From Maribacter flavus (GTDB taxonomy: Bacteria > Bacteroidota > Bacteroidia > Flavobacteriales > Flavobacteriaceae): a stretch of 64,000 nucleotides of DNA. Of this stretch, positions 1 through 64,000 are shown in pieces. Position 1 is the first letter of the stretch. Each line of letters starts with the position of its first letter. Position numbers and translations under genes: made by a program. The stretch spans positions 496,001 through 560,000 of the forward strand of contig NZ_VUOE01000002.1 of assembly GCF_008386635.1 (NCBI RefSeq). Reading direction: 5' to 3'. The notes under the pieces were generated by a model. It worked only from the letters and a program-made list of their open reading frames with translations, did not search any database and was not told where the DNA came from.

Positions 1-479
1 AAAAAATTGAAGGTTTGCCAACGGAATTGGATCCCCTTGGACTTCCGGTGGAAGAGCCGGTAAGTGGCGGTTCGGACGATATTGGCGATATTTCATGGAA
101 AGTACCTACCGTGACCATGCGGTTTCCATCCAATATTCCCGGCTTGCAGGGACACCATTGGAGTAATGCAATCGCCATGGCCACGCCCATTGCACACAAG
201 GGTGTAGTTGCCGGGGCCAAGGCCGAGGCCATGACCATTCTGGATTTTTTAACGAAGCCGGAACTTCTCGAAGGGGCTTGGGACTATTTTAAAAACGTAC
301 AACAAAAGGAAACTACCTATAAACCAATGATCGCCGAAACCGATATGCCACCGATTTACTTGAATACGGACAAACAGGGCCAGTTTAGGGAGGAGCTTCA
401 AAAATATTACTATGACGAAACCAAATACGACAGTTATTTGGAACAATTAGGCGTGGAATATCCCACTGTCAAAGAATAA
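1..479 (+). CDS. AbgB-like M20 amidohydrolase, C-terminal part (5' end outside window)
   Basis: The frame is open from base 3, so the gene enters from the left edge and about 158 C-terminal codons are visible. Segments such as GGSDDIGDISWKVPT, GLQGHHWSNAIAMATPIAHKG and GAKAEAMTILDF are typical of the aminobenzoyl-glutamate utilisation B (AbgB) branch of M20 zinc amidohydrolases, which cleave N-acyl amino acids or p-aminobenzoyl-glutamate. The conserved late metal/substrate His (GHHW) is present; the other metal ligands lie outside the window. It ends in TAA about 100 bases before the HxlR regulator gene. Family assignment is fairly firm; the substrate is unknown. Confidence 0.8.
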   Translation, partial: KIEGLPTELDPLGLPVEEPVSGGSDDIGDISWKVPTVTMRFPSNIPGLQGHHWSNAIAMATPIAHKGVVAGAKAEAMTILDFLTKPELLEGAWDYFKNVQQKETTYKPMIAETDMPPIYLNTDKQGQFREELQKYYYDETKYDSYLEQLGVEYPTVKE

Positions 480-509
480 CTTTTTAAGTAAAAAATAGTA
501 ACGAACATC

Positions 510-526
510 GGTCTATAATTTAGACC
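510..526. promoter_or_regulatory. Palindrome overlapping the HxlR-gene promoter, candidate operator
   Basis: GGTCTA-TAATT-TAGACC is a perfect 6-bp inverted repeat with a 5-bp centre. It lies 7 bases upstream of a TAnnTTTG promoter element, where the -33 motif would be expected. HxlR proteins are dimeric winged-helix repressors or activators that often regulate their own gene, so autoregulation is a reasonable inference. No binding evidence is available from sequence alone. Confidence 0.45.
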
Positions 527-533
527 TATGTTT

Positions 534-541
534 TATATTTG
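534..541 (+). promoter_or_regulatory. TAnnTTTG promoter element upstream of the HxlR gene
   Basis: TATATTTG matches the Bacteroidota -7 consensus TAnnTTTG exactly. Transcription would start near base 546, so the GTG at 544 is too close to be a normal start and the TTG at 583 is favoured for the downstream gene. No good -33 TTG is seen; the palindrome sits there instead. Confidence 0.5.
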
Positions 542-582
542 GGGTGTATCAAAGTATTATCTACATTTTAAATACCACAGTT

Positions 583-951
583 TTGAACAAACCATCCGAA
601 TATTGTCCGGTAACCGCCTGTATGGAGGAAATAGGTAGCAAATGGAAGCCGATTATCCTTTTCAGGGTTTCCATGGGTATCAACCGATTCTCAACGCTTC
701 TAAAGAACATAGAAGGTATCAACAAGCAAATGTTGAGCAAGCAATTAAAGGAATTGGAAAAATCACAAATCCTGGAACGCAAAATGTACGCGGAAATCCC
801 ACCACGTGTGGAGTACACTATTACGGCCAAAGGCAAAACCTTCATGCCAGTTGTTCAAGCCATGAAAAAGTGGGGACAAAAACCTACGGAGAAAACTTCG
901 GTCAAAAAAACCGATACCCAAGGGGACCAACAATTGCCCTTGTTCGGTTAA
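583..951 (+). CDS. HxlR-family winged-helix transcriptional regulator
   Basis: A small DNA-binding regulator of the HxlR (MarR-like) family. The hallmark N-terminus CPVTACMEEIGSKWKPIIL is present, followed by the winged helix with INRFSTLLKNIEGINKQMLSKQLKELE and the wing YTITAKGK. HxlR proteins often sense redox or electrophile stress through the N-terminal Cys. I chose the TTG at 583 because the protein then begins a few residues before the signature Cys, as is usual, and because a TAnnTTTG box ends at 541. A GTG at 544 would add 13 hydrophobic residues. The tail after residue 100 is polar and ends QQLPLFG. Its stop overlaps the stop of the convergent methyltransferase gene. Confidence 0.85.
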   Translation: MNKPSEYCPVTACMEEIGSKWKPIILFRVSMGINRFSTLLKNIEGINKQMLSKQLKELEKSQILERKMYAEIPPRVEYTITAKGKTFMPVVQAMKKWGQKPTEKTSVKKTDTQGDQQLPLFG

Positions 952-2168
952 TTGGTTGTTTCTTTTTGTAATAAGGCCATATAAAAGCCGTCAAAGCCGC
1001 TTTTGGAGGCGAATATTTTCTTTTCAGTCACCAATGTAAATTTGCTCCCTTCCTCAGAGGTCAGAAAGGTCTTTACCTGCTCCGAGTTTTCTTGGGGCAA
1101 TATGGAACACGTAGCATATACCATCTTACCACCCGCTTTTACGATCTTGCTGTAACTTCTTAAGATTTCCTGTTGGGTCTTGGTAATCTCTTCCAGAAAT
1201 ACCGGCTGTAATTTCCACTTGGTATCCGGGTTTCTACGAAGTACCCCTAGACCTGTGCAGGGAGCATCGATCAAAACCCTGTCCGCACTATCGTATAACT
1301 TTTTGAAGACCTTGGTAGACGTTATCTCCCTAGGTTCTATATTATGCGCTCCATTTCTTCTGGCACGTCTTTTCAGTTCCTTTAGCTTGCTGCCATAAAT
1401 ATCCATGGAGATCAGCTGTCCTTTGTTTTCCATCAATGCGGCCAAATGCAGGGATTTTCCTCCTGCACCGGCACAGGTATCCACAACGCGTTGCCCTGGT
1501 TTTACGTCCAAAAGTTCCGCTACCAATTGACTAGAGGCATCCTGTACCTCAAAAAGTCCATCCTTAAAACTTTGGGTTACGAATACGTTGGCCCGTTCCG
1601 GAAGCATAAGTGCGAGGGGATATCCTTTAATGGGTTCGGTAACGATGCCTTCGTCCAAAAGTTTTTTTCGAAGTTTTTCCTTCGTGGTTTTAAGGGTATT
1701 CGTTCTAAGGATGACTTCGGCAGGCTCGTTCAATTTTGCGATTTCGGCTGTCCAAAGTTCCTCACCCAAGGCTTTGGCACACAATTCATCGATCCAATCA
1801 GGGATGGCCTCTCTGTATTTTCGAATTTTGGAAAGTTCGTCAAACCGACCTTTAATCCTTCTTTCTGGGGTAGGTTCAATTTGTTTCCAATCGGGCAACT
1901 TAATCCCGCTTAATACTGCCCATACCGCCCACATTCTAAAAAGGTCGGGCCTGGTGAAAGGTGCTTTCACCTCGGCAATTTCGGCATACAACCTTTTGTA
2001 TCGAACCATTTCATAGGTGGTTTCCGCAATGAACCCTCGGTCCCGTGCTCCCCAGCGCTTATCGAACTTCAACACTTTTTGGACAACCTTATCCGCATAC
2101 TCGCCCTCGTTAAAAATCAGGTTCAAAGCATCTATTACCGCGAATACCAAGTTTCTATGCAACTTCAT
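948..2168 (-). CDS. RsmB/NOP-family RNA m5C methyltransferase
   Basis: A SAM-dependent cytosine-C5 RNA methyltransferase of 406 residues, probably acting on 16S rRNA. Residues 1-130 form the NusB-like RNA-binding region. The SAM site is DTCAGAGGKS (about 230-239). DAPCTG (Cys304) and YATCS (Cys354) are the two cysteines of the family; the TCS cysteine is normally the nucleophile and the PC cysteine releases the product. The arrangement resembles RsmB (Fmu), but flavobacteria have several paralogues, so I give no symbol. The gene stands alone and converges on the HxlR gene, sharing TTAA at the stops. ATG start at 2166-2168. Confidence 0.88.
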   Translation of the reverse strand: MKLHRNLVFAVIDALNLIFNEGEYADKVVQKVLKFDKRWGARDRGFIAETTYEMVRYKRLYAEIAEVKAPFTRPDLFRMWAVWAVLSGIKLPDWKQIEPTPERRIKGRFDELSKIRKYREAIPDWIDELCAKALGEELWTAEIAKLNEPAEVILRTNTLKTTKEKLRKKLLDEGIVTEPIKGYPLALMLPERANVFVTQSFKDGLFEVQDASSQLVAELLDVKPGQRVVDTCAGAGGKSLHLAALMENKGQLISMDIYGSKLKELKRRARRNGAHNIEPREITSTKVFKKLYDSADRVLIDAPCTGLGVLRRNPDTKWKLQPVFLEEITKTQQEILRSYSKIVKAGGKMVYATCSILPQENSEQVKTFLTSEEGSKFTLVTEKKIFASKSGFDGFYMALLQKETTN

Positions 2169-2216
2169 GAGAAAAAATTAAGGGTGCAAAGGTATTGTTT
2201 TAGAGTGGATTCCATT

Positions 2217-2224
2217 TATTTTTG
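2217..2224 (+). promoter_or_regulatory. Promoter (TAnnTTTG with -33 TTG) of the Ycf48-like lipoprotein gene
   Basis: TATTTTTG is an exact -7 box. A TTG at 2195-2197 lies 19 bases upstream, the usual Bacteroidota spacing. Transcription would begin near 2229, which excludes the TTG at 2222 as a start and supports ATG 2240. Confidence 0.6.
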
Positions 2225-2239
2225 AGAAACTTTGTACAC

Positions 2240-3274
2240 ATGCGCCCCTTAGCCTTCTTCGGATTTTTCCTTCTCGTTTTTATCTCCTGTTCCAAAAAAG
2301 AAGTTGTCAAGATTTTTACAACCGTGGAAGTGGAGGATGTTTTTTTGGATTCCGTGAGCATACGGGCCATTGAATTTTTAGATCAAAATACCTTGGCCTT
2401 TGCAGGTAGTGACGGCGTGTACGGTACTGTAGACGTTGCTTCCGGAAAGATTCGGTCCAATACTATAAAATACGATAGTATTGTACCCTTCTTTAGGGCC
2501 GTTGCACATACAAATTCCGATTTTTTCATGCTGTCCGTTGGGAGTCCGGCATTGCTTTATAAAACAGGTGACAACGGGCAAATGGAATTGGTGTATACCG
2601 AAGTTGGCGAAACCGTATTTTATGATTCAATGATGTTTTGGAACAACTTGGAAGGTTTGGCCGTAGGGGATACCGTGGACGGATGTTTGAGTATCATAAT
2701 AACTAGGGATGGCGGAGCGACTTGGAGAAAGATTCCTTGTAATGAACTTCCTGAGGGAACGGAAGGCGAAGGAGCCTTTGCAGCGAGCAACACCAATATT
2801 GAAGTTATGGGAAATCAGGCTTGGATAGCCACGACCACCGGTAGCATCTATCATACGATGGATAGGGGAACTACTTGGAATAGTATTGGGACCCCCATGG
2901 AAAATGAAGTTGCCACACAAGGTATTTATTCCATTGATTTTTACGACCAAAATGTAGGTATTGCCATTGGAGGGGATTACACCAAACCGGAAGTAAATAC
3001 CCAAAATAAAATCAAAACGGAGGACGGTGGTAAAACATGGCAACTTATTGCCGATGGTCAGTATCCCGGTTATAGGAGCTGTATTCAATTTGTGCCGAAT
3101 CGCGATGGAAAAGCGATCGTGGCAGTCGGTTTTAATGGAATTTCCTATTCTTCGGATGGGGGAGATGCATGGACACAGCTTAGCAAGGAAGGTTTTTATA
3201 CCATCCGATTTTTATCGGATTCCGTGGCCTATGCCGCTGGAAAGCATCGGATTTCCAAGCTGATTTTTAGATGA
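2240..3274 (+). CDS. Ycf48/BNR-repeat lipoprotein
   Basis: An exported lipoprotein of 344 residues. The N-terminus MRPLAFFGFFLLVFISCSKK is a lipoprotein signal with the lipid-bearing Cys in ISC-S. The body carries at least four Asp-box (BNR) motifs: TRDGGATW, TMDRGTTW, TEDGGKTW and SSDGGDAW, spaced as in seven-bladed beta-propellers of the Ycf48/Hcf136 and sialidase-like group. In non-photosynthetic Bacteroidota these are usually annotated as oxidoreductases or photosystem assembly-like proteins, but their job is unknown; a scaffold role on the outer membrane or in the periplasm is inference. The ATG start follows from the signal peptide and promoter position. No operon partner. Confidence 0.8.
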   Translation: MRPLAFFGFFLLVFISCSKKEVVKIFTTVEVEDVFLDSVSIRAIEFLDQNTLAFAGSDGVYGTVDVASGKIRSNTIKYDSIVPFFRAVAHTNSDFFMLSVGSPALLYKTGDNGQMELVYTEVGETVFYDSMMFWNNLEGLAVGDTVDGCLSIIITRDGGATWRKIPCNELPEGTEGEGAFAASNTNIEVMGNQAWIATTTGSIYHTMDRGTTWNSIGTPMENEVATQGIYSIDFYDQNVGIAIGGDYTKPEVNTQNKIKTEDGGKTWQLIADGQYPGYRSCIQFVPNRDGKAIVAVGFNGISYSSDGGDAWTQLSKEGFYTIRFLSDSVAYAAGKHRISKLIFR

Positions 3275-3324
3275 CCAAACTTTACCTTCAGGCAACTTTC
3301 CCTGAAAAATGATACTAAAAAAAA

Positions 3325-3353
3325 ACCTGACAGGTTTTCAAAACCTGTCAGGT
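3325..3353. terminator. Perfect 14-bp palindrome between convergent genes, probable bidirectional terminator and repeat unit
   Basis: ACCTGACAGGTTTT, a single C, then its exact reverse complement. Each half itself contains the imperfect dyad ACCTG-A-CAGGT. A run of A precedes it and T-rich sequence follows, so it can terminate both flanking genes. The same word is, as far as I recall, repeated in many flavobacterial genomes, which would make it a dispersed palindromic element. Confidence 0.7.
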
Positions 3354-3376
3354 CTAAAATTTCTTTTTTGAACATG

Positions 3377-3811
3377 CTAGCGTCCGCCTTTATTATGGCG
3401 GTACTGCTTTATCAACTGCCGTTTAAAATCTTCTTCGGAACGCATTAGGACCAAGGTTTTCTTCGCCGAAATTACCTTACTTACCTTGTTAAGGAAATCT
3501 TTTTCCAATTCTTCCTCCTCTTCCTCAATTTTAAGATAAGCGGACAAGAGGGATTGAGCCTCCTCCTCGTTCAAGCTCCCTACGTCTTTAAGTTTGCTTT
3601 TTATCTCCACCCATTGCTTGTGTCTCAACTCATGTCTTTTTTCTTCATATTCGTTGTAAACTGGCCAAAATTCCTGAGCCTCTTTGCTAGAAAGTTCCAG
3701 ATGCTCGGTCAAGTAGGCCACCTTGAGAGCCTTGATCTTTTCCCTGGACTTATCTTGGGCAAAGGACAGGGTCGTAAACAACATCAATATGGCTATAAAT
3801 AGTCTATTCAT
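3377..3811 (-). CDS. Periplasmic helical protein of an ECF sigma cassette (Spy/CpxP-like)
   Basis: 144 residues with a cleavable signal (MNRLFIAILMLFTTLSFAQ). The mature part is helical and highly charged, with EFWPVYNEYEEKRHELR, a run of Glu in IEEEEEELEK and a basic end. This layout (start helix, LSSKEAQEFWPVYNEYE) is seen in flavobacterial proteins annotated as sensor of ECF-type sigma factor and is reminiscent of the LTXXQ/CpxP fold. It is the last gene of a three-gene unit: its ATG overlaps the end of the anti-sigma gene by 8 bases. A role in sensing envelope state and acting on the anti-sigma factor is inferred from context only. Confidence 0.75.
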   Translation of the reverse strand: MNRLFIAILMLFTTLSFAQDKSREKIKALKVAYLTEHLELSSKEAQEFWPVYNEYEEKRHELRHKQWVEIKSKLKDVGSLNEEEAQSLLSAYLKIEEEEEELEKDFLNKVSKVISAKKTLVLMRSEEDFKRQLIKQYRHNKGGR

Positions 3812-4325
3812 TGTTTTCTAAATTTAATTCTTCAAAATATTCCACATTTTCATTGAGATAATCCAACAGATTGTCCTCGCTTAATTGTGGTTGTACGAAG
3901 TCGTTTATTTCATAGGTATGGACAGGAAGTACCTCCGCGATTTCATCGGAGGAAAGATCCAGCTCATTATCGTCAAAATAGGCTTCGATTTCGGAATTCG
4001 CCAAATCTGTAAAACTAAGCTCTTCGCCATTACCCCAATTTATACCAAGGGCCAAGAAGGTTACCGCCGCAATGGACGCAGCAATGGCCATAAATTTCCT
4101 GAATGGTGTTAACTGTATGACTTTTGGAACGGTTTTCTCCTCTTCCAGTCTGGCGGTAAGCCTGGACTGTAAATCGTCAAAATAAGATGAAGGGATCCTA
4201 AAACCCTCTTGCTTGGGGATAGGTGAGTTTTCCTTTGTCAACCTATCCCTAAGACTTTCCTCAAAGCTATCAAAATAGCCTTTTGGTGTGCTGAAGGGAT
4301 TTTTATTTGTCTTCTTCTCGTTCAT
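3804..4325 (-). CDS. Probable membrane anti-sigma factor
   Basis: 173 residues. The first 90 are cytoplasmic and begin KNPFSTPKGYFDSFEESL; a second GYFDSF-like motif follows (RIPSSYFDDLQSRL). One membrane segment is near 94-113 (FMAIAASIAAVTFLALGI). The periplasmic tail is acidic (FDDNELDLSSDEIAEVLPV). Small single-pass proteins of this kind directly downstream of an ECF sigma gene are normally its anti-sigma factor, although no canonical zinc (ZAS) motif is present. It begins 33 bases after the sigma gene and overlaps the following gene by 8 bases, so the three are probably one transcript. Confidence 0.75.
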   Translation of the reverse strand: MNEKKTNKNPFSTPKGYFDSFEESLRDRLTKENSPIPKQEGFRIPSSYFDDLQSRLTARLEEEKTVPKVIQLTPFRKFMAIAASIAAVTFLALGINWGNGEELSFTDLANSEIEAYFDDNELDLSSDEIAEVLPVHTYEINDFVQPQLSEDNLLDYLNENVEYFEELNLENNE

Positions 4326-4358
4326 CTTATTACTATGACTCTCAATTCATTAAAAGGT

Positions 4359-4901
4359 TTAATCGTCTTTGAGGAAACCCTCTATTTTTTTTACGGCTAA
4401 ATGATAAGAGGCTTTTAGTCCCCCAACGGTGGTATCCAAAATCTCGGAAATCTCCTCATATTTTAAATCCTCATAATACTTCATGTTGAAAATCAATTTC
4501 TGTTTTTCAGGCAGGGTAGCGATTGCCTTTTGCAATTTCAATTGAATTTCATCGCCTTCAAAATAAACATCGGCCTCTAAGTTTTGAACCATTTTGTCTT
4601 GGTATTCACCATCGGTCACTCCCAGTTTAGTTCGTTGTTGTTTTAAAAAGCTCAACGCTTCGTTGGTCGCGATTCTGTACATCCATGAGAACAGTTTACT
4701 TTCTCCTTTAAAGCCGTCAATATTCCGATACACTTTAATAAAGGTATTCTGAAGCACATCATCAGCATCATCATGATTTAGTACAATTCTGCGGATATGC
4801 CAGTATAAACGTTCCTTATAATTCGCAACTAGTTGCTCAAAGGCCTTGGACTGTGTCTCCTTTGATTTTAATTCCTGGACTAAGGTTTCCTCTGCAATCA
4901 A
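4359..4901 (-). CDS. ECF-type RNA polymerase sigma factor
   Basis: 180 residues. Region 2 includes HDDADDVLQNTFIKVYRNI and KLFSWMYRIATNEALSFLK, the core-binding and -10-recognition helices. Region 4 is LPEKQKLIFNMKYYEDLKYEEISEILDT followed by the helix TVGGLKASYHLAVKKIE. It directs RNA polymerase to a stress regulon, usually including its own operon. The first start codon available in frame is TTG at 4899-4901; no ATG lies between it and the upstream stop at about 4944. A weak TACTTTAG box lies on the minus strand about 25 bases upstream. First gene of the sigma / anti-sigma / periplasmic-protein unit. Confidence 0.9.
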   Translation of the reverse strand: MIAEETLVQELKSKETQSKAFEQLVANYKERLYWHIRRIVLNHDDADDVLQNTFIKVYRNIDGFKGESKLFSWMYRIATNEALSFLKQQRTKLGVTDGEYQDKMVQNLEADVYFEGDEIQLKLQKAIATLPEKQKLIFNMKYYEDLKYEEISEILDTTVGGLKASYHLAVKKIEGFLKDD

Positions 4902-4951
4902 CCGAAAGCTTTTTGTACTATGACTACTAAAGTACGAAAAGGTTTAGTTTA

Positions 4952-5003
4952 TTAGGAGTTAGGAGTTAGGAGTTAGGAGTTAGGAGTTAGGAGTTAGGAG
5001 TTA
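4952..5003. repeat. Tandem heptamer array TTAGGAG, about 7.4 copies
   Basis: Perfect head-to-tail copies of a 7-base unit upstream of the ECF sigma gene. It is non-coding on both strands. It is the first of three repeat blocks in the 300-bp gap between the sigma gene and the exporter gene. Confidence 0.95.
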
Positions 5004-5080
5004 AGTGAAAAGTTGAAAATGAAAAATGATTAGCTGTTAGTTTCTGGATTTAAGCTTTTAGCTCAAATTTCAAATTCCAA

Positions 5081-5122
5081 TGCGAATTGCGTTCAGCGTT
5101 ATGCGAATAGCGTTTAGCGGAA
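5081..5122. repeat. Two imperfect copies of a 21-base unit
   Basis: TGCGAATTGCGTTCAGCGTTA is followed directly by TGCGAATAGCGTTTAGCGGAA; 17 of 21 positions agree. It lies between the two heptamer arrays. No coding potential. Confidence 0.75.
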
Positions 5123-5143
5123 AGTGAAAAATTGATATTTTAA

Positions 5144-5201
5144 CCAACAACCAACAACCAACAACCAACAACCAACAACCAACAACCAACAACCAACAAC
5201 C
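5144..5201. repeat. Tandem heptamer array CCAACAA, about 8 copies
   Basis: Perfect 7-base repeats that run to within one base of the stop codon (5203-5205) of the minus-strand exporter gene. No transcription terminator is visible for that gene, so the array would form its 3' untranslated region, read as TTGTTGG repeats. Copy number could vary by slippage. Confidence 0.95.
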
Positions 5202-5202
5202 A

Positions 5203-7026
5203 TTATCCCAAAGACTGCATTTCCACCAATTTCCTGTAGGTACCGTTTTGGCTTAAAAGCTCGTTATGGCTTCCTTGTTCCACTATTTCACCTTTGTTCA
5301 GAACTACAATGGTATCTGCATTTTGGATGGTTGACAAGCGATGTGCGATGACAATAGAGGTCCTATTTCGCATCATATTTTCGAGGGCGTCCTGTACCAA
5401 GCGTTCACTTTCCGTATCCAAGGCGGAGGTGGCCTCGTCCAAAATCATAATGGGCGGATTCTTCAATACGGCCCTAGCAATGGAAAGGCGTTGCTTTTGT
5501 CCGCCGCTCAATTTATTGCCGCTGTCCCCAATATTGGTATCATACCCGTTTGGAAGTTCCATTATAAAATCGTGGGCATTCGCTATTTTGGCCGCTTCTA
5601 TAATATCCGCTTCGGTAGCATTTTCCTTGCCTAATCGGATGTTGTTTTTTACGGAATCATTGAACAAAATGGAATCTTGGGTGACCAATCCCAATAGACC
5701 TCGTAAGGATTTTTTGGAAAGGTTTTTAATATTTACACCATCAATGTTTATCTCACCTTCATTAACATCATAGAATCGGGTCACCAAATTGGCAATGGTA
5801 CTTTTTCCGCTACCGGATTGACCTACCAAAGCAACTGTGGCCCCTTTTGGAACCGTTAAATTGAAGTTTTTCAGCACGTATTCATCCTCATACTTAAAGG
5901 AGATATTTTTAAGCAAAATTTGTTGGAGGAAGTCGGATTTAACAACCGGGTTCTCAATTTCCGAGATTGGGTTTTCGGTTTCCAAAATTTCCAGAACACG
6001 TTCGGCCGCGGCATTCCCTTTTTTAACGCCATAGGAAGCTTTACTGATGGCTTTGGCAGGGGTTAGGATGTTGTAGGCCAAACCCATATAGGCAATGAAA
6101 GAGGATGCATCTAAAGTTTTGTCGATCAATACCATTTTTCCACCGAACCAAAGTAATACACCAATGACCAGGATGCCCAAAAACTCACCTGTTGGAGAGG
6201 CCAAATTTTGACGATTCAATAACATATTGCTAAAATTGAAGAACCGTTCCGTAGAACTTGAAAAAGTTTTGTAGAATTTGGATTCCGAATTGAACGCCTT
6301 GATGACTCTCAGTCCACCCAGAGTTTCTTCTATAATCGATAAAAATTCGCCTTGTTCCCGTTGTACGTTATCCGATTGCTTTTTAAGGGATTTTCCAATC
6401 TTGGATATAATCATACCTGCAATGGGAATAAAAATGAATACAAAGAGGGTCAGTTTAAAGCTTATCCCGAACATTATCAATATTGTAAACAAAATTGTAA
6501 GAGGTTCACGTACAATAAGTTCCAGAATTGAAAGAAAGGAATGTTGAATCTCTAATACATCCGAGGTTATCCTTGCGATTACATCCCCTTTTCTTTTTTC
6601 GGAATAATAGGAAATTGGTAGCTCCACCACCTTTTCGTACATCCTATTTCGGATGTCCTTCAAGACGCCATTTCGTAAAAAGGTAATAAAGAACATGGCC
6701 AAGTAGTTGAACAAGTTCTTAAGAAGGAATAATACTAGAACCAGCCCAATTACTAGAATCAAGCCCTTCATCTCATCGTTTCCGGAATACGCTGTGACTC
6801 TGTAATTTATGTATTCTTGAAGGTAATCCTTCAAATGTCCCAAATCCTGATATTGGGGTGCCCGATATACCTGTTTTGTTTTATCGAACAAGACATCCAA
6901 CATTGGTATAAGGGCCGCGAAGGATAACGCGCTGAAAAGCGCATATAAAATGTTGAAAAATATGTTCAGATATCCATATTTGCGATAGGGTTTCGCAAAA
7001 AGCAGAATCTTTTTAAAATAATCCAT
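5203..7026 (-). CDS. MsbA-like ABC exporter (membrane and ATPase domains fused)
   Basis: 607 residues. Residues 1-340 form the six-helix membrane domain. The nucleotide-binding domain has Walker A GQSGSGKST (402-410), the signature LSGGQKQR (506-513), Walker B IMILDEATSALD (526-537) and the H-loop IAHRLSTI. The architecture is that of a homodimeric type IV exporter of the MsbA/lipid flippase group, in the inner membrane. Substrate cannot be read from sequence, but lipid A or another glycolipid fits its neighbours (a polyprenyl-type glycosyltransferase and a phosphohexomutase). The ATG overlaps the mutase stop as TAATG, suggesting translational coupling. Confidence 0.9.
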   Translation of the reverse strand: MDYFKKILLFAKPYRKYGYLNIFFNILYALFSALSFAALIPMLDVLFDKTKQVYRAPQYQDLGHLKDYLQEYINYRVTAYSGNDEMKGLILVIGLVLVLFLLKNLFNYLAMFFITFLRNGVLKDIRNRMYEKVVELPISYYSEKRKGDVIARITSDVLEIQHSFLSILELIVREPLTILFTILIMFGISFKLTLFVFIFIPIAGMIISKIGKSLKKQSDNVQREQGEFLSIIEETLGGLRVIKAFNSESKFYKTFSSSTERFFNFSNMLLNRQNLASPTGEFLGILVIGVLLWFGGKMVLIDKTLDASSFIAYMGLAYNILTPAKAISKASYGVKKGNAAAERVLEILETENPISEIENPVVKSDFLQQILLKNISFKYEDEYVLKNFNLTVPKGATVALVGQSGSGKSTIANLVTRFYDVNEGEINIDGVNIKNLSKKSLRGLLGLVTQDSILFNDSVKNNIRLGKENATEADIIEAAKIANAHDFIMELPNGYDTNIGDSGNKLSGGQKQRLSIARAVLKNPPIMILDEATSALDTESERLVQDALENMMRNRTSIVIAHRLSTIQNADTIVVLNKGEIVEQGSHNELLSQNGTYRKLVEMQSLG

Positions 7027-8735
7027 TAACCTAGATTGAGCTCGCTAACGATGCTTTTGATTTTTGCATCCAACTGTGCGGATACTTTAGTAAAGTTCTC
7101 TGCCTTGTCCAATTTTGTATTGGTGCTGATGTAAAATTTCACCTTGGGCTCCGTGCCACTGGGTCTTGCTGCGATTCGGGTGCCATCTTCGGTTTCATAT
7201 ATCAATACGTTGGATTTTGGGATATCGATGGGTTTTTCTTCCCCTGTCAGCACGTTTTTGGCCCTAGACGTATTGTAGTCCTCAATCCATTTTACTTTGG
7301 AACCCGCTACGAATTCAACAGGGTTTTCCTTAAAATCTTTTAGCATTTGTTTGATTTCCTCTGCACCGCTCATCCCTTTCTTTGTAAGGGAAATCAGGTG
7401 TTCCTTATAAAAACCGTAATCCACGTAACAATCAATAAGGTCCCTATAAAAGGAACTGCCATTCGCCTTTGCCTGGGCGGCAATTTCACAGGCCAATAGG
7501 GTAGCCGTAACCGCATCCTTGTCCCGCACGAAATCGCCCACCATATAACCAAAACTTTCCTCGCCACCACCAATAAAATCCGATTGGGGGAAATCTTTTA
7601 TCATCTTTCCGATCCATTTAAAGCCGGTCAATGCGGTTTTGAATTCCACGCCATACGCCTTGGCCATCACCTCCATCATGGGTGTGGAAACGATGGTCGT
7701 GGCTATAAATTCATTGCCTTTGAATCCTTTTTCTTTTCTTTTTTCCAATAAAAATTTGGTCATCAGTACCATGGCCTGGTTTCCGTTGACAATTTGCATC
7801 TTGCCTTCCAAATTACGGACCGCGATTCCCAGTCTATCACTATCGGGGTCGGTACCCACAACCATATCGGCTCCAATTTCCTCTGCCTTTTTAACGGCCA
7901 TGGACAAGGCTTCGGATTCCTCTGGGTTAGGAGATTTTACCGTGGGGAATGAACCATCCGGCTTTGCTTGTTCCTCAATTATGGTTACATTTTCATACCC
8001 TGCTCTTTTTAATACTTCGGGGATGGCGGTAATCGAAGTTCCGTGCAAGGAAGTGAACACGATCTTAAAATCGTCCTTTCCGGCTGCATTGAAGTTACCG
8101 TTCTTGACCGATGCCTCAATAAACGCCTCGTCCACATCGGTATCGATTACGGTAATCAAGCTTTCATTGGCATTAAAATTGATATCCTCAAAACCGAGAC
8201 TGTTTATTTCGGATATAATTTCACCGTCCTGGGGAGGTACAATTTGTCCTCCATCCGTCCAATAGACCTTGTAACCATTATATTCCGGTGGGTTATGCGA
8301 TGCCGTAAGCACGATTCCTGCATGGCAGTTCAAGTGTCTTACTGCAAAGGACAATTCTGGCGTAGTGCGTAATTCTGAAAATAAATACACATGGATGCCA
8401 TTGGCCGAAAATACCTCCGCCACCGTTCTTGCCAAGGTGTCGCTGTTATGGCGGCAGTCAAATGCTATGACCACTTTTATATCTTCGCCGGCATAAACTT
8501 TTTTGAGGTAGTTGCTGAGTCCTTGGGTACTTTTACCCAATGTGTATTTGTTGATTCTGTTAGTTCCAACCCCCATAACACCACGCATACCACCTGTACC
8601 AAATTCCATATTTTTATAGAAGCGGTCCTTAAGTTCTTCTGTGTCGTTATCAATAAGGTGCTGTATTTCTTCCTTTACTTTTGGGTCAAAAAAATCGGTA
8701 AGCCAACTTTTTGCGGTTTCCAGAATGGTATCCAT
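7026..8735 (-). CDS. Phospho-sugar mutase (phosphoglucomutase/phosphomannomutase family)
   Basis: 569 residues, alpha-D-phosphohexomutase family, interconverting hexose 1- and 6-phosphates. The phosphoserine loop is TASHNPPEYNGYK (catalytic Ser about 146), the metal loop DPDSDR (296-301), the sugar-binding loop GGEESFGYM near 393, and the phosphate-binding loop RPSGTEPKVKFY near 532. All four catalytic loops are intact. Length and the GTGGMRG motif near residue 46 match the longer PGM2-like/PgcA bacterial branch. It probably feeds sugar-nucleotide synthesis for cell envelope glycans. Second-last gene of a minus-strand cluster; overlaps the exporter start by one base. Confidence 0.9.
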   Translation of the reverse strand: MDTILETAKSWLTDFFDPKVKEEIQHLIDNDTEELKDRFYKNMEFGTGGMRGVMGVGTNRINKYTLGKSTQGLSNYLKKVYAGEDIKVVIAFDCRHNSDTLARTVAEVFSANGIHVYLFSELRTTPELSFAVRHLNCHAGIVLTASHNPPEYNGYKVYWTDGGQIVPPQDGEIISEINSLGFEDINFNANESLITVIDTDVDEAFIEASVKNGNFNAAGKDDFKIVFTSLHGTSITAIPEVLKRAGYENVTIIEEQAKPDGSFPTVKSPNPEESEALSMAVKKAEEIGADMVVGTDPDSDRLGIAVRNLEGKMQIVNGNQAMVLMTKFLLEKRKEKGFKGNEFIATTIVSTPMMEVMAKAYGVEFKTALTGFKWIGKMIKDFPQSDFIGGGEESFGYMVGDFVRDKDAVTATLLACEIAAQAKANGSSFYRDLIDCYVDYGFYKEHLISLTKKGMSGAEEIKQMLKDFKENPVEFVAGSKVKWIEDYNTSRAKNVLTGEEKPIDIPKSNVLIYETEDGTRIAARPSGTEPKVKFYISTNTKLDKAENFTKVSAQLDAKIKSIVSELNLG

Positions 8736-8765
8736 GTAATTTTTGGTTTTAAGTGTTATTTAAAT

Positions 8766-9740
8766 TTACAAAGAATATTGTGTTTGTTCCGAGTGCAAAT
8801 TTAATTCTTCGGAAATATGATAACGGGGTTCGTTTCGCTTCGATCTGGTTATTATTTCACCGATGAATCCGGCTAGAAATAACTGCGTACCGATTACCAT
8901 GGAAATCAAGGAGATATAAAATTCAGGTCTATCCGTAATCAAACGACCAAATGGGTTTAAAAAAAGTTTATCTATTCCTAAATATAGTGCGAAACTGAAA
9001 CCTATAATGAACATCAAAACGCCCAAAGCGCCAAATAAATGCATAGGTCTTTTTCCAAATCTGGAAACGAACCAAATGGTTATCAAATCCAAAAAACCGT
9101 TGATAAAGCGTTCCATTCCAAATTTGGTATGCCCATATTTCCTGGCCTGATGTTTTACGACCTTTTCACCTATTTTGTTGAAACCGGCATTCTTTGCCAG
9201 TACCGGAATGTATCGGTGCATTTCCCCGGATACTTCTATGCTTTTTACGACCGACTTGTTATAGGCCTTTAGACCACAATTGAAATCGTGCAATTTTACA
9301 CCTGATGTTTTTTTGGCCGCCCAATTAAAAAGTTTGGAGGGTAGGTTTTTGAATATAAGGGAGTCGTATCGCTTCTTTTTCCAACCGGAAATTAAATCAT
9401 ATTCCTTGGATTGGATAAGATTATATAATTCTGGAATTTCTTCGGGATTGTCCTGTAGGTCCGCATCCATCGTGATAATAACGTCGCCTTTAGCCAAATT
9501 GAATCCCGCGTGCAATGCCTGGGATTTCCCAAAATTCTTTAGAAACCGAATTCCTTTTACATAGGGATTTAGCTCGGATAACTTAGAAATGATACTCCAG
9601 GAACCGTCAGTACTACCATCGTCCACGAACAGTATTTCATAAGAAAAATGATTGGATTGCATCACGGATACAATCCAATCATGAAGTTCTTTGAGCGATT
9701 CTTCCTCGTTCAGTAAGGGAATGACTATGGATAACTGCAT
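8766..9740 (-). CDS. Glycosyltransferase family 2, polyprenyl-phosphate type (DPM1/GtrB-like)
   Basis: 324 residues. The GT-A domain occupies 1-230, with LSIVIPLLNEEESL, VDDGSTDGS and the metal-binding acidic motif in TMDADLQDNPEEI. Two membrane helices follow near 236-258 and 273-298. This is the layout of enzymes that load a sugar onto undecaprenyl phosphate on the cytoplasmic face (GtrB, ArnC, dolichol-phosphate mannose synthase). The sugar is not predictable. It lies 40 bases after DUF4199 and 30 before the mutase. Confidence 0.88.
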   Translation of the reverse strand: MQLSIVIPLLNEEESLKELHDWIVSVMQSNHFSYEILFVDDGSTDGSWSIISKLSELNPYVKGIRFLKNFGKSQALHAGFNLAKGDVIITMDADLQDNPEEIPELYNLIQSKEYDLISGWKKKRYDSLIFKNLPSKLFNWAAKKTSGVKLHDFNCGLKAYNKSVVKSIEVSGEMHRYIPVLAKNAGFNKIGEKVVKHQARKYGHTKFGMERFINGFLDLITIWFVSRFGKRPMHLFGALGVLMFIIGFSFALYLGIDKLFLNPFGRLITDRPEFYISLISMVIGTQLFLAGFIGEIITRSKRNEPRYHISEELNLHSEQTQYSL

Positions 9741-9780
9741 TGTTTACTTTAGGAATTCCCTTCAAAAATACAAATTAGTT

Positions 9781-10299
9781 CTATTCTTCCTGTTTTTTTA
9801 GAATCAGTCCAGAGATTAGTGAAATAACGAATCCAATGAATAGGCTAAATACAAGTCCAAAAACTACCTGCATCGTTGGAGTGGAGAATTTTTTACCCAT
9901 TTCCATTTGCGCATCGATTTGTTCTGGAGTCATTGAGGTAGTCTCCATAAGTTGATTTCTCTGCATTTCCATGGCTTTGGCCATCATATCGGGATCAATG
10001 ACATTGGCCATAATTTGATTAAAAATAATTCCAATGATTCCAGCAATCAAGCTCACCCCAACGCCCACTTTAAGGGCTTGGGAAAATGACATGAAGCCAC
10101 CGTTGGCCTTTCTAAATTGTATCATCGCCAAAACGATACCCGCTATAGTAAGCGCAAGACTTATCAACATCACCGCGATTCCTCCTTGGTAATGCATATC
10201 GGCCGTATACAACATGAACGCGAAAATTATTCCTACGCCTCCCAGTAAAAGGCCATAGTTCAAAGCATACTTACCTGTTTTTGGTTTATTTTCTTCCAT
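9781..10299 (-). CDS. DUF4199 membrane protein
   Basis: 172 residues with four predicted membrane helices (about 12-31, 36-60, 78-98, 146-166) and a Met-rich loop (MMAKAMEMQRNQLMETTSMT). The sequence matches the Bacteroidota-specific DUF4199 family, whose function is unknown. It is the first gene of the minus-strand cluster with the glycosyltransferase 40 bases downstream, a pairing I believe is common in flavobacteria. A helper role in envelope glycolipid transfer is only inference. Confidence 0.8.
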   Translation of the reverse strand: MEENKPKTGKYALNYGLLLGGVGIIFAFMLYTADMHYQGGIAVMLISLALTIAGIVLAMIQFRKANGGFMSFSQALKVGVGVSLIAGIIGIIFNQIMANVIDPDMMAKAMEMQRNQLMETTSMTPEQIDAQMEMGKKFSTPTMQVVFGLVFSLFIGFVISLISGLILKKQEE

Positions 10300-10422
10300 T
10301 GTTTTTAAGTTTTAAAAGTTGATTATCTAATTTGTATAGGGCTAAGTGAAAAAGTTACAAAATAGCATCATTTTATTTTATGTTTTTTCCTTTTAATAAA
10401 TTGGCAATTCTAATAATTTGAC

Positions 10423-10430
10423 TAAATTTG
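10423..10430 (+). promoter_or_regulatory. Promoter of the L31 gene (TAAATTTG, -33 TTG)
   Basis: Exact TAnnTTTG box with a TTG at 10401-10403, 19 bases upstream. Transcription would start near 10435, giving a leader of about 45 bases that contains a GC-rich segment with weak pairing potential (GCCC...GGGT). Confidence 0.65.
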
Positions 10431-10479
10431 CAGCCTTAAAATAAGTGCCCGTTGGAATGGGTGCGTTAATGATTTTAAC

Positions 10480-10752
10480 ATGAAAAAAGGAATACACCCA
10501 GAAAATTATAGATTGGTAGCTTTCAAGGACATGTCTAATGAAGACGTTTTTATCACCAAATCTACAGCGGATACAAAAGAGACTTTAGAAGTTGACGGTG
10601 TTGAATATCCGTTGGTTAAATTAGAAATTTCAAGAACTTCACATCCGTTCTATACTGGTAAAGCCAAGTTTTTGGATACCGCAGGTAGGATAGACAAGTT
10701 CAAAAATAAATACAAGAAATTCTCTAAACCCGAAACGAAAGAAGAGGAATAG
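10480..10752 (+). CDS. rpmE2: 50S ribosomal protein L31 type B
   Basis: 90 residues beginning [20 protein letters not shown], with the C-terminal signature [21 protein letters not shown]. The zinc-binding CxxC motifs of the type A protein are absent, which defines the zinc-independent type B form (bL31B). It sits in the large subunit near the central protuberance and bridges to the 30S subunit. The gene is monocistronic, with a clear promoter and terminator. In many bacteria the B form replaces a zinc-containing copy under zinc limitation; whether this genome also has a type A copy cannot be seen here. Confidence 0.96.
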
Positions 10753-10779
10753 GACTTATTTTATTCTTAAGATAATTAA

Positions 10780-10806
10780 CGCCTCCACATTTTGGAGGCG
10801 TTTTTT
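10780..10806 (+). terminator. Rho-independent terminator of the L31 gene
   Basis: Eight-base perfect stem CGCCTCCA / TGGAGGCG with a 5-base loop, followed by six T. Confidence 0.92.
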
Positions 10807-10871
10807 ATTGGATGGCATCTAATTTTTAGGCATTTAGACTGGAATGGGATAGGTAGTCCTGGTCTAATGAT

Positions 10872-10879
10872 TAATTTTG
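10872..10879 (+). promoter_or_regulatory. Promoter box TAATTTTG upstream of the GlmU-like gene
   Basis: Exact TAnnTTTG, with transcription predicted near 10884 and ATG at 10892. This excludes the TTG at 10877 as start and implies a very short leader. No clear -33 motif. Confidence 0.5.
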
Positions 10880-10891
10880 AAAAAAATATCC

Positions 10892-12067
10892 ATGAACTAT
10901 ATTCTTTTTGATGGTCCGGTGCGGGAACATCTTTTACCCTTTACTTTTACAAGGCCGGTGGCCGAAGTTCGTATTGGAATCATGACCATCAAGGAAAAAT
11001 GGGAGGCGTATTTAAGTACCTCATGTAGCTACCAAACGGAAGCGTATCTACAGGCTAAATTCCCGATGGTTTTACAATCGGATAATATTTTTCTTAACGG
11101 AAGTATACTGCCCAGTGCCGACTTACTTCAGAATGTCAAAGGTTTGAAGGAACGGGAAGTGTTGAAAAAAGACGACATCATAATCGCATATAGGTCTGCT
11201 AATGTCCATAGCGAGGGTGATTGGAGCGGGTACAAAGAAATTGTTTATGATTTTGATTTGTTCCAGGTCAAAAATACCTGGGACATTTTTTCGCTCAATG
11301 AAAGAGCCCTACAGGAGGATTTTGATTTTTTAACCAAGGGCAGGGAAAGTCGGCCCATATCAAAAACCAATAGTCTCATCTGTCCGGAACGGATTTTTTT
11401 GGAAGAAGGGGCCAAGGTTGAATACAGTATTTTGAATGCTACCGATGGACCTATTTACATTGGCAAGCATGCCGAAATTTGGGAAGGAAGCCTTATCCGT
11501 GGCGGACTGGCGCTCTGCGACCACGCCATTGTAAAAATGGGCGGTAAATTATACGGGGCTACAACCATTGGGCCGTATTCCAAGGTTTGTGGCGAGGTGA
11601 GCAATGCTGTTATTTTTGGCTATTCGAGTAAAGGTCATGAGGGCTACTTGGGGAATGCCGTACTTGGTGAATGGTGTAATATTGGTGCGGATTCCAATAA
11701 TTCCAACCTTAAGAACAACTATGCCAAGGTGCGATTGTGGAATTATGCAACCGAAAAATTTGAACAGACCGGACTGCAATTTTGTGGATTGATGATGGGC
11801 GACCATAGCAAAACGGCCATCAACACCATGTTCAATACGGGAACGGTAATCGGCGTAAATTCAAATATTTACGTCCCCGGGTTTCCTAGGAATTTTGTGC
11901 CGAGTTTTAGCTGGGGCGGGGCCTCTGGGTTTAGCACCTACATGCCCAACAAGGCCTTTGAGGCCGCAAAGGTTATGATGGCCAGAAGAGGTGTGGAATT
12001 TACCGATGCCGATGCCGATATTTTGAACCATGTTTTTGAAATCACCAAAAAATGGCGTAATTACTAA
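10892..12067 (+). CDS. Alternative bacterial GlmU (GlcN-1-P acetyltransferase / UDP-GlcNAc pyrophosphorylase type)
   Basis: 391 residues. The N-terminal nucleotidyltransferase-like region opens MNYILFDGPVREHLLPFTFTRPVAEVRIG, the signature of the Bacteroidota alternative GlmU family. The C-terminal half (about 180-350) is a left-handed beta-helix with hexapeptide-like steps such as GKHAEIWEGSLIRGG, CDHAIVKMGG and IGPYSKVCG. It probably supplies UDP-GlcNAc for peptidoglycan and lipid A. It is not the E. coli-type GlmU, so specificity is inferred from family. The tail overlaps a possible earlier start of MtaB; I place MtaB at 12084, 16 bases downstream, as a two-gene unit. Confidence 0.82.
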   Translation: MNYILFDGPVREHLLPFTFTRPVAEVRIGIMTIKEKWEAYLSTSCSYQTEAYLQAKFPMVLQSDNIFLNGSILPSADLLQNVKGLKEREVLKKDDIIIAYRSANVHSEGDWSGYKEIVYDFDLFQVKNTWDIFSLNERALQEDFDFLTKGRESRPISKTNSLICPERIFLEEGAKVEYSILNATDGPIYIGKHAEIWEGSLIRGGLALCDHAIVKMGGKLYGATTIGPYSKVCGEVSNAVIFGYSSKGHEGYLGNAVLGEWCNIGADSNNSNLKNNYAKVRLWNYATEKFEQTGLQFCGLMMGDHSKTAINTMFNTGTVIGVNSNIYVPGFPRNFVPSFSWGGASGFSTYMPNKAFEAAKVMMARRGVEFTDADADILNHVFEITKKWRNY

Positions 12068-12083
12068 ATCGAACACGAATGTT

Positions 12084-13412
12084 ATGAACAAAAAAGTCGC
12101 ATTTTACACCTTAGGCTGCAAGCTAAATTTTTCCGAAACTTCTACCATTGCCCGAAGTTTGGTAAAAGAGGGCTTTGACAGGGTGAGTTTTGACGAAAAG
12201 GCGGACATGTATGTCATAAATACCTGTTCCGTGACTGAAAATGCGGACAAAAAGTTCAAGACCATTGTAAAACAGGCCCAAAAATCAAACCCACAGGCCT
12301 TTATTGCGGCCATTGGTTGCTATGCCCAGTTAAAGCCTGAGGAACTTATCGCAGTCGACGGTGTGGATTTGGTTCTCGGAGCCACCGAGAAATTCAACAT
12401 TGCGGATTATGTCAACGATCTGTCCAAAAACGATATGGGCGAAGTGCATTCCTGCGAAATCCAGGAAGCCGATTTTTATGTGGGAAGCTACGCCATTGGC
12501 GATCGAACCCGGGCTTTCTTAAAGGTCCAAGATGGGTGCGACTATAAATGTACGTACTGTACCATTCCGCTGGCGCGGGGAATTTCCAGGAGCGATTCCT
12601 TGGAAAATGTACTCAAGAACGCTCAGGAAATTGCCGAACAAGGTATTAAGGAAATTGTGTTGACGGGCGTGAATATCGGGGATTACGGCAAGGGTGAATT
12701 CGGAAATAAAAGACACGAACATACTTTTCTGGATTTGGTTAGGGCCTTGGAATATGTAGATGGTATCCATAGGTTACGGATATCGTCCATAGAACCCAAC
12801 CTTTTAAAAAATGAAATAATCGATTTTGTAGCCCAAAGCGATCGGTTTGTGCCCCATTTCCATATACCCTTACAAAGTGGCAGTGATGCGCTCTTGAAGC
12901 TTATGAAGCGTCGGTATTTAACAGATTTATACGTTGATCGTGTGAAGAAAATCAAGGAGGTGATACCAAATTGTTGCATTGGCGTGGATGTTATCGTTGG
13001 TTTTCCGGGCGAGACCGATGCACATTTTCTGGAGACCTATAATTTTTTAAAGGATCTGGATATTTCCTATCTGCACGTTTTTACGTATTCGGAAAGGGAC
13101 AATACGGAGGCAGCGACCATGGAGGGCGTGGTGCCAAAAAAAATCAGGAATAAACGCAGCAAAATGCTGAGGGCCTTATCGGTTAAAAAAAGAAGGGCCT
13201 TTTACGAAAGTCAGTTGGGTGCGGAGTTGGAGGTGCTTTTCGAAGGGGAGAACAAGGAAGGCTATATTCATGGATTCACGGAAAACTATGTAAAGGTAAA
13301 AACCCCTTGGAATCCTGAACTGGTAAATACACTCCACAACATACGATTGAAGGAAATCGCGGAGGACGGAATCGTAACTATTGATTTTGTAAATGCAGAA
13401 GTTATCGCATAA
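12084..13412 (+). CDS. mtaB: tRNA t6A37 methylthiotransferase MtaB
   Basis: 442 residues. A radical-SAM methylthiotransferase that converts t6A to ms2t6A at position 37 of ANN-decoding tRNAs. The N-terminal UPF0004 domain has the second-cluster cysteines Cys12 (LGCKLN), Cys48 (NTCSV) and Cys79 (IGCYA). The radical-SAM cluster is GCDYKCTYCTIP (Cys152, 156, 159). A TRAM-type RNA-binding segment ends the protein. LGCKLN rather than the MiaB-type LGCQMN supports MtaB. An upstream ATG at 12030 lies within the previous gene and adds 18 residues not expected in the family, so ATG 12084 is preferred. Confidence 0.92.
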   Translation: MNKKVAFYTLGCKLNFSETSTIARSLVKEGFDRVSFDEKADMYVINTCSVTENADKKFKTIVKQAQKSNPQAFIAAIGCYAQLKPEELIAVDGVDLVLGATEKFNIADYVNDLSKNDMGEVHSCEIQEADFYVGSYAIGDRTRAFLKVQDGCDYKCTYCTIPLARGISRSDSLENVLKNAQEIAEQGIKEIVLTGVNIGDYGKGEFGNKRHEHTFLDLVRALEYVDGIHRLRISSIEPNLLKNEIIDFVAQSDRFVPHFHIPLQSGSDALLKLMKRRYLTDLYVDRVKKIKEVIPNCCIGVDVIVGFPGETDAHFLETYNFLKDLDISYLHVFTYSERDNTEAATMEGVVPKKIRNKRSKMLRALSVKKRRAFYESQLGAELEVLFEGENKEGYIHGFTENYVKVKTPWNPELVNTLHNIRLKEIAEDGIVTIDFVNAEVIA

Positions 13413-13414
13413 AA

Positions 13415-13437
13415 AAAAGCTCCATTTTGGAGCTTTT
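13415..13437. terminator. Bidirectional terminator between mtaB and the GNAT gene
   Basis: Perfect 10-bp stem AAAAGCTCCA / TGGAGCTTTT with a 3-base loop. It has A-tract and T-tract on either side, so it works for both convergent genes. Confidence 0.9.
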
Positions 13438-13440
13438 AAA

Positions 13441-13734
13441 TTAGATTCTGATGCCCACCGGCAACATCTCCTTATATTGTCTATTCTTTCTAAGGAATCC
13501 CGCTATTTGAGGACTCGTGGGAACCACTCTTAAATTTTGTTCTTGGATGTGATTGAGAACGGATTTAATAAAATCTTCTTTGAAGCCTTCTTGATCTACC
13601 TCCTCAGGAACTACCAGCTTTGTTAAAAAGACTTTTCTTTCTTGGGAGGAGTACTCAATTTTAGCGAGATGGCCGTTAATTGTCGTTTCAAATTGGCGCA
13701 AGAAAGCGTTGTCCTTAATAATTACATTATTCAT
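13441..13734 (-). CDS. Small GNAT-type N-acetyltransferase (YjdJ-like)
   Basis: 97 residues. The order of strands and the ending LNHIQEQNLRVVPTSPQIAGFLRKNRQYKEML match the short Gcn5-related acetyltransferase-like family (Acetyltransf_CG, YjdJ), where a ...PxCP-x(n)-R... stretch forms the acetyl-CoA site. Here the usual Cys of that loop is Ser (VPTSPQ). The substrate is unknown. Monocistronic and convergent with mtaB across a shared terminator. Confidence 0.72.
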   Translation of the reverse strand: MNNVIIKDNAFLRQFETTINGHLAKIEYSSQERKVFLTKLVVPEEVDQEGFKEDFIKSVLNHIQEQNLRVVPTSPQIAGFLRKNRQYKEMLPVGIRI

Positions 13735-13841
13735 ATAGTTGATTTAAGTGTTTGGTTTAGACAAAAAATACAATGTTCCCAAATCGCAATTCAATTCTTT
13801 TAAAAGAAACCTGCTGATTTATAAAAGTTATCAACACAATT

Positions 13842-14561
13842 ATGTTCAAAACTAGCAAAAATTTCCCTACATTCCTAGTTTTTATGACATTTGCCTCTAT
13901 GGTGGATAAAAAAGAACATGTCTATTTTATGCCAGGAATGGCAGCAAGCCATACCATTTTCGAATATATAAAGCTTCCTGAAGAAAATTTTCAAATGCAT
14001 TTTTTGGACTGGTTTGTCCCTGAAAAAGGTCAGTCCCTAGGAGCATACGCCAAAGAGATGACCAAGCGTATTGTACACCCAAACCCTATACTATTAGGCG
14101 TTTCTTTGGGGGGTATCTTGGTTCAGGAAATGGCAAAACATATATCGGTTAAAAAAATCATCATCGTTTCAAGTGTAAAGCTGAAAAGCGAATTGCCCAA
14201 ACGGATGGTATTTGCGCGTTACACACAGGTCCATAAATTACTGCCCACGGGATTGGTGAACAATGTGGAACTTTTGGCAAAATACGCCTTTGGTGAAACC
14301 GTGGTAAAGCGATTGGAACTGTATGAAAAATATCTTTCCATACGGGATAAGCGCTATATAGACTGGTGCATTCATCAGACCGTAAACTGGAACCAGATGG
14401 AGTACCCAAAGAACCTTGTCCATATACACGGTGATAAGGATGCCGTTTTTCCAATCTCGAACATTGACAATTGTACGGTAGTCAAAAACGCCACCCATAC
14501 CATGATCATTCACAGAGCAAAATGGTTTAATGAGCACCTGCCCACAATTATTTTGGATTAA
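13842..14561 (+). CDS. Alpha/beta hydrolase
   Basis: Up to 239 residues. The nucleophile elbow is GVSLGG (Ser about 89), preceded by the oxyanion-type turn YFMPGMAAS; the acid is in HGDKDAVFP and the His in NATHTMI. The catalytic triad is therefore complete. The start is uncertain: ATG 13842 gives a hydrophobic 19-residue extension, whereas ATG 13899 (MVDKKEHVYFMPG) begins just before the first beta-strand, as in typical cytoplasmic members. No substrate can be given. Confidence 0.78.
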   Translation: MFKTSKNFPTFLVFMTFASMVDKKEHVYFMPGMAASHTIFEYIKLPEENFQMHFLDWFVPEKGQSLGAYAKEMTKRIVHPNPILLGVSLGGILVQEMAKHISVKKIIIVSSVKLKSELPKRMVFARYTQVHKLLPTGLVNNVELLAKYAFGETVVKRLELYEKYLSIRDKRYIDWCIHQTVNWNQMEYPKNLVHIHGDKDAVFPISNIDNCTVVKNATHTMIIHRAKWFNEHLPTIILD

Positions 14562-14575
14562 GATAGTTCTATTAA

Positions 14576-14583
14576 TACCTTTG
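14576..14583 (+). promoter_or_regulatory. Promoter of the lytic transglycosylase gene (TACCTTTG, -33 TTG)
   Basis: Exact TAnnTTTG, with TTG at 14553-14555, 20 bases upstream and inside the end of the preceding gene. Transcription near 14588 supports ATG 14602. Confidence 0.6.
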
Positions 14584-14601
14584 AGTATCTCTAAACCCTC
14601 T

Positions 14602-15567
14602 ATGGCTATGAAAGTTTTAAAAAATATTCTCATGTTTTGCGGTGTGCTTTTTATTGTTGGCACCTTGGTCTTTGCAACGAAATCCACCGAGTTTTCAAAT
14701 AACGACCCGAAAAAAGTGGTTGCCAATGATTCTATTGAAAAGAACGTTGCGTCTGAGTACCGCATTTCATCTATTGATATCCCCCAAGATTTAAATTTCG
14801 CGGGCGAAATTGTTCCCCAGGAAGATCCGGAGATTATGGAGCGTATAGATCGTGAATTTTTGGTGAATACTTATTGGCAATCGAACGCGCTATTATTGAT
14901 GAAGCGTGCCCATAAATATTTTCCTGTTATCGAACCCATTCTGGCCAAAAATGGCATCCCTGACGATTTTAAGTATTTGGCCGTTGCCGAAAGCGGACTC
15001 ACCAATGTCGTTTCGCCTGCCGGAGCTACCGGTTTTTGGCAGATCATGCGGGAGACAGGAAGGGAATATGGGCTGGAAATCAATTCCAACGTGGACGAAA
15101 GGTACCATTTAGAAAAATCCACCGAAGTAGCCTGCAAATATTTAAACAGATGGAAGGATAAATATGGCAGTTGGTCCTTGACAGCGGCGGCCTACAATGC
15201 AGGTCCAGGTTCTATCAATAAGTATATGGGAATCCAGCAAGTTGATAACTACTGGGATTTATTATTGGGCGATGAAACAGGAAGGTACGTATTTAGAATC
15301 CTTGCCATTAAGGAAATACTTTCCAATCCCGAAAAATATGGATTTCATTTGGAAAAAGACGACTATTATACCGCAGTACCCACTTTTACCGTGGAAATCG
15401 ACGAACCCGTTGCCAGCTTTGCCGATTTTGCCCAGCAATATGAAATCAATTACAAAATTTTAAAAAGACATAATCCTTGGCTACGGGAACCGCATCTTAA
15501 TAATAGTTCACGTAAAAAGTACGCTATTGAAATCCCAAATAAGGGATATTATAAGGAAACAAAGTAA
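14602..15567 (+). CDS. Lytic transglycosylase (SLT/MltD-like)
   Basis: 321 residues with an N-terminal membrane or signal segment (VLKNILMFCGVLFIVGTLVFA). The SLT domain contains AVAESGLTNVVSPAGATGFWQIM, in which the Glu of AESG is the catalytic acid, then YNAGPGSINKYM. It cleaves the MurNAc-GlcNAc bond with 1,6-anhydro formation in the periplasm. C-terminally, VEIDEPVASFADFAQQYEINYKILKRHNPWL resembles a LysM-like peptidoglycan-binding module. An upstream TTG (14530) lies inside the hydrolase gene and is rejected because of the promoter position. Confidence 0.88.
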   Translation: MAMKVLKNILMFCGVLFIVGTLVFATKSTEFSNNDPKKVVANDSIEKNVASEYRISSIDIPQDLNFAGEIVPQEDPEIMERIDREFLVNTYWQSNALLLMKRAHKYFPVIEPILAKNGIPDDFKYLAVAESGLTNVVSPAGATGFWQIMRETGREYGLEINSNVDERYHLEKSTEVACKYLNRWKDKYGSWSLTAAAYNAGPGSINKYMGIQQVDNYWDLLLGDETGRYVFRILAIKEILSNPEKYGFHLEKDDYYTAVPTFTVEIDEPVASFADFAQQYEINYKILKRHNPWLREPHLNNSSRKKYAIEIPNKGYYKETK

Positions 15568-15580
15568 TTAAGGAACGCTT

Positions 15581-16096
15581 TTAGATTTTCTTCATTTGTT
15601 GCTGCATCATTCGGATCTGTTCGGTGAGCATATTGTTCTTGTCCAATTTTTTGGCCTCGTTCAACAAGGTGGTAGCCTCCCTTTTTCTGCGTTTTTGCAT
15701 GGAGATACCGGCAAGGCTCAGTTTTGCCATGGCAACGTCATAATCCATTGTGAGACCTAGTTTCAGAGCTCTTCTAAAATATTTCTCGGCCTGGGTCAGG
15801 TTGGTTTGGGAGTGGATAATCCCATGAAGATAGTTATAGTAGCCTTGCTGTTTTTTTATTAAGGCACTTTCTGGATTTTTGATTTTGGAAAGCCATTTTT
15901 CGGTTCCGGCAAGATCTTGTTTCCGCATCCTTAAAAAGGCCAATAGGATAATTTCGTTCCTAAAATACAGGAAGATGAAAATGAGCGAGAGAAGAATCAA
16001 GAAAATTCCGTTACCTATATTTCCCTCTATAAATTGGTATATGGCATACGCAATGATAAGCCCGGCAATGACAAGTTTTATGTTTTTATTGAACAT
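15581..16096 (-). CDS. Membrane-anchored TPR-like protein
   Basis: 171 residues. Two hydrophobic helices (about 7-23 and 28-46) are followed by a cytoplasmic helical part with TPR-like pairs (QGYYNYLHGIIHSQTNLTQAEKYFRRALKLG, AKLSLAGISMQKRRKREATTLLNEAKKLD). Similar short proteins are common in flavobacteria with no known function. It converges on the transglycosylase gene with only 13 bases between stops and no obvious terminator. Confidence 0.65.
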   Translation of the reverse strand: MFNKNIKLVIAGLIIAYAIYQFIEGNIGNGIFLILLSLIFIFLYFRNEIILLAFLRMRKQDLAGTEKWLSKIKNPESALIKKQQGYYNYLHGIIHSQTNLTQAEKYFRRALKLGLTMDYDVAMAKLSLAGISMQKRRKREATTLLNEAKKLDKNNMLTEQIRMMQQQMKKI

Positions 16097-16266
16097 CTTT
16101 AAATATGATTTAAATAAATTGGGTTTGCCTATAATTTAGAATTGATCAAGAACAATAAACCCATGGAATTTGATTCGGGCAAAATTAGGGAAAACCTAGC
16201 TTTTTGAAAGAATGGATTTATTAAAATATTTTTTTCGATACCTCTTGCCAAAGACAAAACTCTTTG

Positions 16267-16274
16267 TATATTTG
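16267..16274 (+). promoter_or_regulatory. rpmH promoter (TATATTTG, -33 TTG)
   Basis: Exact TAnnTTTG with a TTG at 16245-16247, 19 bases upstream. It gives a leader of about 63 bases before rpmH. Confidence 0.7.
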
Positions 16275-16341
16275 CACCCGGTTTTACCTATCCATTAGTA
16301 GGAATTCAAACGATAACATTCAGCGATTAAAAATATAGGCG

Positions 16342-16503
16342 ATGAGTAAGAGAACATTTCAACCATCTAAGAGAAAGAGAAAAAATAAGCACGGATTCCG
16401 TGAGCGTATGGCGTCGGTCAATGGAAGAAAGGTTCTTGCCAGAAGAAGGGCAAAAGGTAGAAAAAAACTAACCGTATCCTCTGAGCCACGACACAAAAAG
16501 TAA
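16342..16503 (+). CDS. rpmH: 50S ribosomal protein L34
   Basis: A 53-codon gene that falls below common ORF-length cut-offs. Translation starts [19 protein letters not shown], continues [21 protein letters not shown], and ends PRHKK: the full bL34 signature. It belongs to the 50S subunit near the exit tunnel region. In many bacteria rpmH adjoins dnaA and the origin; here it is followed by carB instead, so this is not an origin region. It has its own promoter and terminator. Confidence 0.97.
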
Positions 16504-16524
16504 TGACTTGTAGATAACTTTTAA

Positions 16525-16563
16525 AAAAAGGTGCTGCTTCTTTAAGTTCAGCACCTTTTTTTT
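16525..16563 (+). terminator. Rho-independent terminator of rpmH
   Basis: Stem AAAAAGGTGCTG / CAGCACCTTTTT (12 bp) with a 12-base loop and a T run. The carB promoter box begins five bases after it. Confidence 0.93.
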
Positions 16564-16567
16564 GACC

Positions 16568-16575
16568 TAATTTTG
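16568..16575 (+). promoter_or_regulatory. carB promoter box TAATTTTG
   Basis: Exact TAnnTTTG, 32 bases before the carB ATG. The -33 region is occupied by the rpmH terminator arm, so no classical -33 TTG is seen. Confidence 0.5.
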
Positions 16576-16606
16576 AAAATTTAGATAACGAGAAACTAGT
16601 ATTGGA

Positions 16607-19459
16607 ATGCCTAAAAGAAAAGATTTAAATTCAATTTTGATTATTGGTTCAGGGCCAATTATTATTGGTCAGGCTTGTGAGTTCGATTATGCGGGAAGTC
16701 AGTCCCTCCGTTCCTTAAGGGAGGACGGTATAGAGACAATTTTGATCAATAGTAACCCGGCCACTATTATGACCGATCCTTCCATGGCGGATCATGTCTA
16801 CTTGAAACCCTTGACCACAAAATCGATTGTTGAAATCTTAAAGGCACATCCACAAATCGATGCCGTACTGCCCACCATGGGAGGTCAGACTGCACTAAAC
16901 CTTTGTATAGAGGCCGATAAAAAAGGTATCTGGGAAGATTTTGGCGTAGAGCTTATTGGGGTAGATATCGATGCAATAAATATTACGGAGGATCGTGAAA
17001 AGTTCCGCGAACTGATGTTGAAAATCGGTGTTGGGATGGCGCCACAGGCTACCGCAACTTCTTTCTTAAAGGGAAAGGAAATCGCTCAGGAATTCGGTTT
17101 TCCCTTGGTTATCAGGGCCTCCTACACCTTGGGCGGGGCAGGAGCTTCCATCGTTTACAGGCCCGAGGATTTTGACGCTTTGTTGAGTCACGGGTTGGAA
17201 ATTTCCCCTATACATGAAGTAATGATAGACAAGGCCTTAATGGGCTGGAAGGAATATGAATTGGAGCTGTTGCGGGACAAGAATGACAATGTGGTCATCA
17301 TCTGTACCATTGAAAATATGGATCCCATGGGAATCCATACAGGTGATTCCATCACCGTAGCACCCGCTATGACCTTATCCGATAGGACCTTCCAAAGAAT
17401 GCGGGATATGGCGATTAAAATGATGCGCAGTATCGGCGATTTCGAGGGCGGTTGTAATGTTCAGTTTGCCGTGAGTCCGGATGAAAAGGAAGATATCATA
17501 GCCATTGAAATCAACCCTAGGGTTTCCAGATCATCGGCCTTGGCTTCAAAAGCAACCGGGTATCCCATTGCAAAGGTCGCCACGAAATTGGCCATTGGCT
17601 ATAGCTTGGACGAATTGGAGAATCAGATTACCAAATCCACATCGGCCTTGTTCGAACCTACCTTGGATTATGTGATCGTAAAGATACCCCGTTGGAATTT
17701 TGATAAATTTGAGGGGTCTGACCGTACCTTGGGACTTCAAATGAAATCCGTTGGGGAGGTTATGGGAATTGGGCGTTCTTTCCAAGAAGCTTTACATAAA
17801 GCAACGCAATCCCTTGAAATTAAGCGAAATGGCTTAGGTGCGGATGGGAAAGGATATAAGGATTATGACCAAATCATCAGCAAGCTTACCATACCTAGTT
17901 GGGACAGGGTATTCGTCATCTATGATGCCATTCAGATGGGCATTCCACTGAGCAGGATCCATGATATAACCAAAATAGATATGTGGTTCCTGAAGCAGTA
18001 CGAGGAGTTATATCAACTGGAAAAAGAGATATCAAAATATACCATTGCGACCCTATCCAAAGAACTTTTATTGGAAGCCAAGCAAAAAGGTTTTGCGGAT
18101 AGGCAGATTGCCCATATGCTGGATTGCTACGAAAGTGAGGTCTACAACAAGCGTACCGAGCTGAATGTTAATAGGGTATACAAACTGGTGGATACCTGTG
18201 CGGCAGAGTTCAAGGCGATGACGCCGTATTACTATTCGACCTTTGAGGAGGAGATCGAAAAGCCGGATGGTACACGGTACGTGGAGAATGACAGCGTAGT
18301 GACCGATAGAAAGAAAATCGTGGTTCTCGGCTCGGGACCCAACCGGATAGGGCAGGGGATAGAGTTCGATTATTGCTGCGTGCACGGGGTTTTGGCGGCG
18401 GCGGAATGTGGTTACGAGACCATTATGATCAACTGTAATCCGGAAACCGTTTCCACTGATTTCGATACGGCCGATAAACTCTATTTTGAACCTGTTTTCT
18501 GGGAACATATCTACGATATCATCCGCCATGAAAATCCGGAAGGGGTGATCGTTCAGTTGGGTGGCCAGACAGCATTGAAACTGGCCGAGAAACTTTCCAA
18601 ATACGGCATTAAGATTATTGGTACTAGTTTTGAATCCTTGGATTTGGCCGAGGACAGGGGAAGCTTTTCAGATCTTTTAAAAAAGAACGATATTCCATAT
18701 CCTAGGTTTGGGGTAGCGGAAACGGCCGAGGAAGCGTTGACACTTGCAGATGAACTGGATTTTCCCTTGTTGGTACGCCCTTCCTACGTGTTGGGTGGAC
18801 AAGGCATGAAAATCGTCATTAATAAGGAAGAATTGGAAGCCCATGTGGTGGACCTACTTCGGAAAATCCCGAACAACAAACTGTTACTGGACCATTATCT
18901 GGATGGAGCCATTGAAGCGGAGGCAGATGCCATTTGTGATGGCAAGGATGTTTACATCATCGGTATTATGGAACATATCGAACCTTGTGGGATTCACTCG
19001 GGCGATTCCAATGCGACCTTGCCACCGTTTAACCTTGGGGAGTTTGTAATGCAACAGATTAAGGACCATACCAAAAAGATTGCTTTGGCCTTAAATACGG
19101 TCGGTCTTATTAACATACAATTTGCGATCAAGGACGATATCGTGTATATCATTGAGGCGAATCCACGGGCTTCCAGAACGGTGCCGTTTATCGCAAAAGC
19201 TTACAAGGAACCGTATGTGAACTATGCGACCAAGGTGATGTTGGGCGAAAAGAAAATAAAGGATTTTGATTTTAAACCGCATCTGGAAGGGTATGCCATC
19301 AAGCAACCTGTGTTCTCATTCAACAAGTTCCCGAATGTGAATAAAAACTTAGGGCCCGAAATGAAGAGTACCGGCGAAAGCATCCTGTTCATTGATAGCT
19401 TAAAAGATGACGAGTTCTATAACTTGTATGCGAGAAGGAAGATGTATTTGAGCAAATAA
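16607..19459 (+). CDS. carB: Carbamoyl-phosphate synthase large subunit, lacking the MGS regulatory domain
   Basis: 950 residues. It makes carbamoyl phosphate for pyrimidines and arginine from bicarbonate, ATP and ammonia supplied by CarA. Two homologous ATP-grasp halves are clear: the first opens ILIIGSGPIIIGQACEFDYAG and the second IVVLGSGPNRIGQGIEFDYCC (about residue 568). Both have the ASYTLGGAG / PSYVLGGQG and EINPRVSRSSA / EANPRASRTVP loops. The protein stops at the point (LARRKMYLSK region) where E. coli CarB, about 1070 residues, enters its 120-residue C-terminal domain that binds UMP and ornithine. This short form is usual in flavobacteria. carA is not adjacent. Confidence 0.95.
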   Translation: MPKRKDLNSILIIGSGPIIIGQACEFDYAGSQSLRSLREDGIETILINSNPATIMTDPSMADHVYLKPLTTKSIVEILKAHPQIDAVLPTMGGQTALNLCIEADKKGIWEDFGVELIGVDIDAINITEDREKFRELMLKIGVGMAPQATATSFLKGKEIAQEFGFPLVIRASYTLGGAGASIVYRPEDFDALLSHGLEISPIHEVMIDKALMGWKEYELELLRDKNDNVVIICTIENMDPMGIHTGDSITVAPAMTLSDRTFQRMRDMAIKMMRSIGDFEGGCNVQFAVSPDEKEDIIAIEINPRVSRSSALASKATGYPIAKVATKLAIGYSLDELENQITKSTSALFEPTLDYVIVKIPRWNFDKFEGSDRTLGLQMKSVGEVMGIGRSFQEALHKATQSLEIKRNGLGADGKGYKDYDQIISKLTIPSWDRVFVIYDAIQMGIPLSRIHDITKIDMWFLKQYEELYQLEKEISKYTIATLSKELLLEAKQKGFADRQIAHMLDCYESEVYNKRTELNVNRVYKLVDTCAAEFKAMTPYYYSTFEEEIEKPDGTRYVENDSVVTDRKKIVVLGSGPNRIGQGIEFDYCCVHGVLAAAECGYETIMINCNPETVSTDFDTADKLYFEPVFWEHIYDIIRHENPEGVIVQLGGQTALKLAEKLSKYGIKIIGTSFESLDLAEDRGSFSDLLKKNDIPYPRFGVAETAEEALTLADELDFPLLVRPSYVLGGQGMKIVINKEELEAHVVDLLRKIPNNKLLLDHYLDGAIEAEADAICDGKDVYIIGIMEHIEPCGIHSGDSNATLPPFNLGEFVMQQIKDHTKKIALALNTVGLINIQFAIKDDIVYIIEANPRASRTVPFIAKAYKEPYVNYATKVMLGEKKIKDFDFKPHLEGYAIKQPVFSFNKFPNVNKNLGPEMKSTGESILFIDSLKDDEFYNLYARRKMYLSK

Positions 19460-19484
19460 AATACGTTAAAAGCCAAAATACAAT

Positions 19485-19515
19485 AACCCATACCCGAAAA
19501 GGTATGGGTTTTTCT
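19485..19515 (+). terminator. Rho-independent terminator of carB
   Basis: Perfect stem AACCCATACC / GGTATGGGTT with a 6-base loop, then TTTCT. It also lies in the path of the convergent icd gene. Confidence 0.9.
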
Positions 19516-19528
19516 TTAGTACAACCAT

Positions 19529-21043
19529 TTACTCACCTTGTCCCAAGGAGAAACCGCGTTGTCCATCAAATTCATACAGGTTTTCCGTTTTTATTACGTC
19601 ATATCCATTTTGATACAATTTGGACAAGAGGGCAATAACCTGTTCATATTCCACGGCCATATATTGAGGTTCCTTGGTTTCAATAGTAGAGGAATTTGAG
19701 ACGAAGCGACACCTCCAGTGATCCGTGCAATACGTTTCTTTCAATCCCTCGGGGAACACTTTGACGCCTCTATTGGTAATCATTTTTAGCTTTAGATTGT
19801 GTGATTTGACCCTCATAAGTCCCCCTCCAATCATTTCTGGGTCTTCTCCTTTCCAATCGATAAAAACATCAACACCCACAAGTTGTTTCGTTGCTTCTTT
19901 TCTTTTGTAATTGGGGATCTCTATTTTGCCCGTACCTTTGGCCAACGTGCTAACAGGCAGGTTTTTGGGAGTTTTTCCAAGGCGTTCGATGACGGCATCC
20001 GCGAAGGCTTCGGTACCCACCTTCTTTTTGCTGATGTTGCCCTGGAATATGTCGGCCGTATGAATCCCGTCCTCTAAGGTGGTCAACCAAGCATTTTTGA
20101 TTGTATCGGCCACTTCGGTCTGCCCGATATGGGCCAACATCAGAATCGCGGCATTCAATAATCCGGATGGATTGGCAATCTTTAGACCGGCAATATCGGG
20201 GGCAGATCCATGAATCGCTTCGAACATCGCTACTTTTCCTCCAATATTTGCAGAACCCGCCATCCCAACGGAGCCGGCAGTTTCGGCCACAATATCCGAA
20301 ATGATATCCCCGTAAAGGTTGGAGGTAACAATGACATCGTATTCCTCTGGTACGGTAGCTAATTTTGCAGATCCTATATCGATAATTTGGGAATTGCTTT
20401 CAATTTCAGGATATTTCGCGGCAATTTCCTTAAAAACGGTATGAAACAGTCCGTCAGTGAGTTTCATGATATTGTCCTTGACCATACAGGTCACCTTTTT
20501 TCTGTTGTATGCTTTCGCATATTCAAAGGCATACCGTACGATTTTCTCACAGCCTGGCCTAGTAATCAGTTTTAGGCACTGCACAACATCATCCGTTTGT
20601 TTGTGTTCTATGCCTGCATAAAGGTCCTCTTCGTTTTCTCGAATAACCACAATGTCCATATTTGGAAAATGGGTCTTTACATAGGGATGTAGGGCACTCA
20701 CGGGCCTAACATTGGCAAAAAGCCCTAATGACTTTCGCAACGTAACGTTCAAACTTTTATAACCTTTGCCCTGAGGCGTGGTAATGGGAGCCTTGAGTAT
20801 GACACTATTTTTGGAAATGGCTTCCCATGCCTTTTCGTCTATTCCAGCACTGTTGCCGGACAGATAGACTTGTTCGCCAATTTCGATGGATTCCGTTTCT
20901 ATGTTTGCTTTCGCAGCCTTTAAAATTCTCAAAACGGCCTTCATGATTTCCGGGCCAATTCCATCACCTTCTGCGATGACTATTTTGGTCGTTTGGCTTT
21001 GTTGTATTTTTTTCTCGGGCGCTACTGCTGGACTGTTTCTCAT
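19529..21043 (-). CDS. icd: Isocitrate dehydrogenase (long form with C-terminal extension)
   Basis: 504 residues from ATG 21043. It oxidatively decarboxylates isocitrate to 2-oxoglutarate in the citric acid cycle. The isocitrate site is KSLNVTLRKSLGLFANVRP, followed by VIRENEEDLYAGIEH and LYGDIISD (metal Asp). The core ends near residue 340 and a further 150 residues follow, as in the Thermus/Rickettsia type. At the cofactor pocket it reads HGSAPDIAGLKIANP; Asp-Ile here is the pattern of NAD-using enzymes, whereas NADP enzymes have Lys-Tyr. Annotation pipelines would call it NADP-dependent; the residues argue for NAD. A TTG at 21067 would add eight residues and is less likely. Confidence 0.93.
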   Translation of the reverse strand: MRNSPAVAPEKKIQQSQTTKIVIAEGDGIGPEIMKAVLRILKAAKANIETESIEIGEQVYLSGNSAGIDEKAWEAISKNSVILKAPITTPQGKGYKSLNVTLRKSLGLFANVRPVSALHPYVKTHFPNMDIVVIRENEEDLYAGIEHKQTDDVVQCLKLITRPGCEKIVRYAFEYAKAYNRKKVTCMVKDNIMKLTDGLFHTVFKEIAAKYPEIESNSQIIDIGSAKLATVPEEYDVIVTSNLYGDIISDIVAETAGSVGMAGSANIGGKVAMFEAIHGSAPDIAGLKIANPSGLLNAAILMLAHIGQTEVADTIKNAWLTTLEDGIHTADIFQGNISKKKVGTEAFADAVIERLGKTPKNLPVSTLAKGTGKIEIPNYKRKEATKQLVGVDVFIDWKGEDPEMIGGGLMRVKSHNLKLKMITNRGVKVFPEGLKETYCTDHWRCRFVSNSSTIETKEPQYMAVEYEQVIALLSKLYQNGYDVIKTENLYEFDGQRGFSLGQGE

Positions 21044-21233
21044 CTTTGTCGATTTTGTTTCCAACAAAGATCTTAAAACTAAATCATAAATTTTTATTTA
21101 TATTTAATATAATAAACATTAAAATATTTTATAAATAATAATGATACTTTATAGCCTCCTTGGTATTGAGAATTCTGACTACCCAAAGGTTTGTTTTTAA
21201 AAGGAAGTATGCCTGATACTATCTGAAGTCCAT

Positions 21234-22763
21234 TTATAACCTTTCATTTAGGATGGCTATCATCGTTTGTATTCCCTCCCGGTAATTTCCTAATCTTAGG
21301 TTTTCATTAGGGCTGTGCTGATTGTTGTCCCTGTTTACGGTAGGGACTGTAACTGCAGGAATGCCCAAAGTGTTGACGAAGGGCGAGATAGGAATGGATC
21401 CCCCGCTCATACGGATGCGTATGGGTGTTTCTCCAAAGGCATTTTCAAGTGCACGCGTAAGCCATAGGCCTACTTCGGAATCAAAATCGGTTCGAAAGGA
21501 TTGGTATGAAATTTCATGGGTTAGGGTAGCGATTTTTGGATGTTCCAACCGTTCTTCCTTGGTCGGTTCCCGATCAATGACCACATATCCTTGGGATTTA
21601 ATATGATCTTTGATCAATCTAATCAATCGTTCTGGGTCCGACTCCAATACCAGTCTCACATCCAATTCCGCTACCGCGCGATCCGGAACAATTGTTCTAA
21701 CTTTCTCATAGACCCATCCAGATTGCATCCCCCTAATATTCAATGATGGGTACTGAATGGCCTCCTGATAATAAGTTCCCACTTTATCCGTCTCCGCTAT
21801 TTGTAGCCTTTCCATAATTTGTTCTTCGTTATCGGGTACGGCTCTTAGTATTTTTTCCGTTGTTTCATCGATTTGGATACCCTCATAAAACCCATCGATT
21901 GTTACTCGCCCTTCCTCATCTTTCATGGATGCCAGTAATCTGGAAAGTCGTAGTGCCGGATTCGGCGCATAATTTCCAAAATGCCCACTATGCTGGGGGA
22001 CAACCGGACCGTATGTGGTTAGTTGCAGGGTGGCAATTCCCCTGGCCCCAAATGTCAAGGTAGGTCTATTGGTGATATGTCTTGGGCCATCGAAAATAAT
22101 TAGCATATCCGCAGAAAGTAGGTCTTTGTTCCGGATTACAGCATCTGGAAGCTGCGGGGAACCCAGCTCTTCCTCAAAATCCATAATGACCTTAATATTG
22201 TAGTTGGGGGTAATTTCATTTTCACTGGTAGCATCCAGTGCCGTTAAGAACATGGAAACCGGACCTTTTGCATCACTCGCAGAACGCGCGAACACGCGCC
22301 AATCATCATGATAATCCTTGACAGATTCCCAAGAAATGGGAACCCAATCTCCTGAATTGTTCAATTTTTTTAGTGTTGGAATATATGGACTCTGCTGAAA
22401 CCATTTTGTGGAATCCACAGGTTGTCCGTCAACCTGTAAGTAGATAAGAACGGTTTTTTTGGCATTTTTATATTTCCTTTCGGCAAGTAATAAGGGAACA
22501 GTTGTGGTCTCCAATCTTTGTGTTGAAAACCCTCTATTACCGAAAGCTTTCTCACACCATTGTACGTTTTTTTCTATGTCTTCCTTGAAAAATGCATCGT
22601 TGGGAATACTCAAAAGCTCCCTTAACATTGGAAAGGAAGCTATAGTATATTGATGGGCCAGTTCCTTAATTTGGTCCCTTTGCAGTTTTTGACCGAATTG
22701 CTTCTTTGGGATTAGGAAAAAAACTAGAATAAAAAGTGTGGTGGTGCGAACTAACTTGAACAT
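21234..22763 (-). CDS. Exported M20 family metallopeptidase
   Basis: 509 residues from ATG 22763, with a signal peptide (KLVRTTTLFILVFFLIPKKQFGQ). The fold is that of M20 dipeptidases: the SASDAKGP loop carries the bridging metal Asp, MDFEEELGSPQLPD the catalytic Glu-Glu pair, then GARGIATLQL and the lid domain, and late RMSGGSIPISPFVNTLG with a metal ligand region in NQHSPNENLRLGN. It is expected to hydrolyse dipeptides or acylated amino acids in the periplasm with two zinc ions. A longer start at 22835 adds 24 residues and spoils the signal. A 5-bp inverted repeat (TTACG...CGTAA, 22775-22791) lies just upstream. Confidence 0.85.
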   Translation of the reverse strand: MFKLVRTTTLFILVFFLIPKKQFGQKLQRDQIKELAHQYTIASFPMLRELLSIPNDAFFKEDIEKNVQWCEKAFGNRGFSTQRLETTTVPLLLAERKYKNAKKTVLIYLQVDGQPVDSTKWFQQSPYIPTLKKLNNSGDWVPISWESVKDYHDDWRVFARSASDAKGPVSMFLTALDATSENEITPNYNIKVIMDFEEELGSPQLPDAVIRNKDLLSADMLIIFDGPRHITNRPTLTFGARGIATLQLTTYGPVVPQHSGHFGNYAPNPALRLSRLLASMKDEEGRVTIDGFYEGIQIDETTEKILRAVPDNEEQIMERLQIAETDKVGTYYQEAIQYPSLNIRGMQSGWVYEKVRTIVPDRAVAELDVRLVLESDPERLIRLIKDHIKSQGYVVIDREPTKEERLEHPKIATLTHEISYQSFRTDFDSEVGLWLTRALENAFGETPIRIRMSGGSIPISPFVNTLGIPAVTVPTVNRDNNQHSPNENLRLGNYREGIQTMIAILNERL

Positions 22764-22937
22764 TTGGTTATTTTTTACGAAAAATACGTAAAATGTAGTT
22801 CTTATGTGCGTATTCACTTGGAGCTTATAAATCAATATACAGCTGCCAAATCAAACACGTTCTTCCGAATATGACTGGAAAACGGCTTACAAATGAAAGG
22901 GAAATTCGGTGAAACATGTTAACGAACCTTTTCAAAT

Positions 22938-23285
22938 TCAATTGAACCAAACCGCATACCTTTTCCGACGTAATTCCAAGGCTAGCATACGTTCCATCTT
23001 TAGGGCTTCTTCCTTTGTAGCAATAGGTTTTATGTGGTTATAAAGGCTTCCACGTAGATATAGTCCATATTTTTTTACGATAGTGGAAGAAATATCTACG
23101 CCCTTTTTACTTAAAACACCGTTTTTATGCTGTTCAAAGCGCTCCTTGGGAGTTTTACTGGTCATTCCTACATACAGGCATTCCAAAACCCCATTGAACT
23201 GAGGGTTTGCTTCCCGAAACTTTCTATGTTCCGTAAAAACCTTTTTATGCAGTTCTACTACGTAGATACTATAGGGCATATTCAA
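22938..23285 (-). CDS. GIY-YIG-like protein with a long spacer
   Basis: 115 residues. The order of motifs follows the GIY-YIG nuclease fold: SIYVVEL (6-12) for GIY, CLYVGMTSKTPKERFEQH (37-54) for YIG with the catalytic-type Arg49, and Glu98 in ALKMERML for the metal ligand. The gap between the GIY and YIG elements is about 30 residues against the usual 10-11. I recall near relatives across Proteobacteria and Bacteroidota annotated as hypothetical, or wrongly as ribose-5-phosphate isomerase. Function unknown; nuclease activity is not established. It lies 9 bases downstream of gnd on the same strand, so it is probably cotranscribed. Confidence 0.65.
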   Translation of the reverse strand: MNMPYSIYVVELHKKVFTEHRKFREANPQFNGVLECLYVGMTSKTPKERFEQHKNGVLSKKGVDISSTIVKKYGLYLRGSLYNHIKPIATKEEALKMERMLALELRRKRYAVWFN

Positions 23286-23294
23286 CAGAGCGCA

Positions 23295-24707
23295 TTATTC
23301 CTTTTCCCATTCTGTATGATAAATTCCCTCCCTGTCCAATCGCTCGTAAGTGTGCGACCCAAAATAATCCCTTTGGGCCTGTATCAGGTTCAGGGGCAGT
23401 CTACTGGATGTATAGGCGTCAAAATAGGTGAGGGAATTGGAAAGTCCGGGTAACGGAATCCCATTTTTGGCTCCGTAAGCGACCAGTTCCCTAGCAGAAT
23501 CTACCGTGACCTGTACCTTTTCGACGAAAGTTGGAGACATTAAAAGATTTGGCAACAAGGTATTGGCTTCAAAAGCTTCCGAAACATCCGCCAAAAGTCC
23601 GGCCCTTATGATACATCCGGCACGCCATATTTTGGCAATTTCTGCAATATTCAAATCGTAACCGTACTCTTTGGACGCATCTGCCAATTGATGTAATCCC
23701 TGGGAATAGGTGATAATAAAGGAAAAGTACAGGGATTCTTCCGCCAATTTTTCCATGGTGGCCTTATCCATTTTTTCCACCTTGGGTCGGTCGTACAGCC
23801 TATCGGCCTCGATTCGCTCGTCCTTTAGAGCCGAAATTTCGCGCATACTTACAGCAATATCTATGGATGGAACGGGTATACCCAAATCCATTGCGTTCTG
23901 GCTGGTCCATTTGCCCGTTCCTTTTTGCTTCGCCTTGTCCAGGATTTGATCGACCAAACGTCCTTCGGCCAAATCGTCCTCCTGCTCAAAGATTTCTGAG
24001 GTAATCTCCACTAAAAAGGACTGCAATCGACCTTTGTTCCAAGCATCAAAGGTTTTGTGAAGTTCATCATTGTTGTAATCAGCTCCCTTTTTTAGTATAT
24101 CATAGATTTCCGAAGTTAACTGCATCAGGCCATATTCTATACCATTATGCACCATTTTCACATAGTTCCCGGCCGATTTGGGTCCCAAATACGCTACGCA
24201 AGGTTCCCCTTGATATTTTGCTGCAACTGCCTCAAAAATCGGTTTTACATGCTGATAGGCTTCCCTGTTTCCACCTGGCATGATGCTTGGACCTTTACGG
24301 GCTCCCTTGGCGCCACCAGAAACGCCGGCACCAAAGAAATTGATGCCTTTTTTGGCTAGGTAAGCTTCCCGTCGATCTGTATCGGTGTAAAAGGAGTTTC
24401 CTCCATCAATGATCAAATCGCCCTCATCCAAATTGGGTAGAAGGGATTCAATTACCATATCTACGATTTTACCTGCAGGCACCAGCAGCATAATTTTTCT
24501 AGGGGTAGAAAGTGCTTCCAAGAAGGTTTTGCTATCGGTTGACGCATTTACTTTGCTTGTATCCCCACCTTCCTTAATAAGGGCATTTACCTTCTCCGGG
24601 TCCAAATCATTGCCATAAGCCGTAAATCCGTTGTCCGATACGTTCAAAATAAAATTACGGCCCATTACACCAAGCCCCACCATGCCAAAATCATATTTCA
24701 TATCCAT
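23295..24707 (-). CDS. gnd: 6-phosphogluconate dehydrogenase, decarboxylating
   Basis: 470 residues. It oxidises 6-phosphogluconate to ribulose 5-phosphate with CO2 and NADPH in the cytoplasm. The Rossmann motif is GLGVMGRNFILN; substrate motifs are DGGNSFYTDTDRR, FFGAGVSGGAKGARKGPSIMPGG, the catalytic KMVHNGIEYG, and GTGKWTSQNAMDLGIP. Length is typical of the dimeric long form. Divergent from zwf-pgl, so the whole oxidative pentose phosphate branch is together. A TACTTTTG promoter box lies 32 bases upstream. Confidence 0.97.
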   Translation of the reverse strand: MDMKYDFGMVGLGVMGRNFILNVSDNGFTAYGNDLDPEKVNALIKEGGDTSKVNASTDSKTFLEALSTPRKIMLLVPAGKIVDMVIESLLPNLDEGDLIIDGGNSFYTDTDRREAYLAKKGINFFGAGVSGGAKGARKGPSIMPGGNREAYQHVKPIFEAVAAKYQGEPCVAYLGPKSAGNYVKMVHNGIEYGLMQLTSEIYDILKKGADYNNDELHKTFDAWNKGRLQSFLVEITSEIFEQEDDLAEGRLVDQILDKAKQKGTGKWTSQNAMDLGIPVPSIDIAVSMREISALKDERIEADRLYDRPKVEKMDKATMEKLAEESLYFSFIITYSQGLHQLADASKEYGYDLNIAEIAKIWRAGCIIRAGLLADVSEAFEANTLLPNLLMSPTFVEKVQVTVDSARELVAYGAKNGIPLPGLSNSLTYFDAYTSSRLPLNLIQAQRDYFGSHTYERLDREGIYHTEWEKE

Positions 24708-24738
24708 AAAATGTTATTTCCTGATAACTCCTTTATTT

Positions 24739-24746
24739 CAAAAGTA
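24739..24746 (-). promoter_or_regulatory. gnd promoter box TACTTTTG
   Basis: On the minus strand the sequence reads TACTTTTG, an exact TAnnTTTG. Transcription would begin near 24734, about 27 bases before the gnd ATG. Confidence 0.55.
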
Positions 24747-24812
24747 AGTGAAAAATATCTATAATTCCCTGCATATTCAAACCAACTCATTGGTATTGGC
24801 AATGGTTTTCGA

Positions 24813-24820
24813 TACTTTTA
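24813..24820 (+). promoter_or_regulatory. zwf promoter box TACTTTTA
   Basis: One mismatch from TAnnTTTG, with a TTG at 24790-24792, 20 bases upstream. It is back to back with the gnd box, 66 bases apart. It supports ATG 24840. Confidence 0.45.
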
Positions 24821-24839
24821 GGCTTCAAATAAAAAATTG

Positions 24840-26375
24840 ATGAAGAGGAAAACGGAAAATCAAATGTTGGTCATTTTTGGTGCTTCTGGGGATCTGACCG
24901 CAAGGAAATTGGTGCCGGCATTGTACAGCCTTTACGCTGAAGACCAATTGCCCGAGCATTTTGTTGTGTTGGGAACGAGCAGAAGTGATATGACAGATGC
25001 GGATTTTCGAAACCAAGTTGTACTAGAAAGCGACTATTTAAAGGAAAAGCTGAAATATTTTGACGAAGCCAAAACCAAGAAGTTTGCGGAAATGTTTTTC
25101 TATCAAGACCTTGGTGAATCCTATGATGTGGATTATGCCTCTTTGAGAGAACGGGTAGGCCAATTGAACGATGAAAAGAGAACACAGGGTAATATTATGT
25201 ATTATTTATCCACTCCTCCAAGGCTTTACGAAACCATTGCCAAAAACTTGGCGGAGGCTGGCCTTAGCACTCAAAACAATGGATGGAAGCGTTTGATAGT
25301 CGAGAAACCCTTTGGTTATAGTCTGGAGACCGCCAAAGCTTTGAACCAAGGGCTTCAGGAGCATTTTAAGGAATCCCAGATTTATCGTATAGACCATTAT
25401 TTGGGAAAGGAAACGGTGCAAAACCTATTAGTGACCCGTTTTGCCAATAGTATTTTTGAACCTTTATGGAACAGGAACTATATAAAACATGTAGAAATTA
25501 CAAATGCAGAAAGTGTGGGCGTTGAAAAGCGCGGCGGTTATTACGATAAATCAGGGGCACTTAGGGATATGTTCCAAAACCATTTACTTCAAATAGTATC
25601 CCTTATCGTCATGGAACCGCCAATAGGGGACGAGCCGGAGGAAATTAGGGATGAGAAGGTAAAGGCATTGAAATCCCTAAGGATTATGCGAGATGAAAAG
25701 ACTTTGCATGATAATACCATCCGTGCCCAATATATGGCATCAGATATTCAAGGAAAAATAGTAAAGGGCTACAGGGAAGAGGAGGACGTTGACGCAGAAT
25801 CCACCACGGAGACCTTTGCCGCCATTAAATTTTTTGTGGACAATTGGCGCTGGAAGGACGTTCCTTTTTATGTACGTACCGCTAAGAGAATGCCTACCAA
25901 AGTTACCGAAGTGGTCATACATTTTAAGAGTCCACACCATCAGATATTTAAAGAATCAGGTATTCAGAACAAGGACAATAAATTGATTATCAGGATACAA
26001 CCTGATGAAGGTATCTTAATAAAATTTGGTGTCAAGGTACCGGGACAAGGATTTAAAGTAGAACGTGCCAACCTTGACTTCTATTATTCCAGTTTGATGG
26101 AGGCGCATGTAATGGAGGCCTATGAACGTTTACTTTTAGACGCTATGCAAGGCGATGCTACCCTGTATGCCCGGGCAGACGAGGTGGAGGCCGCATGGGA
26201 ATTCGTGGATCCTATTTTGGACTATTGGCAAAATGGTAAGGACGTGCGGATGTACGGCTACCCCTCCGGTACTTGGGGCCCAAGAAATTCTGATGAATTG
26301 ATTGAAGGGGAGGGGTATTGGAGAAATCCAGGAGAGAACCTTACGGACGATGAGAACTATTGTGTTCTTTGTTAA
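24840..26375 (+). CDS. zwf: Glucose-6-phosphate 1-dehydrogenase
   Basis: 511 residues. First step of the oxidative pentose phosphate pathway, giving 6-phosphogluconolactone and NADPH. The cofactor motif is IFGASGDLTARKLVPAL; the active-site block is RIDHYLGKETVQNLLV with the catalytic His-Tyr area; VEKPFGY precedes it. Length is normal. It diverges from gnd and is followed by pgl 11 bases after the stop, so zwf-pgl form one transcript. Confidence 0.97.
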   Translation: MKRKTENQMLVIFGASGDLTARKLVPALYSLYAEDQLPEHFVVLGTSRSDMTDADFRNQVVLESDYLKEKLKYFDEAKTKKFAEMFFYQDLGESYDVDYASLRERVGQLNDEKRTQGNIMYYLSTPPRLYETIAKNLAEAGLSTQNNGWKRLIVEKPFGYSLETAKALNQGLQEHFKESQIYRIDHYLGKETVQNLLVTRFANSIFEPLWNRNYIKHVEITNAESVGVEKRGGYYDKSGALRDMFQNHLLQIVSLIVMEPPIGDEPEEIRDEKVKALKSLRIMRDEKTLHDNTIRAQYMASDIQGKIVKGYREEEDVDAESTTETFAAIKFFVDNWRWKDVPFYVRTAKRMPTKVTEVVIHFKSPHHQIFKESGIQNKDNKLIIRIQPDEGILIKFGVKVPGQGFKVERANLDFYYSSLMEAHVMEAYERLLLDAMQGDATLYARADEVEAAWEFVDPILDYWQNGKDVRMYGYPSGTWGPRNSDELIEGEGYWRNPGENLTDDENYCVLC

Positions 26376-26386
26376 ACAACTACAGT

Positions 26387-27100
26387 ATGGAATTAAATGT
26401 ATATACCGATAAAAAGACGGTCGCGCTTGAATTCTCGAAATTCTTGGCCAAAATTATTAAGGAACGAGATAAAGTACATATTGCGCTCTCCGGGGGAAGT
26501 ACACCCAAAATAGTGTTCGATGTCTTGGCTTCTTCCTTTAAGGATAAAATTGATTGGGCGAAGGTTCATTTTTACTGGGGCGACGAGCGTTGTGTGCCTC
26601 CAACGGGTGCCGAAAGTAATTATAGGATGACGGTTGCCCATTTATTGTCCAAAATCGAACTACCGGAAACAAATATCCACCGCATCAAGGGCGAGAATGA
26701 CCCCAACGAAGAAGCGCTACGTTATTCGAAATTGCTCGATGAGAAACTTCCTCATGTTGACGGCATACCCCAATTTGATCTGGTCATATTGGGTATGGGC
26801 GATGACGGACATACGGCCTCCATATTTCCCCACGAAATTCAATTATGGGATTCCGATATGAATTGTGAAGTCGCGATTCATCCTGATTCCGGGCAGCGTA
26901 GGGTAACCATTACCGGAAAAATCATCAACCACGCAAAAACAGTGGCTTTATTGGTAACCGGGGCTGGAAAATCTGAAAAAGTGAGGATAATTACCCAACG
27001 AGAATCGGGATACGAAGCATATCCAGCATCTTTGGTAAACCCAAGTTCTAATAAATTGGTATGGTTTTTAGACGAAGATGCAGCTTCGGAAATTTCTTAG
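26387..27100 (+). CDS. pgl: 6-phosphogluconolactonase
   Basis: 237 residues from ATG 26387, of the SOL/DevB type. It hydrolyses 6-phosphogluconolactone, the product of Zwf. Signatures are HIALSGGSTPKIVFDVL, HFYWGDERCVPPTGAESNY and LGMGDDGHTASIFP. A GTG-like or TTG start overlapping the end of zwf is possible but would add residues not seen in the family. The stop overlaps that of the convergent thioesterase gene by three bases. Confidence 0.95.
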   Translation: MELNVYTDKKTVALEFSKFLAKIIKERDKVHIALSGGSTPKIVFDVLASSFKDKIDWAKVHFYWGDERCVPPTGAESNYRMTVAHLLSKIELPETNIHRIKGENDPNEEALRYSKLLDEKLPHVDGIPQFDLVILGMGDDGHTASIFPHEIQLWDSDMNCEVAIHPDSGQRRVTITGKIINHAKTVALLVTGAGKSEKVRIITQRESGYEAYPASLVNPSSNKLVWFLDEDAASEIS

Positions 27101-27645
27101 GAACCTAGTTCCAATCTGCAGTTTTCGTTTTGTAGCTCCGCCAAATACTGGTCGGCTTTAAAATTATAGGATTCAAACTTGGTATCCCGTTCCTTTGCCT
27201 CCAGTTTGCGGTATTTGCTTCGGGCGAATCGTCGAACACCTTGCTTGTCCGTCACGATCAAACCAGGTACGGGAACGCTATTCCCATTTTCATCCTTGGC
27301 GACCATGGTAAAATAGGAGGAATTGCAATGTCGTTTCTTTCCCGTGGTGATATTTTCGGAATCCACCCGAACACCAACCACCATGGAGGTTTTTCCCGTA
27401 TAATTGATGGATGCCCTAAGAGTAACCAATTCCCCAACGTCTATAGGATTCAAAAAATCCACCCGATTCACCGAAGCAGTTACACAATAACGTTGTGAAT
27501 GTTTGGACGCGCAGGCAAAGGCAATTTGATCCATTAAGTTAAGGATATGTCCGCCATGTACTTTTCCACCAAAATTGGAGTGGGAGGGCAGCATGAGCTC
27601 AGTAATCGAAACTTGGGAGTCCTTTACAGTTTTAAATTCTTGCAT
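27097..27645 (-). CDS. Acyl-CoA thioesterase (hotdog fold)
   Basis: 182 residues. The active-site region NFGGKVHGGHILNLMDQIAFACA is that of the YciA/BFIT-type hotdog thioesterases, which hydrolyse acyl-CoA. ARSKYRKLEAKERD forms a basic C-terminal extension. The ATG overlaps the stop of the upstream small membrane protein as TAATG, so the two are coupled. It converges with pgl without space for a terminator, so transcripts from both sides must overlap. Confidence 0.85.
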   Translation of the reverse strand: MQEFKTVKDSQVSITELMLPSHSNFGGKVHGGHILNLMDQIAFACASKHSQRYCVTASVNRVDFLNPIDVGELVTLRASINYTGKTSMVVGVRVDSENITTGKKRHCNSSYFTMVAKDENGNSVPVPGLIVTDKQGVRRFARSKYRKLEAKERDTKFESYNFKADQYLAELQNENCRLELGS

Positions 27646-28010
27646 TAGTTTCTAAAATGTGGGGATTGCTCCTGTTCGACCTGGGTTATAAAGTATTTGG
27701 TATCGCCCAACCAAAAGAAGGTAGCATAGCGCTCCGTGTAATTGACTTTCACGTACTGACCTTGGTATTCCTTTAGTTTTTCAATGACCTCCTTATCCTT
27801 ATCCAATACGGAAAAAGCAAAAATCTGCGCCCCGGAAATCCCTTGGCTTATTTCACCCTCCCAAGTTTTTACCAAAACACCCTTATTACTGATTTTTATA
27901 AGTTCTCCAGAGCGCACGCCCTCACTGTAGGGAACAAAGTAGATAAAGGCATAGATCAAGGCAAGCAGCACCGCACAACCGCCAAGAAAGAGGAATAATA
28001 TTCGCTTCAT
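27645..28010 (-). CDS. Small membrane-anchored protein
   Basis: 121 residues. One membrane helix near 5-26 (LFLFLGGCAVLLALIYAFIYF) is followed by a periplasmic domain with SEGVRSGELIKISNKGVLVKTWEGEI and YVKVNYTERYATFFWLGDTKYFI. I recall similar flavobacterial proteins mis-annotated as 6-phosphogluconate dehydrogenase; there is no dehydrogenase motif here. Function unknown. Four bases separate it from rmuC, and its stop overlaps the thioesterase ATG, so rmuC, this gene and the thioesterase form one operon. Confidence 0.7.
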   Translation of the reverse strand: MKRILFLFLGGCAVLLALIYAFIYFVPYSEGVRSGELIKISNKGVLVKTWEGEISQGISGAQIFAFSVLDKDKEVIEKLKEYQGQYVKVNYTERYATFFWLGDTKYFITQVEQEQSPHFRN

Positions 28011-28014
28011 ATAA

Positions 28015-29367
28015 TTATAGATTTAACCTAGGTTCCTGTTCTTCCTCAAAATCATCTTCTTTGGCCCTTTTGAGAATGGGTTCAGGAAGTGATTTTTTGG
28101 CCTTGGCGCCCATTTTTTTCAATTTCTCAATACTCGTAATGATATTACCGCGACCCTCAAACAATTTGTTCATGGCGCCTTTGTATTCGGATTTTGCCTC
28201 GTCCATTTTTTTGCCCACTTTCGTAAGGTCGGACACAAATCCCTCGAATTTATCATATAAGGCGCCTGCCTGTTTGGCAATCTCTATCGCATTTCTTTGT
28301 TGCTTTTCGTTGTTCCACATGCTATCTATAGTGCGTAAGGTAGCCAATAGGGTAGATGGGGTAACAATAACGATATTCTGTTCAAAAGCCTTATTGTACA
28401 AGGTGTTGTCGTTGTTAATGGCAATGGCAAAGGCCGGTTCAATGGGCACGAACATAAGGACAAAATCCGGACTCTCCATTTCATAGAGATCTTCATATTT
28501 CTTGGCGGACAATTGGTCCACATGCCTACGGAGCGAATTGATATGATCCTTCAGAAATTTTTCCTGAAATTCCTCCTCCGCATTGATATAACGTTCATAG
28601 TCGGTGAGGGACACCTTGGAATCCACGATCATTTTTTTGCCATCCGGGAGGTTGATGATGACATCTGGCATTACCCTGGATCCGTCTTCGCGTGTAAAAC
28701 TCTGCTGTACACTGTATTCCCGGTCCTTTTCCAAACCGGATTTTTCCAGTACACGCTCCAGTACCAACTCGCCCCAATTACCCTGCATTTTGCTGTCACC
28801 TTTAAGAGCTTTGGTAAGGTTTTCCGCTTCTTGGGTGATTTTCAGGTTTTGGGTCTGCAGGTTCAGTAATTGCTCTTTTAAAGCCGAATGGATACTGATA
28901 TTTTCCTTCTGACTTTCCTCTACCTTTTTTTCGAACAGTTGTATTTTTTCGTTGAGAGGAAGTAGGATGTTCCGGATATTCTTTTCGTTGCGCTCCGTGA
29001 ACTTTAGGCTTTTCTCCTCTAATATTTTATTGGCCAAATTCTCGAACTCCTTGGTGAATTTCTCCTGAAGTTTTTCGACTTCCTCTTTCTGCTCCTGATT
29101 CTTCAATTGGAGGTTTTCCAAATCTGCCTGGTAGCGCACAATCTGATTGCCCAACCGCTCTTTTTCTGACCGGAGTTCCTCACGCTCGTTCTCTAGGGTC
29201 AGGTTCTTATTTTCGATTTGGGTCCTTGCAAGCTCCAATTGCCTGTTTTCTTCTTCCAGTTTACTATGGCTGGACTTGGTCTTTAAATTTTGGATATAGT
29301 GCCCCAAAAAAAAGCCAATTCCCAAGGAAAGGATTGCTATGATGATATAAAGTAATGTCTCGTTCAT
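28015..29367 (-). CDS. rmuC: DNA recombination protein RmuC
   Basis: 450 residues. An N-terminal membrane helix (4-22, LLYIIIAILSLGIGFFLGH) precedes a long coiled coil (about 30-190, rich in Glu/Lys/Gln). The RmuC domain contains KMQGNWGELVLERVLEKSGL, MPDVIINLPDGKKMIVDSKVSL and FVLMFVPIEPAFAIA. The domain resembles restriction-endonuclease folds, and RmuC limits inversions at short inverted repeats; the biochemical activity is not fully known. First gene of the rmuC - small membrane protein - thioesterase unit. Confidence 0.92.
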   Translation of the reverse strand: MNETLLYIIIAILSLGIGFFLGHYIQNLKTKSSHSKLEEENRQLELARTQIENKNLTLENEREELRSEKERLGNQIVRYQADLENLQLKNQEQKEEVEKLQEKFTKEFENLANKILEEKSLKFTERNEKNIRNILLPLNEKIQLFEKKVEESQKENISIHSALKEQLLNLQTQNLKITQEAENLTKALKGDSKMQGNWGELVLERVLEKSGLEKDREYSVQQSFTREDGSRVMPDVIINLPDGKKMIVDSKVSLTDYERYINAEEEFQEKFLKDHINSLRRHVDQLSAKKYEDLYEMESPDFVLMFVPIEPAFAIAINNDNTLYNKAFEQNIVIVTPSTLLATLRTIDSMWNNEKQQRNAIEIAKQAGALYDKFEGFVSDLTKVGKKMDEAKSEYKGAMNKLFEGRGNIITSIEKLKKMGAKAKKSLPEPILKRAKEDDFEEEQEPRLNL

Positions 29368-29397
29368 CGTTATTGAATACTCGAGTAAAGATACAGG

Positions 29398-30132
29398 TTA
29401 CTTCTGAATTCGAAAAGTGCCCGTAGCTGCATCAAATTGAACGGTTTCTGTAGGAAACAATCGTTCAAACGCCTTATTTTCAATTAGTTTGCAAGGTTGG
29501 TCAAACCGATTTTCGTTTCCGTCCAAAATCAACATCGTATCACAAAGCTGAATGGCCATCTCAATTTCATGTGTCGTAAACACAAGCGTTTTATTGGTAT
29601 GATGTGCAATAGATTTCAGCAGTTTTAGAATTTTGACCTTATGAAATAGGTCCAAATGCGTGGTGGGTTCGTCCAGCAAGATAATATCGGTGTCCTGGGC
29701 CAAGGCCCTGGCTATAAGGACACGCTGTAATTGTCCGTCGCTCAATTCAAAGCATTTTTTATCTCCCAGATCGTTCAGTTCCAAAACATCCAAGGCCTCA
29801 CCCACTTTTTTTCTATCGTAAGGGGTCAAATTACCGAGCCAATTTGTGTAGGGTTGCCTACCCAAGGCGACCAATTCCTGTACGGTCAGGTTTTTGGAGG
29901 CCACCGGTTCCGTTAGGACGACACTGGTTCTTTTTGCGAATTGATGGGGCTTCATCTCCCCAATGGAAGTGCCATCGATACAAATGCTCCCTCCCAAGAG
30001 TGGTTGCAATTTTCCTAGGGTTCTCAATAAGGTCGACTTCCCAATACCATTCACCCCAACAATGGCCGTGCATTTACCAATACCGACCGAAAAGCTAATA
30101 TTTTTGCATACCAATTTATTGGGATACCCCAC
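29398..30132 (-). CDS. btuD: ABC transporter ATPase, probable cobalamin importer subunit (BtuD-like)
   Basis: At least 244 residues. Walker A GVNGIGKST, Q-loop region, signature LSDGQLQRV, Walker B IILLDEPTTHLD and H-loop FTTHEIEMA are present, matching BtuD/FepC-type import ATPases. The first canonical start (GTG 30130-30132) lies inside the domain: the preceding in-frame codons encode VLEVRDVSV, the expected first beta-strand, and run up to the TAA (30196-30198) that ends the permease gene in the same frame. The true start is therefore probably a non-canonical codon (for example ATC 30181-30183 or ATA 30163-30165). It forms the transporter with the two upstream genes. Confidence 0.85.
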   Translation of the reverse strand: MGYPNKLVCKNISFSVGIGKCTAIVGVNGIGKSTLLRTLGKLQPLLGGSICIDGTSIGEMKPHQFAKRTSVVLTEPVASKNLTVQELVALGRQPYTNWLGNLTPYDRKKVGEALDVLELNDLGDKKCFELSDGQLQRVLIARALAQDTDIILLDEPTTHLDLFHKVKILKLLKSIAHHTNKTLVFTTHEIEMAIQLCDTMLILDGNENRFDQPCKLIENKAFERLFPTETVQFDAATGTFRIQK

Positions 30133-30195
30133 CGATACATCCCTGACTTCTAAAACGCTGTTTATTTCCTTTGTCTTTTTGATATGCTTTCTTAA

Positions 30196-31227
30196 TTAAA
30201 AAATCATCTTTCTTTTTCGTACTAATAGCCAAATGACTACCGGCGCACCCATGATGCTGGTTATGGCATTTATGGGCAATACGGCTGCCTGACCGGGTAA
30301 CTGCGCGATCATGTCACAAATTAATAAAATGCAACTACCGTAGATCAGTACCGCTGGAACCAATATTTTATGGTCCGTAGTGTCAAAAATTTGCCGGGTC
30401 AAATGGGGCACGGCCAGACCGATGAAGGCAATGGGACCTGCGAATGCCGTAATACTTCCTGCCAATATTCCGGTTGCTATGATAATCAAATAGCGGGATG
30501 TTTTAAGGTTTACGCCTAGACTTTGGGCATAATTTTCCCCCAATAAATATCCGTTCAAGGATTTAATGGTACTTATGCTCAATAGGATTCCCACAAGGAT
30601 CATCGCACTGAAAATACCCAATTGCGGCCATGAAAGGCCACCCATACTCCCAAAAGTCCAAAAAACATACTGTTGTAATTTTTCCGAATCCGCAAAGTAA
30701 GAAAGCACGCTTACAACCGCCGTAGTAATACTGCCAAACATCAATCCAATAATCAATAAAGCCATGGTATCCTTTACACGGGTCGCTACTCCAATGACCA
30801 AGAAAAGCACCAAAAAACTGCCCAAACTGGAGGCAATGGCCAAGGAAACATCATTTATGAAGGTGGCTGACAGCACCCCCGCGAACAACGTTATTCCCAT
30901 GATAAGGATGGCTGCCCCCAAACTGGCCCCCGAGCTTATGCCCAAGACAAAAGGGCCCGCTAACGGATTTCTAAACAAGGTTTGCATGAGCAATCCGCTC
31001 AAGCCGAGTCCGGCTCCGGCTAAAACAGCCGTAAAAGCCTTAGGTACCCTATAGTTCCAAATGATATATTCCCAAGACGGATTGTCAATTTTTAAACCAA
31101 AAAGGGTTTTTAAAGTGTCTGAAAAGGAAATAGCTACGGAGCCTAAACTGATATTGACCACAATGCACACGAAAAGTATGCAAACCAGTAATAAGAAGTG
31201 AAACCTATATGTTTTTGACGGACTCAA
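30196..31227 (-). CDS. btuC: ABC transporter permease, FecCD family (BtuC-like)
   Basis: 343 residues with about ten membrane helices. Signature blocks are NYRVPKAFTAVLAGAGLGLSGLLMQ, RNPLAGPFVLGISSGASLGA and PIAFIGLAVPHLTRQI, the FecCD family that imports iron chelates or vitamin B12. Cobalamin is favoured because the riboswitch-controlled receptor gene is nearby. One base separates it from the binding-protein gene upstream; the ATPase frame follows its stop in the same frame. Confidence 0.88.
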   Translation of the reverse strand: MSPSKTYRFHFLLLVCILFVCIVVNISLGSVAISFSDTLKTLFGLKIDNPSWEYIIWNYRVPKAFTAVLAGAGLGLSGLLMQTLFRNPLAGPFVLGISSGASLGAAILIMGITLFAGVLSATFINDVSLAIASSLGSFLVLFLVIGVATRVKDTMALLIIGLMFGSITTAVVSVLSYFADSEKLQQYVFWTFGSMGGLSWPQLGIFSAMILVGILLSISTIKSLNGYLLGENYAQSLGVNLKTSRYLIIIATGILAGSITAFAGPIAFIGLAVPHLTRQIFDTTDHKILVPAVLIYGSCILLICDMIAQLPGQAAVLPINAITSIMGAPVVIWLLVRKRKMIF

Positions 31228-31228
31228 C

Positions 31229-32377
31229 TTATTCCAGTGGGGTAAAGAAAAACGGTTCGTATTCCGGTAAAACCTCAGGATGTAAAATATGGATAAGGTC
31301 TTTTAGTACAAGATCTGGTCTTTGAGGTGCGAGCTCATAATAAAGGATTCCGCCAGTGGCACCTTTGGTTTTGGAAAAAGTAAATATTTTTCTTTTTTGA
31401 AAAGCGTCGAACTGAGTATAATGTGTACTGGCATCCTTCATTTGCATATAACTGGTGAATTGGGCTGGTGCAATCCAGAGATCGGCATGTTGTCCTTTTT
31501 CCAGGGCATGTTCCCAACTCAGGGAAAGACTGCCAGTTTCTGGAGTATCGGCCCAAAGATAGTTTGCATTGGCATCCCTTAAAAACTGGGCGGCCCAACT
31601 TTCCCCACCCGGTAAATACCAGACATCCTTGTACATGGCACCGCTTAAAACGGTGGGTACGGTACCCGTTTTTTTGGCAATTGCAACGGCATCGTTATAG
31701 TCTTTCGCAATTTTTTTAAAAATCCGGTCGGCCTCCATTTCCTTCTCAAAAAAAGGCGCGAAGAACTTGATCCATTCCGCTTTTCCCAACGGACTTTCCT
31801 CGGTCCAATCGCCGTTGTAAACTACAGGAATATTGGCTTTTTGAAGGGTATTGTAGGTTTTATTTTCAGCATTTATACTGAAGCCAATGACCAAATCCGG
31901 TTGAAGTACCAACACCATTTCTGTGTTTAAGGATTCGTTGCTACCCAATTCCTGTATCTTACCAGTATCGATTCGCTTTCTGGCATGTATTGAGGATATG
32001 TAATCCGTACCGGGAAAGCCGATGAGTTTCTCCAAAACGCCCAAAGATTCCAGTGCGGGAATATGCGTTGTAGAGGTGACGACGATGCTTTCAACCGGAG
32101 TGCCGATGATAGCATCAAACGCATCAGAATCCAAGGTTATAGTGGGCAATTTTTCCTTGGGGACAAGGGCATAGGTAAAAGCCGTTTCGGCATTAGGCCA
32201 AGGTGAGGTAATTTTAAGTATGGTAATGCCAGTATCTGATTTTTCAATGGAAAACCCCCTGGCATATTCAATGGGAACTACTGTGTAATCCGTTGTTTTA
32301 TCTGCTGTTTTGGGCGTTTCCTTACAACTCCAAACCCCTAGCAGAACCAAAATGTAAATTACTCTAGTGTACTTCAA
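31229..32377 (-). CDS. btuF: Substrate-binding lipoprotein, probable cobalamin-binding (BtuF-like)
   Basis: 382 residues. The lipoprotein signal YILVLLGVWSCKET gives a lipid-modified Cys19. The fold is a class III periplasmic binding protein: IVVTSTTHIPALESLGVLEKLIGFPG, ELGSNESLNTEMVLVLQPDLVIGFS and GGILYYELAPQRPDLVLKDL. First gene of the btuF-btuC-btuD unit on the minus strand. Its upstream region carries an inverted repeat (TTGCA-7-TGCAA, 32397-32413) but no riboswitch. Annotation pipelines may call it an iron-siderophore binding protein; B12 is inferred from context. Confidence 0.82.
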   Translation of the reverse strand: MKYTRVIYILVLLGVWSCKETPKTADKTTDYTVVPIEYARGFSIEKSDTGITILKITSPWPNAETAFTYALVPKEKLPTITLDSDAFDAIIGTPVESIVVTSTTHIPALESLGVLEKLIGFPGTDYISSIHARKRIDTGKIQELGSNESLNTEMVLVLQPDLVIGFSINAENKTYNTLQKANIPVVYNGDWTEESPLGKAEWIKFFAPFFEKEMEADRIFKKIAKDYNDAVAIAKKTGTVPTVLSGAMYKDVWYLPGGESWAAQFLRDANANYLWADTPETGSLSLSWEHALEKGQHADLWIAPAQFTSYMQMKDASTHYTQFDAFQKRKIFTFSKTKGATGGILYYELAPQRPDLVLKDLIHILHPEVLPEYEPFFFTPLE

Positions 32378-32450
32378 TGTGGCATTGATTTTTCAGTTGC
32401 AATATCGCTGCAAGGTAACAAAAGTCACTTTCTATTACTACCGCTTCTAC

Positions 32451-32458
32451 TAGCTTTG
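32451..32458 (+). promoter_or_regulatory. Promoter box TAGCTTTG upstream of the 37-codon membrane peptide
   Basis: Exact TAnnTTTG with transcription predicted near 32463 and ATG at 32474. There is no strong -33 TTG. Confidence 0.45.
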
Positions 32459-32473
32459 GTGAAAATTCCGGTC

Positions 32474-32587
32474 ATGCGAGAATCTTCAAACACCCTTATC
32501 TACATCATTGCGGGTATTATCCTGCTGCACTTCATTATCGGTTTTATTTGGTTGACGATTAAAATGGGAAAGAAAAGGCGCGAATAA
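32474..32587 (+). CDS. Small single-pass membrane peptide, 37 residues
   Basis: A short ORF: polar start MRESSNT, one hydrophobic helix (LIYIIAGIILLHFIIGFIWL), then a strongly basic end KMGKKRRE. This gives a clear N-out/C-in topology by the positive-inside rule. A TAnnTTTG box lies 16 bases upstream. It ends about 30 bases before the cobalamin riboswitch and lies between btuF (divergent) and btuB. It resembles no family I can name. It may be a small transporter accessory protein; this is inference from position only. Confidence 0.55.
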   Translation: MRESSNTLIYIIAGIILLHFIIGFIWLTIKMGKKRRE

Positions 32588-32599
32588 ATAAATTAGTTT

Positions 32600-32607
32600 T
32601 ACTTTCG
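32600..32607 (+). promoter_or_regulatory. Candidate btuB promoter box TACTTTCG
   Basis: One mismatch from TAnnTTTG. Transcription near 32612 would place the riboswitch at the very 5' end of the messenger, as expected. Confidence 0.45.
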
Positions 32608-32619
32608 TCCCGAATTTTG

Positions 32620-32808
32620 GTTCAATGGTTTGCTTTATGCCGACTATTGATTAAAAGGGAATCCGGTGTAAATCCGGAACTGTTCCCGCAACTGTAAGCT
32701 ACGCCGATGCATTCGGTACGTATCGAAATCTACAAAACCACTGTTCCCAAGAATTCTGGAACGGGAAGGTACTCGATACGATGCAAGTCAGGAGACCTGC
32801 CAAATTCA
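32620..32808 (+). ncRNA. Cobalamin riboswitch
   Basis: Two conserved blocks are unmistakable: GGGAATCCGGTGTAAATCCG with AACTGTTCCCGCAACTGTAA following, and the B12 box GCAAGTCAGGAGACCTGCC at 32783-32801. Boundaries are approximate. The element binds adenosyl- or other cobalamin and lowers expression of the downstream gene when the vitamin is plentiful. The next gene is a TonB-dependent receptor, the usual target. A hairpin (TAAACTTT / AAAGGTTTA with one bulge, 32821-32843) and a 12-codon ORF lie between the aptamer and the receptor gene and could be part of the expression platform. Confidence 0.96.
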
Positions 32809-32846
32809 AACAACTAATGTTAAACTTTCGGGATAAAGGTTTACGT

Positions 32847-32885
32847 ATGAGGACAGACATACTATTCGCTCGAACAAGAGATTAA
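32847..32885 (+). other. 12-codon leader ORF before btuB
   Basis: ATG AGG ACA ... GAT TAA encodes MRTDILFARTRD and ends three bases before the btuB ATG. It follows the hairpin at 32821-32843. It may be translated and couple to btuB, or may be chance; no codon bias test is meaningful at this length. Confidence 0.3.
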
Positions 32886-32888
32886 AGA

Positions 32889-34787
32889 ATGTACAAAAAT
32901 TTGGTAGGTTTTGGTGCCATGGCGTTGCTGTGCACCAAGGCGATTGCCCAAGATGGGCAGGCCCTTGGCATTGATCAAGGGAACAAGGACTCCGTTCAAT
33001 TACATGTTTTGGACGAAGTAGTCGTAAGCGATTCCCGCTTTGCACTAAAACGGGAAAACTCGGGTAAAACGGTCATTAAAATTTCGGCGGCCGAACTAGA
33101 AAGGAACCAAGGCCGTACCGTTGCCGAAGTCATCAACACCAAAAGTGGACTGGAGATTAATGGAACCCGAAGTTTTGCCGGTCAAAATATTTCCGTATTC
33201 GCCAGGGGCGGCAACAATCGACAGGTGTTGGTGATCATAGATGGCATCCAGGTATCGGACCCTTCCAATGTAAATGCGGAGTATGACCTGCGCTTACTGA
33301 ATCTTTCACAGATAGAAAATATTGAAATCGTTAAGGGTGCTGCCAGTAACCTGTATGGGAATTCAGCGGCCACGGCTGTCATCAATATTACCACAAAGCA
33401 ATCTGATGAAGATGGAATGAACCTGGAGGTCGTGTCCAATTGGGGAACGAACCAGTCCCAAACTGATCGAAACAATTCGCTTTCAGATATTTCCAACAAT
33501 GTGACCATTTCCGGGAAAAATAAGGAACTAACGTTCTTGGCTTCAGGCGGACATCAATTCACGGACGGACTTTCCTCCGCCCTTGGAGAGGAGGCCGATG
33601 TTTTTTCGAGGATTGATGGAAATTTTAAAGTCGGTTACCGTTTTTCCGAAAAACTTACCTCGGAGGCATCGACCTTCTATAATAAGTTGAAATCTGACTA
33701 TGATAATGGATTCCCTATTGAAGATGCCGACTTTCATTTTAATAGCGAACAATCCCGATTCGGTTTGGCAAATACATACACCTATGCCAAAGGGAGTTTG
33801 CATTTGAATACCGCCTTCAATCAAATCACAAGGGAATTTGTATCGGATTTTCCCAATTCCTTCGATTCGGAAACTTTTGTATTGGATGTATTCAACAAGT
33901 ATACGTTCAACGAGCGCTTTTATACGATTTTTGGTCTGAACTTGGTGGAGGGTAAGACGGTATTTACCGAGAAGGTTTCTTCCAGGAACCTAGATCCGTA
34001 TCTCAATTTGGTGTATGTGAGCGATTTTGGTTTGAATGTAAACGCCGGTGCCCGATGGAACAACCACAACGAGTATGGCGCACATTGGATCTACAATCTA
34101 AATCCGTCGTATCGTATTAAATGGGATCAGGGGTATTTGAAGTTTTTGGGTTCTTTTGCCACTTCATACATCGCCCCCAATTTGTCCCAATTATACGGTC
34201 CATTTGGTGCCAATACCGATTTGCGCCCGGAAGAAAACTCGACGTTGGAGGGTGGTATGGAAATAAGACTTTCAAAGAATTTTAGGTTCAATACCGTTTA
34301 TTTTAATCGGTTGGAAAAGGAAAGAATCGAGTATGTAGTGATTGACCCGGATACCTTTGAAAGTCGGTATCAGAACAGTAAAGGAACGAATAGGGTTGAT
34401 GGGGTAGAAGTGGAAGTTTCCGCGGTGTTGTTAAACGATTTGCAATTAAACGCCAATTATACGTTTACCAATTTGAGTACCGATATTACCTTACGTATAC
34501 CCAAGCATAAATGGAACGCCCAACTTGGATATACTTTTAACCAGGGAACCTATGTTTCGGTTAACTATCAACACCTATCCGAACGACTGGACACCGATTT
34601 CAACACGTTTATGGATGTAGATTTGCCATCTTATGGGCTTTTGAATGTAACCGCCCAACATCGAATCAGTGAACATGTGCAATTGTCTGCCTCCTTGGAT
34701 AATGTACTTAATGAGGATTATGTGGAAGTATTAAACTATACGACTAGAGGGAGAAATTTTAGGATAGGGATGCGATTGACACTATAG
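32889..34787 (+). CDS. btuB: TonB-dependent outer-membrane receptor for cobalamin (BtuB-like)
   Basis: 632 residues. A signal peptide (MYKNLVGFGAMALLCTKAIAQ) precedes LHVLDEVVVSDSRF, a TonB-box-like segment, and the plug domain (about 50-155: VAEVINTKSGLEINGTRS, VLVIIDGIQVSDPS, IENIEIVKGAASNLYG). The remaining 470 residues form the beta-barrel, ending NFRIGMRLTL with an aromatic/hydrophobic terminal strand. The size equals that of E. coli BtuB rather than of large SusC-type receptors. Control by the cobalamin riboswitch directly upstream makes the vitamin assignment strong. Confidence 0.92.
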   Translation: MYKNLVGFGAMALLCTKAIAQDGQALGIDQGNKDSVQLHVLDEVVVSDSRFALKRENSGKTVIKISAAELERNQGRTVAEVINTKSGLEINGTRSFAGQNISVFARGGNNRQVLVIIDGIQVSDPSNVNAEYDLRLLNLSQIENIEIVKGAASNLYGNSAATAVINITTKQSDEDGMNLEVVSNWGTNQSQTDRNNSLSDISNNVTISGKNKELTFLASGGHQFTDGLSSALGEEADVFSRIDGNFKVGYRFSEKLTSEASTFYNKLKSDYDNGFPIEDADFHFNSEQSRFGLANTYTYAKGSLHLNTAFNQITREFVSDFPNSFDSETFVLDVFNKYTFNERFYTIFGLNLVEGKTVFTEKVSSRNLDPYLNLVYVSDFGLNVNAGARWNNHNEYGAHWIYNLNPSYRIKWDQGYLKFLGSFATSYIAPNLSQLYGPFGANTDLRPEENSTLEGGMEIRLSKNFRFNTVYFNRLEKERIEYVVIDPDTFESRYQNSKGTNRVDGVEVEVSAVLLNDLQLNANYTFTNLSTDITLRIPKHKWNAQLGYTFNQGTYVSVNYQHLSERLDTDFNTFMDVDLPSYGLLNVTAQHRISEHVQLSASLDNVLNEDYVEVLNYTTRGRNFRIGMRLTL

Positions 34788-34798
34788 TTTACAAAAAA

Positions 34799-34827
34799 GG
34801 CGACCGTTAAGGTCGCCCACTATTTTT
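34799..34827 (+). terminator. Terminator after btuB
   Basis: Stem GGCGACC / GGTCGCC with a 5-base loop, flanked by AAAAAA and CACTATTTTT. It can serve btuB and, weakly, the convergent peptidase gene. Confidence 0.8.
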
Positions 34828-34837
34828 CGGAATGGTA

Positions 34838-36310
34838 TTAATTTAAGGACAAATCCAATTCATATAGGGTATCATCGATCATTTTGTCCTTGAACGGACT
34901 GTACATTTTGGAACTGGAAAATATCTCAATGGGGTTTTCTACCGTAAAGTCCCTTTTACCCGTAGCTCCTGTAATTTCTTGGATAGCCCGAGCCAGCAGT
35001 GGTTCGTTGAGGTCCCCCAAAATGCCTAAATTGCCGTAATCCTCTTTTAGTTGGATATCTGGTACTAATCCATCCGTATAATCAAAGAATCCATCCGCAT
35101 TTTCATTTCTCCCTAAAAGTGGTTGTATGGCCCATTGATTATCAGGATTTATTTTATTTACCCTGGAGGGTGTATAGAGGTAGGAATTTTCACGGTCGTC
35201 CACAAGCGTTGTGGAGAATTCATTTTTCCCACGGGTGACATCTCCAATGATTACGACATCAATGTAAGGTTCCAGACTATTGATGAGCAATTCACTGGCA
35301 GAAGCAGAACTCGCCGAAGTTAGCACGTACAATTTGTTAAGTCCCAATGGTTCTATGGTTTTGCTACCCAACCTATCCGTAAAATAGACCTCTAGCTGAC
35401 TTTCAGATAATTGGTCCTGGATTTTATTATTGTAGCGCTTTCGCAGGAATAGATTGTCCGTATTGGTATCATAGATCATACTGGCCAGTATTCTAGTGGT
35501 ATTAACGGACCCGCCTGGATTGTAGCGTAGGTCAACAATCAATTCCGTAATACCTAGATTCTTGAGTCCCAAAACTGCATCATAGAGGTCATCATCGTAC
35601 TCGTTTGTAAATTGGTTGTACATGAGATACCCTATGGTAATGCCGTTTACTTCAAAGGATTTTGAAATGAAAACCGGATTTTCCGCCAAAGCTTCCTCCT
35701 TGGTAAGGGAAACTTCCCTTTCATTCTGTATGACATCCCCGTTCGAAAAATCGGCCATGTTCAGTACATACGTGTTATTGGCACCAAAAAGTAAATTTTG
35801 GAAATTATTGATGGTCAAGGTGGTACCATTGACACCGGTAAACAGATCGCCACGTTCAATATCCTTGGTAGCCGCATCGGAATTTGGTATTATATATCGA
35901 ACATAACCAAAAACCTCTTCACTATTGGCTTTTCTTACCAGTCCAAATTCAAGCCCATTGCTTCTGGAAATCCCGGCCAAGGAATTGGTCAGTTCCCTAT
36001 AATCAGAATTATAAAAGCTGAACCTGTCCTCTATATAAAGCAATTTACTATCGAAAAAGGCCCCGGGCTCCTCCACGGATTGTAAAAACTCCGTATAACT
36101 TTCAGAATCTTGAAAACGGTTATCCGCCAAATCTGGGACATCGGCTTGCCAGAAGTACCAGAAATTCATGGCTTTCCACATAAAGTTCTGGACGGGAACA
36201 TTGGAAGATGGCAGCGGATCTACTGTTTTTGGAACGGATAATTCATCGTCCTTGGAACAGGAAAAAACGGCTAGGACAAAAACTAGGGGCAAAAGACTTT
36301 TGATACTCAT
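34838..36310 (-). CDS. S41-family peptidase lipoprotein (copy 1)
   Basis: 490 residues. The lipoprotein signal is SLLPLVFVLAVFSCSKDDE. An N-terminal region with FMWKAMNFWYFWQADVPDL is followed by a PDZ-like stretch (NGTTLTINNFQNLLFG) and the S41 domain: ELIVDLRYNPGGSVNTT, then SSASASELLINSL with the catalytic Ser, and GDVTRGKNEFS with the Lys. It is a Ctp-like serine protease in the periplasm or on the cell surface; the target is unknown. It is a tandem paralogue of the next gene, to which it aligns over its whole length. The gap between them is 22 bases, so they are cotranscribed. Confidence 0.88.
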   Translation of the reverse strand: MSIKSLLPLVFVLAVFSCSKDDELSVPKTVDPLPSSNVPVQNFMWKAMNFWYFWQADVPDLADNRFQDSESYTEFLQSVEEPGAFFDSKLLYIEDRFSFYNSDYRELTNSLAGISRSNGLEFGLVRKANSEEVFGYVRYIIPNSDAATKDIERGDLFTGVNGTTLTINNFQNLLFGANNTYVLNMADFSNGDVIQNEREVSLTKEEALAENPVFISKSFEVNGITIGYLMYNQFTNEYDDDLYDAVLGLKNLGITELIVDLRYNPGGSVNTTRILASMIYDTNTDNLFLRKRYNNKIQDQLSESQLEVYFTDRLGSKTIEPLGLNKLYVLTSASSASASELLINSLEPYIDVVIIGDVTRGKNEFSTTLVDDRENSYLYTPSRVNKINPDNQWAIQPLLGRNENADGFFDYTDGLVPDIQLKEDYGNLGILGDLNEPLLARAIQEITGATGKRDFTVENPIEIFSSSKMYSPFKDKMIDDTLYELDLSLN

Positions 36311-36332
36311 ACTAGGTAGAACTCGGTATAGC

Positions 36333-37859
36333 TTATTTTATTTCCTTCAAGATGTTTTTAGAACCAACGTTCAAACCATTGAGGATTAAGGCCATATTGC
36401 GTTCATCATACAGTTTGGAACTGGAAACTAGATTTACAGGCATGTTTACTTCAAAACTTCTTTTGGCACTAATGCCCGTAATTTCTTGAATGGCCCTTGC
36501 CAACAAAGGTTCGTTGACGTCCCCTAAAGTACCTAAGTTGGTGACATCCTCTTCCAATTCAATATCCGGGACCAATCCATCCGCATAATCCGAAAAACCG
36601 GCACTATTTTCTACTCTGCTAACTATAGGCTGTAATCCCCATTGATTTTCCGGGTTGATTTGGTCCTCACGTTCAGAATCATAAAAGTTTCCATTTTCTG
36701 GATCATCCACAAAAGTTATGGAGCCTTGGTTTTTACCAACAGTGGTAGTACCTATGTGTATTACGTTCATGTAAGGTTCCAAACCTACCATGACCAATTC
36801 ACTTGCCGAAGCGGATGCATCCGTCGCCAATATGTATACGGTGTTCAAGTTCAACGTATTCAAGGCAGCATTCGAATTTCCATTGGCAGTTCCCGTAGTA
36901 GCGACAAAATTATTATCCAGTTCTCCAGGCTCAAATAAGGCTTGGACTTTATCATTGTACCTTGTCCTAAAAATCAAGTCGCTTGTATTGGTGCCATAGA
37001 TAAGACTTGCCAGGATTTGTGCCGTTGTTCCCCTACCGCCGGAATTATACCTCAAATCCAAAACAAGATCCGTTACATTTTGACCTTTAAAATCGGCAAA
37101 AACATTGTTCAAAGCTTCTCCGGAGCCTGGCGTGAAGGAATTATACATTAAATAGCCAATTCTCTTATCCCCAATATTGAGAACTGAGTTTACTAAAATT
37201 GGGTCTTCCACCAAACCCTCTTGTTTGGTTAATGTTACCTCCTTACCGTTTGGACTGATGGTATTGTTTTCGATAGTTGCCATATTAAGCGTATAGGTAT
37301 CGTTTTCTCCAAACAATAAATCGATATAGTTGTTTACAGTAAGTTCGGTTCCATTAACGCCAATAAAGAAATCGCCCCTTTTGATGTCCTTTGTAGAAGC
37401 ATCGGAATCTTTGATGACATATTCCACAAATCCAAAGACATCATCGGAACTACCAATTCTGGAAAGTCCGAATTCAAGACCGTTACTTTTGGAAATTCCA
37501 GAAAGAAAATCCGTTAGTTCCTTATAATCATCACTGTAAAAGGTGAAGCGATCCTCGGAAAAAAGAAGCTCATTCAATAAGAAGTTTTCGGGATTGGGAT
37601 GTGACCTTAAATAAGATTCGTATTCAACTTGGGTGGAAAATCGGTTATCCGCTAATACGGGAACATCGGCTTGCCAAAAATAATAGGCATTCAATGTCTG
37701 CCACATGAAATTCTGTACCTGTATATCGATTTCCTCTTCAACTACTTCCTCTTCAACTATTTCTTCCTGTTCTTCTTCAATGACAGGAGCATCGTCATTT
37801 TTTTTACAGGATTCTGTAAGTATCCCAACAAACAATAAAAACAAAATGTATTTTTTCAT
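36333..37859 (-). CDS. S41-family peptidase lipoprotein (copy 2)
   Basis: 508 residues. The signal is KKYILFLLFVGILTESCKKNDD, followed by a Glu-rich linker (VIEEEQEEIVEEEVVEEE, about 28-45) absent from copy 1. The same blocks occur as in copy 1: FMWQTLNAYYFWQADVPVL, NGTELTVNNYIDLLFG, DLVLDLRYNSGGRGTT, DASASASELVMVGLEP (catalytic Ser) and TTTVGKNQGS (Lys). It is the first gene of the pair. The acidic linker suggests a spacer between the lipid anchor and the protease. A divergent ECF sigma gene starts 209 bases away; no regulatory link is visible. Confidence 0.88.
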   Translation of the reverse strand: MKKYILFLLFVGILTESCKKNDDAPVIEEEQEEIVEEEVVEEEIDIQVQNFMWQTLNAYYFWQADVPVLADNRFSTQVEYESYLRSHPNPENFLLNELLFSEDRFTFYSDDYKELTDFLSGISKSNGLEFGLSRIGSSDDVFGFVEYVIKDSDASTKDIKRGDFFIGVNGTELTVNNYIDLLFGENDTYTLNMATIENNTISPNGKEVTLTKQEGLVEDPILVNSVLNIGDKRIGYLMYNSFTPGSGEALNNVFADFKGQNVTDLVLDLRYNSGGRGTTAQILASLIYGTNTSDLIFRTRYNDKVQALFEPGELDNNFVATTGTANGNSNAALNTLNLNTVYILATDASASASELVMVGLEPYMNVIHIGTTTVGKNQGSITFVDDPENGNFYDSEREDQINPENQWGLQPIVSRVENSAGFSDYADGLVPDIELEEDVTNLGTLGDVNEPLLARAIQEITGISAKRSFEVNMPVNLVSSSKLYDERNMALILNGLNVGSKNILKEIK

Positions 37860-38068
37860 AGCAATTTTATTCTAACGCAGCAATTTCCATACCAATTGCA
37901 GGGTTAATGTTCCTTTAGCATTTTTTTATAGTTACGTAAAATCAATAGATATAGATGTTAAATTTACTTACACAAGCCCGAATAAAAAATTAATTGTAAC
38001 AAAAATCGTTGATTGTCGTCTTCCCTATAGAATGCCTTAACAAGGTATTTTGAGCAACAAAACCTAAA
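37860..38068. other. AT-rich divergent intergenic region
   Basis: 209 bases between the S41 pair and the second ECF sigma gene. I see no gene, repeat or RNA. A near-promoter TATTTTG (38046-38052, one base short of TAnnTTTG) precedes the sigma gene. Confidence 0.5.
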
Positions 38069-38581
38069 ATGAAACAAGCTGAGTTTTTAAATGTGGTTAT
38101 GCCCTTTAAGGATAAGTTATACCGTTTGGCAAAGCGACTATTGGTATCCAGTGAGGAAGCCGAAGATGCCACACAGGAGATTTTGCTGAAATTATGGACC
38201 AAGAAGAAGTCGATTGAATCCTATAATAACGTAGAGGCATTCGCCATGACCATGACCAAGAATTTTTGTTTGGACCGATTGAAATCAAAACAGGCTAGCA
38301 ATTTGAAACTGGTACATAGCAATTACGGGGATGAGGGAAGCACTTCCCTTCAAAAACAGGTAGAGGCGAGGGATAGTCTAAGTTGGGTTGAAAAGATAAT
38401 GGATGAATTGCCGGAACAACAAAAGATGGTACTTCAATTGAGGGATGTGGAACAATACGAATATGAGGAAATAGAGGAGCTTTTGGGAATGAAACCGACC
38501 GCAGTTCGTGTCGCACTTTCAAGGGCCAGAAAAACAGTTAGGGAAAGATTAATACAAAAACATAGTTATGGAATTGGATAA
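38069..38581 (+). CDS. ECF-type RNA polymerase sigma factor (second)
   Basis: 170 residues. Region 2: KDKLYRLAKRLLVSSEEAEDATQEILLKLW and NVEAFAMTMTKNFCLDRLKSK. Region 4: LPEQQKMVLQLRDVEQYEYEEIEELLGMKPTAVRVALSRARK. It is the first gene of a five-gene run with its putative anti-sigma factor and three DUF4252 proteins. Its stop overlaps the start of the next gene by 14 bases, indicating coupling. It shows little similarity to the first sigma factor outside the family motifs. Confidence 0.92.
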   Translation: MKQAEFLNVVMPFKDKLYRLAKRLLVSSEEAEDATQEILLKLWTKKKSIESYNNVEAFAMTMTKNFCLDRLKSKQASNLKLVHSNYGDEGSTSLQKQVEARDSLSWVEKIMDELPEQQKMVLQLRDVEQYEYEEIEELLGMKPTAVRVALSRARKTVRERLIQKHSYGIG

Positions 38582-39017
38582 AGTGGAAAAATTGGTGGAA
38601 AAGTATTTTGATGCTACCACTACCGTTGCCGAGGAGGAAAGCCTAAGGGACTATTTTTCAAGGGAAGACATACCTGCACATTTAGAGCAATATGCACCAA
38701 TGTTCCAATATTTTGCGGTTGCCAAGGAAGAGCGTTACACAAAAAAATTGGCATTGACCAAAACGCCCAAAGGAAGTTTCCGAACTTTGTATAAATGGGT
38801 ATCCGTGGCTGCGGTGGCTGTTTTTACCATAGGGGTATATTTTTATAATTCAACGCCCAAGCCTGTAACCTTGGCAGAAGAGTTTACACCAGAGGAAATA
38901 GCCTCTGCACAGGAAGCCCTGGCCTTATTGGCGATAAATTTTAACAAGGGAACGGAGCAACTGTACCACTTGGAGGAATTTCAAAAGAATACGAATAAAT
39001 TCTTAACGAAAGAGTAG
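38568..39017 (+). CDS. Probable membrane anti-sigma factor (second)
   Basis: 149 residues. The cytoplasmic part (1-70) begins ELDKVEKLVEKYFDATTTVAEEESLRDYF, a helix pattern I have seen in flavobacterial proteins next to ECF sigma genes. One membrane helix is near 74-91 (WVSVAAVAVFTIGVYFY). The periplasmic tail contains AEEFTPEEIASAQEALALLA. Position and layout make it the likely anti-sigma factor; no zinc motif is present. It overlaps the sigma gene by 14 bases. Confidence 0.72.
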   Translation: MELDKVEKLVEKYFDATTTVAEEESLRDYFSREDIPAHLEQYAPMFQYFAVAKEERYTKKLALTKTPKGSFRTLYKWVSVAAVAVFTIGVYFYNSTPKPVTLAEEFTPEEIASAQEALALLAINFNKGTEQLYHLEEFQKNTNKFLTKE

Positions 39018-39176
39018 TAACGATACGGATAAATTTTTAAACCAATTAGCTTAAGTTTTAACAAAAAAAATGATTAAACAAAAAAATATGAAATGAGCCA
39101 TAACAATTCTTTATACCCACTGAGATAGTTATTGGCGAATTGCATATGACCTATTAAAAACAATAAAAATAAACAG

Positions 39177-39731
39177 ATGAAAAAGCTATTATTTATAGGA
39201 ATCTTGGTCTTGGCGCCTTTTTTTACCACTGCCCAGGATATTTTTGACAAGTACGAGGACAATGACAAGGTCACCTTTGTGGCCATGCAGCCAAAAATGT
39301 TCCAGATGCTTGGGAAAATGAGTGTAAACTCAGATGATCCAGAAGCCAAGGAATTTTTTGAACTTGTTAACTCCATTACCAGTTTTAAGGTAATCACCAC
39401 GGACGATGCTGCTATTTCCAAGGATGTGGATAGCTGGGTAGCAAATAGATTGAAGAGTTCAACTTTTGAAGAGCTTATGCGTGTACGGGACGGTGACAGC
39501 AATGTAAAGTTCTATGTAAAGGAAGGAAAGGACGATGACCATGTAAAGGAATTGTTGATGTTCGTGACCGGTATAAAGGATATGGATATAGACATCAACG
39601 GGAAAAAATTGGAAACGGTTTTGCTTTCCTTGACAGGGGATATCAATCTCAGGTCGGTTTCAAAACTTACCGATAAAATGGATCTGCCAGGTGGAGACCA
39701 ATTGGGCAAGGCCAGCAAAAAAAGTAATTAA
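39177..39731 (+). CDS. DUF4252 exported protein (copy 1)
   Basis: 184 residues with a signal peptide (KKLLFIGILVLAPFFTTAQ). The mature part shares FDKYEDNDKV, EELMRVRDGDSNVKFYVKEGK, HVKELLMFVTGI and KLETVLLSLTGDI with the following gene; they are tandem duplicates. DUF4252 is a Bacteroidota family of unknown function found in the envelope. It lies 159 bases downstream of the anti-sigma gene and could be the regulon output of the sigma factor; the gap may hold a separate promoter. Confidence 0.82.
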   Translation: MKKLLFIGILVLAPFFTTAQDIFDKYEDNDKVTFVAMQPKMFQMLGKMSVNSDDPEAKEFFELVNSITSFKVITTDDAAISKDVDSWVANRLKSSTFEELMRVRDGDSNVKFYVKEGKDDDHVKELLMFVTGIKDMDIDINGKKLETVLLSLTGDINLRSVSKLTDKMDLPGGDQLGKASKKSN

Positions 39732-39766
39732 TATCTAGTAAATATCATCAATCATTAATCATTAAT

Positions 39767-39784
39767 CTCCCGATTGCCATCGGG
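39767..39784. repeat. Short inverted repeat TCCCGAT-TGCC-ATCGGGA
   Basis: A 7-bp perfect inverted repeat between the first two DUF4252 genes. It resembles a palindrome repeated in flavobacterial intergenic regions, though this copy has a changed centre. Possible attenuation or processing site. Confidence 0.55.
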
Positions 39785-39800
39785 ACAAAAAACAACAGTC

Positions 39801-40346
39801 ATGAGAAAATTAGCAGTAGTAGTATTAGTAGCCATTTTACCGTCATTGGGTTTTTCACAGTCCATTTTTGACAAATACGAGGATATGGACCATGTAGGTT
39901 CGGTCATCGTAAACAAAGGCATGATCGATTTGGTTTCCAAAATTGGGGCATTGGATGACGACGAAGAAGCAAAGGAGTTTGTTGAGGTCGCTAAAGGGCT
40001 TCAGGGAGTAAAGGTCTTTATGACCGAGGACGAAGGCGTTTCATTGGATATGTCCAAAACCGTGAAGCAATATCTAAAAAGCTCCAAACTAGAGGAATTG
40101 ATGCGCGTAAAGGATAAGGACGTTAACGTTAAGTTCTATGTAAAAAATGGTAAGAACGAAAACCACGTAACGGAATTGCTTATGTTCGTTTCTGGAATGG
40201 AAAATGTGGAGATTGGACATAATGGACGAAAGCTGGAAACGGTTTTGGTAAGTCTTACGGGAGATATCGACCTGAATAAAATTGGTTCACTTACCAATAA
40301 AATGGACCTTCCCAAGGATTTGAACAAGGCGGGTGGCAGAAGATAA
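39801..40346 (+). CDS. DUF4252 exported protein (copy 2)
   Basis: 181 residues from ATG 39801; a TTG at 39774 would add nine residues ahead of the signal peptide and is unlikely. The signal is RKLAVVVLVAILPSLGFSQ. The mature protein begins SIFDKYEDMDHVG and carries EELMRVKDKDVNVKFYVKNGK and KLETVLVSLTGDIDL, closely matching copy 1. It ends DLNKAGGRR. Function unknown. It is the middle gene of the DUF4252 trio. Confidence 0.82.
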   Translation: MRKLAVVVLVAILPSLGFSQSIFDKYEDMDHVGSVIVNKGMIDLVSKIGALDDDEEAKEFVEVAKGLQGVKVFMTEDEGVSLDMSKTVKQYLKSSKLEELMRVKDKDVNVKFYVKNGKNENHVTELLMFVSGMENVEIGHNGRKLETVLVSLTGDIDLNKIGSLTNKMDLPKDLNKAGGRR

Positions 40347-40439
40347 ATCCGGTATTTTAAAAACTAGTAGAAGGTGGACTTTTTAGTTCACCTTTTCCCA
40401 GTTTCATAAAATTGAATTTAATAATTAAAATCGATAGGT

Positions 40440-40979
40440 TTGAAACGAACAAGAAACATTATGGTGATAGTTCTGGCAATCATCATGGGCGCGTGCTCTT
40501 CGACCCAAAGCTTGCAGGAATATTACATCGACAATACAGAAAATCCAAATTTTCTTCATTTGGATGTGCCCACCAGCATACTTAAGCTGGATGAGGCCAA
40601 TCTAACGGAATCCCAAAAGACGGCATTGAACTCACTTAAAAAATTAAATATTCTGGCCTTCAAGAAAACAGATACGAATACGCCAGAATATGAAGCTGAA
40701 AAAAAGCAGGTAAAAGCCATACTCTCAAACAACATTTACACGGAGTTGATGAAGATGAATACGGACTTTGGAAGGGCTACCGTAAGGTATCTGGGCGAGG
40801 ACGATGCCATTGATGAGGTAATCATTTATGGAGACAATGATGAAAAAGGTTTTGCCCTAATCAGGGTTTTGGGAAATGATATGAATCCGGCGCATTTTGT
40901 ACAGCTTTTACAAGCAGTACAGAAGTCGGATTACAAAGGTGAAGGCCTTGGTGCTCTGGGCGATTTCCTTAAAGGATAA
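40440..40979 (+). CDS. DUF4252 lipoprotein (copy 3)
   Basis: 179 residues. The lipoprotein signal is MKRTRNIMVIVLAIIMGACSS. I keep the TTG start at 40440 because the only downstream ATG (40461) would remove the positive residues a signal needs. The mature part is diverged from copies 1 and 2 but keeps NIYTELMKMNTDFGRATVRYL and EVIIYGDNDEKGFALIRVLGNDM, the same strand pattern. It is lipid-anchored, unlike the other two, so the trio may include one anchored and two soluble partners (inference). Confidence 0.78.
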   Translation: MKRTRNIMVIVLAIIMGACSSTQSLQEYYIDNTENPNFLHLDVPTSILKLDEANLTESQKTALNSLKKLNILAFKKTDTNTPEYEAEKKQVKAILSNNIYTELMKMNTDFGRATVRYLGEDDAIDEVIIYGDNDEKGFALIRVLGNDMNPAHFVQLLQAVQKSDYKGEGLGALGDFLKG

Positions 40980-40999
40980 ATCAAACATTTTTAAAGGAT

Positions 41000-41043
41000 A
41001 AAGACCCGTCTAGCCAAGGCTTTAACGGGTCTTTCTGTTTTTA
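41000..41043 (+). terminator. Terminator after the DUF4252 trio
   Basis: Perfect 10-bp stem AAAGACCCGT / ACGGGTCTTT with a 15-base loop, then CTGTTTTT. It ends the sigma/DUF4252 operon before the channel gene. Confidence 0.88.
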
Positions 41044-41135
41044 ACTAGTTGCTCTTCAAAACATTAATTGTGACCTTCTGCTTATATTGGGGTCATAATG
41101 AAAAAGGAATATTAACCACTAAACCAAAAACTAGT

Positions 41136-41939
41136 ATGGAAAATTTATCTATGGAAGCTATCATGGGTTATGTAGAGACCTATGGAGTTCCCCTTCTTAA
41201 AGCCATTTTAATCTACATTGTCGGTGCTTGGGTAATCAAAAAAATAATAAAGGCCGTGCGAAAAATGTTCGCAAAGGGTACGTATGATGAGTCCCTGCAA
41301 AAATTCCTCGTGAACCTAATTTCGTGGGCACTCAAGATTTTCTTGATAATTACCGTGATATCTACTTTGGGGGTGGAAACTACCAGCTTGGCCGCGGTAA
41401 TTGCTGCTGCAGGTTTGGCGGTGGGTCTTGCCTTACAGGGGTCGTTGTCCAATTTTGCTGGCGGTGTACTTATCATGATTTTTAAACCCTATAAAATCGG
41501 GGATTTAATAGAAGCGCAGGGAGTTTTGGGTTCCGTAAAGGAAATTGAAATTTTTACCACCAAACTCATAACCCCACAAAATAAACTGGCAATCGTGCCT
41601 AATGGGGCCTTGGCCAATGGAAATATCATCAACTATACCGCCGAGGGTAAGATGCGTGTAGATACCGTTGTTGGGGTCGATTATGGATCAAACATTAAAA
41701 AGACAAAAGAAGTCTTGTTAGAGATGCTCAAAGCAAACCCAAAGGTTTTAGAGGATCCCGCGCCTAGTGTAAACGTTGAGGAATTGGCGGATAGTTCCGT
41801 AAATCTGGCCGTTAGGCCCTATTGTAAACCAGAAGATTACTGGGATGTTTATTTTGCGACCATTGAAGGGACCAAGGAAGCCCTAGATAAGGCTGGTATC
41901 GAAATACCGTATCCGCACGAAGTGCAGATCAATAAATAA
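41136..41939 (+). CDS. Small mechanosensitive ion channel (MscS family)
   Basis: 267 residues from ATG 41136. Three membrane helices: about 15-33, 62-80, and the pore helix in AAVIAAAGLAVGLALQGSLSNFAGGVLIM, with the Gly/Ala pattern of MscS TM3. The beta-domain motif follows (FKPYKIGDLIEAQGVLGSVKEIEIFTT). It protects against hypo-osmotic shock. The upstream ORF start at 41049 lies just after the previous terminator and adds 29 residues that do not fit. Confidence 0.9.
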   Translation: MENLSMEAIMGYVETYGVPLLKAILIYIVGAWVIKKIIKAVRKMFAKGTYDESLQKFLVNLISWALKIFLIITVISTLGVETTSLAAVIAAAGLAVGLALQGSLSNFAGGVLIMIFKPYKIGDLIEAQGVLGSVKEIEIFTTKLITPQNKLAIVPNGALANGNIINYTAEGKMRVDTVVGVDYGSNIKKTKEVLLEMLKANPKVLEDPAPSVNVEELADSSVNLAVRPYCKPEDYWDVYFATIEGTKEALDKAGIEIPYPHEVQINK

Positions 41940-41941
41940 CA

Positions 41942-41972
41942 AAAAATGGGCCGATACGATCGGCCCATTTTT
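41942..41972. terminator. Bidirectional terminator between the MscS and purB genes
   Basis: Perfect 14-bp stem AAAAATGGGCCGAT / ATCGGCCCATTTTT with a 3-base loop. It overlaps the first two bases of the purB stop. Confidence 0.92.
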
Positions 41973-43314
41973 AAATCCCCGTATAATTACTTGGGGTAAT
42001 CCGTTTTAGTTCGTTCCTTATTTCTTCCGAAACATCCAAAGTATCAATGAATGATGCAATTGAAGCCTGATTGATTTTTTCATTGGTTCTGGTAAGTCCC
42101 TTAAGTGCCTCGTACGGATTGGGGTAGCCTTCCCTTCTTAAGATGGTCTGTATTGCTTCCGCTACCACCGGCCAATTATTTTCAAGGTCCTGCTCGAATT
42201 TTTCCTTGTTCAGCAATAATTTGTTCAGGCCTTTTAAGGTGGAAAGAAATGCAATGATGGTATGGGCAAAGGGCACACCTACATTCCTTAAAACTGTACT
42301 ATCGGTTAAATCGCGTTGCAAACGGGATACAGGTAACTTTGCCGATAAATGTTCAAAAAGTGCATTGGCAATGCCCAGATTTCCTTCAGAATTCTCAAAA
42401 TCGATCGGGTTTACTTTATGGGGCATTGCGGAAGAACCTACTTCCCCGGCCTTTATTTTTTGTTTGAAATAATCCATGGAGACATAGGTCCAAAAATCGC
42501 GGTCCAAATCCAAAATAATGGTATTGATACGTTTTAGGGTATCGAACAAGGCTGCCATATGGTCGTAATGTTCGATTTGCGTAGTTGGGAACGAATGATG
42601 TAGCCCTAATTTTTCCTGGACGAACTGTTGCCCAAAAGCCTTCCAATCTATTTTTGGATAGGCGACCTTATGTGCGTTGTAATTTCCGGTTGCACCCCCA
42701 AATTTGGCGGCACTGGGTATATCATTCAAGAGGTTGAACTGTTCCTTCAATCGTACGGAGAAGACTTTTATTTCCTTTCCCAAGCGTGTAGGGGAGGCTG
42801 GTTGACCGTGCGTTCTAGCCAACATGGGGACATCTGCCCATTCCTGTGATAATTCTTCCAACTTATTCAGGACATTGAGATATTCCGGTACATACACATC
42901 GTTAATGGCCTCTTTTATGGAAAGGGGAATGGCGGTATTGTTGATATCCTGCGAGGTGAGTCCGAAGTGAATGAACTCCTTATGGGCTGACAGTCCCAGT
43001 TTATCGAAGACATTCTTTATAAAGTATTCAACGGCCTTAACGTCATGATTGGTAGTTTTTTCAATCTCCTTGATCTCCATCGCATCCTTAGCATCAAAAT
43101 TTTTATAAATATCCCGTAATGCCGAATACTTTGCGGTGTCAAAATCCGATAACTGGGGCAACGGCAGCTCGCAAAGCGCGATAAAATACTCTATTTCCAC
43201 CCTCACCCTATATTTGATCAGTGCCTCTTCGGAAAAATAAGGGGCCAGATTTTCAACTTTTTTTCGGTATCTGCCATCAATAGGGGAGATGGCATTCAGC
43301 ACGTTCAGAGCCAT
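41971..43314 (-). CDS. purB: Adenylosuccinate lyase
   Basis: 447 residues. It catalyses two steps of purine synthesis: SAICAR to AICAR and adenylosuccinate to AMP, releasing fumarate. The family signature is GSSAMPHKVNPIDFENSEG; the His-containing TTNHDVKAVEYF and the substrate loop LARTHGQPASPTRLGKE are intact. It belongs to the E. coli PurB-like longer type. A TATCTTTG box lies upstream on the minus strand. Confidence 0.96.
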   Translation of the reverse strand: MALNVLNAISPIDGRYRKKVENLAPYFSEEALIKYRVRVEIEYFIALCELPLPQLSDFDTAKYSALRDIYKNFDAKDAMEIKEIEKTTNHDVKAVEYFIKNVFDKLGLSAHKEFIHFGLTSQDINNTAIPLSIKEAINDVYVPEYLNVLNKLEELSQEWADVPMLARTHGQPASPTRLGKEIKVFSVRLKEQFNLLNDIPSAAKFGGATGNYNAHKVAYPKIDWKAFGQQFVQEKLGLHHSFPTTQIEHYDHMAALFDTLKRINTIILDLDRDFWTYVSMDYFKQKIKAGEVGSSAMPHKVNPIDFENSEGNLGIANALFEHLSAKLPVSRLQRDLTDSTVLRNVGVPFAHTIIAFLSTLKGLNKLLLNKEKFEQDLENNWPVVAEAIQTILRREGYPNPYEALKGLTRTNEKINQASIASFIDTLDVSEEIRNELKRITPSNYTGI

Positions 43315-43340
43315 AGTATGTGATTCTTAAATGAAAATGG

Positions 43341-43348
43341 CAAAGATA
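43341..43348 (-). promoter_or_regulatory. purB promoter box TATCTTTG
   Basis: Exact TAnnTTTG on the minus strand, 27 bases before the purB ATG. Confidence 0.55.
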
Positions 43349-43432
43349 CCGAATAGTACAGGAGTTTAAAACTGTTCTTTAATCTAAAATTGGGCCTTTT
43401 TAGTTCCCTCATAAGTATGTCTATCTGGTAAT

Positions 43433-43993
43433 TTATGTAAGTTTCTTCAGTACCATCCGTGCCCTTGCCTGATAGGCGGCGCTTCCATTGGCATAATTTT
43501 GCTCTAAAATCGATTTCAATTCAGGATGTATCCACTCGTATTTGGAGCCCAATAAATAAAGGCTTGTCATGGAATAGGCCTTGGCCGCCACTTTATGTTC
43601 CCCAATGAGCCAATCGAAACAGGCGGTGCTGATTTTTTCAAGGTGTACTTCGGATATTTTTTGAAGGATGTAAATATCCTTCCCTGAAAAATAACGTTCC
43701 ATCAATAGCTCACAGACCTTGGCAATTGGACGTACGGCGGAATCCCGTTCCACTGTTCCGATAACTTCCGTAAATGTATCGAGATAAGGAACGATAGCGT
43801 TCAGTTTTTTATGTGCTACTACTTCCATGATCCAAGCAGCCTTGGAAGATAAAGGGTCTTTTGTTAGTTTTATGATATCCAATAAGGGTGCTATTAGTGC
43901 CGTGTCCGCCAAAACACGTTGTGCCATTTCGGTTCGTTTATCCCTGGAATGGTCCACATAGTGTAGGGACTGGTAAAGCTCCTGTTGGTTCAT
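43433..43993 (-). CDS. HEAT-like helical protein
   Basis: 186 residues from ATG 43993. All-helical, with repeated helix pairs (DPLSSKAAWIMEVVAHKK, AVRPIAKVCELLMERYF, KISTACFDWLIGEHKVAAKAYSM) resembling HEAT/armadillo repeats. I recall orthologues annotated as adenylosuccinate lyase only because they sit beside purB; there is no lyase motif. Function unknown, possibly protein-protein contact. The longer start at 44026 adds an unlikely 11-residue leader. purB follows 118 bases downstream with its own promoter. Confidence 0.68.
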   Translation of the reverse strand: MNQQELYQSLHYVDHSRDKRTEMAQRVLADTALIAPLLDIIKLTKDPLSSKAAWIMEVVAHKKLNAIVPYLDTFTEVIGTVERDSAVRPIAKVCELLMERYFSGKDIYILQKISEVHLEKISTACFDWLIGEHKVAAKAYSMTSLYLLGSKYEWIHPELKSILEQNYANGSAAYQARARMVLKKLT

Positions 43994-44120
43994 GGTTTTA
44001 AAAACAGAATAAAAGTATACATACAATCAAATTCCTCTAATGAAGTTATGGTGGCTAACTAAATACTTCCCAACAAAAAAAAGTTTAAAATTTAAAAACG
44101 GATGAACTAAATTTAAACAC

Positions 44121-44594
44121 ATGAAATTAATAAGAAAAATATTGATCGGATTATTGGTGGTTTTTATAGCCATTCAATTCTATAGACCGGAAAAAAACCT
44201 TTCTAAGGAAAACGATACCGCCATGTTCCTACGAGAAACAAACCCTCCCGAAGAGGTTAGGGACATCCTTCAAAATTCCTGTTTTGATTGTCATAGCAAT
44301 AATACAGTGTATCCGTGGTACAATAATATCGCTCCTGTTTCTTTTTGGTTGGCAGATCATATTGAGGAAGGAAAATCCGAATTGAATTTCTCCGAATGGG
44401 AAACATATTCGGACAAAAAAAAGGATCATAAATTAGAAGAACTTTACGAGGAAACGGAGCGTAGGTCCATGCCCTTAAAGGAATATACTTGGACCCATAA
44501 AGAGGCCAAACTTACGGAAGCCCAAATAGAGGCCGTTGTTAAGTGGGCAAAAGATACTAGGTCGCTCTATCAATTAGGGAATCGACCAAAGTAG
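44121..44594 (+). CDS. Membrane-anchored haem-binding domain protein
   Basis: 157 residues. An N-terminal anchor (KILIGLLVVFIAIQFYRP) is followed by CFDCHSNNTVYPWYNNIAPVS, a CxxCH c-type haem site with the extended NNTxYPWY motif of the Haem_bd family (PF14376). The mature domain is periplasmic. A redox or haem-sensing role is plausible but unproven. Its last 38 bases overlap the end of the convergent sirtuin gene. Confidence 0.85.
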   Translation: MKLIRKILIGLLVVFIAIQFYRPEKNLSKENDTAMFLRETNPPEEVRDILQNSCFDCHSNNTVYPWYNNIAPVSFWLADHIEEGKSELNFSEWETYSDKKKDHKLEELYEETERRSMPLKEYTWTHKEAKLTEAQIEAVVKWAKDTRSLYQLGNRPK

Positions 44595-45249
44595 GGACGC
44601 CTTCCACGGCTGTTTTGGGAATTACCTCAAGATGTTTCTGCCCATTTTCTTGAATGGAAGGCTTTGGGTCTATAAAATAAATGGGCGTGCCCTCGTTGAT
44701 GAAATTTATAAGGCTGGCGGCCGGATATACTTGCATGGATGTGCCTATAATTATAAGGATATCCGCTTTTTGAGTAATGTCAATAGCGGTATCCAACATG
44801 GGAACCGCCTCCCCAAACCAAACAATATGGGGTCTTAATTGATGTCCCGCTTCACATAGATCTCCCAACAGGATATCCTCCGCCCGTTCAATTATATTCC
44901 AATCATTTCCAACACTTCTTGCCTTTAACAACTCTCCATGTAAATGCAGTACCTTGGAACTTCCTGCCCTTTCATGAAGGTCGTCCACATTTTGTGTGAC
45001 TATTTTCACATTAAAATGTGCTTCCAATTTGACCAAGGATTTATGGGCTTCATTGGGTTCAACGGTCAATAACTGTCTTCTCCGCTGATTATAAAATTCC
45101 AAGACCAGTTCCGGGTTTCTCTCAAATGCTTGCGGAGTCGCCACTTCCATCACATCATGTCCTTCCCATAATCCGTCCGCATCCCTAAAAGTCTTTAATC
45201 CGCTTTCGGCACTTATTCCGGCACCCGTTAAGACAACAATGTTCTTCAT
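44557..45249 (-). CDS. cobB: NAD-dependent protein deacylase, sirtuin without zinc cysteines
   Basis: 230 residues. GAGISAESGLKTFRD binds NAD, TQNVDDLHERAG and the catalytic His104 (HLHGEL) form the active site, and Tyr53/Arg56 (YNQR) mark the class III type that prefers succinyl/malonyl-lysine. The zinc ribbon normally has four Cys between residues 105 and 140; here only Cys132 remains (KARSVGND..., LCEAGHQLRPHIVWFGE), so zinc is probably not bound. I believe this is common in Bacteroidota. Divergent from trmH. Confidence 0.9.
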   Translation of the reverse strand: MKNIVVLTGAGISAESGLKTFRDADGLWEGHDVMEVATPQAFERNPELVLEFYNQRRRQLLTVEPNEAHKSLVKLEAHFNVKIVTQNVDDLHERAGSSKVLHLHGELLKARSVGNDWNIIERAEDILLGDLCEAGHQLRPHIVWFGEAVPMLDTAIDITQKADILIIIGTSMQVYPAASLINFINEGTPIYFIDPKPSIQENGQKHLEVIPKTAVEGVPTLVDSLIDRAT

Positions 45250-45294
45250 ACCTTCAGTTTAATTCAAAAATATAGATTTTATTATCTTGGTTTT

Positions 45295-45951
45295 ATGGGA
45301 GACAAAGAACTTTTACACTATTTAGAGGGTTTTATTTCCGAAGAAAGAAAGCAGCGTTTTTTATCGATTCTTAAAAACCGAACCAGTTTTATTTCGGTGG
45401 CCATTGAGGATGTTTATCAGATGCACAATACGAGTGCCGTAATTAGGAGCTGTGAGTCCTTCGGGGTGCAAAAAGCACATTTGATAGAAGGTAGGTTTGG
45501 TAAAAGGCTTGACAAGAAAATTGCCATGGGGGCGCAACAATGGGTGGATATCCATCGATATACTTCCGTTACAGAGGCTATTTCCGTTTTAAGGGAACAG
45601 GGATATAAAATCGTTGCAACGAGTCCGCATGCGGATAGTTCCTTGTTGACCGACTTCAAACTGGAGGCACCCATCGCATTATTCTTTGGTACTGAAAAGG
45701 AAGGACTAAGCCAAGAGGTGATGGAAAAGGCCGATATGTTCTTGAAAGTCCCCATGGTTGGTTTTACCGAAAGCCTCAATATTTCGGTTTCTGCCGCAAT
45801 TATTTTGCAGGATTTAACCGCAAAACTTAGACAGAGCGATTTGCCTTGGCAATTGACCGATGCCGAAATACTGGAAAAAAGACTGGACTGGACCAAAAAA
45901 TCCATTAGAAGTATCGAGGACATTCTGAACAGATTTTACCGAACCAAGTAG
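45295..45951 (+). CDS. trmH: tRNA (guanosine-18-2'-O-)-methyltransferase TrmH-type (SpoU family)
   Basis: 218 residues. The trefoil-knot SPOUT methyltransferase motifs are complete: HNTSAVIRSCESFGV (motif 1, catalytic Arg), IALFFGTEKEGLS (motif 2) and VPMVGFTESLNISVSAAIIL (motif 3). The C-terminal helix DILNRFYR is typical of TrmH. It methylates the ribose of G18 in tRNA. The ATG is 45 bases from the divergent sirtuin gene. Substrate within the SpoU family is inferred from length and motif spacing. Confidence 0.88.
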   Translation: MGDKELLHYLEGFISEERKQRFLSILKNRTSFISVAIEDVYQMHNTSAVIRSCESFGVQKAHLIEGRFGKRLDKKIAMGAQQWVDIHRYTSVTEAISVLREQGYKIVATSPHADSSLLTDFKLEAPIALFFGTEKEGLSQEVMEKADMFLKVPMVGFTESLNISVSAAIILQDLTAKLRQSDLPWQLTDAEILEKRLDWTKKSIRSIEDILNRFYRTK

Positions 45952-45995
45952 TTTTTTGTTTAACTTGGAAGGATAACCAACTAATTGATAAACAA

Positions 45996-46523
45996 ATGAC
46001 TATAGTAGTATATATCCTGGCGGCCATAATCGTTTTAATTATTTTTCTCGCCGCAATTGCACCAAAAACCTATGATGTTTCTAGGAGTGTTGAAATAAAT
46101 GGCACCAAAGAAAAAATTTGGCCTTATTTAAAATTTTTGGAAAAACAGCGTGAATGGTCCCCTTGGGCACGGAAGGATCCTAATATGGATACCAAACTTA
46201 CCGGTACTGATGGGGAAGTAGGCGCCATAAGTTATTGGAACGGTAACAAGGATGTTGGGGAAGGGGAACAGGAAATCACCCAAATTATAGAAGGGGAAAG
46301 GGCAGAAGGGGAGCTTCGTTTTCTCAAACCCATGAAATCACAGTCCGACTGTTATCTTATTCTTGAAGAACAATCACCCGGTAAAAGTAAAGTTACCTGG
46401 GGATTTAAGGGAAAAAGTGCCTTTCCATTTAGTATTCTAATGCTGTTCATGAGTATGGACAAAATGGTAGGAAAGGACTTTGAAGAGGGACTTAGGACCT
46501 TAAAGTCAAAATTGGAACAATAA
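45996..46523 (+). CDS. SRPBCC (START/polyketide-cyclase-like) protein with membrane anchor
   Basis: 175 residues. An N-terminal helix (VVYILAAIIVLIIFLAAIAP) anchors a domain of the SRPBCC fold: YDVSRSVEINGTKEKIWPYLKFLEKQREWSPWARKDPN, and the C-terminal helix FSILMLFMSMDKMVGKDFEEGLRTL that closes the hydrophobic cavity. The ligand is unknown. It probably follows trmH in one transcript, 44 bases later. Confidence 0.82.
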   Translation: MTIVVYILAAIIVLIIFLAAIAPKTYDVSRSVEINGTKEKIWPYLKFLEKQREWSPWARKDPNMDTKLTGTDGEVGAISYWNGNKDVGEGEQEITQIIEGERAEGELRFLKPMKSQSDCYLILEEQSPGKSKVTWGFKGKSAFPFSILMLFMSMDKMVGKDFEEGLRTLKSKLEQ

Positions 46524-46579
46524 AATAAAATGGGGTATATTGCCCTATTTATTGGAACCAACAAAGGCTATAATACCCC

Positions 46580-46616
46580 GAGGCTTGCCAGCCTGAATGC
46601 TTGTCGGGCAGGCCTC
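46580..46616. repeat. Imperfect inverted repeat between convergent genes
   Basis: GAGGCTTGCC and GGCAGGCCTC pair with one mismatch across a 17-base loop that itself contains GCCTG...CAGGC. It has the look of a dispersed flavobacterial palindrome and may terminate transcription from either side. No T-run follows. Confidence 0.5.
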
Positions 46617-46669
46617 AAAATTAAAAGTTCGTTTATATAGAATGCCTAGTGGGCTTGCACCGAGGTAGC

Positions 46670-48358
46670 TTATTTGACCAATTCAAGTAGTGCTATATCA
46701 TAGTCGTTATCCAAAACAACTTTGCCATTTTCTACGGTAACCTCGGTTTGGGAATAGGTATCGAACAGTTGAGTACCGTCGCCAAAGAAGCCTTTTACCC
46801 AGATCGACTTTTTACCATCCGGTAAATCTAAAGCAATCACTACCTTGTCCTTAATTTCACCGTTCATGTAGGTCCTTCCAAAGGTATAGGGCGATTTGGA
46901 CAATCTACGGTGTCTCCCGGCACCAATCGCTAAATGGTTTCTTCTGAACGACCCCAATTTTCTCCAATGTTCAAGAATATCCTTTGTGTTTGGAAGGGAA
47001 TCCAATTCTTCCCAATTCATAAAAGAACGTAGTGTGGCATCTCCTTGCGTACTATCAATGACCAAATTTCTCGCGGTTTCGTCCCCATAATAAATTTGGG
47101 ACGCGCCCGGAGTGAGTAGTAAGACATTGGCCGCTCTTTTTGGTTCTTTTCGTTCTTTGTCGAAAGGACTTCCATCGTCGTGCGAGGTTAGATAGTTCAT
47201 CACACTTTTTCCTTTTAACTTGGTCCGCATTAGTCGGCTATATTTGGAAAATATGGAGTCATACTCCATAGAGGCATCGTTTTTCAGTTCAAAATTGATA
47301 AGGCTTGTAAAACCATTATCAAAATAATCCACTTTTTTATCGCCGAAGTCATATTCCCTGCCACCGGAAATACCGTATCCATAGACTTCCCCTACCATAT
47401 AGAAAGGCGTATCGTCCAAAACGTCTTCCGGGTGTTTTCGCTTCCACGTTTCAAAGGCATAGGATGCCTCTTTATATAACTCTGCCCAAGCATTTTCGTT
47501 CACATGTTTGACCGTATCTACCCTAAAACCATCAATACCCAGTTCATGGATATAATCCGTTAACCACTTTATGATATAGAAGCGAGGGGCCCTTGGATAT
47601 CCCGTTCTCTCAAAAAACAATTGAAGTTCGTCCAGCTCCGTACTTAATCTCCCTTCGTTCTTCCACTTGGCCAAGAGGTAATCCGGCAATTCAACGGAAG
47701 CATCGGAAAGGGTTTTTACATCGGGTAAATTTTTCACCAAGGTGCAATTCGTAGTGTTTTCATAATTGGTGAACTCACAGGTAGGTTCAGTGATGACCCA
47801 CTCCTCTGGCCAAGCCGGATCTTCTTCCGTAACGGGACCCGTGTGGTTTAGCACAACATCCATCAAAATACGAATTCCGTGGTCGTGTGCCGTTTTTACC
47901 AAATGGGCCAATTCCTGTTTCGTTCCAAAATTCGGGTCCAAGGCCGTCCAATCCTTGGCCCAATATCCATGGTATCCATAGGTGTTTCCAGTACCCTCAT
48001 CCGTATCGCCATGAATCTGCTCAACGACCGGTGTAAACCAAATGGCGTTTACACCTAGTTCGTCAAAGTATCCTTCCTCTATTTTTTCAGAAATCCCTTG
48101 AATATCACCTCCCATAAAACCTCTTAGCTTTCCGGTGGCATTATCCCGCTCAAAATTCACGTCATTATCCGGATTTGCATTGTTGAATCTATCTGTCAAT
48201 AGGAAGTAGACGTTTGCTCCCTCCCAGGCAAATGGAATATTTTTTTTGGATATACTATCTTTTGATATAGTTGTTTCTTGGGCAGTTTCTGTTTTTTTAG
48301 GCTTACAGGAGAGACTTAATACCAGCGAAAAAAACAGTATAATACTGGAATATTTCAT
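46670..48358 (-). CDS. Alpha-amylase family lipoprotein (GH13)
   Basis: 562 residues from ATG 48358 (an ATG six bases earlier is also possible). The lipoprotein signal is KYSSIILFFSLVLSLSCKPKK. GH13 motifs are all present: VVLNHT, GFRVDTVKHV (nucleophile Asp), MVGEVYG (acid Glu) and NYLTSHDD. The C-terminal beta domain ends LELVK. It hydrolyses alpha-1,4-glucans in the periplasm or on the surface. No SusC/SusD pair, regulator or other glycosidase is nearby, so it is a solitary gene, not a polysaccharide utilisation locus. Confidence 0.9.
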   Translation of the reverse strand: MKYSSIILFFSLVLSLSCKPKKTETAQETTISKDSISKKNIPFAWEGANVYFLLTDRFNNANPDNDVNFERDNATGKLRGFMGGDIQGISEKIEEGYFDELGVNAIWFTPVVEQIHGDTDEGTGNTYGYHGYWAKDWTALDPNFGTKQELAHLVKTAHDHGIRILMDVVLNHTGPVTEEDPAWPEEWVITEPTCEFTNYENTTNCTLVKNLPDVKTLSDASVELPDYLLAKWKNEGRLSTELDELQLFFERTGYPRAPRFYIIKWLTDYIHELGIDGFRVDTVKHVNENAWAELYKEASYAFETWKRKHPEDVLDDTPFYMVGEVYGYGISGGREYDFGDKKVDYFDNGFTSLINFELKNDASMEYDSIFSKYSRLMRTKLKGKSVMNYLTSHDDGSPFDKERKEPKRAANVLLLTPGASQIYYGDETARNLVIDSTQGDATLRSFMNWEELDSLPNTKDILEHWRKLGSFRRNHLAIGAGRHRRLSKSPYTFGRTYMNGEIKDKVVIALDLPDGKKSIWVKGFFGDGTQLFDTYSQTEVTVENGKVVLDNDYDIALLELVK

Positions 48359-48409
48359 GTGCATTTTGAGTTTGGTTAAAGCTATAAAATGCAGATGGAA
48401 GGCTAAAAT

Positions 48410-49180
48410 TTATTTTTTCCTATTTAGGACCTTGTATTCTTCATAGCAGCTACTAATGGCGTCTAGGATTTGAAGATCATTGGCCGTAGTGATAAAGGAT
48501 TGGGAGTAGTTACAGTTATTAAGGATGTCCTGAATATCCATTTTGTCCAGTTGTAAAAGCTCCGTCAATGTTTCCCGGTCGAACTTAGAGGCCAATAAAT
48601 CCCGTATTTTGTCATCCTCTTTCATTTGCCTGAGCTTCCGCATCTGGTTGGGTCTTTTACCAAAAAGATTTCGCAATAGATCGGCGGGATTTAAAATGGC
48701 CCCCAAAACCTTGGTGACCGCACTCGGGTTTTTGTTTCCACCTTCGTAGCCCACGGAAAGTCCAGATATACTATACTGATATGCGTTGTTTATCGGCAGG
48801 TTCTTTACATCTATTTCCAAATACCCGGTAAGTTGGTACGGCCGTACAATGACCTCTTCCAAGGCATAGGCCAGTTCCGTTAGGGCAATTTCCGTATTCC
48901 CAAACCTGAACATGTCATTGGTGACCCTGATTTTTTGGGACTTAAATCCCAAATAGGTGAAATACAAGGTATCATTGACGGCTGCGGTAATGGAAAACTC
49001 CCCCTGTTCGTTGGTAATGGTACCCACGACTTGGTTCAGGTTGACAACATGCACGCTTTCCATGGGTTCATCGGTCTGGGCATTTTTTACAATGGCCTTT
49101 ACGGTATTTGTTTCAGCGTCCTCTTGGGCAAGTCCAAATAGGCTAAAAAAACAACATACTCCTAGAAAAAAAATGCGCAT
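48410..49180 (-). CDS. CarboxypepD_reg-like exported protein
   Basis: 256 residues. A signal peptide (RIFFLGVCCFFSLFGLAQ) is followed by a beta-sandwich of the carboxypeptidase regulatory-like type (about 27-110): VKAIVKNAQTDEPMESVHVVNL, GTITNEQGEFSI and YFTYLGFKSQKIRV, as at the N-terminus of SusC-like receptors. The rest is alpha-helical with LAYALEEVIVRPYQLTGYLEID. No TonB plug or barrel follows, so this is the free-standing form, with unknown function. It follows the helicase with a terminator between. Confidence 0.78.
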   Translation of the reverse strand: MRIFFLGVCCFFSLFGLAQEDAETNTVKAIVKNAQTDEPMESVHVVNLNQVVGTITNEQGEFSITAAVNDTLYFTYLGFKSQKIRVTNDMFRFGNTEIALTELAYALEEVIVRPYQLTGYLEIDVKNLPINNAYQYSISGLSVGYEGGNKNPSAVTKVLGAILNPADLLRNLFGKRPNQMRKLRQMKEDDKIRDLLASKFDRETLTELLQLDKMDIQDILNNCNYSQSFITTANDLQILDAISSCYEEYKVLNRKK

Positions 49181-49219
49181 AAACCTGTTTCCTCAAACTT
49201 TAAAGGTACAAACAAAATA

Positions 49220-49245
49220 AAAAAATACGCCTAAGCGTATTTTTT
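49220..49245 (-). terminator. Rho-independent terminator of the DEAD-box helicase gene
   Basis: Perfect 11-bp stem AAAAAATACGC / GCGTATTTTTT with a 4-base loop. On the minus strand it ends in six T, directly after the helicase stop. Confidence 0.92.
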
Positions 49246-49258
49246 AATATACAATTAA

Positions 49259-51052
49259 CTAAAAGAAATCGCCCTTTTTCTTTCTGGTGCGTCGGTTACC
49301 GGAGTTGGGACTTTTACCCTGGCTTCGGTCCCTGCCTTTGGAACGGCCCTTGTCCTCATTTTTGGAGCCTTTTCTATGTTTTTTCTTGTCTTTGCTCCCT
49401 TTTCCGCGACGCTTTCCTCCGCCACTGCCACCGGCACCACCGGGGTTGTTGGAGATTTCAACATTCACGAAGCGTCCGTCCACCTTAAATTCATTGAAGG
49501 TAGCCAATATTTGTTCGGTGACTTCGGCATCGGTATTAAAAAAAGAGAAACTGTCCTTTACATCGACCTTATAGATATCATCTTTGCCAAGTCCGACGGT
49601 ATCCCGAAGAAAATCCTTTAACGACATCCAATCGTAACCGTCCCTTTCCCCTACGTTGATAAAATATCGGACCGAACCATTACCGCTGAAAGAAGACTGC
49701 GCCCTTCCCGATTCTTGGGAACCGGTTTGTGAAGCGTTCAAATCCTTGGTCTTGTTGTAGTAATTATAGAACCTGGTAAACTCTACGGAAACGATTTTTT
49801 TGATAAGTTCATCGCGATCTATTCCTTTGAGCACGTCATTGATGGCCGGCAAGAAGGGGTCCACTTCATTATTGATCTTTGTTTCCTTGATTTTGTTTGC
49901 CAAGTGGTACAATTGGATCTCACAGATTTCCATGCCGGTGGGAATATCCTTCTGGATAAATTCCTGTTTGATGATATTTTCGATGGATTTTATCTTCCTG
50001 AGTTCGCTACGGGTAACGATGACCATGGAAATACCCGATTTTCCGGCCCTTCCTGTCCTACCACTTCTATGTGTGTAAGTCTCTATCTCATCGGGTAGTT
50101 GGTAGTTTATTACGTGGGTGATGTCGTCCACATCGATACCCCTGGCGGCCACATCGGTAGCGACCAACATCTGGATCTGTTTTTTCCGGAAGGCGTTCAT
50201 CACCAAATCACGTTGGTTTTGGCTCAGGTCGCCGTGCAATGCACCGGCATTATAGCCGTCCTCGATCAATTTTTCCGCCACTTTTTGGGTATCTCTTTTG
50301 GTGCGGCAGAAAACTACCGAAAATATATCGGGATTGGTATCCGCCAATCTTTTCAAGGCCGGATAGCGGTCCCTGCCACTTACCAGATAATATTCGTGCT
50401 GAACGGTTGCCGCGCCCGAATTTTTGGTACCCACTGTAATCTCCTGGGGCGCGTGCATGAACTTTTTGGCGATAATCGCAACTTCTTTTGGCATGGTGGC
50501 AGAAAACAACCAAGTGGATTTGTCATCTGGCGTGTTGGAAAGAATGTCCTGGATATCCTCAAAGAAGCCCATATTGAGCATTTCATCGGCCTCGTCCAAA
50601 ACACAATAATCGATTTTTGTGATGTCCACCAGACCTCTGCTGATCATATCCTTCATTCGGCCAGGCGTTGCTACCACAATTTGGGCGCCTCTTTTAATCT
50701 GTTTCGCTTGTTCCGTAATGCTTGCACCACCATAAATGGCGACTACGCTTATATTCCTTTCATATTTGGAATAGAGTTGTAATTCATTGGTAATCTGTAG
50801 GCACAATTCCCGGGTAGGCGATAAGATCAAGCCTTGGGTTGTCCTGCTATTACTGTCTATTTTCTGAATTAGTGGAAACCCGAAAGCGGCCGTTTTGCCG
50901 GTACCTGTTTGGGCTAAAGCCACGAGGTCCGTTTCGCTTTCCAATAAAATAGGGATTGCTTTTTCCTGTACTTCGGAAGGGGACTCAAAACCCAAATCCG
51001 AGACAGCATCCAATAGGGACTTTTCAAGTCCCAATGCTTCAAACTTTGTCAT
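49259..51052 (-). CDS. DEAD-box RNA helicase with DbpA-type RNA-binding domain
   Basis: 597 residues. Helicase motifs: AQTGTGKTAAF (I), PTRELCLQI (Ia), VLDEADEML (II), SAT (III), HRSGRTGRAG (VI). A DbpA-like RNA-binding domain is at about 445-530 (SVRYFINVGERDGYDWMSLKDFL... FVNVEIS). The last 60 residues are low-complexity Gly/Lys/Arg (GGAGGSGGGKRRGKGSKDKK). The layout matches CsdA/DeaD-like cold-shock and ribosome-assembly helicases. The 161-base gap to the next gene upstream holds no ORF and may be a leader for cold regulation, which I cannot verify. Confidence 0.92.
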   Translation of the reverse strand: MTKFEALGLEKSLLDAVSDLGFESPSEVQEKAIPILLESETDLVALAQTGTGKTAAFGFPLIQKIDSNSRTTQGLILSPTRELCLQITNELQLYSKYERNISVVAIYGGASITEQAKQIKRGAQIVVATPGRMKDMISRGLVDITKIDYCVLDEADEMLNMGFFEDIQDILSNTPDDKSTWLFSATMPKEVAIIAKKFMHAPQEITVGTKNSGAATVQHEYYLVSGRDRYPALKRLADTNPDIFSVVFCRTKRDTQKVAEKLIEDGYNAGALHGDLSQNQRDLVMNAFRKKQIQMLVATDVAARGIDVDDITHVINYQLPDEIETYTHRSGRTGRAGKSGISMVIVTRSELRKIKSIENIIKQEFIQKDIPTGMEICEIQLYHLANKIKETKINNEVDPFLPAINDVLKGIDRDELIKKIVSVEFTRFYNYYNKTKDLNASQTGSQESGRAQSSFSGNGSVRYFINVGERDGYDWMSLKDFLRDTVGLGKDDIYKVDVKDSFSFFNTDAEVTEQILATFNEFKVDGRFVNVEISNNPGGAGGSGGGKRRGKGSKDKKKHRKGSKNEDKGRSKGRDRSQGKSPNSGNRRTRKKKGDFF

Positions 51053-51213
51053 AATACGTTATATACTTAATCGCAAATAAGAATGCTGCTTAGAGGGATT
51101 ATCCTATATAACCTATTTAGACTCGGCGCAACACATGCTATACTAGCGGCGTTATTTAAAGCGGCAAAGGTACTGCGAATTAATGAGATGCAATAATAAA
51201 TCTTTAGGTACGC

Positions 51214-51858
51214 TCAGGGGGCCAAAGTATAGCCATAAACAGACAGCAGAATACCAATAAAACCGGAAATTATCATACAGATGATAAAGGTTTTTTGCAG
51301 CAATGGATTGTCGTAAATTATAATACAGACCGCTCCAAGTACAATGCTTATTTGGAAAAAGAGCATACCCAGATCGAATTTTTTCGTCGCAAAGTCGTAT
51401 TCCTCCGCCAGGGCTTCCCATTCGTTGATTCCCACAATCTTGCCCATTTCTCCATCCAGGTCTTGGGCCCATTCTTCTTGTGGAATGTTTGCCGAGCCCA
51501 CTAAAATTTCCGTTTTTTCCGATGCGTACTTTTTTATTTGCTTTTCTACGTTAGCGATTTTTACCTGTATGCTTCCAATATTTTCCTCTTGTACGATGCC
51601 TGTTTCCAACAGGGCCTGTAGATTGTCCAGCTCACTTTCCTTTAAGCTTTCCTTGATGCTCTTGGATTGGTACCAGCTGGAGTAGTTCACCACTTTATTG
51701 TGGGCGATCATCATTTCCTCTTCCAGTTCCCCGTTGATCATTTGGGATATGGCCATCAAGGCGGCAAAAAAGGCGATCAGCACACCGCCAACCGCTTCCG
51801 CTCTTTCTGATGCTACCGAAACCTCAACCGTATCCGTATTTTTTTTAGTCTGTAACAT
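51214..51858 (-). CDS. DUF4337 membrane protein
   Basis: 214 residues. One membrane helix near 22-42 (AEAVGGVLIAFFAALMAIS), a coiled-coil-like middle (KESLKESELDNLQALLETG..., VEKQIKKYASEKTEIL), and two helices near 168-187 and 192-212. This matches DUF4337, of unknown function. Its start overlaps the end of rdgB by 14 bases on the same strand, so they form a transcriptional unit. Confidence 0.8.
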   Translation of the reverse strand: MLQTKKNTDTVEVSVASERAEAVGGVLIAFFAALMAISQMINGELEEEMMIAHNKVVNYSSWYQSKSIKESLKESELDNLQALLETGIVQEENIGSIQVKIANVEKQIKKYASEKTEILVGSANIPQEEWAQDLDGEMGKIVGINEWEALAEEYDFATKKFDLGMLFFQISIVLGAVCIIIYDNPLLQKTFIICMIISGFIGILLSVYGYTLAP

Positions 51859-52432
51859 GGTGGTCGTTTAAATAGGTTATGAGTTTTGAAAAGGCCTTTC
51901 CCCGGTGGCTTATCTCGTTTTTTATATCCAACGGAAGTTCCGCAAAGGTTTGGTCATATCCATTGGGTCTAAATATGGGGTCGTAGCCAAATCCCTTATC
52001 GCCTTTTTTGGAAGTGGTGATTTCCCCTTCAACAACACCCTCGAAAAACTGTGTCCTTCCTTCTAGGTTTAAGGATATAACGGTCTTGAAATGTGCGGAA
52101 CGATTGTCTTTGTCCGCTAGGTTTTTCAATAGTTTGTCCATATTGGCATGCGCATCGTTTCGTATTCCTGCGTATCTGGCGGAATAGACACCAGGCTCGC
52201 CGTTAAGAGCGTCCACTAATAGGCCTGTATCATCCGCGAAACAGGATAAATTGTAGTTTTGGTAAACGTAATCCGACTTCAGTTTTGCGTTGCCTTCCAA
52301 GGTGTTTTCGGTTTCAGGAATATCCTCCGTAATACCCAAATCTTTCAATGAAACCAGGGTTATCCCCTTAGGAAGTAATTGCTGTACTTCCTTTACTTTG
52401 TTCTGGTTGTGCGTGGCAAAAACAAGTTTCAT
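51845..52432 (-). CDS. rdgB: XTP/dITP diphosphatase (non-canonical purine NTP pyrophosphatase)
   Basis: 195 residues from ATG 52432; a longer start at 52495 adds 21 residues before the invariant first strand. Motifs: MKLVFATHNQNKVKEVQQLL, CFADDTGLLVDALNGEPGVYSARYAG, GDKGFGYDPIF and SHRGKAF. It removes ITP/XTP and their deoxy forms from nucleotide pools. Adjacent to and divergent from the methyltransferase gene. It overlaps DUF4337 by 14 bases. Confidence 0.95.
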   Translation of the reverse strand: MKLVFATHNQNKVKEVQQLLPKGITLVSLKDLGITEDIPETENTLEGNAKLKSDYVYQNYNLSCFADDTGLLVDALNGEPGVYSARYAGIRNDAHANMDKLLKNLADKDNRSAHFKTVISLNLEGRTQFFEGVVEGEITTSKKGDKGFGYDPIFRPNGYDQTFAELPLDIKNEISHRGKAFSKLITYLNDHHVTD

Positions 52433-52494
52433 TTCTCCGTATTTAATCCCCTGATTTATGGGGCAAAGAGCGTCAAAAATAGTAATTTTATCCA

Positions 52495-52947
52495 ATGGAA
52501 TTAAAAGTGCCCCCCGTATTGGTTTTTTTAAGTTTCGGATTGATCATGTATTTGGTTGGCCTTTTCTTACCCGTAGGTTATTTCGATTTTTTTGGACGTT
52601 TCCTGCTCGCAAAAATCCTTGTTGTTTTGGCCGGATTCATGGGTTTGGTTTCGGTCTACCAATTTTTTAAAAGAAAAACTTCGGTAGACCCGATGCATCC
52701 AGAAAAAGTGAACCAATTGGTTACTTCCGGTCTATATAAATATTCCAGAAATCCTATGTATCTGGCGCTTTTGATGGTTCTACTCGGTTTTGGGCTCTAT
52801 CTGGGAAATGCCTTTAATACCCTGGTCGCTGCCGGTTTTGTGGCGTATATGAATCGGTTTCAGATTATACCGGAGGAAAGGATACTCTTAGCCAAGTTTG
52901 GAAACAAATTCAAATCCTACCAAATCGCCACGCGAAGGTGGTTTTAA
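52495..52947 (+). CDS. ICMT/PEMT-type membrane methyltransferase
   Basis: 150 residues with about four membrane helices. The SAM/active-site signature LVTSGLYKYSRNPMYLALLM, followed by EERILLAKFGNKFKSYQIATRRW, identifies the isoprenylcysteine carboxyl methyltransferase-like family. The bacterial substrate is unknown. Divergent from rdgB, with the start close to that gene's alternative start. Monocistronic. Confidence 0.85.
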   Translation: MELKVPPVLVFLSFGLIMYLVGLFLPVGYFDFFGRFLLAKILVVLAGFMGLVSVYQFFKRKTSVDPMHPEKVNQLVTSGLYKYSRNPMYLALLMVLLGFGLYLGNAFNTLVAAGFVAYMNRFQIIPEERILLAKFGNKFKSYQIATRRWF

Positions 52948-52996
52948 TATCCCCTTTTGATTATCGTAATAATTAATATGCATAAATATTATCTAT

Positions 52997-53023
52997 TTAG
53001 CTTATAATTTAATATATTAGCTT
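52997..53023 (+). promoter_or_regulatory. Direct repeat TTAGCTT upstream of satD, candidate operator/promoter
   Basis: TTAGCTT occurs at 52997-53003 and 53017-53023, start to start 20 bases, about two helical turns. TAGCTTTT (53018-53025) is one mismatch from TAnnTTTG, so the second copy overlaps the -7 box of the satD promoter. The downstream protein has a helix-turn-helix, which makes autoregulation plausible. Confidence 0.4.
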
Positions 53024-53038
53024 TTTAAATAATATAGT

Positions 53039-53644
53039 ATGATAGCGATTATCACGGGTGATATCATTAACTCCGAAGGGCATCAATCCTCTGAATGGAT
53101 AGACATTCTCAAAACATATTTTACACGTTTTGGGCCATCGCCCATGAACTGGGAAATTTATAGAGGAGACGAGTTTCAATTAAAGGTCACCAAGGATAAT
53201 GCCTTGTTGACCGCCATACACATTAAAGCCCTAATAAAATCCGTGAAGGACCTGGATGTCCGAATGGGAATTGGTATCGGGCTGGAAACGTATATAGGTT
53301 CTGGGGTCAGCGAATCCAACGGTCCGGCCTATCAACGTTCGGGCCGCAAATTGGAATCCATTAAGGATGGAAAGGTGAATTTAAGTATCGCCACGGGAAA
53401 CGAATTTTATGACAAGACCCTCAATTTAATGCTGCAATTGGCGCTAGATTTTATGGACAGCTGGAGTGTGGTATCAGCAGAGATAATCGCCTTGGTCTTG
53501 GAGAATCCAAAGGCTTCCCAAAAGGAAATCGCTAAAAAATTAGGCATAAAACAATCCGCAGTAAGTCAACGGTTAAAACGCGCCCGACTTGATCTGGTCA
53601 TGGATTTATTGAACTATTATGAACAGGCAATAAAAGAAGTATGA
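53039..53644 (+). CDS. SatD-like protein with C-terminal helix-turn-helix
   Basis: 201 residues. The N-terminal SatD-type domain has IAIITGDIINSE, YRGDEFQLKV and VRMGIGIGLETY, recalling the nucleotidyl-cyclase-like fold of the family. The C-terminal part (about 160-195) is a helix-turn-helix: NPKASQKEIAKKLGIKQSAVSQRLKRARLDLV. SatD was named from streptococcal acid-tolerance loci; its activity is unknown. The ATG of the next gene overlaps its stop as ATGA, so the pair is translationally coupled. Confidence 0.8.
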   Translation: MIAIITGDIINSEGHQSSEWIDILKTYFTRFGPSPMNWEIYRGDEFQLKVTKDNALLTAIHIKALIKSVKDLDVRMGIGIGLETYIGSGVSESNGPAYQRSGRKLESIKDGKVNLSIATGNEFYDKTLNLMLQLALDFMDSWSVVSAEIIALVLENPKASQKEIAKKLGIKQSAVSQRLKRARLDLVMDLLNYYEQAIKEV

Positions 53645-54348
53645 CCATGCAGCTATTCGTGAAATTGTTATTGGCCCATCTCATTGGGGATTTTATGCTG
53701 CAACCTACCAAATGGGTCATACATAAAGAGGCCAATAAAGCGGCCTCCAAGTTCCTTTATCTGCATGTCCTTGTCCACTTTATGCTCTACATGCTATTTC
53801 TTTGGGATTTTCAAAAGTGGTGGATGGCACTTGTTTTATCCATGGGCCATCTTGTCATAGATTTGGCGAAGTTATACGTAAACCCACTTTTTAAAAATAA
53901 AAGCAACCCGTTTTTCCTGGATCAAATTCTCCATATTTTGACCATTTATGTTTTTGTGTATTTTACAAATTTGCACGAACAGACCATGGCACTAATCCAG
54001 GGATTGGATTGGCCTTTGGTATTGGCCATTGTGTTCGTTACAACACCTTCGGCTATTATTATGGGCAAGCTGTTGGAGGGTATGTCCAACCAAATAAATA
54101 CGGACCATAAATCATTGCCCAATGCCGGTACCTATATAGGCATCATCGAAAGATTGTTCGTGCTTACCTTTATCATCATAGGTAGGTGGGAAGCCATCGG
54201 ACTTTTGATTACCGCAAAATCTGTGTTTAGGTTCAACGATTTAAAGGAAAGCAACAGCAGAAAGCTTACGGAATATATTCTGATAGGTACTTTGGTCAGT
54301 TTTGGACTGGCGATTTTGACGGGACTCTTATATATAAGTTATACTTAA
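53641..54348 (+). CDS. DUF3307 integral membrane protein
   Basis: 235 residues with about six membrane helices. The start LFVKLLLAHLIGDFMLQPTKWV is the DUF3307 signature, with HVLVHFMLYM and GHLVIDLAKLYV adding His and Asp inside membrane helices. The function is unknown. It is coupled to the SatD-like gene through ATGA. As I recall, the two families occur together in many bacteria, which suggests a two-component module of a cytoplasmic regulator and a membrane partner. Confidence 0.82.
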   Translation: MTMQLFVKLLLAHLIGDFMLQPTKWVIHKEANKAASKFLYLHVLVHFMLYMLFLWDFQKWWMALVLSMGHLVIDLAKLYVNPLFKNKSNPFFLDQILHILTIYVFVYFTNLHEQTMALIQGLDWPLVLAIVFVTTPSAIIMGKLLEGMSNQINTDHKSLPNAGTYIGIIERLFVLTFIIIGRWEAIGLLITAKSVFRFNDLKESNSRKLTEYILIGTLVSFGLAILTGLLYISYT

Positions 54349-54354
54349 TTTGAA

Positions 54355-55140
54355 ATGAAAAACTTCCTATTTCTATCTTTTGCTTTTGTCCTTTGCATCT
54401 CAAAATTTTCCGCGCAAACTAATTTTTTCCAATCCTTTGATGGAACCAATATTAGTTATACCGATGAAGGATTTGGCGAGACAGTTCTTTTAATTCATGG
54501 ATTTTTGAACTCAGGCAAATCTTGGAAAAACACAAAACTGAAAATGGATTTATTGGAAAAGGGTTATAGAGTCATTATTCCCGATTTAAGGGGCTGCGGG
54601 CAATCCGATAAACCCCAGGAGGAGCAGTTTTATCAGCACAATGCTGAGGTACAGGATTTAAACCTCCTGATGGACCATTTAAAAATACAGCACTATGCTG
54701 CAATTGGCTATTCCAGGGGCAGTGTTGTTTTGGCGGAGCTCCTAACGGAAGACGAACGAATCAGTAAGGCCGTTTTAGGGGGAATGGGAATCGATTTTAC
54801 AAACCCTAATTGGGATCGGAGAGTGGCCTTCGCGAACGCCTTTAATGGAGAAGTTTCTGAAATGACCCAAGGAGCGGTAGACTATGCAAAATCCATAAAT
54901 GCCGATTTTAGGTCGCTCCATTTGCAACAAAAGTACCAACCTTCCACAAGCAAGGAAGAACTTGGAAAAATAACGACCGAAATTTTGGTGATAGCAGGGG
55001 ATACCGATTTTGAAAATGGAAATCCGGAAGCGCTGAGCAAGGTGTTCAAGAGTTCCAAGTTGTCTATTGTGCCCGGAGATCATAACGGGACCTTGAAAAC
55101 CCAAAAATTCTCCAATGAAATACTTGGGTTTTTGAGATAA
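54355..55140 (+). CDS. Exported alpha/beta hydrolase
   Basis: 261 residues with a signal peptide (KNFLFLSFAFVLCISKFSAQ). The fold begins TVLLIHGFLNSGKSW (oxyanion region); the nucleophile is GYSRGS, the acid AGDTDFEN and the His PGDHNG. It resembles periplasmic proline-iminopeptidase or haloalkane-dehalogenase-like hydrolases; the substrate is open. It starts 6 bases after DUF3307 and may be the third gene of that transcript. Confidence 0.8.
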   Translation: MKNFLFLSFAFVLCISKFSAQTNFFQSFDGTNISYTDEGFGETVLLIHGFLNSGKSWKNTKLKMDLLEKGYRVIIPDLRGCGQSDKPQEEQFYQHNAEVQDLNLLMDHLKIQHYAAIGYSRGSVVLAELLTEDERISKAVLGGMGIDFTNPNWDRRVAFANAFNGEVSEMTQGAVDYAKSINADFRSLHLQQKYQPSTSKEELGKITTEILVIAGDTDFENGNPEALSKVFKSSKLSIVPGDHNGTLKTQKFSNEILGFLR

Positions 55141-55239
55141 AGACCCATCGCCAAAGACGGCTGTAGTTTTACAATTAATTCAATCCGCTTCCTTTTTGTT
55201 TAATTTTGGATGCCCCTACCAAACAACCAATTTAATTTT

Positions 55240-55247
55240 TAATTTTG
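55240..55247 (+). promoter_or_regulatory. serA promoter box TAATTTTG
   Basis: Exact TAnnTTTG, 47 bases before the serA ATG. A second exact copy is at 55201-55208, so two start sites are possible. Confidence 0.5.
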
Positions 55248-55294
55248 CCACTACATTCAAAGAACTCCTTTTTAGCTTAGAAAGGGCTTAAAAT

Positions 55295-57187
55295 ATGGTT
55301 GCAACGGGTAGAAAATATGTTTTTGATTTTGACAGTACCTTGACTCGGGTCGAGGCACTGGACGTGCTGGCGGAAATGACCTTGGAGGGAAAATCCAATC
55401 GGGAGGAAATTGTTAGCGAAATTCAACGCATTACCAATTTGGGCATTGACGGCGATATTTCCTTTACGGAATCACTGGAGCGCCGTTTAAAGCTTTTGGA
55501 CGCAAATAAGGAGGATCTTGAAAAATTGGTGGCAGAGCTACGGCAAAAGATTTCCAAGTCCATAGCGGCCAACAAGGAGTTTTTTGAAAAATATTCAGAT
55601 GATATCTATGTGATTTCCTGCGGATTCAAGGAATTTATAGATCCCATTGTCAAGGAATACAACATACCATCGAACCGGGTATATGCCAATACCTTTAAGT
55701 TTGATGAGCAGGGAAATATCGTTGGGTTCGATGAAAAAAATGTACTCTCACAGCACAACGGAAAAATAGAATGCCTGAAGCAAATGAACTTGGACGGTGA
55801 GGTCCAGGTCATTGGTGATGGATATAGTGATTACGTAATGAGGGAGGCCGGGATAGCGCATAAATTTTTCGCCTACACAGAAAATGTCCACCGGGAGAAA
55901 GCCGCTAAGAATGCCGACCATGTTGCACCTAACTTAGATGAATTTTTATTTGTGAACGATTTGCCAAGAAATATCTCTTACCCAAAGAACAGAATTAAGA
56001 TCCTATTACTGGAGAATGTCCATTCCGATGCTTTTGAAAGCCTTTCGAGCGAAGGCTTTTCTGTGGAGCTTTTAAAGCACAGCCTGTCGGAAGAGGAACT
56101 GGTAGAAAAAATCAAGGATGTCCATGTATTGGGTATCCGTTCAAAGACACAGGTGACGGAAAAGGTATTGGATGCCGCTGAAAAATTATTGGTAGTTGGC
56201 GCATTTTGCATCGGTACTACCCAAATAGATTTGGAGTATGCCAAGCGTAAAGGAGTGGTGGTTTTCAATGCCCCTTACAGCAATACACGGTCTGTTGTGG
56301 AGTTGGCCATCGGCGAAATTATTATGCTGATGCGTAGCGTCTTTGCAAGAAGTTCTGAAATTCACAACGGGCAGTGGCAAAAAACGGCTGCAGGATCTAG
56401 GGAGGTACGTGGCAAAAATTTGGGTATTGTGGGTTATGGAAATATCGGAAAACAGCTTTCCGTTTTGGCCGAAGCGATGGGAATGAAGGTCTACTACTAT
56501 GACGTAAACGACCAATTGGCCCTTGGAAACGCCGTAAAATGTAGCACTTTGGAGGATTTGTTGAATGTCTCCGACGTGGTTACCCTGCACGTTGATGACA
56601 ACAAGGCAAATAAAAATTTCATTGGGGAACGCGAAATCAACCAAATGAAGCGAGGAGCCATGTTGATAAACCTATCCAGAGGTTTCGTGGTGGATATCGA
56701 TGCCCTCGCAGATGGATTGGAAAGCGGGAAGATTGGCGGTGCCGCTGTGGATGTATATCCTGAGGAACCCAGTAGTAATGGGGATTTCAAAACAAGACTT
56801 CAAGGTTTTCCAAACGTGATTTTGACTCCGCATGTAGGGGGAAGTACGGAAGAGGCCCAAAGGGATATCGCCGAGTTTGTTCCAAATAAAATTATGGACT
56901 ATATCAATTCTGGAAACACGGTAGATGCCGTGAATTTCCCCAATATCCGCTTGCCGAAGCAAAATAACGCGCACAGGTTCCTACATATCCATAAGAACGT
57001 TCCAGGAATTATGGCGAAAATCAATAAGGTATTGGCCAAGTATGAGCTTAATATTTCCAGCCAATATTTATCGACCGATAGTGAGGTGGGCTATGTAATT
57101 ACCGATTTGGACAAGGAATACAACAAAGATGTTATCAAGGCCTTGAAAAAGGTCGAAAACACGATAAAGTTCAGGGTGCTTTATTAA
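55295..57187 (+). CDS. serA: Fused phosphoserine phosphatase / D-3-phosphoglycerate dehydrogenase
   Basis: 630 residues. Residues 1-215 are a HAD phosphatase of the SerB type: DFDSTLT (Asp11 nucleophile, Asp13), Ser108 in VISCGF and GDGYSDY (Asp175, Asp179). Residues 233-545 are 3-phosphoglycerate dehydrogenase: GIVGYGNIG (377-385), Arg462 and His513 in TPHVGG, all expected catalytic residues. A C-terminal ACT domain (about 560-630, HNVPGIMAKINKVLAKYELNIS) is the usual site of serine feedback. It thus joins steps 1 and 3 of serine synthesis; step 2 (serC) is elsewhere. Catalytic residues of both parts are intact, so both activities are likely. Confidence 0.93.
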   Translation: MVATGRKYVFDFDSTLTRVEALDVLAEMTLEGKSNREEIVSEIQRITNLGIDGDISFTESLERRLKLLDANKEDLEKLVAELRQKISKSIAANKEFFEKYSDDIYVISCGFKEFIDPIVKEYNIPSNRVYANTFKFDEQGNIVGFDEKNVLSQHNGKIECLKQMNLDGEVQVIGDGYSDYVMREAGIAHKFFAYTENVHREKAAKNADHVAPNLDEFLFVNDLPRNISYPKNRIKILLLENVHSDAFESLSSEGFSVELLKHSLSEEELVEKIKDVHVLGIRSKTQVTEKVLDAAEKLLVVGAFCIGTTQIDLEYAKRKGVVVFNAPYSNTRSVVELAIGEIIMLMRSVFARSSEIHNGQWQKTAAGSREVRGKNLGIVGYGNIGKQLSVLAEAMGMKVYYYDVNDQLALGNAVKCSTLEDLLNVSDVVTLHVDDNKANKNFIGEREINQMKRGAMLINLSRGFVVDIDALADGLESGKIGGAAVDVYPEEPSSNGDFKTRLQGFPNVILTPHVGGSTEEAQRDIAEFVPNKIMDYINSGNTVDAVNFPNIRLPKQNNAHRFLHIHKNVPGIMAKINKVLAKYELNISSQYLSTDSEVGYVITDLDKEYNKDVIKALKKVENTIKFRVLY

Positions 57188-57234
57188 TTTTTTTGACCAT
57201 CCTATTCAAAGATTTTTTCGTCAAAGGCTAAAGT

Positions 57235-57708
57235 CTACTGATGATGATAGGGCTCGTTCCGTAAAATCGTGAAGGCCCTGTATAGTTGCTCCACAAAAAA
57301 CAGGCGCACCATTTGATGGGAAAAGGTCATTTTGGAAAGACTGATTTTTCCCGATGCTTTTCTATATATTTCCTCGCTGAACCCATAAGGCCCCCCGATC
57401 AAAAAGACGAGCTGCTTCAACCCGGAATTCATTTTTTTCTGTAGGTAACTGGAAAATTCCAAGGAGGAGTATTGTTTGCCATTTTCATCCAAAAGCACCA
57501 GGATATCGGTATTTGCGAGCGATTTAAAAATGAGCTCGCCCTCCTTGATTTTTTGTTGTTCGGCGGATAGGTTTTTGGTTTTTTTTAAGTCGGGGATAAT
57601 CTCCAATTCAAAATTGACGTAATGGCCCAACCGTTGCTCATACATGGAGATGAGCTTTTGCAGTTCCTTGCTATCCGTTTTACCAATGGCCAACAGTTTT
57701 ATCGTCAT
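57235..57708 (-). CDS. rlmH: 23S rRNA pseudouridine-1915 N3-methyltransferase
   Basis: 157 residues, SPOUT fold. LVFLIGGPYGFSEEIYRKA and the C-terminal LSKMTFSHQMVRLFFVEQLYRAFTILRNEPYHH are diagnostic for RlmH, which methylates pseudouridine 1915 in helix 69 of assembled 70S ribosomes. A TACTTTTG promoter box sits only five bases before the ATG, so the messenger may have no leader. Divergent from nadC. Confidence 0.97.
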   Translation of the reverse strand: MTIKLLAIGKTDSKELQKLISMYEQRLGHYVNFELEIIPDLKKTKNLSAEQQKIKEGELIFKSLANTDILVLLDENGKQYSSLEFSSYLQKKMNSGLKQLVFLIGGPYGFSEEIYRKASGKISLSKMTFSHQMVRLFFVEQLYRAFTILRNEPYHHQ

Positions 57709-57712
57709 ATTT

Positions 57713-57720
57713 CAAAAGTA
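57713..57720 (-). promoter_or_regulatory. rlmH promoter box TACTTTTG, almost touching the start codon
   Basis: Exact TAnnTTTG on the minus strand. With the usual spacing the start of transcription falls at about 57708, the A of the ATG. Confidence 0.5.
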
Positions 57721-57771
57721 AATCAAATTCCCAAAATGGATTCGTATTTTAGCGGGAAGCAATAATAGTTT

Positions 57772-58629
57772 ATGATTTCACAAGAGCAGTTCGAAAAGGA
57801 ATTGGAAGGAATAATTGCCAATGCGATCAGGGAAGATGTAGGTGACGGCGACCATAGCTCCTTGGCATGTATCCCGCCGGATGCAAAGGGAAAGGCAAAA
57901 TTATTGGTAAAGGACGAGGGAATCATCGCTGGGATCGAGTTCGCAAAAATGGTCTTTGAATACGTGGACAAGGACATGGTTTTTGAAACCGTGTTGGAAG
58001 ATGGTTCCAAGGTGAAGTATGGAGATATCGCTTTTTATGTCTCTGGAAGTTCCAGAAGTATTCTTTTGGCCGAAAGACTGGTGCTTAACGCCATGCAACG
58101 CATGAGTGCCATCGCAACCAAAACCAAAACTTTCGTGGATTTATTGGATGGGACCGGCACAAAAATCCTGGATACCAGAAAAACAACGCCAGGAATCAGG
58201 GCCTTGGAGAAGTGGGCGGTTAAGATAGGCGGGGGAGAAAATCATCGCTTTGCTTTGTATGACATGGTCATGCTCAAAGACAACCATATCGATTTTGCGG
58301 GCGGAATAACCAAGGCAATAGAAAAGACCAAGTCCTATTTGAAGGAAACGGGCAGGGATCTGAAAATAATCGTCGAAGCAAGGGATTTGGATGAGATTAA
58401 GGAAATTTTAAAGTCCGATGGCGTGTACCGCATCCTGATCGACAATTTTAATTACGAGGATACACGTGAAGCCGTTCGGCTTATTGGGGACACCTGCCTT
58501 ACCGAATCATCGGGTGGAATCAACGAGGAAACCATTCGGCATTATGCGGAATGCGGTGTGGATTACATATCCTCTGGGGCTTTGACGCACTCCGTCCATA
58601 ACATGGACTTAAGTTTAAAAGCCGTGTAG
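57772..58629 (+). CDS. nadC: Nicotinate-nucleotide pyrophosphorylase (carboxylating)
   Basis: 285 residues. It converts quinolinate and PRPP to nicotinate mononucleotide in de novo NAD synthesis. Motifs: REDVGDGDHSS, ERLVLNAMQRMSAIATKT, LDTRKTTPGIRALEKWAVKIGGGENHR, DNHI, and SGGINEETI with SSGALTHS. All phosphate-binding blocks are present. It opens a tight operon: the next ATG follows the stop with no gap. Confidence 0.96.
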   Translation: MISQEQFEKELEGIIANAIREDVGDGDHSSLACIPPDAKGKAKLLVKDEGIIAGIEFAKMVFEYVDKDMVFETVLEDGSKVKYGDIAFYVSGSSRSILLAERLVLNAMQRMSAIATKTKTFVDLLDGTGTKILDTRKTTPGIRALEKWAVKIGGGENHRFALYDMVMLKDNHIDFAGGITKAIEKTKSYLKETGRDLKIIVEARDLDEIKEILKSDGVYRILIDNFNYEDTREAVRLIGDTCLTESSGGINEETIRHYAECGVDYISSGALTHSVHNMDLSLKAV

Positions 58630-59598
58630 ATGTCCGCAGAGGTCGAAGAAAAACTGGATAAAATTCCAATACTCAATAAGGTAGTACGGTTGCTCAAGAC
58701 GATCAAATTACCCGGACTTGAGGGTCTATCCCTTTATGATTTAATGGAAATGTATATCAATGGAATCGTGCAGGGGGCCTTGTCCTCACGTGCGAGCGCC
58801 ATCTCCTTTAGTCTTTTTATGGCATTGTTTCCACTTTTGATTTTTATGGTTACCCTGGTACCTTTCTTTCTGGATTATATCAGCATTCAGAACGAAAATT
58901 TTGAATTACAGTTCCAACTTTTTTTGGAATCCTTTTTACCGAATGCCACGGGGGATTACTTTGGGGATATTTTCGGGCAAATAAAAGATCAGAAGCGGGG
59001 AGGCTTGCTTTCATCGGCTTTTTTGCTTTCCATTTTCTTGGTTGCGAACGGCGTGAATTCCATCTTTGGAGGGTTTGAAACAAGTTACCATATAGAGCTG
59101 AAACGCAACTTTTTCAGGCAGTACCTTTATGCCCTAATGGTAGGACTTATTTTGGCAATACTGATTATAGTCGGTTTTGTGGCCTATATATATTTTGAGT
59201 TTTATGTACTGGGCTATTTGACCGAATTCGCCGCTAGGCAGGGAGGATACGTTTTGGACGAAGATGAGATTATTGGTGTCCAGATAGCTAAAATCCTCTT
59301 TTTTATAGTACTGTCCTATTTTACTACGGCGATTCTTTATTATTTTGGGACCAAGGAAGGGAAACAGGCCCGTTTTTTTTCAATCGGGGCATTGGTTACC
59401 ACGATTTTGTTTTTATTGACATCTTATTTGTTCGGTATTTATGTGGAGAAATTTGCCCGATACAACGAACTGTATGGTGCTTTGGGGGGATTATTGATAT
59501 TGATGGTCTACATTTGGTTGAATTCCAATATATTGCTCCTTGGTTTCGAATTGAACGCTTCCTTAAATTCCTTACGTAAAATCAGTAGACAAGAATGA
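58630..59598 (+). CDS. YihY/BrkB-family membrane protein
   Basis: 322 residues with six membrane helices. SSRASAISFSLFMALFPLLIFMVTLVP is the family hallmark, followed by FLESFLPNATGDY and GALGGLLILMVYIWLNSNILLLGFELNA. The family was once called ribonuclease BN by mistake; its function is unknown, perhaps transport. It has no gap to nadC (TAG-ATG) and overlaps the next gene by four bases, so translation is coupled. Confidence 0.88.
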   Translation: MSAEVEEKLDKIPILNKVVRLLKTIKLPGLEGLSLYDLMEMYINGIVQGALSSRASAISFSLFMALFPLLIFMVTLVPFFLDYISIQNENFELQFQLFLESFLPNATGDYFGDIFGQIKDQKRGGLLSSAFLLSIFLVANGVNSIFGGFETSYHIELKRNFFRQYLYALMVGLILAILIIVGFVAYIYFEFYVLGYLTEFAARQGGYVLDEDEIIGVQIAKILFFIVLSYFTTAILYYFGTKEGKQARFFSIGALVTTILFLLTSYLFGIYVEKFARYNELYGALGGLLILMVYIWLNSNILLLGFELNASLNSLRKISRQE

Positions 59599-60035
59599 TA
59601 AACAATAAAGTAGTCTTTGTATCCTTATTTTTTTTAATCGGAATAAACTGTCTGGCGGCCCAGTCGGTTTTTGGCAGATGGAAGACCATTGACGATAGAA
59701 CGGGAAAACCCAAAGGTATTATCAATATTGTCCAGAAGGACGGTCAACTATATGGCTACGTTGAAAAAATCCTGGAAGAAGGTAAGGAAGATGCAGTCTG
59801 TATCAAATGTGAAGGGGAATTGAAAGGTGAACCCATAGTGGGTATGGAGATTATAAAGGGCGGAGAAAAAACAGACGACGGCGAATGGAAGGGTAAACAC
59901 CTTTTTGACCCTGAACAGGCCATGACCTTCCGATTTAAGATCTGGTTAAACCCCGATAATAAGGATGAATTGAAAGTCCGTGGTTATTTGGCCTTTCTTT
60001 TCAGAACCCAAACATGGATTAGGGTGGGAGCATAG
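59595..60035 (+). CDS. DUF2147 exported protein
   Basis: 146 residues with a signal peptide (NKVVFVSLFFLIGINCLAAQ). The mature part VFGRWKTIDDRTGKPKGIINIVQKDGQLYGYVEKIL and LKVRGYLAFLFRTQTWIRV matches DUF2147, a small beta-barrel family whose function is unknown. CIKCEGE adds two cysteines. The ATG overlaps the YihY stop (ATGA) and priA starts five bases after its stop. Confidence 0.85.
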   Translation: MINNKVVFVSLFFLIGINCLAAQSVFGRWKTIDDRTGKPKGIINIVQKDGQLYGYVEKILEEGKEDAVCIKCEGELKGEPIVGMEIIKGGEKTDDGEWKGKHLFDPEQAMTFRFKIWLNPDNKDELKVRGYLAFLFRTQTWIRVGA

Positions 60036-60040
60036 ATCTT

Positions 60041-62494
60041 ATGGAGTACTTTGTCAACGTAGTTTTGCCCATACCCCTGAAGCGTCATTTCACGTACAGC
60101 ATCACTCCGGCGGAAGCGTCATTTTTGCTACCAGGTATGCGCGTATCCGTCCCCTTTGGGAAATCAAAAATATATACGGCCCTGGTTCTTGAGGTACATA
60201 ATACGCCACCTGTGGTGTATGAGGCCAAGGAAATAGACCAGATTTTGGATGACGTCCCTTTGGTGAACCCCGTTCAGCTAAAGCACTGGGAATGGATAGC
60301 CAATTACTATATGTGTACCATGGGGGAGGTGATGCGCAGTGCCCTGCCATCGGCTTTTTTATTGGAAAGTGAAACCCTGATTTTACGAAATGATGAAGCC
60401 AATGTGGATGAATCCCAATTACAGGACGACGAGTTTTTGGTCTTTGAGGCCCTACAGCATCAATCCACTTTGAAGGTCCATGAGGTTTCCATAATTGTGG
60501 ACCGAAAAAATGTACTGCCCGTTTTAAACCGACTCCTTGAAAAGAATATTATTTACCTGAAGGAAGAGGTCTACGAGCAATACAAACCCAAATTGGTAAA
60601 GTATGTCAAGTTGGGAAAGGAATATCTTTCAGATGAAGCCTTGGAATCACTGTTGGAAACGCTCTCCCGGGCACCCAAGCAAAGTCAGGTGGTTCTGGCT
60701 TTATTTCAATTGCAGAGTGGTAGCAAGAAACCGATATCGGTATCGGATTTGGAAAAATACAGCGAGGCCTCAAAAGCGGTCATAAGTTCGTTGGTCGAGA
60801 AAGGAATCTTGGAGGAGTATTTTATTCGGAAAGACCGTATAACCTATGATGGCGCTGAAAACTCCGAAATAAAAACCTTGAACGAACATCAATTAAATGC
60901 CCTTGCCGACATAAAAAATGCATTCTCGGAGGATAAGGTGACCCTATTAAAAGGAGTTACGTCATCGGGAAAGACAGAAGTGTACGTTCAGTTGATCAGT
61001 GATTTCTTGGAAAGGGGAAAGCAGATTCTCTATTTACTTCCTGAAATTGCCCTGACCACCCAGTTGATATCCCGGTTGCAGGATTATTTTGGCGAACGCA
61101 TTTCCGTGTTTCATTCCAAATACAACATTCAGGAGCGGGTAGAAGTTTGGAACAATGTTTTGAAAGGTGCTGAAAAGGCCCAGATTGTCATTGGAGCCAG
61201 GTCTTCCTTGTTTTTACCATTCGCTAATTTGGGACTGATTATCGTAGATGAGGAACACGAAGGCTCCTTTAAGCAGTTCGACCCAGCACCGCGGTATCAT
61301 GCCAGGGACGCGGCCATAGTCCTTGCAAACCTCCATGGGGCCAATATTCTTTTGGGTTCCGCCACGCCCAGTATAGAAAGCTATTTCAATGCCAAGCATG
61401 GAAAATATGGCTATGCAGAAATAAATAGGCGTTTTGGCAATGTACTCATGCCAGATATGGAATTGGTGGATTATAAGGAAGCCCTACGTAAAAAACGGGT
61501 AAAAGGACACTTTTCCGAAAGGTTGTTACAGGAGATCGAGGAAAGTCTTGGCAATGGTGAGCAAATCATACTTTTTCAGAATCGGCGTGGGTTTGCCCCG
61601 GTTTTGGAGTGCCTTACCTGTGGTCATACGCCACAATGTTCCAATTGTGATGTTACCTTGACCTACCATCAATATAAAAATCAGTTGCGATGTCACTATT
61701 GTGGTTTTCACACTGCATTACCAGAGAGCTGCGCCGCCTGTGGTAGTCCGGAATTGGATACCAAGGGATTCGGTACGGAACAGGTAGAGGAGGAGGTCAA
61801 AAAACTATTTCCCGGCGCCAAGGTAGGTCGCATGGATTTGGACACCACCCGAGGCAAACATGCCTATGAAAAGATCATCACTTCCTTTGAACAACAGGAA
61901 TTGGATATTTTGGTAGGTACGCAGATGCTTACAAAAGGACTGGATTTTAGAAATGTAAGTTTGGTAGGTGTCATGAATGCCGATTCTCTCCTAAATTTTC
62001 CGGATTACCGTGCCCATGAGCGTACCTTTCAAATGCTGACCCAGGTGGCGGGTAGGGCAGGGCGTACCCAGAAAAGGGGAAAGGTCATCATCCAGAGCTA
62101 CAACCCGTACCATCAGATTTTAAAACAGGTAACCACGGGGGACTATGAAACCATGTTTGAAGAACAAGTATACGAAAGGGAACAGTATAAATATCCGCCA
62201 GTAAACCGGATTATAAAAATTACCTTTAAACATAAGAACTACAATACGCTCAACGAAGCATCTGAATGGTTCAGTGGGGCTTTGCGAACAAATTTTGGAG
62301 GTACGGTTCTAGGACCCGAGTTTCCGCCCATTTCTAGAATTCGGAATCTATATTTAAAGCATGTTTTGGTGAAAATCGGGAAAAACGAATCCCTGGGAAG
62401 AACCAAGAAGAATATCAAGAGAATTGAAAAGTCCTTTAATTCTGTGAGTAAGTTTAGAAGTGTAAGGGTCATCTATAATGTGGACCACATTTAA
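60041..62494 (+). CDS. priA: Primosomal protein N' (replication restart helicase PriA)
   Basis: 817 residues. Order: 3'-end-binding domain (1-105), winged helix, helicase with Walker A GVTSSGKTEVY (near 305), DEEH box VDEEHEGSFKQ, and the zinc insert CLTCGHTPQCSNCD...CHYCGFHT...CAACGSPE with four CxxC pairs and spacing typical of PriA. VGTQMLTKGLDFRNVSLVGV and QVAGRAGR follow. It reloads the replicative helicase at broken forks. Last gene of the nadC operon, with a terminator 8 bases after its stop. Confidence 0.96.
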   Translation: MEYFVNVVLPIPLKRHFTYSITPAEASFLLPGMRVSVPFGKSKIYTALVLEVHNTPPVVYEAKEIDQILDDVPLVNPVQLKHWEWIANYYMCTMGEVMRSALPSAFLLESETLILRNDEANVDESQLQDDEFLVFEALQHQSTLKVHEVSIIVDRKNVLPVLNRLLEKNIIYLKEEVYEQYKPKLVKYVKLGKEYLSDEALESLLETLSRAPKQSQVVLALFQLQSGSKKPISVSDLEKYSEASKAVISSLVEKGILEEYFIRKDRITYDGAENSEIKTLNEHQLNALADIKNAFSEDKVTLLKGVTSSGKTEVYVQLISDFLERGKQILYLLPEIALTTQLISRLQDYFGERISVFHSKYNIQERVEVWNNVLKGAEKAQIVIGARSSLFLPFANLGLIIVDEEHEGSFKQFDPAPRYHARDAAIVLANLHGANILLGSATPSIESYFNAKHGKYGYAEINRRFGNVLMPDMELVDYKEALRKKRVKGHFSERLLQEIEESLGNGEQIILFQNRRGFAPVLECLTCGHTPQCSNCDVTLTYHQYKNQLRCHYCGFHTALPESCAACGSPELDTKGFGTEQVEEEVKKLFPGAKVGRMDLDTTRGKHAYEKIITSFEQQELDILVGTQMLTKGLDFRNVSLVGVMNADSLLNFPDYRAHERTFQMLTQVAGRAGRTQKRGKVIIQSYNPYHQILKQVTTGDYETMFEEQVYEREQYKYPPVNRIIKITFKHKNYNTLNEASEWFSGALRTNFGGTVLGPEFPPISRIRNLYLKHVLVKIGKNESLGRTKKNIKRIEKSFNSVSKFRSVRVIYNVDHI

Positions 62495-62501
62495 AAAATA
62501 A

Positions 62502-62524
62502 AAAACCGCCCAAAAGGCGGTTTT
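62502..62524. terminator. Bidirectional terminator between priA and the LytTR gene
   Basis: Perfect 9-bp stem AAAACCGCC / GGCGGTTTT with a 5-base loop; A and T tracts on both sides. Confidence 0.9.
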
Positions 62525-62552
62525 CAGTGTATTCTTTTTTCATAAGCAATTA

Positions 62553-63245
62553 TTATACATTGCTCAGGGCTTCGGCCAATTCCGTTTTCTTGTTCCTACT
62601 CAAAGGAATGGAGCGGCCGCTCACCTCTACATTTTTGCTGTTGAACTTCTCAACTTTTTCCAAGTTCACAATATAGGATTTGTGAATTCTAAGGAATTTA
62701 TCTTCCGGCAATTGCTTTTCGAAAGATTTCATTGTTGATAAAATTACGATGTTGGCTTCATCGGTGACCAATTTGATGTAGTCTCCCAAAGCCTCTATCC
62801 ATTTGATATCGTTCAGGATAACCTTTCTTTTCTTTAAGTTACTTTTTACGAAAATATGTTCTTCGTCTTCGTTCACCCTGTGCATTTGCTCATATTTGGC
62901 TACCGCTCTTTTTACGGAAGCATCAAAACGTGCCATGGTAATGGGTTTGTGAAGGTAATCCGTTACGTCATAATCGAAAGCCTTTAGGGCATAATCCGGT
63001 TTGCCGGTGATCAAGATTACTTGGGGACTATTGTCCAAGGATTCAAGTAGGTCGAATCCTGTAATGATGGGCATTTCAACATCCAAAAAGATTAAATCGA
63101 TTTCATTGTTCTTGATGCCGTTCTTTGCTTCGATGGCGTTGCTGTACTCTGCCACCATAGCTAGGTTTGGGTGGTTGTTTACCAACTTGGCGACCGCCAT
63201 ACGCTGCATGGACGAATCGTCAACGATAATACTTCTTAACTTCAT
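62553..63245 (-). CDS. LytTR-type response regulator
   Basis: 230 residues. The receiver domain (1-120) has the acidic pair VDDSS, the phospho-acceptor Asp in LIFLDVEMP, and LITGK and DYLHKPI. The LytTR DNA-binding domain (about 132-228) has IFVKSNLKKRKVILNDIKWIEALGDYIKL, LSTMKSFEKQL and FLRIHKSYIVNLEKVE. No histidine kinase gene is adjacent, so it is an orphan here; the partner may be elsewhere. It converges with priA and diverges from rpsF. Confidence 0.92.
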   Translation of the reverse strand: MKLRSIIVDDSSMQRMAVAKLVNNHPNLAMVAEYSNAIEAKNGIKNNEIDLIFLDVEMPIITGFDLLESLDNSPQVILITGKPDYALKAFDYDVTDYLHKPITMARFDASVKRAVAKYEQMHRVNEDEEHIFVKSNLKKRKVILNDIKWIEALGDYIKLVTDEANIVILSTMKSFEKQLPEDKFLRIHKSYIVNLEKVEKFNSKNVEVSGRSIPLSRNKKTELAEALSNV

Positions 63246-63480
63246 AAGGGCTGATTTGTGGGGTTAAATCATCGACAAATTACCGAAAAAACACGGTCAA
63301 CTGCAACAAAAGATGTAAACAATGCTTTTCTTATTGTATAGATGGCAATGATCATTGATTATTAAGATTTGGTTTATACATTTTAAATTTTTCCTCCTAG
63401 CTATAACGAAGAATTTCTTCATTTCTTATAATTATTGAAAAAAAGTGTCTATTTTTGCACTCCTTTTAAATAAATATAAT
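63246..63480. other. Divergent gap between the LytTR gene and rpsF
   Basis: 235 AT-rich bases. The only element I can assign is a TATTTTTG box for rpsF at 63450-63457. No long structured leader for S6/S18 autoregulation is visible: transcription would begin about 20 bases before the rpsF ATG. Confidence 0.5.
63450..63457 (+). promoter_or_regulatory. rpsF promoter box TATTTTTG
   Basis: Exact TAnnTTTG, 24 bases before the rpsF ATG. It rules out the TTG/GTG-type starts upstream of 63481. Confidence 0.55.
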
Positions 63481-63822
63481 ATGAACCATTACGAAACTGT
63501 TTTCATTTTGAATCCCGTTCTATCTGATGTTCAGATAGAGGAAACAGTTAAGAAATTCGAGGATTTCTTAATTAACAATGGCGCCAAAATGGTGGCCAAG
63601 GAGAATTGGGGCCTAAAGAAATTGGCGTACCCGATTCAAAACAAAAAAAGTGGTTTTTACCACTTGTTCGAATTTACCAGCACAGGCGAGGTAGTAATGC
63701 CTTACGAGCAGGAGTTTAGGAGAGATGAACGCGTTATGCGCTTTTTGACCGTTAAATTGGACAAACATGCCATCGCGTGGGCAGAAAAAAGAAGAGCAAG
63801 AAACAAAACCGCTAAAGCGTAA
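63481..63822 (+). CDS. rpsF: 30S ribosomal protein S6
   Basis: 113 residues from ATG 63481. MNHYETVFILNPVLSD and KENWGLKKLAYPIQNKKSGFYHLFEF are the bS6 signatures. S6 and S18 form a heterodimer on the 30S platform. In Bacteroidota, bS6, bS18 and bS21 are known to help sequester the 16S 3' end, which fits the lack of Shine-Dalgarno sites in this window. An upstream start at 63445 would precede the promoter box and is rejected. rpsR starts 5 bases after the stop. Confidence 0.97.
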   Translation: MNHYETVFILNPVLSDVQIEETVKKFEDFLINNGAKMVAKENWGLKKLAYPIQNKKSGFYHLFEFTSTGEVVMPYEQEFRRDERVMRFLTVKLDKHAIAWAEKRRARNKTAKA

Positions 63823-63827
63823 GGACT

Positions 63828-64000
63828 ATGGCAACATTACAACAACAGGCAAAAGGTAAAAAAGATGGGGAAATCAGATACCTTACCCCATTAAATATTG
63901 AGACCAATACCAAAAAGAAGTACTGTAGGTTTAAAAAATCCGGCATTAAATATGTGGATTATAAGGATGCGGACTTTTTGATGAAATTGGTAAACGAGCA
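63828..64000 (+). CDS. rpsR: 30S ribosomal protein S18 (3' end outside window)
   Basis: The first 57 codons are visible: MATLQQQAKGKKDGEIRYL, then KKKYCRFKKSGIKYVDYKD, the conserved bS18 core that binds 16S rRNA and S6. The gene runs past the right edge. Five bases separate it from rpsF, so they are cotranscribed, as in nearly all bacteria. Confidence 0.96.
   Translation, partial: MATLQQQAKGKKDGEIRYLTPLNIETNTKKKYCRFKKSGIKYVDYKDADFLMKLVNE

Follow-up and report, generated by a model that had tools for sequence, protein, structure and literature searches.

The satD Locus of Maribacter flavus

Toward the 3′ end of the DNA stretch analyzed here (64,000 nt of the Maribacter flavus contig NZ_VUOE01000002.1, hereafter the window) lies a satD gene, followed on the same strand by the gene of a DUF3307-type membrane protein. 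The two genes overlap by ATGA at 53641–53644, and three dyads precede satD (Table 1). An earlier note, made from the letters alone, had described a SatD–helix-turn-helix (HTH) protein with a cyclase-like N-domain, coupled through ATGA to a DUF3307 membrane protein with buried His and Asp residues and preceded by duplicated TTAGCTT sites, and had proposed a self-regulated module. The genes, the domains and the overlap were all recovered in this study, while the repeat unit had been misread; as to the interpretation, self-regulation, the cyclase-like fold and the co-occurrence of the two genes gained support, and TTAGCTT as the repeated unit did not.

The nearest SatD relatives were found at 27 loci (L031–L057; 60–91% identity) of Maribacter, Arenibacter, Eudoraea and two unclassified Flavobacteriaceae. 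In all 27, the neighbors were kept: rdgB-like and PEMT genes flank the locus to one side (the former at 51845–52495 on the minus strand of the window) and a serA-like gene flanks it to the opposite side. In 22 of them an alpha/beta hydrolase gene was also kept in between. Since these neighbors are kept, the satD locus of the Maribacter lineage looks vertically inherited.

Table 1. Coordinates of genes, domains and dyads at the satD locus (positions in the window).
Feature	Position	Strand	Description
Dyad 1 (weak)	52959–52978		GATTATC-N6-ATTAATA; 28 bp upstream of dyad 2; phase taken from relatives
Dyad 2	52987–53006		TATTATC-N6-GCTTATA; differs at one position from TATTAGC-N6-GCTTATA; the first TTAGCTT lies in its right half
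Dyad 3	53015–53034		TATTAGC-N6-AATAATA; left half holds the second TTAGCTT; ends four bases before the ATG
satD ORF	53039–53644	+	201 aa; predicted palm domain (about residues 1–120) plus HTH; PF16264, 51.7 bits
Asp8 codon	53060–53062	+	End of strand 1; invariant (125/125); aligns to an Asp of Ma1120
Gly43-Asp44 codons in RGDEF	53165–53170	+	Hairpin between strands 2 and 3; D44 in 125/125, G43 in 114/125
SatD HTH region, residues 144–200	53468–53638	+	HTH_24 match and model; recognition helix covaries with half-sites
DUF3307-type membrane protein ORF	53641–54348	+	235 aa; PF11750; alternative start ATG at 53647
DUF3307 domain proper, residues 5–112	53653–53976	+	Optional part; PF11750, 87 bits
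Unnamed C-terminal membrane domain, residues 158–235	54112–54345	+	Motif GxxER...AxK...R...(E/D)YxLxG...S; constant SatD partner

SatD Combines a Predicted Palm Domain With an HTH

In profile searches, the window protein matched the SatD family PF16264, named after the Streptococcus mutans sat operon, well above its curated cut-off (51.7 vs. 29 bits), and its C-terminus matched HTH_24 (34.9 bits, residues 148–181), as the SatD–HTH assignment of the earlier note had it. PF16264 was also matched at E ≤ 1 by 51 of 55 aligned SatD members. Counts out of 125 below refer to the SatD ORFs that are 180 aa or longer (shorter ones, such as L004 and the broken L130, were left out). Of 13 plasmid records with SatD, 8 were fetched.

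An AlphaFold2 model built from 55 sequences (pLDDT 96.2, pTM 0.92) predicted the palm order beta-alpha-beta-beta-alpha-beta. Among the matches listed by VIA, the best neighbor of the model was GTP cyclohydrolase III (Z 10.0, rmsd 2.8 over 108 residues), followed by adenylyl cyclase Rv1625c (Z 9.6), Cas10/Cmr2 (Z 9.4) and a GGDEF domain (Z 8.8), and the best 50 listed, with Z of 8.0–10.0, were palm-type enzymes as judged from their titles. Foldseek with the same model returned no match at E ≤ 0.001, the best being 2.0e-3. A sequence-profile search pointed to class III cyclases with weak scores, namely Ma1120 (E 0.023, profile positions 3–90) and Rv1900c (E 0.029, profile positions 1–99), and unrelated 14-3-3 proteins reached a similar score (E 0.033 vs. 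0.023); in its alignment, D8 and D44 of SatD fell on Asp residues of Ma1120.

Among the SatD proteins, D8 and D44 were each present in 125/125, S12 in 124/125 and Q47 in 123/125; both metal-type Asp residues stand at the palm positions, at the end of strand 1 and in the hairpin, in every SatD examined. This agrees with the cyclase-like N-domain that had been proposed, at the level of a predicted structure. Variation of the catalytic-like residues had been named as evidence against it; the catalytic-like Asp residues proved to be conserved. The model together with the invariant Asp pair therefore makes a putative metal or nucleotide site likely in the SatD palm domain, which is predicted to be of the GGDEF/class III cyclase/Cas10 kind. 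The GG(D/E)EF signature itself was absent: the window protein carries RGDEF, residue 42 is R or L in 121/125, and residue 45 is E in 74/125 and S in 43/125. Judged by residue spacing in class III cyclases, residue 103 would correspond to the transition-state Arg and residue 99 to the Asn; the former was R in only 56/125, and the six commonest residues at the latter were Q, T, V, I, H and A, without Asn.

The Constant Partner of SatD Is an Unnamed C-Terminal Membrane Domain

The membrane protein of the window matched PF11750 over residues 5–112 with 87 bits against a cut-off of 23. DUF3307 equals its N-terminal half, and the C-terminal half lies outside the Pfam match. Ten residues, H13, D17, Q21, H42, H70, D74, K77, D94, Q95 and H98, were invariant in 35 aligned DUF3307-type proteins, which bears out the His and Asp residues noticed earlier. 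In the same 35 proteins, invariant columns were more numerous in the C-terminal stretch than in the Pfam domain. Downstream of many other satD genes lie proteins of about 100 aa that are related only to this C-terminal stretch (hhalign E 6.8e-8, residues 158–236), or 245-aa proteins with a different N-terminus and a related C-terminus (hhalign E 1.2e-21). None of seven scanned short or 245-aa partners, nor L018, had a Pfam match above cut-off.

The C-terminal domain was encoded directly 3′ of satD and on the same strand at 121 of the 125 SatD ORFs when scored with a combined model, whose training set included part of these loci. A less circular model, made from DUF3307-type proteins only, recognized 19 short Bacteroidota partners with E of 7e-7 to 2e-3 and the Sphingomonas and Agrobacterium partners with E of 4e-14 and 6e-14, these E-values referring to a small ORF set. 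The partners of 124 distinct SatD ORFs comprised 92 with DUF3307 and the C-terminal domain, 21 short ones and 7 long ones without intact DUF3307, and 4 SatD ORFs had none. DUF3307 was not found in the partner at 28 of the 124 that retained the C-terminal domain; one of these partners, that of L119, is a DUF3307 gene with an interruption. In most loci the two genes overlap or are closely spaced, and the pairing was kept in loci of Salinivibrio, Vibrio, Klebsiella, Pseudoalteromonas, Sphingomonas, Agrobacterium and Halorientalis. Co-occurrence of the two genes, suggested earlier as a check, was therefore confirmed, and the assignment of DUF3307 as the partner needs refinement: the Pfam match is real, but DUF3307 is optional, and the constant SatD partner is the unnamed C-terminal domain.

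Of the four SatD ORFs without partner, L028 and L131 are cut by the end of the sequence obtained, and in L026 (G209) and L129 (G229) a kinase-like ORF with a P-loop motif, recognized by eye, takes the place of the membrane partner. C-terminal domains without SatD upstream occurred in L114, L117 and L120, plus a second reading frame in L106; in L117 (G098) and L120 (G044) the DUF3307 plus C-terminal domain gene adjoins a ThiF/MoeB-like gene (named by eye). In L119 (G239, 1390–2223), a stop codon splits the DUF3307-type partner between its DUF3307 and C-terminal parts, and L128 contains a DUF3307 fragment with neither neighbor present. Weak fragments of the C-terminal domain were seen in G238:C2, G143:C2 (at 369006) and G194:C73 in a scan with its profile. 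Of one set of 247 Bacteroidota genomes scanned for all three, 52 had a match to Pfam SatD, 65 to DUF3307 and 85 to the C-terminal profile, and several satD genes below the Pfam threshold were recognized beside DUF3307.

The C-terminal domain comprises about 80 aa of predicted helices with the invariant charged residues E18, R19 and K41 (numbering of A5), and the model of the partner is all helical with no evident soluble domain. Among the matches listed for this helical model, no useful PDB match was present (best Foldseek E 2.5, best VIA Z 6.9), so fold assignment was abandoned; absence from these lists is no evidence for a new fold.

Phased Dyads Precede satD in Many Lineages

Upstream of satD, 20-bp dyads of the form 7-N6-7 repeated in steps of 28 or 29 bp were found at least twice in 79 of 125 loci and at least three times in 57. 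Such arrays occurred in 0/375 dinucleotide shuffles and in 1/273 regions upstream of other long ORFs from these loci, and they persisted in 58 of 98 loci when the 27 close relatives were excluded. Consistently, perfect 6-N8-6 dyads were present in 41 of 77 non-redundant upstreams vs. 3.8 ± 1.6 in shuffles (leaving out L002–L029, L093, L094 and L129 as well as any upstream sharing 65% identity or more with a kept one), and a spacer of 8 was the best among spacers 3–20 scanned with 6-nt half-sites. When steps of 20–40 bp were scanned (n = 125), 28 bp was found in 53 loci, 29 bp in 28 and 20 bp in 14, with at most 3 loci for any other step; the secondary 20-bp spacing is unexplained. The longest array, in L111 (G162), comprises 13 dyads upstream of satD at exactly 29-bp pitch. 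By the criteria used, 46 of the 125 upstreams, that of the window included, had no array. Dyad counts cover upstreams of at least 120 or 150 bases, start codons were set by a rule that may have misplaced some of them, and the upstream ends were distinct in 122/125 loci.

Counted from the start codon, the closest dyad begins 21–100 bases upstream (median 37, 79 array loci). A -7-like box (TAnnTTTG) overlaps dyads in 21 of the 25 array loci having such a box, which is weak evidence, since much of this region is taken up by the arrays. The half-sites were largely uniform inside an array, partly a built-in result because the finder requires cells to resemble the seed (10/14), and different between lineages, with TATTAC, TGTTAC, TATCGG, TATCTGC, ATCAAC, ATTCGA, TATAGC and GAAACA among the lineage half-sites, ATTAGCC in Vibrio and GTTCGCC in Halorientalis.

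The dyads of the window are degenerate, and their arrangement is shown by the relatives; the finder scored none there because it needs a near-perfect seed dyad. Both TTAGCTT copies are present, at 52997–53003 and 53017–53023, 20 bases apart, but they are two half-sites of neighboring dyads and not a repeated unit. The pair was kept in only 5 of the 27 close relatives, and inverted repeats of the TATTAGC-N6-GCTTATA form with 28/29-bp pitch were scored in 21. TTAGCTT as a direct-repeat operator was therefore rejected. Variation of the repeats, which had been named in advance as counting against the module, did occur to the letter; the heptamers vary among relatives because the real unit is the dyad.

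Half-Sites Covary With the SatD Recognition Helix

Similarity of half-sites was correlated with similarity of the recognition helix when palm divergence was partialled out (r 0.345, 0/5000 permutations, n = 58 non-redundant loci), and the correlation with the palm, the helix partialled out, was r 0.104 (396/5000 permutations, n = 58). The set comprised loci with at least two dyads and left out palms at least 90% identical to a kept one, and shared ancestry is incompletely removed by such a partial Mantel test. Judged from sequence covariation, the arrays thus lend good support to the self-regulation that the earlier note had proposed.

Eight genomes were searched for the exact dyad of their own lineage: in five of them, 4/6, 4/6, 3/3, 3/4 and 2/3 of the genome-wide sites were located at satD, and in three others 11/11, 3/3 and 3/8. 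Seven of the eight had none to two sites off satD, all single. The eighth, G112, had 3 of its 8 exact sites at satD, 4 in a second array elsewhere and one single site. The two similar arrays of this genome (L132, 3717–3820 and 14813–14888) stand 11 kb apart and flank a segment that carries, by names given by eye, type I restriction genes and an AbiE-like pair; the arrangement looks as though the array was duplicated on arrival of the segment. In the genome of the window, a dyad search was not enriched over control (178/180 vs. 352/337), and a wider SatD regulon was rejected there; among the matches listed for the whole genome, the satD promoter was the only place with at most one mismatch.

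Discussion

The findings are best accommodated if SatD senses a nucleotide and acts as an autorepressor that controls its membrane partner, the two genes forming a self-regulating switch, and we consider this reading probable. SatD dimers would use the HTH to bind 20-bp dyads arranged in a phased row, typically of two to four, as the covariation suggests, and may do so cooperatively. The row would occupy the promoter and the 5′ end of the operon, a position from which bound SatD would be expected to repress its own operon. The two-Asp metal-type site of the palm would most likely bind a nucleotide–metal ligand that alters DNA binding, and the controlled output would be the coupled membrane protein, with its constant C-terminal domain and DUF3307 as an optional addition. 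With 10.5 bp to a helical turn, a 28-bp pitch turns each dyad by about two thirds of a turn relative to the one before, and the same face is reached again after three dyads, or 84 bp; SatD dimers arranged as a spiral in which the palm domains meet would make an attractive, if speculative, picture.

Other readings assign different roles to the same parts. SatD might be catalytically active, as a cyclase or nucleotide polymerase, and make a product that directly gates the membrane protein in the manner of OptS and OptE in Panoptes, the HTH merely setting the expression level. The palm fold, the invariance of both metal-type Asp residues and the joint encoding of a palm protein and a membrane protein would all suit this, and OptS (9pd0) is a low-ranked Foldseek neighbor of SatD (rank 30, E 0.18), for which the Panoptes study gives Asp6 and Asp57 as putative active-site residues (PMC12657218). 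However, the variability of SatD residues 99 and 103, on the tentative mapping given above, speaks against a class III active site, and the constant partner, some 80 aa of predicted helices, has no evident soluble domain for binding such a product; we regard an enzymatic SatD as distinctly improbable. The membrane protein could instead be a sensor with feedback rather than an effector with a repressor, its C-terminal domain binding SatD upon a signal of its own and so freeing the promoter; the pairing with the C-terminal domain and not with DUF3307, its invariant E18, R19 and K41, and the overlap or close spacing of the two genes in most loci are compatible with such sequestration, though we regard it as unlikely.

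That SatD activates its operon, or that the arrays serve recombination or replication instead of transcription, seems very unlikely. The second array of G112, with four dyads 11 kb off, is set where two genes end, next to a type I restriction gene, and precedes no gene in the ORF list, as such a role would allow; but across the 79 array loci the nearest dyad keeps to the distance from the start codon reported above, and many lineages have arrays at satD although their half-sites differ.

Parts of the pair resemble known systems. SatD shares the predicted fold and the two invariant Asp with class III cyclases and GGDEF proteins, and RGDEF of the window resembles GGDEF, but it is fused to an HTH, has mostly E or S at residue 45 and does not conserve the putative transition-state positions. 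As in Panoptes, a small palm protein (there the OptS mCpol) is encoded with a membrane protein (OptE; PMC12657218); unlike Panoptes, SatD has an HTH and operator arrays, and its partner lacks an evident soluble sensor domain. The terms SatD and DUF3307 are absent from the main text of both Panoptes papers (PMC12657218 and PMC12657230). Csa3 (CARF-wHTH) also joins a nucleotide-related domain to an HTH, but CARF is not a palm domain, and Csa3 matched only the HTH part of SatD, weakly (E 0.0098). The satD passages of two papers describe no mechanism, fold, operator or membrane partner, and no description of a SatD–DUF3307 system was found in the retrieved parts of the open-licence PMC literature, including PMC11323703, PMC10326533, PMC8504454, PMC12657218, PMC12657230 and PMC8699464.

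An addiction or guard role of the pair is possible. In Streptococcus pyogenes, satD is reported from Tn-seq to be essential across emm1, emm28 and emm49 strains, with no other accessory gene reaching the top quarter of essentiality, yet it was present in 178 of 249 genomes and absent from 71 (PMC11323703). A gene that is essential where present yet missing from 71/249 genomes shows the pattern expected of a repressor or antitoxin with a harmful partner. In a guard or addiction module of this kind, SatD would be a palm nucleotide sensor that, as a helical string of dimers on its array, silences a harmful membrane protein, and a disturbance of SatD or its ligand would release that protein, as a transcriptional counterpart of Panoptes; we put this forward tentatively, as an unlikely prospect. 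The fixed Maribacter locus (27/27), the lack of a phage SatD match with one query and the weak PADLOC matches argue against a mobile or defense reading. In detail, phage carriage was rejected, the SatD query L005 being without match in phages; the Klebsiella DUF3307 protein had no match in phages either, and two viral-contig scans with single-protein queries returned none. The search of PADLOC (2023 copy) yielded only weak or short matches (best E 0.0037). DUF3307-like phage proteins of about 115–131 aa are present in a viral-protein structure library.

DNA of the Klebsiella SatD–DUF3307 pair is carried by plasmid records of 3.8–4.4 kb (six from Klebsiella and one from Escherichia coli; L091, H22–H28), with 5 of 7 matches covering at least 80% of the pair in one place. 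One of these small plasmids has only Rop, an HTH gene and the SatD–DUF3307 pair annotated in 3,892 of its 4,424 bases. Complete E. coli genomes gave no DNA match to the Klebsiella pair, and one E. coli plasmid in PLSDB matched.

Taken together, the paired genes and their arrays in several bacterial groups and a haloarchaeon point to a widespread self-controlling switch. The proposed switch gives a testable identity to two uncharacterized Pfam families and an unnamed membrane domain, with an operator layout that is kept from Flavobacteria to Proteobacteria and a haloarchaeon as its sequence changes with the regulator. If the streptococcal partner is the same, it also suggests why satD of S. pyogenes could be essential and yet absent from 71 of 249 genomes (PMC11323703).
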